From positions 1-38,543 of the forward strand of contig CASFDQ010000004.1 of the NCBI GenBank assembly GCA_949293385.1: a stretch of DNA of 38,543 nt. Direction: 5' to 3'. This document shows positions 1 through 38,543 of this stretch, piece after piece; the stretch's first letter is position 1; each line of letters starts with the position of its first letter. This DNA is from an uncultured bacterium (GTDB taxonomy: Bacteria > Bacillota > Clostridia > Oscillospirales > Acutalibacteraceae). The notes below the pieces were generated by a model that was given only the letters and a program-made list of their open reading frames with translations, did not search any database and was not told the DNA's origin. A program made the translations under genes and the position numbers.

Positions 1-132
1 TTATTCACCGCAGTGGTGCAAAATATGAAAAAGATCGCAACTATCCTTGCAAGCAAGGATCTATTGCATCCATTCCTTAATTTTGTATTAAAATATTTAA
101 ACCCACCAAAAATTTGGTGGGTTTGTCAGTAA
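1..132 (+). CDS. Transposase C-terminal fragment (partial, cut by window edge)
   Basis: The first reading frame is open from base 1 to a TAA at 130-132 and gives 43 residues. The segment around FTAVVQNMKKIATIL resembles the C-terminal end of DDE transposases of the IS1182/IS5 type, which often finish with an aliphatic stretch followed by QN(M/L)KK(I/L)A. This is recognised by eye and not by a search. The rest of the gene lies outside the window, so catalytic residues cannot be checked. The last ten or so codons run through the inverted repeat at 99-124, which could be the insertion-sequence end or a terminator. A competing reading in frame 3 gives 25 residues ending at 78-80, with no recognisable similarity. 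Confidence 0.5.
   Translation, partial: LFTAVVQNMKKIATILASKDLLHPFLNFVLKYLNPPKIWWVCQ
99..124. repeat. Perfect hairpin at the end of the transposase fragment
   Basis: AAACCCACCAAA and TTTGGTGGGTTT flank a two-base centre, giving a 12-bp perfect inverted repeat. It overlaps the last codons of the transposase fragment. No clean T-run follows, so it may be an insertion-sequence terminal structure rather than a terminator. Confidence 0.6.
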
Positions 133-136
133 TCTG

Positions 137-178
137 AACCCGAAGATTTTTATCTTCGGGTTATTTTTTGTTTTTTTG
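137..178 (+). terminator. Strong intrinsic terminator
   Basis: AACCCGAAGAT (137-147) pairs with ATCTTCGGGTT (152-162) around a four-T loop. It is followed by ATTTTTTG and a further T7 tract up to 177. It isolates the sugar-transport operon from whatever lies upstream. Confidence 0.85.
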
Positions 179-259
179 AACATACTAACTTCGGAAATAT
201 ATGCTTATTTGCTTGTTTTAGCGGATAGGCGTATGTAAATTTAATATCCGGAGGAAAAT

Positions 260-1534
260 ATGAAAAGAATAATATCACTTATTTTAGTCTTGGTAGCCTT
301 GGCTACAATGCTTACGGGATGTATGCGGGATACTTCAAAACCACGTGAAGGAAGAGTATATTTTTTGAATTTTAAGCCTGAGCAGGATGCGGCGTGGCAA
401 AAACTTGCAAAGAAATATACAAGCGATACCGGAGTAGAGGTTAAGGTAGTTACTGCGGCGTCGGGGACATACGAGCAAACGCTTATATCCGAAATAGATA
501 AGGATGACCCGCCGACTCTTTTTCAGGTAAACGGTCCCGTCGGCCTTCAGTCTTGGAAGGATTACTGTCTCGACCTGAGCAACACCGATATCGCTAAAGA
601 GCTGGTTTCAGATGAATTTACCCTTAAGGATGACGGAAAAATTTATGCAGTAGCCTATGTTTACGAGGCCTACGGTCTTATTACTAACAAAAAGCTTCTG
701 AAAGAGGCAGGTTACGAAATAGAAGATATAACCTCTTTTAAAAAGTTAAAGGAGATCGCTGAGGATATAACCGCGCGAAAGGAAAAGCTCGGATTTTCCG
801 CCTTTACCTCTTCAGGTCTCGGTTCGGCGTCAAGCTGGAGATTTTCGGGACACCTTGCAAATCTTCCGCTTTATTACGAGTTTGAAAAGGACGACGTAAA
901 CGGTCAGCCCTCATCTATAAAAGGAACCTACCTTGACGAGTTTAAAGCAGTATGGGATCTTTATATAAATAATTCGACAATAGACAAAAATACAATAACC
1001 TCAGATCAAAACGATGCCGCGGCTGAATTTAAGGCAGGAAAGGCCGTTTTCTATCAGAACGGGACTTGGGAATACGAAAATATTAAATCTATCGGTGAGG
1101 AAAATATCGGATTTTTGCCCATATATTTCGGTGTTGACGACGCTAAGCAGGGGCTTTGCAGCGGAACCGAAAACTATTGGGCTGTAAATTCCGAATCCTC
1201 AAAAGAAGACAGAGATGCAACCTTAGAATTTTTAAAATGGATCGCAACCAGCGAAGAGGGGACCAGAGCCTTAGCCGAGGATATGGGCTTTGCTTCTCCT
1301 TTTAAAAAGGCCAAATCGGTAGACAATCATCTTACCGAAATAATGACCGAGTATACCAAAAAAGGTCTGAGTCCCATTACCTGGAAATTTTCCGTTACTC
1401 CTAACGTAGATGTTTGGCGAAACGATCTTGTTGACGCTCTTGCGGCATATTCGGCAGGCAAGGGAAAATGGGAGGCTGTAGAAAAAGCCTTTGTTGACGG
1501 ATGGAAAAAGCATTATAACGCTTCAAAAGGTTAA
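260..1534 (+). CDS. Sugar ABC transporter substrate-binding lipoprotein
   Basis: A 424-residue extracellular solute-binding protein of the family-1 (maltodextrin/oligosaccharide) type. The N-terminus has two basic residues, a hydrophobic stretch and the lipobox LTGC with the lipidated cysteine at residue 21, so it should be anchored to the outer face of the membrane. The body carries the usual binding-protein pattern, including a GKAVFYQNGTW segment and a C-terminal helical region. The start is supported by CCGGAGGAAAAT just upstream. A weak promoter (TTGAAC 176-181, TATATG 198-203) is possible. Two permease genes and malQ follow, so the ligand is probably a glucan or maltodextrin. The ligand is inferred from context only. 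Confidence 0.9.
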   Translation: MKRIISLILVLVALATMLTGCMRDTSKPREGRVYFLNFKPEQDAAWQKLAKKYTSDTGVEVKVVTAASGTYEQTLISEIDKDDPPTLFQVNGPVGLQSWKDYCLDLSNTDIAKELVSDEFTLKDDGKIYAVAYVYEAYGLITNKKLLKEAGYEIEDITSFKKLKEIAEDITARKEKLGFSAFTSSGLGSASSWRFSGHLANLPLYYEFEKDDVNGQPSSIKGTYLDEFKAVWDLYINNSTIDKNTITSDQNDAAAEFKAGKAVFYQNGTWEYENIKSIGEENIGFLPIYFGVDDAKQGLCSGTENYWAVNSESSKEDRDATLEFLKWIATSEEGTRALAEDMGFASPFKKAKSVDNHLTEIMTEYTKKGLSPITWKFSVTPNVDVWRNDLVDALAAYSAGKGKWEAVEKAFVDGWKKHYNASKG

Positions 1535-1538
1535 GCTG

Positions 1539-1566
1539 ATCCCGGACACGTGAGCGTGCCCGGGAT
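1539..1566 (+). promoter_or_regulatory. Intercistronic stem-loop between binding protein and permeases
   Basis: ATCCCGG (1539-1545) pairs with CCGGGAT (1560-1566). After one A-C mismatch, CACG pairs with CGTG around a TGAG loop. There is no T-run, so it is more likely an mRNA-stabilising or partial-attenuation structure than a full terminator. Such stem-loops commonly let the binding protein be made in excess over the membrane subunits. Confidence 0.7.
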
Positions 1567-1605
1567 ATTAAAATCACTTAGTAAATTTAAGGAGGAATCT
1601 GCAGG

Positions 1606-2496
1606 ATGAGATCTGCCCGACATAATTCATCTGCAGTTATTAACAAGAGTCAGCGCAGAGCGATCCAAAGGTATTCTGCATTCTTTCTGTTACCGACCGT
1701 CGCAGCTTTTATTATCGGGTTCGTGTGGCCGTTTGTATGGGGAGTTTATCTATCGTTTTTCAGATTCAGAACGCTTGGGAAGACGACCTACGTTGGCTTT
1801 GATAACTATATTAAAGCCTTTAATGACACTACCTTTCTTTCGTCGTTTTGGTTTACCCTCGCATTCACGGTCGTATCACTTATAGTAATCAATCTTATTG
1901 CATTTTTTCTCGCCTATGCATTTACCCGTAAGCTCCGCGGCTCAAATATATTCAGAACGATCTTTTTTATGCCTAACCTTATAGGCGGTATCGTTCTTGG
2001 CTATCTTTGGAAAATAATTCTTGACGCTGTAATTATTAGATATTTCGGTTCTGCACTGGCACTGGAATCAAAATACGGATTTATAGGTCTGATAATTCTT
2101 GTAAGCTGGCAGCAGATAGGCTATATGATGATCATTTATATTGCCGGACTTCAAAACGTACCGACCGAGTTTACCGAGGCGGCAAAAATAGACGGTGCAA
2201 ACTCCCGTCAGTTGCTTCGTCATATAACAATTCCATCGGTTATGCCATCGATAACGATCTGTACTTTTTTAACTTTAACTAACGGATTTAAGCTGTTCGA
2301 TCAGAACTTGGCTCTTACTGCAGGCAGGCCGAACAATGAAACCGAAATGTTAGCTTTAAACATCTATAATTCTTTTTACGAAAGCTCGACAAATATGGGC
2401 GTCGGACAGGCTAAGGCGGTCGTTTTCTTTGCGGTTGTGGTGATTATCGCGCTCTCTCAGTTATACTTTACCCGAAGTAAGGAGGTTCAGCAGTGA
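1606..2496 (+). CDS. Sugar ABC transporter permease, MalF/UgpA type
   Basis: A 296-residue inner-membrane permease with about six hydrophobic segments. The cytoplasmic EAA loop reads EAAKIDGANSRQLLRHITIP (about residues 195-215), which is the docking site for the ATPase subunit. An AAGGAGG ribosome-binding site lies ahead of the ATG. It overlaps the next permease by four bases (GTGA at 2493-2496), so the two are translationally coupled and probably form a heterodimer. No ATP-binding subunit is encoded beside it. Confidence 0.93.
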   Translation: MRSARHNSSAVINKSQRRAIQRYSAFFLLPTVAAFIIGFVWPFVWGVYLSFFRFRTLGKTTYVGFDNYIKAFNDTTFLSSFWFTLAFTVVSLIVINLIAFFLAYAFTRKLRGSNIFRTIFFMPNLIGGIVLGYLWKIILDAVIIRYFGSALALESKYGFIGLIILVSWQQIGYMMIIYIAGLQNVPTEFTEAAKIDGANSRQLLRHITIPSVMPSITICTFLTLTNGFKLFDQNLALTAGRPNNETEMLALNIYNSFYESSTNMGVGQAKAVVFFAVVVIIALSQLYFTRSKEVQQ

Positions 2497-3329
2497 GAAA
2501 ACTACGATCATTTTTTACGACGGGCTTCTTTTCCCTGATTTCTGCTGTATGGGTACTGCCCGTTGTTATTGTTTTATTTAACTCGTTTAAGAGTAACGAT
2601 TCTATTAAAACCTCTCTTTTTACGCTACCGAGTACTGAAAGCTTCGTAGGCCTCGAAAACTATATAAAAGGAATTTTTCAGGGAAACTATCCGTTTTATC
2701 TCGCTATAATCTATAGTTTTATTATTACGGTCTTATCCGTCGGACTTATCCTGCTTTGCACGTCTATGGCGGCTTGGTATATTAACCGAGTAGACAGCCT
2801 TTTTTGTAGAATAGTTTACTACTTTTGTATTTTTTCAATGGTCGTTCCTTTTCAGATGGTTATGTTTACGCTATCCAAAACCGCCGATAAGCTTTTGCTT
2901 GATACGCCTTTTACGATACCTGTAGTTTATCTCGGGTTCGGAGCAGGACTTGCGGTATTTTTGTTTAGCGGCTTCATTAAGAGTATACCTCTCGAAATCG
3001 AAGAGGCGGCAACCATTGACGGCTGTAATACGCTTCAGATATTTTTCAGGGTCGTTGCTCCGATAATGAGATCGACCTACATTTCTGTTGCGATCCTTGA
3101 AATAATGTGGGTATGGAACGACTATCTTCTGCCTTATCTCGTTCTCGATAAAAGGGAATACAGAACGATACCGATTCAGATACAGTATTTACAGGGAAGC
3201 TATGGTCAGGTGGACTACGGTGCAACGATGGCTCTGATAATTTTATGCCTTATTCCGATAATTTCTATTTACTTTTTCTGTCAAAAGCATATAATTAAAG
3301 GTGTGCTGTCCGGTGCGGTCAAGGGTTGA
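2493..3329 (+). CDS. Sugar ABC transporter permease, MalG/UgpE type
   Basis: A 278-residue permease, the second half of the channel. It starts at GTG inside the GTGA overlap with the upstream permease, with AAGGAGG at 2479-2485 as its binding site. The EAA loop reads EIEEAATIDGCNTLQIFFRV (about residues 168-188). The N-terminal signal-anchor helix and further transmembrane segments match carbohydrate-uptake family-1 permeases. It pairs with the MalF-like subunit and the lipoprotein, and malQ follows 32 bases later, which points to glucan import. Confidence 0.93.
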   Translation: MRKLRSFFTTGFFSLISAVWVLPVVIVLFNSFKSNDSIKTSLFTLPSTESFVGLENYIKGIFQGNYPFYLAIIYSFIITVLSVGLILLCTSMAAWYINRVDSLFCRIVYYFCIFSMVVPFQMVMFTLSKTADKLLLDTPFTIPVVYLGFGAGLAVFLFSGFIKSIPLEIEEAATIDGCNTLQIFFRVVAPIMRSTYISVAILEIMWVWNDYLLPYLVLDKREYRTIPIQIQYLQGSYGQVDYGATMALIILCLIPIISIYFFCQKHIIKGVLSGAVKG

Positions 3330-3361
3330 TCGTACCAAATATCTTTTGAATGGAGTATACT

Positions 3362-4849
3362 ATGCGTACCTGCGGAATACTAATGCCCGTTTTCTCGCTT
3401 CCGTCAAAAGGAGGAATCGGAACCTTCGGAAAGGAAGCCTACCGCTTTGTCGACTTTTTAAAGGCCTCGAAGCAGTCTTGGTGGCAGATTCTTCCTCTTA
3501 ATCCCACTAATTACGGCGACTCTCCTTATCAGTCCTTTTCGGCCTATGCGGGAAATCCCTATTTTATCGACCCCGAGCTTCTTATTAAAGAGGGGCTTCT
3601 TACCGAAGAAGAGTTTTTGTCCTACGATTTCGGTAGCGATGCTTCGGCGATAGATTACGGAAAACTCTACGAAAACCGCCTTAAGATGCTGAGAACGGCT
3701 TTTTCGCGATTTGAACCTGATGAAGAGTACAAGTGCTTCTGTGATGAAAATGCATTCTGGCTCGAGGAATATTGCCTTTTTATGTGCCTTAAAAATATGC
3801 ACGAGGACAGAGCTTGGGAGGAGTGGGAGAGTAAGCTCCGCTTCAGAGATACGAAACTCATTGCCGAAATCCAAGAGAGTGAAACCGAAAATCTTGATTT
3901 CTACCGATTTGTTCAGTATAAGTTCTGTGAGCAGTGGTCTGCTCTTAAAAAGTATGCAAACGAGCAGGGGATAGGTATTATCGGAGATATACCCATCTAC
4001 GTAGCTTACGATTCTGCCGACGTATGGAGCGAGCCCGATCAGTTTCTTCTCGATAAGGATCTAAAGCCTGTCGACGTTGCAGGATGCCCTCCCGATGCCT
4101 TTTCCGAGGACGGTCAGCTTTGGGGCAACCCGCTTTATAATTGGCCTCTTATGAAGAAGGACGGATATAATTGGTGGAAAAAGCGCCTCGGATATGCGCT
4201 TAAGCTTTACGATATGGTCAGAATAGATCATTTCAGAGGCTTTGAGTCTTTTTACGCGATTCCCTACGGAGAGAAGACCGCTCGCAAGGGCAAATGGATG
4301 AAGGGCCCAAATATGACACTGTTTAATGAGTTTAAAAAGGAGTTTGGTGACGATCTTCCTATTATTGCGGAGGATCTCGGTTTTTTAACGCCTGAGGTCC
4401 AGACTATGCTTAAAAAGTCGGGCTACCCCGGTATGAAGGTAATACAGTTTGCTTTTGACGAAAGCTGTGATAGCGTGTATCTGCCTCATAATTACGTTAA
4501 GAATTGCGTTGTATATACAGGAACCCACGATAATGATACTATTCTCGGATGGACCGAAAGCGCCGCTTCTGAAGAGATCGAGATTGCCGAAAAGTATCTA
4601 CACGTTGATAAAAACGAGGGATTTAATTGGGCGATGATGAGGTCTGCGCTCGGCTCGGTAGGGGATATGTGCATTCTCACGATGCAGGATGTTATCGGTC
4701 TCGGCTCCGAAGCACGTATAAACATCCCGTCAACCGTCGGTGGAAACTGGCAATGGAGAATTGACGGCGGTTGTATCAACGATTGGCTTGCTAATATTAT
4801 AGCTGAAAATACGAAGCTTTATGGCAGAGCGCCGAAAGAAGAGGAATAA
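3362..4849 (+). CDS. malQ: 4-alpha-glucanotransferase (amylomaltase, GH77)
   Basis: A 495-residue cytoplasmic enzyme that transfers alpha-1,4-glucan segments between maltodextrins and releases glucose. GH77 blocks are clear: LPLNPTNYGDSPYQ near the N-terminus, GDIPIYVAYDSADVW, the nucleophile Asp in VRIDHFRGF (Asp289), the acid/base Glu in IIAEDLGF (Glu337) and the third acidic residue in TGTHDNDT. An ATG at 3350 is in frame, but GGAG at 3352-3355 sits six bases before the ATG at 3362, so the later start is preferred. It is the last gene of the sugar operon and should process the imported maltodextrins. Confidence 0.96.
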   Translation: MRTCGILMPVFSLPSKGGIGTFGKEAYRFVDFLKASKQSWWQILPLNPTNYGDSPYQSFSAYAGNPYFIDPELLIKEGLLTEEEFLSYDFGSDASAIDYGKLYENRLKMLRTAFSRFEPDEEYKCFCDENAFWLEEYCLFMCLKNMHEDRAWEEWESKLRFRDTKLIAEIQESETENLDFYRFVQYKFCEQWSALKKYANEQGIGIIGDIPIYVAYDSADVWSEPDQFLLDKDLKPVDVAGCPPDAFSEDGQLWGNPLYNWPLMKKDGYNWWKKRLGYALKLYDMVRIDHFRGFESFYAIPYGEKTARKGKWMKGPNMTLFNEFKKEFGDDLPIIAEDLGFLTPEVQTMLKKSGYPGMKVIQFAFDESCDSVYLPHNYVKNCVVYTGTHDNDTILGWTESAASEEIEIAEKYLHVDKNEGFNWAMMRSALGSVGDMCILTMQDVIGLGSEARINIPSTVGGNWQWRIDGGCINDWLANIIAENTKLYGRAPKEEE

Positions 4850-4857
4850 TACAGTTA

Positions 4858-4889
4858 AATCCGCCTCACACTAAGTGAGGCGGATTTTT
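4858..4889. terminator. Bidirectional terminator between malQ and the ybaK-type gene
   Basis: CCGCCTCAC (4861-4869) pairs with GTGAGGCGG (4875-4883) around ACTAA, extended by AAT/ATT. It has TTTTT on the plus side and an A-rich flank that gives T's on the minus side. It can end both convergent transcripts. Confidence 0.85.
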
Positions 4890-5358
4890 AGTTCCATTCT
4901 TTACAAACGTCGATGATATCGGTATAATTAGAATATTTTTTTAATTCATCTATAGTTAGCTCTATTGCGCTATTACTGCTACCGCAAGCAGGGAATACGC
5001 TATCGAAACGGTTTAAAGAAACGTCGAGGTATACCTTAACTCCCGACTTTACCGCAAAGGGGCAAACTCCGCCAACAGCGTGTCCGCAAAGCTCTTCTAC
5101 CTGATCTATAGAAGGCATTTTAGCTTTCGTGCCGAATAATGCTTTAAATTTCGAGTTGTCAACCTTAGCGTCGCCTGCGGTAACTATTAAAACACAGCCG
5201 TCTCCTACGATAAACGAAAGGGTTTTTGCTATTCTTGCGGGTTCGCATCCAAGAGCCTCTGCCGCAAGTGTTACGGTTGCGCTTGATGAATTGAATTCCA
5301 TAATTTTGTCTTGAATATTAAACTGATTGAAATATTCTCTAACCTTTTTAATTGACAT
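4888..5358 (-). CDS. YbaK/EbsC-type aminoacyl-tRNA deacylase
   Basis: A 156-residue single-domain protein of the YbaK/ProX family. These proteins hydrolyse mischarged aminoacyl-tRNAs such as Ala- or Cys-tRNA(Pro). Family landmarks include a KTLSFIVG strand, the VDNSKFKALFG helix that carries the conserved lysine, and the GGVCPF loop. The start has AAAGGAGG seven bases upstream and a consensus promoter (TTGACA-17-TAAAAT). It is monocistronic and convergent with malQ. The exact tRNA specificity cannot be read from sequence alone. Confidence 0.9.
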   Translation of the reverse strand: MSIKKVREYFNQFNIQDKIMEFNSSSATVTLAAEALGCEPARIAKTLSFIVGDGCVLIVTAGDAKVDNSKFKALFGTKAKMPSIDQVEELCGHAVGGVCPFAVKSGVKVYLDVSLNRFDSVFPACGSSNSAIELTIDELKKYSNYTDIIDVCKEWN

Positions 5359-5382
5359 AATTTACGCCTCCTTTCTTTTACT

Positions 5383-5411
5383 ATTTTACATTCAATATGC
5401 CTTGCTGTCAA
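5383..5411 (-). promoter_or_regulatory. Sigma-A promoter of the ybaK-type gene
   Basis: On the minus strand, a perfect TTGACA (5406-5411) and TAAAAT (5383-5388) are separated by 17 bases, 25 bases ahead of the start codon. Confidence 0.8.
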
Positions 5412-5428
5412 ATAAAATAAAAAAGTTC

Positions 5429-5457
5429 TTTAAACTTTTTAAAAAATATGCTATAAT
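5429..5457 (+). promoter_or_regulatory. Sigma-A promoter of the glycosyltransferase/GtrA operon
   Basis: TTTAAA (5429-5434), a 17-base spacer and a perfect TATAAT (5452-5457). The short leader would be about 20 bases, and no strong Shine-Dalgarno is visible before the ATG at 5487. Confidence 0.65.
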
Positions 5458-5486
5458 ATCAAATAAGAGAGTGTAGATATTCTTTT

Positions 5487-6491
5487 ATGACCGTTTCTAT
5501 CGCCGTTGTTGCCTATAATGAAGGCACGTTTTTACCGCTTCTGTTATCCGATATTGCTTTGCAGGATTATCCGCATAATAAGATCGAGCTACTTCTTATC
5601 GACAGTATTTCTTCCGATAATACTCCTGAAATTATGTGCAAGTTTAAGGAAGAGTGCGACTTTCTTTCTTGCAAGCTCCTCGTAAACAAAAAGCGCATTA
5701 TTCCTGCGGGGCACAACCTTGCTATAGATAACTTTATCGGCGATGCGCTTATTCGTATTGACGCTCACGCCCGAATTCCCGTTGATTTCATTTCGAAAAA
5801 CGTCAAAGTGTTAAATAGCGGGGAAATGGCGGTTGGCGGAAGACGTCCCTGCATAGTAAGGAGAAGCGATCGTATTGGCAAGCTTCTTCTTTCTGCCGAA
5901 AACTCAGTTTTCGGTAGTGGCTTTGCTCCTTATAGGACAAGCCGCGAGAAGCTTTATACGAATTCGCTTTTTTGCGGAATGTACAGACGCGAGGTTTTTG
6001 AAAAGGCAGGAAGGTTTAACGAGCTTCTACCGAGAAGTGAAGATAACGAAATGTGCTATCGTATAAGAAGATCGGGATATCGTCTTTGCTATAGTCCTGA
6101 GATCGTATTCTTTCAGTATATGAGAGCCGATCTTTTCTCTATGCTGAGGCAGAAACTGCTGAACGGTTTTGCGGTAGGGAAAACCTTAGCCGTCGAGCCA
6201 AAGTGCTTTTCTTTGTTTCACTTTGCGCCTTTATTCCTTATTTTGTCTCTTTTTGTCGCGGTTCTTCTTTGTCTTAAAGGTGACTTTTTTCCTTTGCTAT
6301 TTCTATGCTCGCTGTACGGAACCCTACTGTGCGCCGCGACTGTGGCGGCTGTATTTAAAGAGCCTGTCTTATGTAATTTATATCTCCCGCTTGTACTATT
6401 TCTTGTTCATTGGTTTTACGGGATCGGTACGATTCTGGGTCTGATCGTAATGCCGTTTTGGCTATTTTTTATTAAAAGGAACGTTATATGA
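5487..6491 (+). CDS. Family 2 glycosyltransferase, membrane-anchored (ExoA-like)
   Basis: A 334-residue protein with an N-terminal GT-A domain. It has the nucleotide-sugar binding start AVVAYNEG, the LLLIDSISSDNT strand, a DxH metal-binding motif in RIDAHARIP, and the SEDNEMCYRIRRSGYR segment that fits the catalytic ED and acceptor helix of GT2 enzymes. Residues from about 245 to 330 form several hydrophobic helices, so it is membrane-bound. The layout resembles ExoA-type enzymes acting on lipid-linked sugars. The partner GtrA gene overlaps by four bases (ATGA). The likely role is building or decorating a cell-surface polysaccharide; the donor and acceptor are unknown. Confidence 0.85.
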   Translation: MTVSIAVVAYNEGTFLPLLLSDIALQDYPHNKIELLLIDSISSDNTPEIMCKFKEECDFLSCKLLVNKKRIIPAGHNLAIDNFIGDALIRIDAHARIPVDFISKNVKVLNSGEMAVGGRRPCIVRRSDRIGKLLLSAENSVFGSGFAPYRTSREKLYTNSLFCGMYRREVFEKAGRFNELLPRSEDNEMCYRIRRSGYRLCYSPEIVFFQYMRADLFSMLRQKLLNGFAVGKTLAVEPKCFSLFHFAPLFLILSLFVAVLLCLKGDFFPLLFLCSLYGTLLCAATVAAVFKEPVLCNLYLPLVLFLVHWFYGIGTILGLIVMPFWLFFIKRNVI

Positions 6492-6919
6492 TTGATTTAC
6501 TAAAAAGGCACCGCGAAGGTCTTCTTTATGTCCTGTTCGGTTGCGGAACGACGTTTTCTAACTGGTTTACCTACTGTATATGCGTTGAAGTTTTTCACCT
6601 TGATATCACCGTCAGTAATGCACTTGCTTGCTTAGTCGGCGTTATATTCGCTTTCGTCACAAACAAGCTCTACGTTTTTCAGAGCAGGGGAAAAAGCGCA
6701 AAAACGGTTTTAAGAGAGGCGATCTCTTTCGGTGCGTCCCGTGCCGCTACCGGCATTATAGATATATTCGGTCCCGCTATGTTTATGGATCTCGGTATTA
6801 CGGGGACGCTTTTCGGAATTGAAGGATTTGTTGCTAAGCTGATCTCAAGCTCTGTGGTAATAATTTTAAACTATACCTGCAGTAAGCTTTTGGTTTTCAG
6901 AAATACTAGTGAAAATTAA
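6488..6919 (+). CDS. GtrA-like small polytopic membrane protein
   Basis: A 143-residue protein with four predicted transmembrane helices and the GtrA-family N-terminus (LLYVLFGCGTTFSNWFTY) and middle loop (FAFVTNKLYVF). GtrA-type proteins are thought to help translocate polyprenyl-phosphate-linked sugars. Coupling by ATGA overlap to a GT2 enzyme supports a joint role in surface glycosylation. Its TAA stop (6917-6919) lies on the edge of the left inverted repeat of the structured element that follows. Confidence 0.87.
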   Translation: MIDLLKRHREGLLYVLFGCGTTFSNWFTYCICVEVFHLDITVSNALACLVGVIFAFVTNKLYVFQSRGKSAKTVLREAISFGASRAATGIIDIFGPAMFMDLGITGTLFGIEGFVAKLISSSVVIILNYTCSKLLVFRNTSEN

Positions 6920-6931
6920 AGGATGTGCTGA

Positions 6932-7130
6932 TGAGGCACACTCCGTAAGGAAGTGTGCCTCAGTTATATTCGCCTTGCGGCGAGTTATATTGCTTCGCAG
7001 TTATATTTGGGCTTCGCCCAAGTTATATTCGCTTCGCGAGTTTTAGGGCGAATATAATATAACTCTTTTGGAAATATCTCGCCGACGGCGAGGTATTCCA
7101 AAGGAATATAACTGTGAGACCTGTCTCACA
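6932..7130 (+). ncRNA. Chain of hairpins spaced by AGTTATATT (candidate structured RNA)
   Basis: Successive stems are: TGAGGCACACT/AGTGTGCCTCA with inner CC-GTAA-GG (6932-6962); CGCC/GGCG (6971-6982); TGC/GCA (6991-6999); TTGGGC/GCCCAA (7007-7021); TCGC/GCGA (7029-7039); a 19-bp stem with one bulge and GAC loop (7065-7104); and TGTGAGAC/GTCTCACA (7113-7130). AGTTATATT occurs at 6962, 6983, 6999 and 7021, and its complement AATATAACT at 7056 and 7105. TATATTCGCC (6965-6974) can also pair perfectly with GGCGAATATA (7047-7056), which would replace local hairpins. Whether it is transcribed is unknown. Confidence 0.45.
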
Positions 7131-7152
7131 ATATCACTTATTATACTTATAT

Positions 7153-7182
7153 TTGAGACGGGTTAATTTTAAAACATATATT
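7153..7182 (+). promoter_or_regulatory. Possible promoter inside the structured element
   Basis: TTGAGA (7153-7158) and TATATT (7177-7182) are separated by 18 bases. Initiation near 7189 would give a transcript of about 60 bases ending at the T-run of the 7221-7250 hairpin. The region is AT-rich, so a chance match is possible. Confidence 0.3.
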
Positions 7183-7220
7183 TTCGTTAAGCACCTTTTG
7201 AAAGTGCGTAACCCACTATG

Positions 7221-7250
7221 ACACTTTCAGCAAATGAAAGTGTTTTTTTT
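7221..7250 (+). terminator. Intrinsic terminator within the element
   Basis: ACACTTTCA (7221-7229) pairs with TGAAAGTGT (7235-7243) around GCAAA, followed by T8. An earlier GAAAGTG at 7200-7206 can compete for CACTTTC, forming an alternative antiterminator-like pairing. Confidence 0.75.
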
Positions 7251-7300
7251 ATTTATAAAAAGCGATGGAAGACAACTTCTTTACGAAGTGTCTTCCATCG
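7250..7300 (-). terminator. Terminator of the SGNH esterase gene
   Basis: CGATGGAAGAC (7263-7273) pairs with GTCTTCCATCG (7290-7300). After a bulged A, ACTTC pairs with GAAGT around TTTAC. On the minus strand the stem is followed by CTTTTTATAAAT. It lies 13 bases past the esterase stop codon and inside the inverted-repeat element. Confidence 0.7.
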
Positions 7301-7312
7301 GCACATCCTTTT

Positions 7313-8461
7313 TTACTTAAATATAGACAGATCGACCGCTTGGGCCATTCTTCGATATCCCTCAACGCTTGCGTGGAGATTATCCCCTCTGTTGCAGGCG
7401 GGGTCAAAGGCCGCGGGATCCGATTTGTCTCTTACCGCTTTATCAAAATCGATGAATCCGTCAGAAACATTCTGAGTTCTTATCCAGTCGTTGAATTCGT
7501 TTCGGATGCTGTTTCTGTTTTCGTCGTAGGTCCTCCAGTTTTTAAAAGGAAGAAGGGTTGCGAGATAGGTTCGCATACCGAGCTTTTTAGCTTCGGTTAT
7601 GTATTCGGTAACACCCTCGGCCAAGGACTCCGACGAAGGCATATTACTCATCGGCCGCATCGGATTTTTGCCGTCGGGATGAATTATGTCGTTAATACCG
7701 TGCAGAATAATGACGGCGTCAACTCCGTCGTGATCAACCTCGCGAACAAACCGCGTCATTCCGCCTTCACCGTAGTGAAAGTAGGATAGAGCAGGGTAGC
7801 AGCCTTTTATTCGGCTTCCGCTGACGGCCCTTCGAACGACGGCACGCTTTCCGTTACCGACTTCTATAAGTTTTTCTGCGAGAATATCGACCCATTCCTG
7901 CGAGGTGATAGAGTCACCGAAGGCGGCTACGGAGTAGCTGTCCTCGTATGTCAGGAAATCAACGCTCCAAAGAAAGTTATATGCGACGGAAAAAGACATC
8001 TTGTAAAAATCAAGATCGGCCGAATGAGTGTGGTTGCCTTCTATAAACCGACGCACCATATAGGTGTTTTCGTAGGTGAACCCTGTGTTCATCTGTGTGA
8101 ATTTGTCGAAATATATGCTGACGGACAGCTTCTGACCCGATCTTATATCGAAGTCTACGGGATCGCTTACGAGCTCACCGTGCGGCTCGATAATTCCGCT
8201 GAGGCTTCCGCTGAAGGTAACGTTTTTAACAGTGTCGGAAAGTATTTTGCATTTTCCGTCGTCGGATATCGCCACGGTCACCTCACTCAGCTCTACAGGC
8301 TCGTCGCCGAATCTGTTTGAAAACTTTAGACGAACGGCTCCGGCATCGAGCGAGTTTATAAGTACGTAGCGGACGGTCGTATTTTTTGTCCATTGGGCTT
8401 CGCTTAGCGGCGGATGCGTGACTCCGAGTCCCCATCCGTTTACCCATTTGGTAAAGCTCAT
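7313..8461 (-). CDS. SGNH/GDSL-type esterase with N-terminal beta domain
   Basis: A 382-residue serine hydrolase. Residues 1 to about 165 look like a beta-rich accessory domain. The SGNH domain starts at AAFGDSITSQ (Ser184), continues through the block II glycine in VSGSR (about 215) and the HGINDI block (Asn257), and ends with DNLH, giving Asp360 and His363. No signal peptide is seen, so it is probably cytoplasmic. Relatives deacetylate plant or microbial glycans, so it may act on imported oligosaccharides, although it is not in the sugar operon. The ATG is preceded by AAGGAG at good spacing. Substrate is unknown. Confidence 0.88.
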   Translation of the reverse strand: MSFTKWVNGWGLGVTHPPLSEAQWTKNTTVRYVLINSLDAGAVRLKFSNRFGDEPVELSEVTVAISDDGKCKILSDTVKNVTFSGSLSGIIEPHGELVSDPVDFDIRSGQKLSVSIYFDKFTQMNTGFTYENTYMVRRFIEGNHTHSADLDFYKMSFSVAYNFLWSVDFLTYEDSYSVAAFGDSITSQEWVDILAEKLIEVGNGKRAVVRRAVSGSRIKGCYPALSYFHYGEGGMTRFVREVDHDGVDAVIILHGINDIIHPDGKNPMRPMSNMPSSESLAEGVTEYITEAKKLGMRTYLATLLPFKNWRTYDENRNSIRNEFNDWIRTQNVSDGFIDFDKAVRDKSDPAAFDPACNRGDNLHASVEGYRRMAQAVDLSIFK

Positions 8462-8521
8462 ATCATATCTCCTTATGATTTTATCCTATGTATTGTATCA
8501 CAGAAGCTTAAAAATAACAAC

Positions 8522-8582
8522 AAAAAATCGACCTGAATGGGCAATGTCATTAAGTTAAGATATTGCCCGTTCGGGTCGATTT
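8522..8582 (-). terminator. Long-stem terminator of the ABC exporter operon
   Basis: Bases 8525-8545 pair with 8562-8582 over 21 bp, with two G-T wobbles and no mismatch. On the minus strand the stem runs into a T6 tract (complement of A's at 8522-8527). It lies just past the stop of the zinc-ribbon gene. Confidence 0.85.
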
Positions 8583-8584
8583 AT

Positions 8585-8998
8585 TTACTTTACCTTGACC
8601 TTGAAGGATTCGCCGCATCTGGGGCATTTTACGGTGTGCTCACCGGGTTTTCTCGGTAATCTGAGAACGACCTTGCAGTGCGGACATTTTTTATAAACAT
8701 GGGTGTTTTTTTCGCTTTTGATCCGGTTTCTCAACTGCCTTGAAGCTTTGATGTTTGCGAAAAAATCTGCAAAGACCTTATTCTCTTTCTGCCTTTTCGA
8801 TATATTCTTTGAGAAGAGTCTGTATAGCATATATATAAGCAGACAGGTTTGAGACAGATAAAGGAGAATACTGCCTGCGAAAATATTGACGAAAGAGATT
8901 ATAAGGCAGAATACCGTTAAAATTACGGTAAAAGCGTCAAGACCGTAGGTAAGGTATCTTCCATAAAAAAACTGTGCGAGTTTGTAACGAAAGTTCAT
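8585..8998 (-). CDS. Small membrane protein with C-terminal zinc ribbon
   Basis: A 137-residue protein of unknown function. Two hydrophobic helices occupy about residues 18-62. A basic linker follows, and then a C-terminal zinc ribbon with CPHC and CPRC knuckles (about residues 107-130) preceded by VYKK. It starts 17 bases after the stop of the large ABC exporter and ends at a strong terminator, so it is the second gene of that operon. It might be an accessory or sensor for the exporter; that is inference from position only. Confidence 0.8.
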   Translation of the reverse strand: MNFRYKLAQFFYGRYLTYGLDAFTVILTVFCLIISFVNIFAGSILLYLSQTCLLIYMLYRLFSKNISKRQKENKVFADFFANIKASRQLRNRIKSEKNTHVYKKCPHCKVVLRLPRKPGEHTVKCPRCGESFKVKVK

Positions 8999-9015
8999 TT
9001 ATTTCACCAAAACGT

Positions 9016-11991
9016 TTATTCGCTTCTGAGAGCCTCGACAGGATCCTTCTTGGCGGCAACGCCTGAGGGAATAAGTCCCGCGATAAAGGTAAGAAGCATA
9101 CTGATGATCACAAGTACAACGGCTCCGACAACCGGAAGCTGTGCACCGATATTCTCAATTCCCGAAAGACCTCTGATAATGAGATTAACGGGCCAGCAAA
9201 GAAGTAAAGTGAGTCCTATTCCGAAGGCGCCTGCGACGAAACCAACTATAAGAGTTTCGGCGTTGAACACTCTCGAAATATCCTTTTTGGAGGCGCCGAT
9301 AGCGCGAAGAATACCTATTTCCTTAGTTCTCTCGAGAACCGAGATATAGGTTATGATTCCGATCATTATCGAAGAAACGACCAGTGAAATTGCAACGAAC
9401 GCGATAAGAACGTAAGAAATAACGTTTATTATTATCGTAACCGAAGACATCATCATTGCAACGTAATCGGTATAGGTAATACGGTCGTCTTCGGATACCT
9501 TGGAATTATATTCCTCTATCGCAGCCGCGATCTCATCCTTTGCCTCAAAGGTCGAAGCATAGATATTTATCGAGGAGGGGGAGTCCTTTGAAACTATTCC
9601 GAGCGCGGAAAGAACCTCTTCGTAGTTGCTTTCGGAAGTGGTCGGAGGCATATGCGCATCGTAAAGCTCGGCGTATTCGGCAGCATTCTCCTCGCTTACC
9701 TCACCGAGTTGAGCAAAATATCCGTTAAACTGCGTAATAAGTGCTGCCTCGGGAAGGGCGCTGAGCTGAGAGAGGGTCTCCTCGGTATAAGCTGCGGATG
9801 TAGCCTCGGTAATCATTTTTTCAACCTGTGCATAGAGCTCTTCATCGGACATTTCAGCCAAATACTGCTGCAGAGTTTCCTTGTCGATGCCTGATTGAGC
9901 GGCATATTCCTCTACCATTACCGTTTCAATATATTCGCGGGTCATTTGTTGCATCTGAGCGTCAACCGTCTGTTTGATGAACTCAGGGTCGGGAGTAGAA
10001 GCAATGGCCTTAAAGAGCTCGACCTTTTCGGCGTCGGTAAGACCTGCTATATACTCGGTAAAAGCATTGGCTTTTTCGGTATGCGAAGGCTCAACGTCGT
10101 CTTCGGTAGCAAAGGGCAGGCCTAAAATAACGTCGGTCTTGGGGTCGTTTAGCTGAGCCTTGGCGATATCGCTTGAGTTGGTCATTTCTATAACCTTATC
10201 GGTAAGAGCCTTGGTATATCCGATAGTTCCCATAAGCATCGATGCGGTAGCGTCCTCTTTAGGACGAATAATACCGCTTATCTTTAGCTTGATTCCGTTA
10301 TCGTACATATATGCGAGACCTGCGTCGCTTGAGCTTATGTCGTGATAGGTGTTGGTGTTTTTATCATAAGCGTAGTAGAGATAAGAGGGTACGAGGCTGA
10401 AGGTCATATTTCGGATCTCTTCGTAGGACCAGCTCTTTATTGCGGTATCCAATTCAGCACCCTGCTCGATCTTGTCCCAGGATTCTTTTGCTTCCTCCAT
10501 CGTAGTAAGCCCGAGTGCGAGGAGAGCAAAATCGCTTACCTCGTTGTTTTGATCGACGACGAGAACGATCTCGTCGTAGGTTTTAGGCCAGTTTCCGCTA
10601 ATGCAGTCGTACTGGTCGTAGAGCAGGTCATTTATGAGGGCACCGTTTTCGCCCGACAGCATTTCTTCGTATATCTCTATACGGTTCATACCGCCGGCAA
10701 GATTATTGACTCCGGTCATATCCATGCTTATACCCATCGTTTCCTGCATAAGCTCCATAGCGTCAGATTTGGAGATCTTGCCCTCACTGTCTTTGAAGAA
10801 AACGTTAAAATCGAAGGCGTAGGAATAATCGAGAGCTGATATAAGCTCCGCAAGCTCGGGATCGGCGTTGTCGAGATATTCCTTAAAGGGCTTAAGATTA
10901 TTCTCAGTTATGGTTGCGTTGGTCATTGAGTTTATAAGCTCGTTTAAAACAGGGCTTGAATAGACCTTGTCGAGCTTGTGGTCGGTATTTTCGGCATTTG
11001 CTCCCATAAGGGCGGTGATCATAGCCGACATATCAACGCTTTCTGCTTCGATAGTGATAGGATAAGAGGATAAGGTCTCTTCCTGAACTTGGTCGATGTA
11101 TATCTGAATGCCGTTGGAGAGGGCAAGAATCAAAGCTATTCCAATAATTCCTATACTGCCTGCAAAGGAGGTCAGTATAGTTCTTGCTTTCTTTGTCATA
11201 AGGTTGTTAAGAGACAGAGAAAGTGCGGTCAGGAAAGACATTGATCTTTTTTTCAGCCTTTTGGCCTTTTTTCTTTTAACTTCGGGTGCTGCGTCGGAGA
11301 TGGGTTCTTCTTTGGTATAAGGATCGGAGTCGTCTACAACCTTACCGTCAACCAGCTTGATTATACGGGAAGAGTATATATCGGCAAGCTCGGGATTATG
11401 AGTTACCATAATAACGAGCTTATTCTTAGAGATCTCCTGAAGTATCTCCATGATCTGCTTGCTGGTCTCGGTATCAAGAGCACCGGTGGGCTCATCGGCA
11501 AGAAGTATATCGGGATCGTTAACGAGAGCTCGGGCAATAGCTACGCGCTGCATCTGACCGCCGGACATCTGCGTAGGCTTCTTTTTGAGCTGATCTCCGA
11601 GTCCGACCTTCTCAAGGGCTTCTTTGGCGCGTGCTTTTCGTTCGGCTTTAGAAACGCCTGAAAGGGTAAGAGCAAGCTCTACGTTAGAGAGGACAGTCTG
11701 ATGAGGAATCAGATTATATGACTGAAAAACAAAACCGATAGAATGGTTGCGGTAGTTATCCCAGTCCCTTGCTTTAAATTCGGTTGTGGCTCTTCCGTTT
11801 ATCGTGAGATCGCCCGAGGTGTATCTGTCGAGACCGCCGATTATATTCAGAAGCGTGGTCTTACCACATCCTGAATGACCGAGAATGGACACGAATTCGC
11901 TTTTTCTGAATTCTAAGTCGACTCCCTTAAGAGCAACGACAGAGCTATCGCCGGTCTTATATTCTTTTACAATGTTCGTTAGCTTCAGCAT
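9016..11991 (-). CDS. Fused ABC transporter ATPase-permease (MacB/FtsX-type)
   Basis: A 991-residue single-chain transporter subunit. Residues 1-225 are an ABC ATPase: Walker A GHSGCGKTT (38-46), signature MSGGQMQR (142-149), Walker B with Asp166-Glu167 and a VTHNPEL H-loop. A basic linker (RKKAKRLKKR) leads to the first membrane helix, then a very long extracellular region of roughly 550 residues. The last part has three helices of the FtsX/MacB domain and ends in KKDPVEALRSE. Such proteins work mechanically on periplasmic or extracellular substrates rather than importing nutrients. Upstream in-frame ATG codons exist, but AAGGAG precedes the ATG at 11991. A 14-base palindrome lies 69 bases upstream of that start. 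Confidence 0.92.
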   Translation of the reverse strand: MLKLTNIVKEYKTGDSSVVALKGVDLEFRKSEFVSILGHSGCGKTTLLNIIGGLDRYTSGDLTINGRATTEFKARDWDNYRNHSIGFVFQSYNLIPHQTVLSNVELALTLSGVSKAERKARAKEALEKVGLGDQLKKKPTQMSGGQMQRVAIARALVNDPDILLADEPTGALDTETSKQIMEILQEISKNKLVIMVTHNPELADIYSSRIIKLVDGKVVDDSDPYTKEEPISDAAPEVKRKKAKRLKKRSMSFLTALSLSLNNLMTKKARTILTSFAGSIGIIGIALILALSNGIQIYIDQVQEETLSSYPITIEAESVDMSAMITALMGANAENTDHKLDKVYSSPVLNELINSMTNATITENNLKPFKEYLDNADPELAELISALDYSYAFDFNVFFKDSEGKISKSDAMELMQETMGISMDMTGVNNLAGGMNRIEIYEEMLSGENGALINDLLYDQYDCISGNWPKTYDEIVLVVDQNNEVSDFALLALGLTTMEEAKESWDKIEQGAELDTAIKSWSYEEIRNMTFSLVPSYLYYAYDKNTNTYHDISSSDAGLAYMYDNGIKLKISGIIRPKEDATASMLMGTIGYTKALTDKVIEMTNSSDIAKAQLNDPKTDVILGLPFATEDDVEPSHTEKANAFTEYIAGLTDAEKVELFKAIASTPDPEFIKQTVDAQMQQMTREYIETVMVEEYAAQSGIDKETLQQYLAEMSDEELYAQVEKMITEATSAAYTEETLSQLSALPEAALITQFNGYFAQLGEVSEENAAEYAELYDAHMPPTTSESNYEEVLSALGIVSKDSPSSINIYASTFEAKDEIAAAIEEYNSKVSEDDRITYTDYVAMMMSSVTIIINVISYVLIAFVAISLVVSSIMIGIITYISVLERTKEIGILRAIGASKKDISRVFNAETLIVGFVAGAFGIGLTLLLCWPVNLIIRGLSGIENIGAQLPVVGAVVLVIISMLLTFIAGLIPSGVAAKKDPVEALRSE

Positions 11992-12059
11992 AACAAACTC
12001 CTTATATATTATTACACATTCATATTTTACCATAAATAACCTATATTATTGTTAACTGC

Positions 12060-12073
12060 GTGTAAATTTACAC
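12060..12073. promoter_or_regulatory. 14-base perfect palindrome upstream of the ABC exporter
   Basis: GTGTAAATTTACAC is a perfect dyad about 70 bases ahead of the exporter start, in AT-rich DNA where its promoter must lie. Size and position fit an operator for a dimeric repressor. No regulator gene is adjacent. Confidence 0.45.
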
Positions 12074-12146
12074 AGCTTTCTATTTTAAACGGCGATATTC
12101 TTTCTGTAAAGAAAAATATGATAAAACGCTTTAATTTAAGAAAATT

Positions 12147-12172
12147 AAAAGCCACGCGGCAGCGTGGCTTTT
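12147..12172 (-). terminator. Terminator of the ACT-DUF711 operon
   Basis: AAAAGCCACGC (12147-12157) pairs with GCGTGGCTTTT (12162-12172) around GGCA. The minus-strand product continues into TTTTAATTTTC. It sits 13 bases past the DUF711 stop. Confidence 0.85.
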
Positions 12173-12184
12173 AAACGTAAACTT

Positions 12185-13543
12185 TTAGTTTTTAAGGCTC
12201 TGCATCGGTGCGGGGATCTGTCCGCCTCTGTTTACGAATTTAGCAGGGGAGTAGGTTGAGATTTTCATAACGGGGCCTTCGCCTAAAAGTCCGCCGAAAT
12301 TAAGGGTATCGCCAACGCTCTTTCCGATAGCGGGAATTACGCGGACGGCTGTCGTTTTGGAATTTACCATACCTATTGCGGCTTCATCGGCGATAAGAGC
12401 CGAAATAACTTCGGGAGTAGTATCTCCGGGAATATTTATCATATCAAGACCTACCGAACAGACGGCTGTCATCGCTTCAAGCTTTTCGATAGAAAGCGCA
12501 CCGACGGTAGAGGCGTGGATCATACCTGCGTCTTCGGTCACGGGAATAAAGGCACCCGAAAGGCCTCCGACTCTTGAAGACGCCATAACGCCACCTTTTT
12601 TGACAGCGTCGTTAAGCATTGCGAGGGCGGCGGTGGTTCCGCAGGATCCGCAACATTCAAGACCGATCTCTTCGAGTATGTACGCGACCGAGTCGCCGAC
12701 CGCAGGGGTAGGTGCAAGGGAGAGATCTACTATGCCAAAGGGATAACCGAGGCGCTTAGAGGCCTCCTGTGCAACGAGCTGACCCATTCTCGTAATTTTA
12801 AAAGCGGTTCGTTTTATAAGCTCGGCAACGCCCGTAAGGTCGAGACCTTCCGATTTAGAAAGAGCGGCGCGAACAACACCGGGACCGGATACGCCTACGT
12901 TTATAACTACGTCGGGCTCACCGACTCCGTGGAAGGCTCCTGCCATAAACGGATTATCCTCGGGTGCATTACAGAATACAACGAGCTTTGCAGCTCCGAT
13001 ACACATTCGGTCGCTTGTCTTCTCGGCACATTCCTTTACGATTTTTCCCATCATCTTAACGGCATTCATATTGATGCCCGCCTTTGTAGAACCAATATTT
13101 ACCGAAGCGCAAACGTGTTCGGTGCAGGCAAGGGCCTCGGGTATGCTTTCGATAAGGGCGATATCTGCGCCTGCAAAGCCTTTTTGAACGAGGGCGGAAT
13201 AACCGCCGATAAAGTTGACTCCTACTTCACGGGCCGCTCTTTCCAGCGTCTTTGCGAACTTGACGGGGCTCTCCTCCTTGCAGGCCGAAGCAACTATGGC
13301 GATGGGGGTGACGGATATTCTCTTGTTTATGATCGGAATACCGAGCTCGGTTTCGATCTGCTTACAGACCGGAACAAGATCTTTGGCTGTTGAAACGATC
13401 TTACTGTAAACCTTCTCACAGGCTTTATCGATATCAGAGTCCATACAGTCGAGAAGCGATATACCCATCGTAACCGTTCTTATATCGAGATTCTCGTCCT
13501 GAATCATAGTTATGGTTTCAAGTATTTCGTGCGTGTTTATCAT
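12185..13543 (-). CDS. DUF711 / UPF0210 (PFL) family protein
   Basis: A 452-residue protein with the full-length UPF0210 pattern. It has the [14 protein letters not shown] start, the [12 protein letters not shown] segment, glycine-rich loops such as [12 protein letters not shown], and a [20 protein letters not shown] stretch. The fold is related to pyruvate formate-lyase-like barrels, but no biochemical role is firmly established. The ACT-domain gene ends ten bases upstream, and the same pair is conserved in many Firmicutes, so they very likely act together, with the ACT protein as a possible ligand sensor. Confidence 0.93.
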
Positions 13544-13552
13544 ATTTACACC

Positions 13553-13822
13553 TTAGATCCTATGCATTGAATTGAAAATTGTTTCGTGCATTACGTGGAC
13601 CGACATACCCAAATCTGATCCAAGCTTCTGCATTTCGTCTGAAAAAGCTCCGAAAGCCTTGTTCATTTTGGAAATATCGCAGAGCATTATCATACAGAAC
13701 ATATCTTCAAGAACCGACTGAGTAACTTCATTGATGTTTACGTCGGATTCGGCACATTTAGCCGATACCTTGGCAAGAATACCTACGGAATCCTTACCTA
13801 CAACCGTTATAACTGCTCTCAT
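13553..13822 (-). CDS. ACT domain protein, UPF0237 family
   Basis: An 89-residue single ACT domain (MRAVITVVGKDSVGILAKVS start, GxVA-like loop near residues 12-20). ACT domains bind amino acids or related small ligands and usually dimerise. A GTG nine bases further out is in frame, but GAGG is well spaced for the ATG at 13822, so that start is chosen. It is the first gene of a two-gene operon with DUF711. Confidence 0.9.
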   Translation of the reverse strand: MRAVITVVGKDSVGILAKVSAKCAESDVNINEVTQSVLEDMFCMIMLCDISKMNKAFGAFSDEMQKLGSDLGMSVHVMHETIFNSMHRI

Positions 13823-13852
13823 AGAAAACACCTCATATATCGTAATGGTGTT

Positions 13853-13880
13853 ATTATAACATAAAACGTGTGAAAATCAA
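13853..13880 (-). promoter_or_regulatory. Sigma-A promoter of the ACT-DUF711 operon
   Basis: On the minus strand, TTGATT (13875-13880), a 16-base spacer and TATAAT (13853-13858). It lies back to back with the promoter of the Lrp-type gene. Confidence 0.6.
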
Positions 13881-13888
13881 ATAAAATC

Positions 13889-13917
13889 TTGAATAATGAG
13901 TGAAAAAATGATAAGAT
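13889..13917 (+). promoter_or_regulatory. Sigma-A promoter of the Lrp-aminotransferase operon
   Basis: TTGAAT (13889-13894), a 17-base spacer and TAAGAT (13912-13917), about 22 bases ahead of the Lrp-type start codon. The -35 boxes of the two divergent promoters lie only eight bases apart, so a regulator bound here could affect both. Confidence 0.6.
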
Positions 13918-13939
13918 AATAAAAACGGAGGTAATACTT

Positions 13940-14422
13940 ATGAATATTAAACTATTAAAGCTTCTCGGAAAGAATGCAAGATACGAATACAAAGACCTCG
14001 CTACCATGCTTGGCACGGACGAGGCTTCTGTTAAGAAGGATATCGCCGAACTTGAGTCGGCAGGACTTATCAGAGGCTATAAAACGGTAATCGACTGGGA
14101 AAAGCTTGATACCGCAGCCGTTTCGGCTCTTATCGAGCTTAAGGTTTCGCCTCAGGCTGATTACGGCTTTGAGGAGATCGCAAAGCGCGTTATGAAATAC
14201 GACGAGGTCGAATCGGTATATTTAATGTCGGGAGGTTACGATCTTTGCGTAATGGTAAGATCTAAAACTTTTCAGCAGGTTGCTATGTTCGTTGCTAAAG
14301 AGCTTTCGACTATCGATGCGGTAGTGTCTACCGCTACGCATTTTATTCTTCGCAGATATAAAGAGCTTGACGTTATACTTTGCGAGGACAACGAAGACGA
14401 TAGGGGGACCCTTTCGCTTTGA
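13940..14422 (+). CDS. Lrp/AsnC-family transcriptional regulator
   Basis: A 160-residue regulator. Residues 1-55 form a winged helix-turn-helix (LLKLLGKNARYEYKDLATMLG). Residues 65-145 are the RAM/ligand-binding domain, with an ALIELKV strand, a VYLMSGGYDLCVMV core and the ATHFILRRYK end. The C-terminal tail is acidic (CEDNEDDRG). CGGAGGT precedes the ATG. Its stop overlaps the start of the aminotransferase by one base, so it probably controls that gene in response to an amino acid. Confidence 0.92.
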   Translation: MNIKLLKLLGKNARYEYKDLATMLGTDEASVKKDIAELESAGLIRGYKTVIDWEKLDTAAVSALIELKVSPQADYGFEEIAKRVMKYDEVESVYLMSGGYDLCVMVRSKTFQQVAMFVAKELSTIDAVVSTATHFILRRYKELDVILCEDNEDDRGTLSL

Positions 14423-15594
14423 TGAACTATAACAGCATTTTGAACAAAAGTGTTACGGAGATAAAACCTTCGGGTATCCGAAAGTTTTTCGACATTGCCG
14501 AGCAGATGGAGGACGTAATTTCCCTCGGTGTCGGCGAGCCGGATTTTCCTACGCCGTGGCATATAAGAAGCGAAGGTATTCGCTCTCTTGAAAAAGGCAG
14601 GACCCGTTACACTTCTAATCACGGACTTCTTATACTTCGTGATGAAATATCCAAGCTTTACGAACGAAAATACGGAATCAAATACGATCCTGAAAAAGAG
14701 ATCCTGGTTACCGTCGGAGGCAGTGAGGCTATCGACGGTGCGGTTCGTGCCCTTGTAGCTCCGGGCGATGAGGTCATAATTCCTCAGCCGTCCTACGTCT
14801 GCTACGAGCCTATAACCGTTCTTGCAGGCGGCGTTCCCGTCATTATCGAAACCAAGGCCGAAAACGAGTTCAGGATAACTCCTGAGGAGTTAAAAGCGGC
14901 TATTACGCCGAGAACAAAGCTTCTTATTCTGCCTTATCCCTGTAACCCTACGGGAGCCGTTATGCGAAGAGGCGATCTTGAGGCTATAGCTGAGGTTTTA
15001 AGAGATACGAATATCGTTGTTATCTCGGACGAGATATATTCCGAGCTTACTTTCGGCGGCGAGTCACATACTTCCTTTGCCTCTATCGACGGAATGAAAG
15101 AGCGTACCGTTACCGTTAACGGTTTTTCAAAGGCTTATTCTATGACGGGTTGGCGAATGGGTTATGCCTGCGGACCCGAAGAAATTCTCGATCAGATAAC
15201 CAAGATTCATCAGTTTGCAATAATGTGCGCTCCCACAACGTCGCAGTACGCCGCAATAGAAGCTCTGAAAAACGGAGACGGAGATATTGCTGCGATGGTC
15301 GAAGAATATGATATGCGCAGACGAATTATCGTTGACGGTTTTAACAGTATCGGTCTTACCTGTCGCGAGCCGCTCGGAGCGTTTTACGCTTTCCCGTCTA
15401 TTAAGTCGACCGGTATGACGAGCGAAGAATTCTGCGAAAAGCTTCTTTATGCAAAAAAGATAGCGATCGTACCGGGTACCGCTTTCGGAAGAGGCGGAGA
15501 AGGCTTTGTAAGAGCTTCTTATTGTTACTCGGTCGATCATATTAAAACCGCCATAGAACGAATCGGAGAATTTGTAAAGGAAATTAAGAAATAA
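14422..15594 (+). CDS. PLP-dependent class I/II aminotransferase
   Basis: A 390-residue fold-type I aminotransferase. SLGVGEPDFPTP near the N-terminus, NPTGAVMRR (substrate-carboxylate and cofactor contacts), the ISDEIYSEL strand and the PLP lysine Lys237 in GFSKAYSMTGWRMGY all match the aspartate/aromatic aminotransferase group. It starts at the ATG sharing one base with the Lrp stop (TGATG); a TTG three bases earlier is less likely. Lrp-regulator and aminotransferase pairs are common in Clostridia. The preferred amino acid cannot be told from sequence. Confidence 0.93.
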   Translation: MNYNSILNKSVTEIKPSGIRKFFDIAEQMEDVISLGVGEPDFPTPWHIRSEGIRSLEKGRTRYTSNHGLLILRDEISKLYERKYGIKYDPEKEILVTVGGSEAIDGAVRALVAPGDEVIIPQPSYVCYEPITVLAGGVPVIIETKAENEFRITPEELKAAITPRTKLLILPYPCNPTGAVMRRGDLEAIAEVLRDTNIVVISDEIYSELTFGGESHTSFASIDGMKERTVTVNGFSKAYSMTGWRMGYACGPEEILDQITKIHQFAIMCAPTTSQYAAIEALKNGDGDIAAMVEEYDMRRRIIVDGFNSIGLTCREPLGAFYAFPSIKSTGMTSEEFCEKLLYAKKIAIVPGTAFGRGGEGFVRASYCYSVDHIKTAIERIGEFVKEIKK

Positions 15595-16439
15595 TGCGGT
15601 ATACTGCCAAAGCTTACGCTAAAACCAACTTGTTTCTCGACGTAGTTTCGAAAAGAGACGACGGCTACCACGATATCGATTCGGTTATGCAGTCGCTGAG
15701 CGTTTACGATCTTGTTTCCCTTGAGCTTAGCGACTCGGGTATATCGGTAGAATGTGATAACGAAGAGCTTGACGGAACCGAAAATATAGCGTATCGCGCC
15801 TGTGAAATTTTTTTGGATTTTGCGGAGCTTGACTGCGGTGTTAAGGTGTATATCAAGAAAAATATTCCCACAGCGGCAGGACTCGGCGGCGGTAGCGCCG
15901 ATGCTGCGGCGGTTCTCGTTCTCTTGAATATCGCAAGCGGAAAGAACTATCCCGTTTCTGAGCTTGTTCCGATAGCGGCGTCCCTTGGTGCTGACGTACC
16001 CTTCTTTCTTATCGGAGGTACGGTAAAGGCAAACGGAATAGGCGAGATACTTACCAAGCTGCCCGATACACGCCTTAGTTTCGTTTTGCTCAAGCAGCAC
16101 AGCAAGCAGTCGACGGGAGCGATGTACAGACTTCTCGACAGTATTGAAGAAAGACCTCACGGCGATCTTAACGGATTTATCGAAAGCATATCCTGCGGCA
16201 GTTCGGTCATAGCTACGGGTATCTTTAATTCTTTTGAGACTTGCTGGGATATGGATATGCTTTCTGCGCCTTTGAAAGCTTTTTCTCCGCTTAAGATATT
16301 TTTAAGCGGCTCGGGTCCTACCGTTTGCGCGCTGTTCCGCGATGATTTCGAAGCGAAAGCCTGCGCAAAAGCACTTTGTGACGAAGGTGTAAAGGCTTTT
16401 GCCGTATCTTCGGTCCCGTTTGGAATAGAAATTGTTTAG
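15594..16439 (+). CDS. ispE: 4-diphosphocytidyl-2-C-methyl-D-erythritol kinase
   Basis: A 281-residue GHMP kinase that phosphorylates CDP-methylerythritol in the MEP isoprenoid pathway. The N-terminal AYAKTNLFLDV carries the catalytic lysine. The ATP loop is PTAAGLGGGSADAAA (92-106), and the third motif LSGSGPTVCALF is near residue 240. The ATG overlaps the aminotransferase stop by one base (TAATG). Gene neighbours do not share its pathway, so co-transcription with the aminotransferase is a matter of arrangement. Confidence 0.95.
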   Translation: MRYTAKAYAKTNLFLDVVSKRDDGYHDIDSVMQSLSVYDLVSLELSDSGISVECDNEELDGTENIAYRACEIFLDFAELDCGVKVYIKKNIPTAAGLGGGSADAAAVLVLLNIASGKNYPVSELVPIAASLGADVPFFLIGGTVKANGIGEILTKLPDTRLSFVLLKQHSKQSTGAMYRLLDSIEERPHGDLNGFIESISCGSSVIATGIFNSFETCWDMDMLSAPLKAFSPLKIFLSGSGPTVCALFRDDFEAKACAKALCDEGVKAFAVSSVPFGIEIV

Positions 16440-16463
16440 TTAACGGTCTTTTGGTCAAAACTT
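16434..16463 (+). promoter_or_regulatory. Possible sporulation (sigma-F-like) promoter for spoIIR
   Basis: GTTTA (16434-16438) and GGTCAAAAC (from 16453) resemble the sigma-F -35 and -10 elements, but with a 14-base spacer and imperfect -10. spoIIR is a sigma-F target in Bacillus, which is the reason for looking. The match is weak. Confidence 0.25.
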
Positions 16464-16493
16464 AACTCGACTTTATAAAAAGGAGTTTAAGTT

Positions 16494-17096
16494 ATGTCGA
16501 AAATAAAACTGTTTAACCTTGCTCTTGTATCTGCACTTATTTTTTGTTTGATAGTTTCTATGGTAGGATTTACAGATTCGTGCGAGGAAATGTACGAAAA
16601 CATAATACGAATAAGGATCCTCGCAAATTCCGATTCCGATTCGGATCAGGCTCTTAAGATCAAGATAAGGGACGCGGTCCTTGAGGCTTCGGGAGAAATA
16701 TATAACGACACGGATTCCTACGAACTTGCGGTAAACGCGACGACCGATAATCTCGATAGGTTACTTTCGGCGGCGCAGAAGACCGTTTATGAAAACGGCT
16801 TTGATTATAAGGTCTCGGTCGATTTTCGTCAGGAATTTTTCGAGACCAGAGTTTATGATGATTTCACCCTGCCTGCAGGCAGTTACGAAACTGCGGTCTT
16901 TACGGTAGGCGAGGGGAAAGGTCAAAACTGGTGGTGTGTGATATTCCCGAGAGTTTGCGTCGGGGCCTGCTCCGACCGTCTGGAGACGACACTGTCGAAG
17001 GATACTGCAGACCTTGCTTATAGCGGTAAGAAATATACCGTAAAATTCAAAACCGTAGAAATTTTCGAAAAAATTAAAAATTTCTTCGATTTTTAA
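16494..17096 (+). CDS. spoIIR: Stage II sporulation protein R
   Basis: A 200-residue protein with an N-terminal signal/anchor helix (about residues 8-26), then IIRIRILANSDSDSDQALKIKIRDAVL, the hallmark of SpoIIR. The conserved WWCVIFPRVC segment is near residue 143. In Bacillus, SpoIIR is made in the forespore and secreted to trigger SpoIIGA, which activates sigma-E in the mother cell. AAGGAG precedes the ATG. The length is slightly below the Bacillus form. Its own terminator overlaps the final codons. Its presence implies that the organism has, or recently had, an endospore programme. Confidence 0.93.
   Translation: MSKIKLFNLALVSALIFCLIVSMVGFTDSCEEMYENIIRIRILANSDSDSDQALKIKIRDAVLEASGEIYNDTDSYELAVNATTDNLDRLLSAAQKTVYENGFDYKVSVDFRQEFFETRVYDDFTLPAGSYETAVFTVGEGKGQNWWCVIFPRVCVGACSDRLETTLSKDTADLAYSGKKYTVKFKTVEIFEKIKNFFDF
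17065..17094 (+). terminator. Terminator embedded in the end of spoIIR
   Basis: TCGAAAAAATT (17065-17075) pairs with AATTTCTTCGA (17079-17089) with one mismatch around AAA, followed by T5. It lies inside the last ten codons and reaches the stop codon. Confidence 0.6.
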
Positions 17097-17105
17097 AAAT
17101 AATGC

Positions 17106-17134
17106 TTGCATTTTGTTTACCGATGTGTTATCAT
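17106..17134 (+). promoter_or_regulatory. Sigma-A promoter of rpmE
   Basis: TTGCAT (17106-17111), a 17-base spacer and TATCAT (17129-17134). It is located between the spoIIR terminator and rpmE. Confidence 0.65.
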
Positions 17135-17179
17135 ATCGATTGTTATAGAGTTTATGTGTAAAGAAAGGAGTGTTTATGC

Positions 17180-17377
17180 ATGAAACAGGGCATTCACCCG
17201 AACTATGAAAAGACAGTTATCAGATGTGCTTGCGGCGCAGAATTCGAAACCTGCTCCACTAAGAAGGACATCCGCTTAGACATTTGCTCAAAGTGTCATC
17301 CGTTCTTCACCGGAAAGCAGAAGCTCGTTGATACCGGCGGACGCGTTGACAGATTCAATAAGCGTTTCGGTCTCTAA
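17180..17377 (+). CDS. rpmE: Ribosomal protein L31, zinc-binding type
   Basis: A 65-residue L31 with all four zinc cysteines (Cys16, Cys18, Cys36, Cys39) and the typical KQGIHPNY start and [17 protein letters not shown] end. It belongs to the large subunit of the ribosome. The zinc-containing form is usually made when zinc is plentiful. AAAGGAG lies nine bases before the ATG. A promoter and terminator flank it, so it is a single-gene unit. Confidence 0.97.
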
Positions 17378-17388
17378 TCTGCATTTTG

Positions 17389-17422
17389 CCGCAGCCACAG
17401 TTTGTGGTTGCGGTTTTTCTTT
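17389..17422 (+). terminator. Terminator of rpmE
   Basis: CCGCAGCCACA (17389-17399) pairs with TGTGGTTGCGG (17403-17413) over 11 pairs with one G-T wobble, followed by TTTTTCTTT. Confidence 0.85.
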
Positions 17423-17448
17423 ATAAATTCTGTTTGGTGGGATTATTT

Positions 17449-18129
17449 TTGGACACCTATAAAACTATAATTGATGATATGACGACGCAGTTTACCGAAA
17501 AGCATTCGCGCTTTATCGGCTACGTCTCGCATACCGAAACCGATGAAGAGGCGGTTGCTTTTATTGATAAAATCCGTTCGCAGCACGGAGACGCACGGCA
17601 TAATTGCTATGCCTACCTGCTTAAATCTGAAGGTAGGACGCGATATTCCGACGACGGCGAGCCGCACGGTACTGCCGGTAAACCGATACTCGATGCTATA
17701 AACGGTTTTGAGCTTAAAGACGTTACCGTAGTTGTGACCAGATATTTCGGCGGAATACTTCTCGGTACGGGAGGACTTGTCCGTGCCTATCAAAAAGCCG
17801 CTAAGGATACGCTTGATGCAGCCGAAAAATATCTGATGGTTCCCGGAGCCTGCTTCTTGGTGTCCTGCGACTACTCGAATTATCAGAAGCTCGAAAACCT
17901 TATAAACGAGTTTAGCGGAAGTATAGAGAATACCGTTTTTGAGGATAACGTGAAAATTTTCTTTTCGATAGCTAAAAGCAGAGAGGAAGAGTTTCTGGCT
18001 ACCCTTAAAGACCGCTTTTTTTCAGCTTTAACTGCCGAAAAAACCGGAGAAAAATACACAAATCAATTTATTTTTTATAAAATTAAGGTTTTGTTCGATT
18101 TTTTGTATATATATAGTTTAAAGGGGTGA
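17449..18129 (+). CDS. YigZ/IMPACT-family protein
   Basis: A 226-residue protein with the N-terminal UPF0029/IMPACT domain. Landmarks are KHSRFIGYVSH, the ARHNCYAY block, RYSDDGEPHGTAGKPIL and VTRYFGGILLGTGGLVRAY. A C-terminal ferredoxin-like domain (DUF1949 type) follows. The family is linked to translation control but its exact activity is unclear. The frame extends upstream into the rpmE terminator, so the start is taken as TTG at 17449, which has GGTGGGA seven bases before it and matches where the family usually begins. dgt follows after four bases. Confidence 0.9.
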   Translation: MDTYKTIIDDMTTQFTEKHSRFIGYVSHTETDEEAVAFIDKIRSQHGDARHNCYAYLLKSEGRTRYSDDGEPHGTAGKPILDAINGFELKDVTVVVTRYFGGILLGTGGLVRAYQKAAKDTLDAAEKYLMVPGACFLVSCDYSNYQKLENLINEFSGSIENTVFEDNVKIFFSIAKSREEEFLATLKDRFFSALTAEKTGEKYTNQFIFYKIKVLFDFLYIYSLKG

Positions 18130-18133
18130 TTTT

Positions 18134-19132
18134 GTGAGCAATATCCGTGAAACTACCGAAGCTATCGAGAAACAGATACTTTCCGATAAAGCTTTTTGCG
18201 TAGCAAACTCTAAAGGACGTAAAAGGGAAGAGGCTAAGGACGATATTCGTACCGATTTTCAGCGCGACCGCGACAGAATTATTCACTGTAAGGCCTTCAG
18301 AAGGCTTAAGCACAAAACGCAGGTATTCTTGTCTCCCGAGTCGGATCACTACAGAACGCGTATGACTCATACCTTGGAGGTCTCACAGATCGCAAGAACG
18401 ATAGCAAGAGCACTTCGTCTCAACGAAGATCTTACCGAAGCTATTGCAATGGGTCACGATCTCGGTCATACTCCCTTCGGTCATGCCGGAGAAAGAGCTC
18501 TTGATAAGCTTACTTCTTTCGGTTTTACACACTATGAACAAAGTGTTCGGGTTTGTGAAAGGCTTGAAAAAAATCTTAAAGGCCTTAATCTTACGTACGA
18601 GGTGCTTGACGGGATCCGAAATCATACGAAGGGTGAGTGGCCCGAGACCTTGGAGGGGCAGATCGTTCGTTTCTCCGATCGTATTGCTTACATAAATCAC
18701 GATATTGACGATGCGGTTCGCGGTGATATTATAGCAAGGGACGATATTCCTTTCGATATTAAGCTTACCCTCGGTACGACAAAAAGCGACAGAATTTCCG
18801 CCCTTGTTCGTTCGGTTATCGAAAATACGGATACAAATGCGAAAATGTCTAAGAAAATTGAAGCCGCCTTCGAAACGCTTCATACCTTTCTTTTTGATAA
18901 CGTTTACCGCAATCCTAAGGCAAAATCCGAAGAAACTAAGGTTGACGGAATCATCGAAGGACTCTTTACCTATTTTGCCGAAAATCCGCACAAAATGCCC
19001 GCCGAGTTCTCGGTTATATCCAACGAGGAAGGTATCGAGCGTGCGGTTACCGATTATATCGCGGGTATGACCGATCATTTCGCGATTATGACATATAATA
19101 ATATATACGTACCAAGATCCTGGGGAATATAA
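18134..19132 (+). CDS. dgt: Deoxyguanosinetriphosphate triphosphohydrolase-like protein
   Basis: A 332-residue HD-domain enzyme that removes triphosphate from dGTP or other dNTPs. Conserved blocks are FQRDRDRIIHCKAFRRLKHK, the metal-binding RTRMTHTLEV (H) and GHDLGHTPFGHAGE (HD). It starts at GTG with AAGGGG upstream and ends ten bases before dnaG. Placement directly ahead of the primase gene is common in Clostridia and fits a nucleotide-pool role in replication. Confidence 0.93.
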   Translation: MSNIRETTEAIEKQILSDKAFCVANSKGRKREEAKDDIRTDFQRDRDRIIHCKAFRRLKHKTQVFLSPESDHYRTRMTHTLEVSQIARTIARALRLNEDLTEAIAMGHDLGHTPFGHAGERALDKLTSFGFTHYEQSVRVCERLEKNLKGLNLTYEVLDGIRNHTKGEWPETLEGQIVRFSDRIAYINHDIDDAVRGDIIARDDIPFDIKLTLGTTKSDRISALVRSVIENTDTNAKMSKKIEAAFETLHTFLFDNVYRNPKAKSEETKVDGIIEGLFTYFAENPHKMPAEFSVISNEEGIERAVTDYIAGMTDHFAIMTYNNIYVPRSWGI

Positions 19133-19142
19133 AGGAAGGTGA

Positions 19143-20903
19143 ATGTTTTTGGCGATCCCACAGTCGATTATCGAAGAAATTAAATATAAAAACGATCTTG
19201 AAAGTGTGATCTCCTCCTACATCACCCTTAAACGAAGAGGCAAAAATCTTATAGGTCTTTGTCCGTTTCACGGCGAAAAGACTCCGTCTTTTACCGTCTA
19301 TCCTGAGAACGGGTCGTTTTATTGCTTTGGTTGTAAGGTCGGCGGCGACGTATTCACCTTTACAAAGCTTATTGAAAATCTCGATTATATAGATGCCGTT
19401 AAGCTTTTAGCCGAGCGGTGCGGAGTAACCGTTATTGAAGGAACGAAGGATGATTCGCTTCATAATCTGAAAAATACGATATACGAGATAAACCGAGAAA
19501 CGGCAAGGTTTTATTATTCAAATCTTTCTAAGCCCGCAGGTAAATGGGCGATGGATTACTATCTTTCGAGAGGGCTTACCCCCGCTACGATAAAATCCTT
19601 CGGTTTGGGGGTTGCTCTAAGTGAGTGGGATTCCCTTGTTAAGCACTTGCGCTCTAAGGGTTTTTCTCCTGAAGATATGGTACAAGCCGACGTTGCGGTT
19701 AAAAGCAACAAAGGCACATATTTCGACCGTTTCCGCGATCGTTCGATGTTTCCGGTAATTAACGTTAGAGGAAACGTTATTGCTTTCAGCGGACGGCGCC
19801 GTACCGAGGATAAAACTGTTGCAAAATACGTTAATACAAAGGATACGTTGGTCTATAATAAGAGTCAAAACTTGTTCGCTCTCAATCTTGCTAAAGCGAA
19901 CTGCTCTGAACAAATGATCCTTGTTGAAGGTAACTTTGACGCAGTATCTCTTCATCAGGCCGGCTTTAAGAATACGGTTGCTCCGCTCGGAACCGCCTTT
20001 ACGAAAGAGCAGGCACTGCTTATGAGCCGATATACCAAAGAGGTTATTATCTGCTTCGACTCCGACGTCGCAGGCGAAACCGCGGTGGATAAGGCCTTTA
20101 ATACGCTTTCGGGCACCGGCCTTTCAGTTAAGGTTTTAAAGCTTCCCGTGGGAAAGGACCCTGACGAGTTTCTTAAAAGTAATAAGCCTTCCGAATTTCA
20201 GAAGCTTATCGATACCGCGGTTGACGAAACCTCGTATAAACTTCTTAAGGCTGCGGATAATATCGACTCCGAATCGCAGGAGGCTAAAATTAAATACCTT
20301 AACAACGCCGTCGAGATATTATCGAAAAATAACGATCCCATTGCGGTCGATTACTATCTCTCTAAGCTCTCGAAGGATTACGAGGTCTCTAAGGAGGCTC
20401 TGAAAACCAAGATCGCTCAGATAAAGCGTTCCCGCGAAAATGCAAAACGCAAGATAGAATCAAAAAAGATCACTGAGCAGCGTATTGACAGGGAAGATAT
20501 AAATCCCGAACGGTTTGGTAATGAACGTGCCGTTGCCGCGGAGGAAATGATAATCTCTATTATTATGAAGCATCCCGATCTGTTTAAGACGGCGGCTTCG
20601 GAGCTTACCGAAGATAGCTTTGTAACCGCTCTTAACCGAAGGGTCTACAAAGAGGTTTGTGAGCGTCTGAGCACGGCTGAATATTTTTCAATTTCCGATC
20701 TCGGCGATCGCTTTTCTCCGAAAGAGGAAGGTTATATGTCAAAGCTTCTTAATACCGGCTTTGAGGGCGATCATCCGAAATCGGTTTTGATAGACTGTAT
20801 ATCGGTACTTAAGTCTGAAAAAAGTTTAAAGGACGTTTCTACCGATATTGACGACTGGGCAAGTCAAATGCGAAGAATCGCAGAAAATAAAAAGGGGAAT
20901 TAA
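19143..20903 (+). CDS. dnaG: DNA primase
   Basis: A 586-residue primase that lays down RNA primers at replication forks. The CHC2 zinc finger is complete (Cys40, His43, Cys61, Cys64). The TOPRIM core follows, with [16 protein letters not shown] and the acidic [14 protein letters not shown] strand, then [10 protein letters not shown]. The C-terminal part binds the replicative helicase. An alternative start is the TTG at 19149, which gives [11 protein letters not shown], the usual primase N-terminus, and has better spacing to GGAAGG. rpoD follows directly. Confidence 0.96.
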
Positions 20904-20904
20904 A

Positions 20905-21969
20905 ATGGAAAAGGAAAACAAAAAGCTAACGGCTACCGAAAAAACCGAGGTAGAATATAAGGATCCTAACGAAGAAGTCGAAGTATCCTTTGACGATCTC
21001 GAGCCTGCTCCCGAGGAGCTCGGCGAACTCTTTGAAGAGCCGCCTATACTCGATCTTGATTTTGACGATGAGCCTACCGATGACGAGCTAAAGCTTGAAG
21101 AAATGAACGTTGATAATATCGACGATGAGATCGCCCTTGAGAATATGTCTCTTGACGATCCCGTTAAGGTATATCTTCGTGAGATCGGCCGTGTTCCGCT
21201 CCTCAGCTCTGACGAGGAGATCGAGCTTGCGATTAAGATCAACGACGGCGACGAACGTGCTAAGCAGCGACTCACCGAGGCCAATCTTCGACTCGTTGTA
21301 AGTATTGCCAAAAAATACGTCGGACGCGGTATGTACTTCCTTGACCTTATTCAGGAAGGTAACGTAGGTCTGATTAAAGCCGTTGATAAGTTTGACTACA
21401 CCAAAGGCTTCAAATTCTCGACCTATGCTACATGGTGGATACGTCAGGCGATAACCAGAGCCATCGCCGATCAAGCCAGAACCATTCGTATTCCCGTTCA
21501 TATGGTAGAAACCATCAACCGTCTTAAGAAGGTTCAGAGTCAGCTCCTTCATGAAAACGGCTATGAACCCAGTGAGGAGCTTATTGCTGAAAAAATGAAT
21601 CTTCCCGTTGAGCGAATCCGTGAGATTATGCGAGTTGCTCAGGAGCCGGTCTCTATGGAAACTCCCATAGGTCCCGAGGAAGATTCCCGTCTTATGGACT
21701 TTATCAAGGACGACGATGCCCTTGCTCCCGATGAGGCGGCCCTTAAGACCATCACCAACGAGGACATAGACGCCGTTCTTAAGACCCTTACTTCAAGGGA
21801 GGAGGCCGTTATCCGCCTTAGATTCGGTCTTTACGACGGAAGATGTCATACTCTCGAAGAGGTAGGAAGCGAATTTAACGTCACCCGTGAGCGTATTCGA
21901 CAGATCGAGGCAAAAGCTCTTCGCAAACTTCGCCATCCTGTAAGAAGCAATAAATTCAAGTATAAGTAA
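20905..21969 (+). CDS. rpoD: Primary sigma factor SigA (RpoD)
   Basis: A 354-residue housekeeping sigma factor. An acidic N-terminal tail (about residues 1-85) precedes region 1.2 ([18 protein letters not shown]). Region 2 ([16 protein letters not shown] to [14 protein letters not shown]) recognises the -10 box. Region 3 and region 4 ([34 protein letters not shown]) recognise the -35 box. AAGGGG precedes the ATG at 20905; the frame continues upstream without a better start. The dnaG-rpoD order is the standard Gram-positive macromolecular-synthesis arrangement. Confidence 0.97.
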
Positions 21970-21984
21970 AAAGGAATAATTTCG

Positions 21985-22242
21985 ATGACCTACTCATATA
22001 AAACTAGTGGGACTTGCTCAAGAGCGATAACCTTTGAGGTAAACGACGGAATTGTTTCGAAGGTAAGATTTGAGGGTGGATGCAGCGGAAACACTAAGGG
22101 TATCTCCGCGCTTGTTGAAGGTATGCGGATTGACGATGTCATTTCGAGACTATCGGGCATTAATTGCGGCTTTAAAGGTACATCCTGCCCCGATCAGTTA
22201 GCTCGGGCCCTTAAAAATCTCAGAGCAGAAATGAGTGATTAA
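21985..22242 (+). CDS. TSCPD-domain protein, TIGR03905 type
   Basis: An 85-residue protein with two cysteine features typical of this small family: GGCSGNTKGI near residue 32 and GTSCPDQLA near residue 70, the TSCPD signature also found at the end of some ribonucleotide reductases. It may bind a metal, but the function is unknown. It lies 15 bases behind rpoD and ahead of a short unknown gene. Confidence 0.9.
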   Translation: MTYSYKTSGTCSRAITFEVNDGIVSKVRFEGGCSGNTKGISALVEGMRIDDVISRLSGINCGFKGTSCPDQLARALKNLRAEMSD

Positions 22243-22243
22243 A

Positions 22244-22789
22244 ATGTTCGACGATAAAGATATTAAAATCGCCGGCAATAAGCCGTCGGATTCGATCAAA
22301 AGGAATAGTTTAAGCGCCGCTTCAGACGATATTTTGCCTGAGGCTCAGGTTCTTGCGGCAAAAAAACTCGGTGAGTATGTAGCGGATAAGTTTTCGGAGG
22401 CCTCAAGTGCTCATTCCGATGCCGTCGAGGACGCGGACGCCGATATGCTTGTTCAGCGCATTTTGCTCCTTTCCTTTACGGTTACGGCTACCTTTGAATC
22501 CGAGCTTATAAACGACGCTGTCACGGGTATAGCGCAGAAGAGCTTTCTCGACACGGTAAAGAAAAAATACACAGCCCTTTACGGCCACACCTCCGATACC
22601 GGAGCGTTTACGTTCTATTATCTGGCTTTCAGAAGGGGAAACGATATCGATCGCAGAGTAGGACAAACCTTTGCTATGCTATGCGGTCACGACGGAGATC
22701 CTATCTATCAGGAGCTTGGTGAGGTCCTTTATTGCTGGTTTTCGAGCGTTGTTGCCGACGCCGCCAAAGAATTTAAACTTAATAAATAG
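22244..22789 (+). CDS. Uncharacterised protein downstream of rpoD
   Basis: A 181-residue protein that I do not recognise. It has a charged N-terminus, an acidic DAVEDADADM patch near residue 65 and a mostly helical C-terminal half with a GAFTFYYLAFRRG segment. No signal peptide or membrane helix is evident. An overlapping GTG at 22235 gives three extra residues and would couple it to the TSCPD gene; the ATG at 22244 is equally possible. Codon use resembles the neighbours, so it looks like a real, resident gene. The last gene of the dnaG-rpoD run. Confidence 0.75.
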   Translation: MFDDKDIKIAGNKPSDSIKRNSLSAASDDILPEAQVLAAKKLGEYVADKFSEASSAHSDAVEDADADMLVQRILLLSFTVTATFESELINDAVTGIAQKSFLDTVKKKYTALYGHTSDTGAFTFYYLAFRRGNDIDRRVGQTFAMLCGHDGDPIYQELGEVLYCWFSSVVADAAKEFKLNK

Positions 22790-22798
22790 TCACGGAAG

Positions 22799-22835
22799 AC
22801 CTCCTGCGTCATATAATGATGTGGGAGGTTGATTT
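22799..22835 (+). promoter_or_regulatory. Hairpin that buries the amidase Shine-Dalgarno; terminator-like
   Basis: ACCTCCTGCGTCA (22799-22811) pairs with TGATGTGGGAGGT (22817-22829) through 13 pairs including three G-T wobbles, around TATAA. The 3' arm contains GGGAGG, the only good ribosome-binding site for the amidase, and is followed by TGATTTTTATT. It can act as a terminator for the rpoD run, as a translational block, or both. Confidence 0.6.
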
Positions 22836-22837
22836 TT

Positions 22838-23566
22838 ATTCCAACTATATATTTAAGTCCTTCTACGCAGGAATTTAATCCTTATTTCGGAGGCGGCAAT
22901 GAGGAGCAATATATGAATCTTGTTGCTGATGCGATGCTGCCGTATCTTAATTCTTCGGGAATAAATTACGTCAGAAATACGCCCGATATGACAGCAGCAT
23001 CTTCAATAAGAGCCTCCAACGGCGGTCGTTACGATTTTCATTTAGCTTTACATTCCAACGCGTCCAATACGGGAACTGCTCAGGGCGCTGAGTTTTATTA
23101 TTATCCATACAGCTATAACGGAACCCGTGCGGCCGAAATATTTGCAAATAATTTCAAGCTGATTTATCCCGATCCGTCGCTTGTCGAGACTGTGTCGACA
23201 ACAACTCTCGGTGAGGTTACAAGAACAAGGGCGCCTGCTGTACTTGCCGAGGTCGCCTATCACGATAACCCCGAGGATGCGGATTGGATAAGAAATAATA
23301 TTGATGAAATTGCAGAGAATTTGGTCTTATCATTAACCGATTATTTCGGAATACCCTTCATTTTACCGAGTGAGAATCAAACGGCTACCGTCAATACTCC
23401 TCGCGGAGGAAATCTCAATATACGAGAAGCACCCGATATTACTTCTCAAATAGTAGGTAAAGCTCCTAACAGAAGCGTACTGAAGGTTATAAAAAGACTG
23501 CAGGAATGGACTAATATAAGCTATAACGGGCTTACGGGCTACGTTAATAATAAATTTATAATTTAA
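22838..23566 (+). CDS. N-acetylmuramoyl-L-alanine amidase with SH3 domain, likely ATT start
   Basis: A 242-residue peptidoglycan amidase. Residues 1 to about 170 are an Amidase_3-like domain with LALHSNAS and AEVAYHDNPEDADWI, which hold a zinc His and the catalytic Glu. The usual first zinc motif (DPGHGG) is replaced by SPSTQEFNPY. Residues 180-242 are a bacterial SH3 domain for cell-wall binding. The natural N-terminus is expected as xPTIYLSPS, which puts the initiator at an ATT nine bases after GGAGG; the TTG at 22829 touches the Shine-Dalgarno and cannot use it. No signal peptide is present. A role in spore or wall lysis is inferred. Confidence 0.82.
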   Translation: MPTIYLSPSTQEFNPYFGGGNEEQYMNLVADAMLPYLNSSGINYVRNTPDMTAASSIRASNGGRYDFHLALHSNASNTGTAQGAEFYYYPYSYNGTRAAEIFANNFKLIYPDPSLVETVSTTTLGEVTRTRAPAVLAEVAYHDNPEDADWIRNNIDEIAENLVLSLTDYFGIPFILPSENQTATVNTPRGGNLNIREAPDITSQIVGKAPNRSVLKVIKRLQEWTNISYNGLTGYVNNKFII

Positions 23567-23600
23567 ATCAGGGTTTTTCCCTGATTTTTCTTGTTTTTTA
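23565..23600 (+). terminator. Terminator of the amidase gene
   Basis: AAATCAGGG (23565-23573) pairs with CCCTGATTT (23579-23587) around T5, followed by TTCTTGTTTTTT. It overlaps the amidase stop codon and the -35 box of the next promoter. Confidence 0.85.
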
Positions 23601-23619
23601 AGAAGATATTGTGTATAAT
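23591..23619 (+). promoter_or_regulatory. Sigma-A promoter of the M50-scpAB operon
   Basis: TTGTTT (23591-23596), a 17-base spacer and perfect TATAAT (23614-23619), 43 bases ahead of the start codon. Confidence 0.7.
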
Positions 23620-23661
23620 GTGTTAAAAGGGGTATTTTGTAACGAAACGGAGTTAATATAA

Positions 23662-24381
23662 GTGTTAATAAATTTACTAATGGGCGGTAAAGCCGACCTT
23701 ACACAGGCGATCATCTATATTATTTCGGCTCTGACCGTTATTTTTCTTACAATGCCTGTTCACGAATTTGCTCACGCCTTTGCCGCATATAAGCTCGGCG
23801 ACAGAGCGCAGAAATATGCAGGACGTCTTACTTTAAATCCTTTTGCACATATCGATTATATCGGTGCTCTGTTTATTCTTGTTTTCGGCTTTGGATGGGC
23901 CAAGCCCGTTCAGGTCAATCAGCACGTTTTCAAGCGCCCCAAGCTCGATATGGCTATCACGGGATTTGCGGGACCGCTTTCTAACCTTGTCGTTGCTTTT
24001 GTCGCAACCTTTTTCTATGCTTTATTCGGATATCTGTACAGCAGTACCGTTACTTACGATTTCGCAGCCGCTTCCTTTGAGGGCAATGTGATTTTCGAAT
24101 ATTTATGGTATTTCTTCAGCTTTATCGCGATGATAAATATTTCTCTTGCGGTATTCAACCTTATTCCCATACCGCCACTCGACGGTTCGAGGGTTCTTTT
24201 TGCATTTTTGCCCGATAGAATTTATTATAACATAATGCGCTATGAGCAGTATCTTTATTTCGGACTTATTCTTCTTATAGCTACGAACATTCTGGATACT
24301 CCTCTGGCTATTGCACAAAGTGCCGTTACCGGCTTTTTCGAAAGTATTGTTTCGTTTCCTCTAAATTTAATTTTTGGATAG
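23662..24381 (+). CDS. Site-2 protease family (M50) zinc metalloprotease
   Basis: A 239-residue multi-pass membrane protein. The zinc motif HEFAH lies in the second helix (about residue 37), with the matching NLIPIPPLDGSRV third-ligand motif near residue 165. The compact form lacks a PDZ domain, as in the YwhC/SREBP-type rhomboid-free M50 group. It starts at GTG with ACGGAG nine bases upstream. It is the first gene of the run that continues with scpA. Substrate is unknown. Confidence 0.9.
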   Translation: MLINLLMGGKADLTQAIIYIISALTVIFLTMPVHEFAHAFAAYKLGDRAQKYAGRLTLNPFAHIDYIGALFILVFGFGWAKPVQVNQHVFKRPKLDMAITGFAGPLSNLVVAFVATFFYALFGYLYSSTVTYDFAAASFEGNVIFEYLWYFFSFIAMINISLAVFNLIPIPPLDGSRVLFAFLPDRIYYNIMRYEQYLYFGLILLIATNILDTPLAIAQSAVTGFFESIVSFPLNLIFG

Positions 24382-24388
24382 GAGTTCA

Positions 24389-25111
24389 ATGGAAAACGTT
24401 ATTCTTTATAAAACTGAAGAGTTTGAAGGTCCGCTTGACCTGCTTCTTCAGCTGATAGCACGCAATAAACTTAATATTTACGATATAAAGATCTCCGTCC
24501 TCGTAGAGCAGTATCTTGAGCAGATAAAGCTTATGCAGGAGCACGAAATGGACGTTGCAAGTGAGTTTCTTGAAATGGCCTCCCGACTCCTTTACATTAA
24601 GACCGTCAGCCTACTTCCCAAACACGAAGAGGTTGAGCAGCTTAAGCAGGAGCTTACGGGCGAGCTTCTTGAGTATCAGGTGTGCAAAAAGGTTGCAGAG
24701 ACCCTCTCGACAATGACCGACGGCTTCGATACCTTTGTTCGCCCGCCCGAACCCTTTGAGGCCGACAAGACCTACGTGCTCACTCACGACAGCGTAGACG
24801 TTTATAACGCATACGTTACGGCTATGGGAAGAATGGACAGGCGTATTGCCGTTCCGACAAAGGCCTTTACCAAGATCGTAGCTAAGAAAATATATTCCGT
24901 TTCTTCAAAGATCATATTCGTTATGCGAAATCTTTGGGGAAGAGGTAAAAAACGTCTTTTAAATCTTTATAGAAGCGCAAAAGACAGATCGGAACTTGTA
25001 GCTACATTTCTTGCGGTACTTGAGCTTACCAAAGCCAACAGAGTTGTGGTGTCGGGCGATAACGACGAGATGGAAATTGAGCTCATTAAGGAGAAAAAGA
25101 AAAAACGATGA
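24389..25111 (+). CDS. scpA: Segregation and condensation protein A
   Basis: A 240-residue kleisin that links the SMC heads with ScpB to condense and separate chromosomes. The N-terminal domain begins FEGPLDLLLQLIARNKLNIYDI, the family hallmark, followed by EFLEMASRLLYIKT, and ends with a winged-helix segment (FLAVLELTKANRVVV). AGGAG precedes ATG 24389; the extension of the frame to 24374 is not needed. It overlaps scpB by four bases. Confidence 0.95.
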   Translation: MENVILYKTEEFEGPLDLLLQLIARNKLNIYDIKISVLVEQYLEQIKLMQEHEMDVASEFLEMASRLLYIKTVSLLPKHEEVEQLKQELTGELLEYQVCKKVAETLSTMTDGFDTFVRPPEPFEADKTYVLTHDSVDVYNAYVTAMGRMDRRIAVPTKAFTKIVAKKIYSVSSKIIFVMRNLWGRGKKRLLNLYRSAKDRSELVATFLAVLELTKANRVVVSGDNDEMEIELIKEKKKKR

Positions 25112-25671
25112 ACAGAAACGAAATGATCAAGGCTGCCGAGGCCGTTATATTTTCATCGGGAGAACCGATAGCCGTTTCCCGTCTTGCCGAAGTTTTTGAA
25201 CTCAGTCCGAAGGAGACCGAAAAGTTGGTTTCGGAGGTAATAGAGCACGTCGAAAACTCCGATCTCGGATTTAAAATAATTAAACTTGATGACCATATTC
25301 AGATAGCTTCAAAAAAGGAATATGGCTCCTATATTAAAGCCGCCTTCGATATTAAACGAAGAGCTCCGCTTTCTCCTGCCGCCCTTGAGGTTTTGGCAGT
25401 TGTCGCTTATAATCAGCCTGTAACCAAAGCCTTTATAGAGCAGGTGAGGGGAGTTGATTGCTCGGGTGTTGTTTCGACCCTCATTGAAAAAGATCTTGTT
25501 GAGGAAAGGGGAAGGCTTGAGCTTCCCGGTCGTCCTCTTCTTTACGGAACTACCAAAAATTTTCTGAGATGCTTTTCTCTTGAATCCCTTTCTGACCTGC
25601 CTCCGCTTCCCGAAAATGAGCAAAGAGAGACCGACGTCGCAGAGCAGCTTGAAGTACGCCCCGACATCTGA
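25108..25671 (+). CDS. scpB: Segregation and condensation protein B
   Basis: A 187-residue protein with two winged-helix domains. Features are the start KAAEAVIFSSGEPIAVSRLAEVF, the SPAALEVLAVVAYNQPVTKAFIEQVRG block and GRPLLYGTTKNFL. It dimerises and binds ScpA to regulate SMC. The ATG lies in the ATGA overlap with scpA, so they are translated together. Confidence 0.95.
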   Translation: MNRNEMIKAAEAVIFSSGEPIAVSRLAEVFELSPKETEKLVSEVIEHVENSDLGFKIIKLDDHIQIASKKEYGSYIKAAFDIKRRAPLSPAALEVLAVVAYNQPVTKAFIEQVRGVDCSGVVSTLIEKDLVEERGRLELPGRPLLYGTTKNFLRCFSLESLSDLPPLPENEQRETDVAEQLEVRPDI

Positions 25672-25719
25672 TCGGTAAATAATTTTAACGTTTTGTGAAA
25701 TAATATCAGAGGTGATAGA

Positions 25720-26346
25720 ATGATAGGCTGGATCGTGTTTTTTTCCATCCTCGCAGTTTTTGCGTTGCTTTTGTTATCATCGCTGAAAATAACTCTTGAT
25801 ATCGGCGAAAAAGCCGTTTTCAAGATCGAATTCCTTTTTTTGAAATTATTCGACATCGACAGTAAAAAATCGTCAGGTTCAATAAAAGAAAAAAAGAAGC
25901 TCAAAAAGAAGGATAAGAAGTCGATAGTCGATACGCTCAAAGATTATGCCTCTTCAAAGCATAAAGCCGAGTTATTTTTCGAGATAATCGAGTATTTGAA
26001 AATAGCTCTTATAAAATTTAAAAAACTTTTATCCCATACTCGATTTAATAAAGCCGTTTTGGATCTTACCGTGGCTACCGAAGACGCTGCCGATACAGCT
26101 TTGCTTTACGGAAAGGTCTGCTCCGCGGTCTATCCGATCGTATCTGTTCTTGATACGGCGATGAAGTTTGATCCGAAGCATATTTCGGTTAAAACGGATT
26201 TTGCTTCTACTCAGATAAAATTCTATATGAGCGGAGTTATAAAGGTAAGAGTTATTTATTTAGTAGGATTTGTTATTTCAACTGCAGTTTCAATAATAAT
26301 ACTCAAGTTAGGAGATATAAACAATGGCAAACAACCACAGCATTGA
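25720..26346 (+). CDS. DUF2953 domain protein
   Basis: A 208-residue membrane-associated protein. An N-terminal helix (about residues 2-24) is followed by a strongly basic stretch (KEKKKLKKKDKK, about 57-70) and a DUF2953 core with the typical KAVLDLTVATEDAADTALLYGKV segment. A C-terminal helix lies near residues 180-200. The function is unknown, but the gene commonly sits immediately before gerW in spore formers. Its end overlaps gerW by 23 bases. Confidence 0.88.
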   Translation: MIGWIVFFSILAVFALLLLSSLKITLDIGEKAVFKIEFLFLKLFDIDSKKSSGSIKEKKKLKKKDKKSIVDTLKDYASSKHKAELFFEIIEYLKIALIKFKKLLSHTRFNKAVLDLTVATEDAADTALLYGKVCSAVYPIVSVLDTAMKFDPKHISVKTDFASTQIKFYMSGVIKVRVIYLVGFVISTAVSIIILKLGDINNGKQPQH

Positions 26347-26713
26347 AGCAATTATGAACGTCACAATGGAAAACCTTAAGGCGATGGTAGATGCCGATAC
26401 TATTATCGGAACTCCGCTTAAGGTCGGCGAGGTTACCCTTATTCCTGTGTCTAAGGTTTCCTTCGGTCTTGCAACGGGCGGTTCAGATATACCTTCTAAG
26501 AACCCAAATCCCGTTTTCGGCGGTGGCGGCGGAGCGGGCGTTACCGTTACGCCTATCGCATTCATTAGTATTTGCGGAAGCGACGTTAAGATGCTTCAAG
26601 TCAACGCTAATCTTACTCCCGTTGAAAAGCTTATCGATCAGGCTCCTGAACTCATTAAAAAGGTAAAGGAGATCTTCGAGAAAAAGACCGTTATCGAAGA
26701 AACTGAGTTATAA
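26324..26713 (+). CDS. gerW: GerW/YtfJ-family spore protein
   Basis: A 129-residue spore-associated protein of the YtfJ family. The hallmarks are HSIEAIMNVTMENLKAMVD, VSFGLATGGSD and a glycine run GGGGGAGVTVTP (about residues 66-78), then a C-terminal helix. In Bacillus, GerW is needed for normal spore germination. TAGGAG precedes the ATG, which lies inside the end of the DUF2953 gene. Confidence 0.93.
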   Translation: MANNHSIEAIMNVTMENLKAMVDADTIIGTPLKVGEVTLIPVSKVSFGLATGGSDIPSKNPNPVFGGGGGAGVTVTPIAFISICGSDVKMLQVNANLTPVEKLIDQAPELIKKVKEIFEKKTVIEETEL

Positions 26714-27459
26714 TGAAGGATAATAGGATTCGTCTGCAAAAATTTATGTCAGATAACGGCATAGCTTCCCGCCGCAAATCCGAAGAACTTATCGAATCGG
26801 GTAAGGTTAAGGTTAACGGCAGGGTCGCTATGATCGGAGACAAGGTAGACCCTATCCGCGACAAGGTTACCGTCAGAGGAAAAACCGTTGTCGCAGTTAA
26901 AGAAAAGGTTTACATAATGCTTCATAAGCCCCGTGGATTTGTTACTACGATGAGTGATGAAATGGGCCGAAAATGCGTTGCAGAGCTTGTTAAGGACGTA
27001 CCCGTCAAGGTCTTTCCCGTGGGCCGTCTCGACCGCAACTCCGAAGGTCTGCTGTTAATGACAAACGACGGCGATTTTTCAAACAAACTCACACATCCGT
27101 CCTCTCACGTTAATAAAACCTATCGCGTAACCGTTGACGGAGCCGTCTCCGATGATCAGATAGATAAGCTTGCGTCGGGCATCGACATTGACGGCGACGG
27201 TAGACTTACGCTTCCCTGTGATGTTTTTGTCATAGAACGTAAAGAGGGTAGAACAGTTCTTAATTTTATCATCCACGAAGGCCGAAACAGGCAGATCAGA
27301 AAGATGTGTGAAAAGGTCGGACTCGATGTCTTAAGGCTGAAAAGAACCGAGATCGCGGGCGTAAAGCTGGGAATGCTCGGTCAGGGTAAATGGCGCGATC
27401 TTAATGAAAAGGAATTAAAGCGCCTTACCAACGTATCACAATCAAAGCAGAATGTTTAG
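26713..27459 (+). CDS. rluB: Ribosomal large-subunit pseudouridine synthase B
   Basis: A 248-residue RsuA/RluB-family enzyme that makes pseudouridine in 23S rRNA. An N-terminal S4 RNA-binding domain (RLQKFMSDNGIASRRKSEEL) precedes the catalytic domain with GRLDRNSEGLLLMTNDGD, where Asp107 is the catalytic residue, and the IHEGRNRQIRKMCE block. It overlaps the gerW stop by one base (TAATG). Bacillus has the same neighbourhood order, scpAB-...-rluB. Confidence 0.94.
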   Translation: MKDNRIRLQKFMSDNGIASRRKSEELIESGKVKVNGRVAMIGDKVDPIRDKVTVRGKTVVAVKEKVYIMLHKPRGFVTTMSDEMGRKCVAELVKDVPVKVFPVGRLDRNSEGLLLMTNDGDFSNKLTHPSSHVNKTYRVTVDGAVSDDQIDKLASGIDIDGDGRLTLPCDVFVIERKEGRTVLNFIIHEGRNRQIRKMCEKVGLDVLRLKRTEIAGVKLGMLGQGKWRDLNEKELKRLTNVSQSKQNV

Positions 27460-27487
27460 ATTTTACCTGTTTTTTACAAAAAAAGAC

Positions 27488-27516
27488 TTGTTAAATATTA
27501 AACGTAGTGTTATAAT
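27488..27516 (+). promoter_or_regulatory. Sigma-A promoter of the carboxyltransferase operon
   Basis: TTGTTA (27488-27493), a 17-base spacer and perfect TATAAT (27511-27516). The leader to the start codon is about 50 bases and contains a short GATAAA/TTTATC stem and a T6 run, which may be a weak attenuator. Confidence 0.75.
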
Positions 27517-27574
27517 ATTAAACTGGTGATAAATTGATGTTTTATCGGCATTTTTTATCTATTGGAGGTACATT

Positions 27575-28951
27575 ATGAGCGATACGCTAACTAACAACAA
27601 GTTCGCTTCTGAAGTAAGCTCTCTTTCAGATTCGAACGCAAGAAAACGTCTTGAAATGCTTTTTGACGACGGTAAATACAACGAGATCGACCGTTTTCTT
27701 AAGAATAACGGCTCTGAGTGTGAGGTCGTTGCCGCGTATGGCGAAGTAAACGGTATGCCCGTTTATGCTTACGCACAAAGCATTGATATAAACAAAGGCG
27801 CAATGGGAAAGGTACAAGCCTCTAAGATCGCCCATGTTTACGATCTTGCCACAAAAACCGGTGCCCCCGTTGTTTCTGTTTTTGATTCTGTCGGAGCACA
27901 TGTTGACGAGGGTGCCGCCGCGCTTGAGGCGTATGGTTCTCTTATCAAGGCTGCAGGCAATATTTCGGGCGTCGTTCCTCAGATTTCCGTAGTTGCAGGC
28001 CCGTGCATCGGAAGCTCCGCTGTGCTTGCTTCTCTTTCCGATGTCGTTATAATGACAAACGAGGCAGAGTTCTACATAACTTCTCCTGCCTTCGCTTCGT
28101 CCGATTCTGAGCTTGGCACAGCTAAGCTTGCCGCTAAGAACGGAACCGCCGCGCTTGTTGCCGATACCGATAAGGATGCCTTAGCTCTTGTTGCCGACCT
28201 CCTGGGTTATCTCCCTTCAAACAACCTATCCGAACCTCTTTTCGCAGAACCCGTAAGTCCTGCAGGAGGTAATGATATCGAGACCGTCGTTGATGCAGGC
28301 AGCTTCTTTGAGCTTTCTGCCGACTACGGTAAATGCATAAAGACAGGTCTTGCCCGCATAAACGGCGCTTCTGTAGGCGTTGTTGCTACCGACGCAGCTG
28401 CCGCTGACGGATATTTCTGTGCTGACGGTGCTAAGAAGGCCGCAAAGTTCGTTCGCTTCTGTGACGCTTTCTCTATTCCTGTTATAACTCTTGTCGATTC
28501 TCTCGGAATTCTTGCTAAAGAAAAATGCGATCTTGCGGGCGGAGTTAAATCGATCTCCGTTCTTACCAGTGCTTACAGCGAAGCCACAACTGCCAAAATC
28601 GCCGTTGTTACAGGTAACGCTATAGCAGGAGCTTATATCGCTTTCGTTTCATCTGCGGCCGCTCCCGATATGGTTTATGCTTGGTCCGATTCTGCTATCG
28701 GAACCTTAGAGCCTATGACCGCTGTACAGCTTCTTTATAAAGACCGTCTCGAGGCAGGCGAAGACCGCAAAGCTCTTGAAGCCGAGTACAAAAATGATGT
28801 TTGTTCTCCCTTCTGTGCCGCTGCTGCAGGCTTCGTAACCGACGTGATAGAACCCGCAGATACCGCGTCTAAGGTTTCTGCCGCACTGGACGTCCTCTGC
28901 TCTAAGAGAGTTTCAACCCTTAGCAAAAAACACACTAATATACCGCTTTAA
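27575..28951 (+). CDS. Acyl-CoA carboxyltransferase-type subunit (MmdA/12S-like, divergent)
   Basis: A 458-residue carboxyltransferase with the two crotonase-fold halves of the MmdA/PccB family. The first half has VVAGPCIGSSAVLASLSD. The second half has the VTGNAIAGAYIAF segment followed by MVYAWSDSAIGTLEP. The protein is about 50 residues shorter than usual, and the paired glycines that form the oxyanion holes (GGAY-type) are partly replaced, so substrate and efficiency may differ. TTGGAGGT precedes the ATG. A biotin carrier and a 5S-like subunit follow, suggesting a transcarboxylase or decarboxylase complex. Confidence 0.8.
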   Translation: MSDTLTNNKFASEVSSLSDSNARKRLEMLFDDGKYNEIDRFLKNNGSECEVVAAYGEVNGMPVYAYAQSIDINKGAMGKVQASKIAHVYDLATKTGAPVVSVFDSVGAHVDEGAAALEAYGSLIKAAGNISGVVPQISVVAGPCIGSSAVLASLSDVVIMTNEAEFYITSPAFASSDSELGTAKLAAKNGTAALVADTDKDALALVADLLGYLPSNNLSEPLFAEPVSPAGGNDIETVVDAGSFFELSADYGKCIKTGLARINGASVGVVATDAAAADGYFCADGAKKAAKFVRFCDAFSIPVITLVDSLGILAKEKCDLAGGVKSISVLTSAYSEATTAKIAVVTGNAIAGAYIAFVSSAAAPDMVYAWSDSAIGTLEPMTAVQLLYKDRLEAGEDRKALEAEYKNDVCSPFCAAAAGFVTDVIEPADTASKVSAALDVLCSKRVSTLSKKHTNIPL

Positions 28952-28966
28952 TGGAGGTCAAATACT

Positions 28967-29329
28967 ATGAAACAATTAAAAGTTACTGTTAACGGAATCG
29001 CTTATGACGTATGTGTTGAAGAGGTTGGAGAGGTTGCATCTGCTCCCGCAGTCACTGCTGCACCTGCCGCTCCCGCCGCATCTGCACCGGCTCCTGCCGC
29101 ACCTGCTGCCGCAGGCGGAGAGGTTATCTCTGCTCCGATGCCCGGAACCATCCTTTCTGTTAACGTTACCGTTGGACAGGCCGTTAAGAAGGGTGACGTT
29201 CTTTGCGTTCTCGAAGCTATGAAGATGGAAAATGAGATCTATGCTCCCCGTGACGGTGAGGTAGCTTCGGTTACTACCACCAAGGGTGAAGCTGTTGAAT
29301 CCGGAAAAGCTCTCGTTACGCTTAAATAA
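28967..29329 (+). CDS. Biotin carboxyl carrier protein
   Basis: A 120-residue carrier. A short N-terminal strand pair is joined by an alanine/proline-rich hinge (about residues 24-50) to a biotinyl domain. The biotin lysine is Lys86 in the motif EAMKMEN. The design matches the 1.3S subunit of transcarboxylase and the gamma-linked carriers of sodium-pumping decarboxylases. It lies 15 bases after the carboxyltransferase gene and 25 bases before the 5S-like gene, so all three are one transcript. Confidence 0.94.
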   Translation: MKQLKVTVNGIAYDVCVEEVGEVASAPAVTAAPAAPAASAPAPAAPAAAGGEVISAPMPGTILSVNVTVGQAVKKGDVLCVLEAMKMENEIYAPRDGEVASVTTTKGEAVESGKALVTLK

Positions 29330-29354
29330 TCTATAGAAAGAGGTAAAAAGAGTA

Positions 29355-30752
29355 ATGGCACGAATTGGTATTACCGAGACGGTTTTAAGAGATGCTCATC
29401 AGTCTCTTATTGCTACTCGTATGTCTATGGACGATATGCGTCCTATGCTCGAAGACCTTGATAAAATCGGTTTTCATTCGCTCGAATGCTGGGGAGGAGC
29501 AACCTTCGACAGTTGCCTTCGTTTCCTTGGCGAAGATCCTTGGGATCGTCTTCGCACTATTCGCGAGGCTTGCCCCAACACCAAGCTTCAGATGCTCTTC
29601 AGAGGTCAGAATATGCTTGGCTACCGTCATTATGCCGATGACGTAGTTGAATATTTCGTTCAGAGATCTGTTGCTAACGGTATTGATATTCTTCGTATTT
29701 TCGATGCGCTTAACGACTTTAGAAATCTCGAGACCGCTATTAACGCCGCTAAGAAGGAAGGCGCTCATACTCAGGCCGCAATTTCCTATACTACCGGTCC
29801 TGTTTTCGATATCGAGTATTACACAAACTACGCTAAGCAGCTTGAAAACGCAGGAGCTGACTCTATCTGCGTTAAGGATATGGCAGGTCTGCTTACTCCT
29901 TACGGTACCTACGACCTCGTTAAGGCTCTTAAAGAGACCGTTAAGGTTCCGATACAGGTTCATTCACACTATACTTCCGGTCTCGGCTCTATGGTCCTCT
30001 TGAAGGCTATTGAAGCAGGTGCCGACGTTGTAGATACCGCGATATCTCCTCTCGCTCTCGGTACGTCTCACGCCGCAACTGAGGCTATGGTTGCAGCTCT
30101 TCAGGGTACCGAATATGATACCGGTCTTGATCTTGAGGCACTTGCCGGAATTGCCAAGAAGGCTACCGTTCTTCGTGAGAAATATATCGAAAGCGGCCTC
30201 CTCAATACCAAAATGCTTGGCGTTGACGGAAAGACCCTTATTTATCAGGTTCCCGGCGGTATGCTCTCTAACCTCGTTTCTCAGCTTAAGCAGGCGGGCA
30301 AGGAAGATAAGCTCTCCGAAGTTCTCGCCGAAGTTCCGAAGGTTCGTGCCGATTGCGGTTATCCTCCGCTCGTTACTCCTTCGTCTCAGATCGTCGGCAC
30401 TCAGGCCGTGTTTAATATCATAGGCGGCGAGCGTTATAAGATGGTTACTAAGGAATTCCGCGGTCTTGTTCGCGGTGAGTACGGTAAAACTCCTCTCCCG
30501 ATCGATCCTGAATTCAGAAAGAAGATAATCGGCGACGCAGAGCCTATTGATTGCCGTCCCGCAGATCTTATCGAACCCGAGCTTGATAAGATCAGAGCAG
30601 AGGTTGCTCCTTGGCTTGAGCAAGAGGAAGACGTTCTTTCTTATGCACAGTTTGGACAGGTTGCCGTTAAATTCTTCGAAGACAGAAACAATAAGAAATA
30701 CAAGGTTGACGCAAAGCACGCTGACGGAAAGTCCGCAATTCATCCCGTTTAA
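29355..30752 (+). CDS. Oxaloacetate decarboxylase alpha / pyruvate carboxylase B-type (5S-like) subunit
   Basis: A 465-residue HMGL-like TIM barrel that moves carboxyl between biotin and pyruvate/oxaloacetate. ITETVLRDAHQSL carries the metal Asp13. Lys174 in CVKDMAG is the likely carbamylated lysine, and the metal histidines are His203 and His205 in VHSHYTSG. The C-terminal part holds the carboxylase-conserved domain, but there is no C-terminal biotin domain; the carrier is separate. This is exactly the 5S transcarboxylase layout. No membrane beta subunit (OadB/MmdB) follows. Confidence 0.92.
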   Translation: MARIGITETVLRDAHQSLIATRMSMDDMRPMLEDLDKIGFHSLECWGGATFDSCLRFLGEDPWDRLRTIREACPNTKLQMLFRGQNMLGYRHYADDVVEYFVQRSVANGIDILRIFDALNDFRNLETAINAAKKEGAHTQAAISYTTGPVFDIEYYTNYAKQLENAGADSICVKDMAGLLTPYGTYDLVKALKETVKVPIQVHSHYTSGLGSMVLLKAIEAGADVVDTAISPLALGTSHAATEAMVAALQGTEYDTGLDLEALAGIAKKATVLREKYIESGLLNTKMLGVDGKTLIYQVPGGMLSNLVSQLKQAGKEDKLSEVLAEVPKVRADCGYPPLVTPSSQIVGTQAVFNIIGGERYKMVTKEFRGLVRGEYGKTPLPIDPEFRKKIIGDAEPIDCRPADLIEPELDKIRAEVAPWLEQEEDVLSYAQFGQVAVKFFEDRNNKKYKVDAKHADGKSAIHPV

Positions 30753-30760
30753 AAAAGTAC

Positions 30761-30789
30761 TTGCTTTTTTTGAGAGTTTCTGTTATAAT
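30761..30789 (+). promoter_or_regulatory. Sigma-A promoter of secG
   Basis: TTGCTT (30761-30766), a 17-base spacer and perfect TATAAT (30784-30789), 43 bases before the start codon. Confidence 0.72.
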
Positions 30790-30832
30790 ACATCTGTTAT
30801 TGTGTTAAAAAGACTTAATGGAGGTATATTAA

Positions 30833-31078
30833 ATGGGTCCTTTTGAAATAATTTTCGGTATTATTGTACTTCTTGTTTCGATCGTTATCGTTGGAGTTGT
30901 TCTCCTTCAGCAGGGTCACAGATCCGGTATTAACGGTGCGATTTCCGGTGCAGCCGATACTTTCCTTTCTAAAACAAAGGCCAGAACCGCCGACGCAAAG
31001 CTCGCAAGAATGACTAAGTTCATTGCTGTTGCTTTCTTTGTGCTCGTTCTCGTTGCCAACATAATCTTCGCGCTTTAA
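30833..31078 (+). CDS. secG: Preprotein translocase subunit SecG
   Basis: An 81-residue protein with two hydrophobic helices (about 5-24 and 58-80) around a polar loop. The VVLLQQGHRSGINGAISGAADTF segment is the SecG hallmark. It assists the SecYE channel in protein export. ATGGAGGT precedes the ATG. Its own promoter and terminator make it a single-gene unit. Confidence 0.93.
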   Translation: MGPFEIIFGIIVLLVSIVIVGVVLLQQGHRSGINGAISGAADTFLSKTKARTADAKLARMTKFIAVAFFVLVLVANIIFAL

Positions 31079-31085
31079 TTTTAAG

Positions 31086-31117
31086 GAGGCATACGCAGGT
31101 ATGCCTCTTCTTTTTTT
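31086..31117 (+). terminator. Terminator of secG
   Basis: GAGGCATAC (31086-31094) pairs with GTATGCCTC (31099-31107) around GCAG, followed by TTCTTTTTTT. Confidence 0.88.
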
Positions 31118-31129
31118 CATATATAACGC

Positions 31130-31168
31130 AGAGTCCTCATATCTTTAAGTTAAAGGGGGACTCTTTTT
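31130..31168 (+). promoter_or_regulatory. Hairpin burying the bofA Shine-Dalgarno
   Basis: AGAGTCC (31130-31136) pairs with GGACTCT (31158-31164), which includes part of the AAAGGGGGA ribosome-binding site. CTTT and AAAG (31143-31155) form an inner stem. TTTTT follows and merges with the TTG start codon. The same terminator-like design is seen before the amidase. Confidence 0.45.
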
Positions 31169-31427
31169 GTTTTATAAGATCTTGATATTGGTTTTAATCG
31201 CTCTTAGCGCTGTAATTTCTATTGCTTACGTTGCTTATAAAAAGCAATCACCGATTTTACTGACCGTAAATTCATTTGTCGGTCTGATACTGCTAACTTT
31301 ACTGAAACTGATTTCTCCCTATATTTATGTGAAAATATATATAAATACAGTTTCGGTTTTGCTTGCCGTTATACTAGGACCGGTCGGTGTTATTCTTTTT
31401 ATAGTCGCGGACTGTATTTTTTTATAA
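31167..31427 (+). CDS. BofA-like pro-sigma-K processing inhibitor
   Basis: An 86-residue membrane protein with three hydrophobic segments. The middle LLTVNSFVGLILLTLL and the end INTVSVLLAVILGPVGVILF follow the BofA-family pattern (N-terminal asparagine-glycine helix and a C-terminal LGxPGV-like loop). In Bacillus, BofA holds the SpoIVFB protease inactive until late sporulation. It starts at TTG with AAAGGGGGA six bases upstream. Together with spoIIR and gerW it supports a sporulating organism. Confidence 0.72.
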   Translation: MFYKILILVLIALSAVISIAYVAYKKQSPILLTVNSFVGLILLTLLKLISPYIYVKIYINTVSVLLAVILGPVGVILFIVADCIFL

Positions 31428-31436
31428 TTTTCCCCC

Positions 31437-31465
31437 TTTCCAAAAGGCAAAAAGTATCGTATAAT
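31437..31465 (+). promoter_or_regulatory. Sigma-A promoter of addBA
   Basis: TTTCCA (31437-31442), a 17-base spacer and perfect TATAAT (31460-31465), 33 bases before the addB start. Confidence 0.6.
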
Positions 31466-31497
31466 ATTTATAAAATATAAAAAGTTGGAGAAAAATT

Positions 31498-34400
31498 ATG
31501 CTTAATTTTTTAATAGGACGTGCGTGTACCGGTAAAACTCACAAAATTATCGAAAGCGTAGCGAATACCTCTGTCTCTAAGAAGGTTGTTTTAATCGTCC
31601 CTGAGCAGTTCACGTTTGAATCAGAACGCGCCATACTTAAATACAACGACGCCGTTTCGGATAACGTCTCCGTTTTAAGTTTTTCCCGCTTATTCGAGCT
31701 TGTTGCCGAAGCAACGGGCAGGGGAGCGGCTTCTTGTGTTTCCGACTTTGAAAAAATGATACTTTTTAAAAAGGCGCTCGTTGCTTGTTCCGAGCAGCTT
31801 TCGGTCTTTTCGCGCTATATAAAGTATCGTGATTTTGTTAAAGGCGTTTCCGATGCTGTAAGAGATCTTAAATTTGCCGGTGCACAGGCTGAAGATCTGC
31901 TCAAGGCTGCCGCAAGCATCGGCGGTACCTGCGGTGCGAAGCTTAAGGATATTTCCTATATTATGTCTGCTTATGACGCATTGCTTTCTGAAAAATTTAT
32001 CGATCCTGCGGACAGGCTTACAAGACTGTACGAAATTCTTTGCGGCTTTGAATATTTTAAAGATACCGATGTTTTATTTGATTCCTTTACGGGCTTTACG
32101 GGTCAGCAGTACAAGATCATTGAAAAAGTCCTTGAACAGGCCGATAACGTGACCTTTTCTTTCTGTGCAGACGACGCTGACGATCTTTCGCTCGGCGTAT
32201 TTTATAATACCTGTACCGCTGTACATAAAATCAAAAAGACTGCGTTATCTCGAGGTATTACGGACATAAACATTGAAAAATTAACCGCTTCATATTATTC
32301 CAACGTCGCGATGGCCGAACTTGAAAAGCTAATGTTTTCTTCGGCAAAGGACTGTGTTTCGGGCGGAAACGTAAACGTTATTTCCTGCGAAAACGCAAGG
32401 CAGGAAGCGTTGGCCGCGGCTAACATAATCAGACGTGAGGTGAAGGAAAACGGGTACAGATTCCGCGATTTCATTTTGGTTGCGCGAAACGCCGATGATT
32501 ACGCCGAAGAGGTATTAAGGCAGTGCGAAAAGCACAGGATCGCCTGCTTTACCGACCGAAAGTTTTCCCTTGCTTTTACCCCTGTTTGCAACTATGTGCT
32601 TAGGTTGGTTGACGTTTCTGTATCGATGAGCAGTGAAAACGTTCTGAGCCTTTTAAAAACAGGACTTTTTGACCTTACCGAGGATGAAGTTTTTGAGCTT
32701 GAAAACTATATTTATCTCTGGGATATTGTTCCTGCCGACTGGCAGAATCCTTGGAATATGAGCGTTAAGGGAATTACTGCCGACGAAGATTCTGACAGCA
32801 GTAAAGCAAAGCTTGCCCGTATAAATGAAACGCGACAAAAGGTTTTCGATATCATTTCAGAGTTCAGATCTGAATTTAACGGTAGTCCTAAAAAACGTGC
32901 TGCGGCAATCTACAACCATTTGATTTCTATGAATATCAACAAGAAGCTTGCGGCGTCTTGTAAAAAGCTTGCCGATGATAATGAGCATTATCTTGCATCG
33001 GTAAGCAGGCAGAGCTGGGATAGCTTTATTTCGGTCCTTGACAGTCTTGTTAGGGTTATGGACAAGACTTCGGTCACTACCGAAGAATTCTCGGAATCTT
33101 TACTTATAGCGATAGATGCTGCGCATATTTCCAACGTGCCTCAAATGCTTGATGAGGTGACCTTTGGAGCGGCCGACAGGATAAGACCGTCTAAACCTAA
33201 AATTTCTATAATTATGGGCGCAAATCACGGGGTATTTCCTCTTGTCGGAACCTCGAAAGGGCTTCTGGCTTCGGCGGATAAAGAGAAGCTTAAAAAATGC
33301 GATATCGATCTTGACGACGACGTAATTAAAGGCGCGGTTGAAGAAAACTATCTTGTTTATTCGATGCTTTGTTGCCCCGTGGATAAGGTATACGTGCTTT
33401 ATTCCGAAAAGGATTCTTCGGGTAAAGAGCTTTCGCCCTCCTCTTTTGTGACGCGTATAGCTGATGCTTTTTCAGATATTATGATCGGCGTTGACGGACA
33501 TGACGACAAAAAGGAGATCAAAAGATTCTTGCTTTCTGCGTCGGGCGAATTTATACCGTCAACGGCAGATTCCGCTTATAATGAAATAGGGATAGTTAAC
33601 GAGACCGAATATGAAAGCGTTAAGGCCTCGGTTCAAGGCTATAATAATTATTTTGAGCGCCTTGAGCTTATCCAAAAATCATCCTCCGAAACAAACTTTT
33701 CGATAACTCCTGCTACCGCGGACAAGCTTTTCGGTAAAGAAATAAAACTTTCGGCAACAGGCTTTGACGTTTATCATAAATGCAGTCTTTCGTACTTATT
33801 GGATTTCGGATTTGGCGCAGGAAAGCTCGAAAAAGCGGATCTCGGCGTACTGCAGCGCGGCCTGATAACTCACTTTGTTCTTGAAAAGATCGTCGACAAG
33901 TTTCATTCGAAGCTTGGTGGTCTTACTACTGCCGAAATTTCATCGGAAGTTGACGTGCTTATCGACGAGTATTTTAGAAATGTAAAAGGGTCTGAAAAGC
34001 TTATGACCGCAAGATTTTCATATCTCCTTAGTAAAATCGCCGTTCAGATCAAGAATATAGTAGCCCACATGGCAAGTGAGTTTGCTCAAAGCGATTTTGA
34101 TGCAAAATACTGTGAACTTACTATCGGAGACGAGGCGAATATACCCGGTCTTAAATACGTACTTGACGATGGAACGGTTGTGAATTTCGGTGGAAAGATC
34201 GACAGAGTTGACGTTTTCGGCGGTTACGTAAGAGTAGTAGACTACAAAACGGGTAAAATGGTCTTTAAACTTTCTGATACTCTCGTCGGTCTTAATATGC
34301 AGATGCTTTTGTATCTCTACAATTTTGTTAAGTGCGGAGGCGATCTGGTATCTGAGCCAAAACCCGCCGGCGTACTTTATATGCCCGCTAAAGACAGCGA

Positions 34401-34758
34401 CAAGCCTGCTGAAAGACGTATGAACGGAATAATTCTCGATAAGGACGAGGTTCGTCTTGCAATGGAAAAGGAGAACAAGGGACGCTATATTCCCAAAAGA
34501 GAAGATCAACCGTCATCCTCATACATCTCCGAAGGCGGCTTCGAGGTCGTTTTCGATCAGATAGACAGGCTCATAATTTCCATGGGTAATGCCCTCAGAA
34601 GGGGAGAGTTCGCAGCCGATCCTACCGACGGTGCCTCGTTTGACGCCTGTAAATACTGCGACTATTCGGGTATTTGTCGCAGCAGCGGAAATCCGCACAA
34701 AAAGTGTGAGGAATATGATAACGATAAGACTATAAGCTTACTGAAAGGAGAGGAATAG
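31498..34758 (+). CDS. addB: ATP-dependent helicase/nuclease subunit AddB
   Basis: A 1086-residue subunit of the AddAB enzyme, which resects double-strand breaks for recombination. Residues 1-15 hold the Walker A GRACTGKT. The C-terminal nuclease has VVDYKTGK (Asp915, Lys917). The four iron-sulfur cysteines are all present: Cys762, then Cys1051, Cys1054 and Cys1060 in CKYCDYSGIC. GGAG lies ahead of the ATG. addA starts one base after its stop, so the two are coupled. Confidence 0.95.
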   Translation: MLNFLIGRACTGKTHKIIESVANTSVSKKVVLIVPEQFTFESERAILKYNDAVSDNVSVLSFSRLFELVAEATGRGAASCVSDFEKMILFKKALVACSEQLSVFSRYIKYRDFVKGVSDAVRDLKFAGAQAEDLLKAAASIGGTCGAKLKDISYIMSAYDALLSEKFIDPADRLTRLYEILCGFEYFKDTDVLFDSFTGFTGQQYKIIEKVLEQADNVTFSFCADDADDLSLGVFYNTCTAVHKIKKTALSRGITDINIEKLTASYYSNVAMAELEKLMFSSAKDCVSGGNVNVISCENARQEALAAANIIRREVKENGYRFRDFILVARNADDYAEEVLRQCEKHRIACFTDRKFSLAFTPVCNYVLRLVDVSVSMSSENVLSLLKTGLFDLTEDEVFELENYIYLWDIVPADWQNPWNMSVKGITADEDSDSSKAKLARINETRQKVFDIISEFRSEFNGSPKKRAAAIYNHLISMNINKKLAASCKKLADDNEHYLASVSRQSWDSFISVLDSLVRVMDKTSVTTEEFSESLLIAIDAAHISNVPQMLDEVTFGAADRIRPSKPKISIIMGANHGVFPLVGTSKGLLASADKEKLKKCDIDLDDDVIKGAVEENYLVYSMLCCPVDKVYVLYSEKDSSGKELSPSSFVTRIADAFSDIMIGVDGHDDKKEIKRFLLSASGEFIPSTADSAYNEIGIVNETEYESVKASVQGYNNYFERLELIQKSSSETNFSITPATADKLFGKEIKLSATGFDVYHKCSLSYLLDFGFGAGKLEKADLGVLQRGLITHFVLEKIVDKFHSKLGGLTTAEISSEVDVLIDEYFRNVKGSEKLMTARFSYLLSKIAVQIKNIVAHMASEFAQSDFDAKYCELTIGDEANIPGLKYVLDDGTVVNFGGKIDRVDVFGGYVRVVDYKTGKMVFKLSDTLVGLNMQMLLYLYNFVKCGGDLVSEPKPAGVLYMPAKDSDKPAERRMNGIILDKDEVRLAMEKENKGRYIPKREDQPSSSYISEGGFEVVFDQIDRLIISMGNALRRGEFAADPTDGASFDACKYCDYSGICRSSGNPHKKCEEYDNDKTISLLKGEE

Positions 34759-34759
34759 T

Positions 34760-37700
34760 ATGGCTTTTAAACCGACCCGCGAGCAGGAGCTTGCCATAAA
34801 TGAAAGCGGAAGCATTATCGTATCTGCCGCTGCAGGATCGGGTAAAACCGCAGTTCTTGTTGAACGTGTAGCGCGAATACTTACCGATAAAAAGCATCCC
34901 GTCGCCGCTAACAAACTTCTTATCGTAACCTTTACGAACGCTGCGGCCGCCGAACTCAGATACAGAATTGAAAAAAGACTGAACAGCGAGTTTGAGAAAA
35001 ATCCGAACGATTATTACCTCCAAAAGCAAAAGCTTCTTCTCAGTGATGCCAAAATTTGCACTATCGACTCCTTCTGCATCGATTTTATCCGTGAAAATTT
35101 CGAGCTTTCGGGCCTTGAGCCTTCCTTTAAGATAGCGGATAAATCGACTGTCAATTCTCTTAACAACTTTGCACTGTCTGAAGTTTTTAACGAGCATTTT
35201 GATTCTAAGGACAACGATTTTTTGACCCTTCTCGAAGCCTTCGGTGAGAAACGGGACGACGAGACCTTACGTAAGTGTGTGTATAGCGTTTACGAATACA
35301 GTCAGCATATTCCTTTCCCCGAAAACTGGCTTGACGGTATTGTAAAAGAATACGAGGAGCACGCTTCAGGCTATAGCACAAAATGGTGCGAAGAGGCTCT
35401 TGAGGTCGCTGAAACGCTTGCCGTTGATGCCGTCTTGGAATTAAAAGAGGCTAATGCGCTGCTTCTTACTTGTCCCGCTGCTTACGAGAAATATTCGGCC
35501 AACTATGAGTATCTGCTGTCATTTTCCGAGGAACTCATCGATCTTTGCAAAACGCGCAGCTGGAACGATGTATACGGCTTTATAAAGACCCTTGCTCCTC
35601 CAAAATGCAAGAACCTCAGCGGTGATGAGAAAACGGAAGCCGTGCTTTCCTCAAAAAAACTCAGAGACTCCGGAAAGAATAAACTTTCATCCGTCGCAGG
35701 ACTCCTTTATTGTTCCGAGGAAGACACGAAGAACGAGTATTCTGCTATGCTTCCTTTTATTAAAAAGATTATAGAACTTGTAAAGGAATTCGGAACCAAG
35801 GTTTCAAAGCGACTGAAAGAAAAGGGTCTTATTACCTTTCTCACGGCAGAGCAAACAGCGCTTTCTCTCTTGGCCGAGGTTAAAAACGGCGAAATTGTAA
35901 GAGGAAGATATGCGGATTCTTTTTCGGATATGTTCGACGCCGTTCTTGTGGACGAATACCAAGATACGAACACCCTGCAGGACACCCTGTTTTATCATTT
36001 GTCAGATTGCGGAGATAAACTGTTTTGTGTTGGAGATATGAAGCAGTGTATCTATAAATTCAGAGGAGCAAATCCTACAAATTTCCTTCATAAAAAAGAG
36101 TCTGCCGTTTTCCCCGAAAACAGAACTTCGGATGATTTTACCCTGCGCGTAGATCTTGGCTGTAATTTCAGAAGCCGAAAAGAAGTTTGCGAACGTATAA
36201 ACTCTATATTTAAAAAGATCCTTTATAAGGATAATTCCGGTTTCGATTACGACGATAAAGAAGAACTTGTATCGAGAGCCGAATATCCGAGTAATTCCGA
36301 AAAGAAGATAGAGTCGCATTATATTGATTTTTCTTCTGTATGTGATGAGACAGAATATGAAGGAAGAAGATATGCCGAAGCGCAGGCGGTCGCTTCTACC
36401 GTTAAGGAGATAATGGAGCGTCCCGATTTTCTTAAAGCAGAGGACGGGATTCATCTGAGAAAAACCGAGTATAAAGATATAACGATTCTTCTGCGAGGCA
36501 TTTCCGAAAAGGGAGCGATCTATGCCGCAGCCCTTAAGGAAAACGGTATTCCCGTTTCTTTGGACGACTCGGAAGGATTATATTCTGACGAAGTAAATAC
36601 TTTGCTTTCTTTCCTGAAGATAGTTAATAATCCTACGGATGATATAGCGCTTCTTACCGTTATGACATCTCCTGTTTTCGGAATAAGTATGGAGGAGCTT
36701 GCGGTTGTTCGCGCCTCTCACGTCTATGGTAGCTTCTATTCCGCGGTTATGGCCGCGTACAGGCGGGGCGAAGAAAAGTTTGTGAGTTTTATCGATCTGC
36801 TTTCTGCTATCCGCCGTAAAGCGTCTATGTCATCAATTGCGTCGATAATCGCCGACATATTCGAGGATACAGGCCTTCTGAATATGGTTTCCATCTCAGA
36901 AAACGGCGACTCAAAAAGACTCAATCTGCTTCACGTTCAAAGCATCGCTCTTGAGTTTGAAAAGGAAGGCCGAAGAAATCTTAGTGCGTTTCTCAGATAC
37001 TTCGAATCTCTTTCTCAAAAGGACTTTTCCGTAAATTCCGATTCGGGAAATGCGGTAAAAATTATGACGATTCACGCTTCAAAGGGTCTGCAGTTCCCGA
37101 TCTGTATTCTTGCAAATTGCTCTAATCGGTTTAACGAAACCGATTTAAGAGCACAGTATATCATTAACGAACCTCACGGTTTTTCTTTTAAGATGCACGA
37201 TGAAGACGGAAAGGCGTCAGATAATAATATTCTAAGGACTCTTATGCTTCACGAAGAAAGAAAGGAGCTTTTGGCCGAAGAATTAAGATTGTTTTACGTC
37301 GCCTTGACCCGAGCGGAAGAGATGCTTCTGACCTTTTCTACCTACAACGATCTTGACGACGAAGTAGCGAAGAAACTGGCCCTGCTTGAAAGAGCCGAAG
37401 CTGAGGACGTTCTTCCGTATTCTGTTTTCAGAAGAAGTAAATCATACGCCGATTGGATACTGGAAGCCGATATTCTTGACGGCAAAAAGGACGTTTTCAT
37501 AAACGGGGTCCGGGACGATAATATTATAATTCACAGATCCGTCGTGAAGCCCGTCGCCGAAAAGATCGTTAAGGATAAAGCGATGCATGATGAAGATCTT
37601 GTAAACAGGCTCAGGAGCGAATACGCTTATTCCTATCCGTACAGCGATATTATCGGTCTTCAGGCAAAATCTTCGGTTACCGATATCGTTCATAAGGCCG

Positions 37701-38260
37701 ACAGCGAAAACTATATGTTTACCTCACGACCCGCATTTTTGCATGAAAAGGGCCTTACCTCGGCAGAGCGAGGGACTGCTATGCATAAGGTTATTCAGCA
37801 TTTCGATTTTTCTGCGGCAGATGATATCGACGCCGAGCTTGAGCGTCTGTACGAGTATACTTATATCTCTGAAACTGAGTATGAAGCCGTAGATAAAGAG
37901 CTTCTTAAAAGCTTTTTTTCGTCGGATCTGTTTAAACGAATATTAAATTCCGATATCGTTAAACGGGAAATGCGTTTTCTTGCAGAGTTTCCTGCAACCG
38001 AGCTCGATAATACTCTCGACAGTAGCTTTAGCGGTGAAAACGTGGTCGTTCAGGGTGCGGTAGATCTGCTTTTTGTCGAAAACGGTGAGATCGTTATTCT
38101 TGATTTTAAAACCGACAGAAGCAAGGACGAAGACGAGCTTGTTTCGGCTTATAAGGAGCAGCTCGAGATCTATTCAAAGGCCTGCTCGAAGCTTTTAAAG
38201 CTTCCCGTAAAAGAACTGTACATTTATTCCTTCGCTTTGCAAAAAGCAATAAAACTGTAA
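34760..38260 (+). CDS. addA: ATP-dependent helicase/nuclease subunit AddA
   Basis: A 1166-residue UvrD-like helicase with a C-terminal RecB-type nuclease. Walker A AAAGSGKT (23-30), Walker B DEYQD, helicase motif MTIHASKGLQFP and VALTRAEE are present. Nuclease residues Asp1115 and Lys1117 lie in ILDFKTDR, followed by EQLEIYSKA. With AddB it unwinds and trims broken DNA ends and should respond to Chi-like sites. An AGGAGAGG site within the end of addB serves its ATG. Confidence 0.96.
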   Translation: MAFKPTREQELAINESGSIIVSAAAGSGKTAVLVERVARILTDKKHPVAANKLLIVTFTNAAAAELRYRIEKRLNSEFEKNPNDYYLQKQKLLLSDAKICTIDSFCIDFIRENFELSGLEPSFKIADKSTVNSLNNFALSEVFNEHFDSKDNDFLTLLEAFGEKRDDETLRKCVYSVYEYSQHIPFPENWLDGIVKEYEEHASGYSTKWCEEALEVAETLAVDAVLELKEANALLLTCPAAYEKYSANYEYLLSFSEELIDLCKTRSWNDVYGFIKTLAPPKCKNLSGDEKTEAVLSSKKLRDSGKNKLSSVAGLLYCSEEDTKNEYSAMLPFIKKIIELVKEFGTKVSKRLKEKGLITFLTAEQTALSLLAEVKNGEIVRGRYADSFSDMFDAVLVDEYQDTNTLQDTLFYHLSDCGDKLFCVGDMKQCIYKFRGANPTNFLHKKESAVFPENRTSDDFTLRVDLGCNFRSRKEVCERINSIFKKILYKDNSGFDYDDKEELVSRAEYPSNSEKKIESHYIDFSSVCDETEYEGRRYAEAQAVASTVKEIMERPDFLKAEDGIHLRKTEYKDITILLRGISEKGAIYAAALKENGIPVSLDDSEGLYSDEVNTLLSFLKIVNNPTDDIALLTVMTSPVFGISMEELAVVRASHVYGSFYSAVMAAYRRGEEKFVSFIDLLSAIRRKASMSSIASIIADIFEDTGLLNMVSISENGDSKRLNLLHVQSIALEFEKEGRRNLSAFLRYFESLSQKDFSVNSDSGNAVKIMTIHASKGLQFPICILANCSNRFNETDLRAQYIINEPHGFSFKMHDEDGKASDNNILRTLMLHEERKELLAEELRLFYVALTRAEEMLLTFSTYNDLDDEVAKKLALLERAEAEDVLPYSVFRRSKSYADWILEADILDGKKDVFINGVRDDNIIIHRSVVKPVAEKIVKDKAMHDEDLVNRLRSEYAYSYPYSDIIGLQAKSSVTDIVHKADSENYMFTSRPAFLHEKGLTSAERGTAMHKVIQHFDFSAADDIDAELERLYEYTYISETEYEAVDKELLKSFFSSDLFKRILNSDIVKREMRFLAEFPATELDNTLDSSFSGENVVVQGAVDLLFVENGEIVILDFKTDRSKDEDELVSAYKEQLEIYSKACSKLLKLPVKELYIYSFALQKAIKL

Positions 38261-38302
38261 AGAAAAGCCTTCTCACTAACCTAACCAAACCATTTAAACC
38301 CG

Positions 38303-38326
38303 AACCAGCCTTAAAGGGCGGTTTTT
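38303..38326 (+). terminator. Weak terminator candidate after addA
   Basis: AACC-AG-CC pairs with GG-GC-GGTT around TTAAA, with a two-by-two internal loop, followed by TTTTT. A second T5 run is at 38331-38335. Stability is low. Confidence 0.4.
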
Positions 38327-38471
38327 CAGTCTTTTTCGGCTCATCGTCGTCCGTAGGCGAAAGCCTTACGAACTCCTCTTCACCAAAACCTACTCAAAAA
38401 AACGCTCCTTTACGGGTGTGCGCCATAGTGAGAAATTGCCCGAAAACGGCGTTTTTCCGTAATAATGCGTT
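38327..38471. other. Intergenic stretch after addA without a supported gene
   Basis: No start codon with a ribosome-binding site and coding pattern is seen on either strand. A small GAAA-capped hairpin lies at 38352-38370 (CGTAGGC / GCC-T-TACG). The minus strand has a short open frame through 38290-38400 that would read into the addA 3' end, but it lacks a good start. It may be a degraded gene or repeat. Confidence 0.4.
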
Positions 38472-38510
38472 AAAAAGCCACGGTACGCGTCAGCGTTACC
38501 GTGACTTTTT
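38472..38510. terminator. Bidirectional terminator near the right edge
   Basis: AAAAAG-C-CACGGTA-CGC pairs with GCG-T-TACCGTG-A-CTTTTT around GTCA. It is A-rich on one side and T-rich on the other, so it can stop transcription from both directions. Confidence 0.8.
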
Positions 38511-38543
38511 GCCTTTTCTTACATAAAAATCATCCATTTTCGG

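Follow-up and report, generated by a model that had tools for sequence, protein, structure and literature searches.

The window analysed here, 38,543 nt of a contig from an uncultured bacterium of the Acutalibacteraceae, contains a short insertion between two convergent genes that is very likely a non-autonomous mini-element of the Tn4451-type integrative mobilizable element (IME) family, moved in trans by a large serine recombinase (LSR) that would use a rho-independent terminator as its attB site. The insertion spans 6933–7298 on the plus strand (366 bp including one copy of a 2-bp core). To its left lies a gtrA-like gene (6488–6919, plus strand), whose TAA stop codon at 6917–6919 merges into the A-tract of the terminator, and to its right a convergent esterase-like gene (7313–8461, minus strand), both recognized as ORFs. 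The first-pass annotation had singled out the interval 6918–7311 as a hairpin-rich element closed by inverted repeats that match at 15 of 16 positions, and much of that description held. The repeat AAAGGATGTGCTGATG / CATCGGCACATCCTTT is present, with arms at 6918–6954 and 7275–7311 that are 81% complementary over 37 nt; the edges of the interval coincide with the stop codons of the two genes; no convincing gene was seen among the ORFs of the interval; and several hairpins lie within it, its fold being far more stable than those of shuffled sequences (z = -13.1, 0/100). Taking the end stem as part of one element was a misreading, as the outer arms, 6918–6930 and 7299–7314, are the two halves of a split host terminator.

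Copies of the element are dispersed, a point that the annotation had proposed checking. Blastn with the interval returned 26 matches in the genome from which the window comes; many are partial, and several lie at the ends of contigs, where a repeat is expected to be found. Of 40 relatives, 20 have matches, including every same-genus genome searched as well as other genera. One near-complete copy in the same genome (C98:1493–1887, 92% identity by blastn) has different flanks, and the flanks of the near-identical copy L002 are unrelated to those in the window. The exact end patterns of the element had no match in IMG/VR. When the copies were compared together with their flanks, they shared a common core whose borders are hairpins in inverted orientation, GAGGCACACTCCGTAAGGAAGTGTGCCTC at the left border and a GGGAGAACACTTCTTTACGAAGTGTCTCCC-like one at the right. 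Outside this shared core the sequence differs in each copy, yet the two flanks are complementary to each other, the left one with an A-tract and the right one with a T-tract at its end, and the copies are usually placed just past a stop codon. Two copies in a sister genome (L010 and L029 in G003) have nearly identical left flanks and different right flanks, which suggests that copies recombined with each other or that the site was duplicated.

The boundaries of the window element were set by comparison with 48 other insertions, 49 in all. The outermost nucleotides of the interval, about 14 on each side, are host DNA and form the arms of the interrupted terminator stem. From left to right, the host terminator 5' arm AAAGGATGTGCTG (6918–6930), which is outside the element and represents the left half of the attB target, is followed by the left copy of the crossover core, AT (6931–6932), the left-end hairpin GAGGCACACTCCGTAAGGAAGTGTGCCTC (6933–6961), a hairpin array (6962–7138), a MOBV-type oriT on the minus strand (7186–7244), the right-end hairpin TGGAAGACAACTTCTTTACGAAGTGTCTTCCA (7266–7296), which is inverted relative to the left one, and the right copy of the core, AT (7297–7298). 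The host terminator 3' arm with its T-tract, CGGCACATCCTTTTTT (7299–7314), is the right half of the target. Cargo-bearing and LSR-encoding elements have the same type of hairpin at their left end, and both end hairpins of the window copy are presumed to be recombinase-binding half sites.

To characterize the insertion sites, flank statistics were computed for 49 non-redundant, independent insertions from many gut and rumen Clostridia genomes. Alignment of matched flank pairs gave a mean of 10.84, compared to 6.96 for re-paired flanks, and none of 20,000 permutations was as high. At an offset of exactly 6 nt outside the conserved loops of the two end hairpins, the same 2 bp occurs at both junctions in 42 of 49 copies, with 12.4 expected, and the window copy with its AT/AT is one of them; the other offsets tested gave 0–6 matching dinucleotides. 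These cores are of seven different kinds (TT 21, TC 8, TA 6, AA 3, AT 2, GT 1, AC 1), therefore the core is not a fixed end sequence of the element. The rule is broken at this fixed offset in 7 of the 49 copies, several of which appear shifted by 1 nt. Judged from the junction sequences, the matching 2-bp core is the footprint of a serine-recombinase crossover.

Removal of the insert restored the layout of a rho-independent terminator past a stop codon, with a T-tract behind a GC stem, and the dyad centre of the rebuilt sites lies a median of 0.5 nt from the core. A run of at least four A on the left combined with a run of at least four T on the right was found at 43 of 49 sites but at only 2.5% of random sites from the same loci. 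Sites that have both runs and also fold at -10 kcal/mol or below account for 34 of the 49, versus 0.27% of random sites. Rejoined as AAAGGATGTGCTG-AT-CGGCACATCCTTTTTT, the window site has a folding energy of -20.2 kcal/mol and its core inside the loop, and another terminator rebuilt after removal of its element reads AAAAAGCAGGTCTGCA-TT-TGCAGACCTGCTTTTTT. Because removing the element rebuilds good terminators, the 15/16 inverted repeat is explained as the stem of a host terminator that the insertion has divided.

Element-free orthologues were available for one locus. The joined flanks of the insertion at G003:C70 align uninterrupted to two other genomes, G001 (81%) and G008 (71%), where a terminator free of any insert occupies this point (TAAAAGAGGAGGCTTAAGCCTCCTCTTTTTTT and TAAAAGAGGATGCGTTATGCATCCTCTTTTTT, respectively). 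Since these orthologues carry an intact terminator, the terminator predates the insertion at this locus. The search for empty sites that the first-pass annotation had suggested therefore succeeded at one locus other than that of the window; the window locus itself had no empty site in the genomes searched, and a second batch of joined-flank loci gave no orthologue spanning the junction. Two further interpretations of the outer arms were discarded. An inverted target duplication made by the insertion is ruled out by terminators that pre-exist in the orthologues, and a covarying end stem belonging to the element is ruled out by the empty sites together with near-identical copies that have unrelated arms.

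The annotation had also considered that the whole of 6918–7311 might be one large structured RNA with its terminal stem as a terminator cap. The fold is indeed very stable, an internal helix of the array covaries (column 5–102) and a Gut-1-like module lies inside, but the terminal stem is unrelated between copies, and orthologues without the element already possess the supposed cap as a terminator. In addition, cargo elements with the same ends carry no array. We consider a single RNA of this extent very unlikely.

The preferred reading, a mini-element that depends on an LSR encoded elsewhere, draws on an autonomous relative. In the sister genome, an 8.2-kb element with the same ends (L286, G003:C108) sits in the terminator AAAAAAAGCACCC...GGGTGCTTTTTTT. 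Its LSR adjoins the left end and contains Resolvase, Recombinase, Zn_ribbon_recom (zinc-ribbon) and DUF4368 domains, and its other content comprises a MobV relaxase, an oriT, TnpV and cargo that includes VanZ-like and FtsW/RodA-like genes. Homologues of this LSR (61–100% identity) likewise have such an end hairpin directly past the 3' end of the LSR gene, followed in most cases by the GC arm and T-tract. The window element thus has ends in common with elements that encode a DUF4368 LSR, and its 2-bp core is duplicated at both junctions, two features of Tn4451-type IMEs. The window copy has kept both ends and the MOBV-type oriT and no genes; a recombinase and a relaxase of its own, as Tn4451-type IMEs have, are missing from 6933–7298. 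As it encodes no gene, we class it only as a non-autonomous derivative of this family. We infer that an LSR of the L286 type would act on the window copy, with the end hairpins as putative binding sites. A close LSR is absent from the window's own genome (149 contigs, 96%-complete assembly), so that any recent movement there would be hypothetical. The sole LSR match in this genome is 40% identical, contains a stop and shows no such end hairpin downstream. A MobV search of the genome gave no matches, and control genomes likewise gave none.

Larger elements with the same ends carry cargo, for which the names come from reading the sequence and not from domain searches: a lipoprotein-like gene (L034), regulator-like and membrane-protein genes (L081), and a regulator with an ImmA/IrrE-like peptidase (L139). 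On an IMG/VR contig (L174), an AlwI-like restriction gene and a Dam-like methylase gene, named in the same way, come after the left end and a MOBV-type oriT and represent defence cargo; the right end was not found on this contig. No recombinase was seen within the complete cargo elements examined. Farther away in sequence, a 52%-identical LSR on enterobacterial plasmids has no obvious terminator target, and the more distant DUF4368 recombinases may have other targets. In one case, the Klebsiella pneumoniae IncHI2 plasmid NZ_MG288680.1 (L367), the 52%-identical DUF4368 recombinase is accompanied by TnpV, TnpW, aac(6')-aph(2'') and a plasmid recombination (MobV-like) gene. Other plasmids of enterobacteria share this recombinase match, and the element is of a Clostridia type, here far from its usual hosts.

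The suggestion of a MITE-like insertion in the first-pass annotation was right in kind, as the element is short, non-coding, multi-copy and has inverted ends, all of which would also fit an ordinary DDE-transposase MITE. However, the element does not have the DDE ends or the constant-length target duplication that staggered cuts leave. Its duplication is just 2 bp, varying between copies and matching within each copy, the targeting of terminators is strict, the same-ended relative encodes a serine recombinase, and no same-ended element with a DDE transposase was seen. A DDE-transposase MITE is therefore extremely improbable, and the MITE-like model is better recast as a serine-recombinase mobilizable element reduced to a short derivative; the terminal stem on which the annotation relied is the host target. 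Single-strand hairpin recombination by an IS200/IS605 Y1 transposase or an integron-like tyrosine recombinase, with loops as targets, would fit the bulged bases of the end hairpins and the insertion into loops, both of which resemble folded-ssDNA chemistry. We give this mechanism hardly any credence, since the ends are inverted rather than same-orientation repeats, the 2-bp core duplication matches an LSR crossover, and no Y1 or tyrosine enzyme was seen within the complete elements examined.

The mini-element, in the LSR-dependent reading, would also be transferable. Its oriT reads ...GAAAGTGTC-ATAGTGGG/TTAC on the minus strand, with an inverted repeat at 7186–7194/7204–7212, the nic core TAGTGGG/TTA and a predicted nick between 7212 and 7211. 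An IR1-like hairpin (7220–7244, minus strand) ends 8 nt upstream of the predicted nick. Published MOBV nic sites are TAGTGTG/TTA and TAGTGCG/TTA, and in pMV158 a hairpin lies 8 nt upstream (PMC5863519, PMC5090054); the window copy has both the nic core TAGTGNG/TTA and IR1 at this distance. The inner motif GTGCGTAACCCACTATGACACTTTCA is widespread among gut and rumen Clostridia. Of 122 non-mini sites, 64 have a MobV gene beside the motif, its orientation being constant and its start mostly no more than about 70 nt away; the count for mini/right-end sites is 0 of 72. In nic sequence, IR1 spacing and the mobV neighbour in relatives, the oriT agrees with the MOBV oriTs of pMV158 and IMESag-rpsI (PMC5863519, PMC5090054), whereas in the mini-element it stands without a relaxase gene. 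We predict that the window oriT is functional and could be nicked by a MobV in trans. The oriT-only islands known as MGIs and MTnSag1 (PMC5704250) likewise would depend on a relaxase encoded elsewhere, but they have their own integrase or transposase and measure about 2–33 kb, while the mini-element is 0.37 kb and encodes nothing.

The hairpin array consists of small hairpins split by AGTTATATT in its left half and by the reverse complement, AATATAACT/AATATCACT, in its right half. The same plan with other linkers was seen in L183 (AGTGAAGTT/AACTTCACT) and L184 (AGCTAAATT/AATTTAGCT). The first half of the window array (6961–7033) matches the Rfam model of Gut-1 RNA (RF01706) with 41 bits and an E value of 1.2e-6, but it differs from Gut-1 in scoring below the gathering score of 50 and in lying inside a mobile element; at the gathering score, Rfam has zero matches in the window. 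The stand-alone arrays at L014, L016, L021, L033 and L236 and the array of L183 score 51–57 bits, above the gathering score. Weak Rfam matches to DUF3800-I (E 0.15), SSRC34_2 (E 0.015) and others were taken as chance. In an alignment of 40 arrays, the first linker and hairpin arm pair with the array's middle to form a long-range helix, and hairpin 3 covaries strongly. Column 5–102 exchanges A-U and U-A; in 11 of the 40 sequences both partners are changed, and the pair is broken once. The compensatory base changes that the annotation had proposed looking for are thus present, within the internal module. The module 6962–7138 carries a structure that is conserved, covaries and is akin to Gut-1 RNA.

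Arrays that lack the end hairpins also exist; several of them lie right after a hairpin or terminator T-tract, and several are closely followed by a four-helix-bundle gene. Stand-alone Gut-1-like arrays at L008:1450–1680, L013, L021, L022, L219 and L240 lie a few tens of bases upstream of such a gene, which resembles the 23S rRNA intervening-sequence protein PF05635; G000 has PF05635 at C58 beside the L008 array, and array and gene possibly form an element of their own. At L014, L016, L021, L022 and L236 a terminator or other hairpin comes directly before the stand-alone array, which starts past its 3' arm or T-tract; some of these arrays adjoin tRNA genes. It looks as though stand-alone arrays landed at hairpins, the count being confounded by arrays read on both strands. 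At L183:1010–1600, the left end and the array occur in two head-to-tail copies with a single right end, which may reflect duplication of the array within the element. Our guess is that the array in the mini-element could be either a separately spreading module or an aid to second-strand synthesis after ssDNA transfer.

We propose that an autonomous relative supplies the LSR in trans. With the element in circular form, its two inverted end hairpins would serve as attP, which the LSR would pair with a rho-independent terminator of the chromosome as attB. The terminator would be read as a dsDNA palindrome, with its A-tract and T-tract on the outside and the 2-bp core at the dyad centre. Crossover at the core would leave the element within the terminator loop with a core copy on either side, and here the target terminator would have lain between the gtrA and esterase genes. 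Nicking of the oriT by a MobV relaxase in trans would then make transfer between cells possible.

The autonomous relative has the gene kit of Tn4451/Tn4453 (TnpX LSR, MobV, TnpV) and, like them, a 2-bp crossover core, and the window copy differs from Tn4451 in being gene-less. TnpX of Tn4451 uses a 2-bp crossover and has low target specificity (PMC3158075, PMC5704250). Tn4451 has been described only as low-specificity (PMC5704250), whereas the elements here target rho-independent terminators and have a core that differs from one element to the next. DUF4368 LSRs constitute a 'multi-targeting' clade, in which the site motif of Cp36 is A-rich / AA core / T-rich (PMC10083194). Cp36-type LSRs thus share with the present one the domain, the many targets and an A-rich / 2-bp core / T-rich motif, but that paper does not state that a terminator is the natural attB, and the word 'terminator' is absent from its main text (PMC10083194). 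A search of the open-access literature found no description of terminators as serine-recombinase targets. IME_Rho_tet was considered as a precedent and rejected, as 'Rho' stands for Roseburia hominis and terminators are unmentioned in the main text.

On balance, we favour the broader view that terminators are the natural attB of a DUF4368 'multi-targeting' clade and that this clade sustains cassettes of 0.3–3.3 kb (gene-less minis bearing Gut-1-like arrays, restriction-modification genes and other cargo) equipped with no more than att ends and a MOBV oriT, which would be moved between cells wholly in trans with terminator loops as harmless landing sites. Because a terminator is an A-rich / core / T-rich palindrome, a terminator attB would explain both the Cp36 motif and the low specificity of TnpX. 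This offers a testable reason why DUF4368 LSRs strike many A-rich/T-rich sites, which is relevant to their use in genome engineering. The copies described here bring to light a class of gene-less, oriT-bearing elements of very small size that had so far gone unremarked, and they locate Gut-1 RNA, a candidate noncoding RNA, inside mobile DNA. Insertion into terminators suggests how such recombinases may reach many sites while sparing genes.
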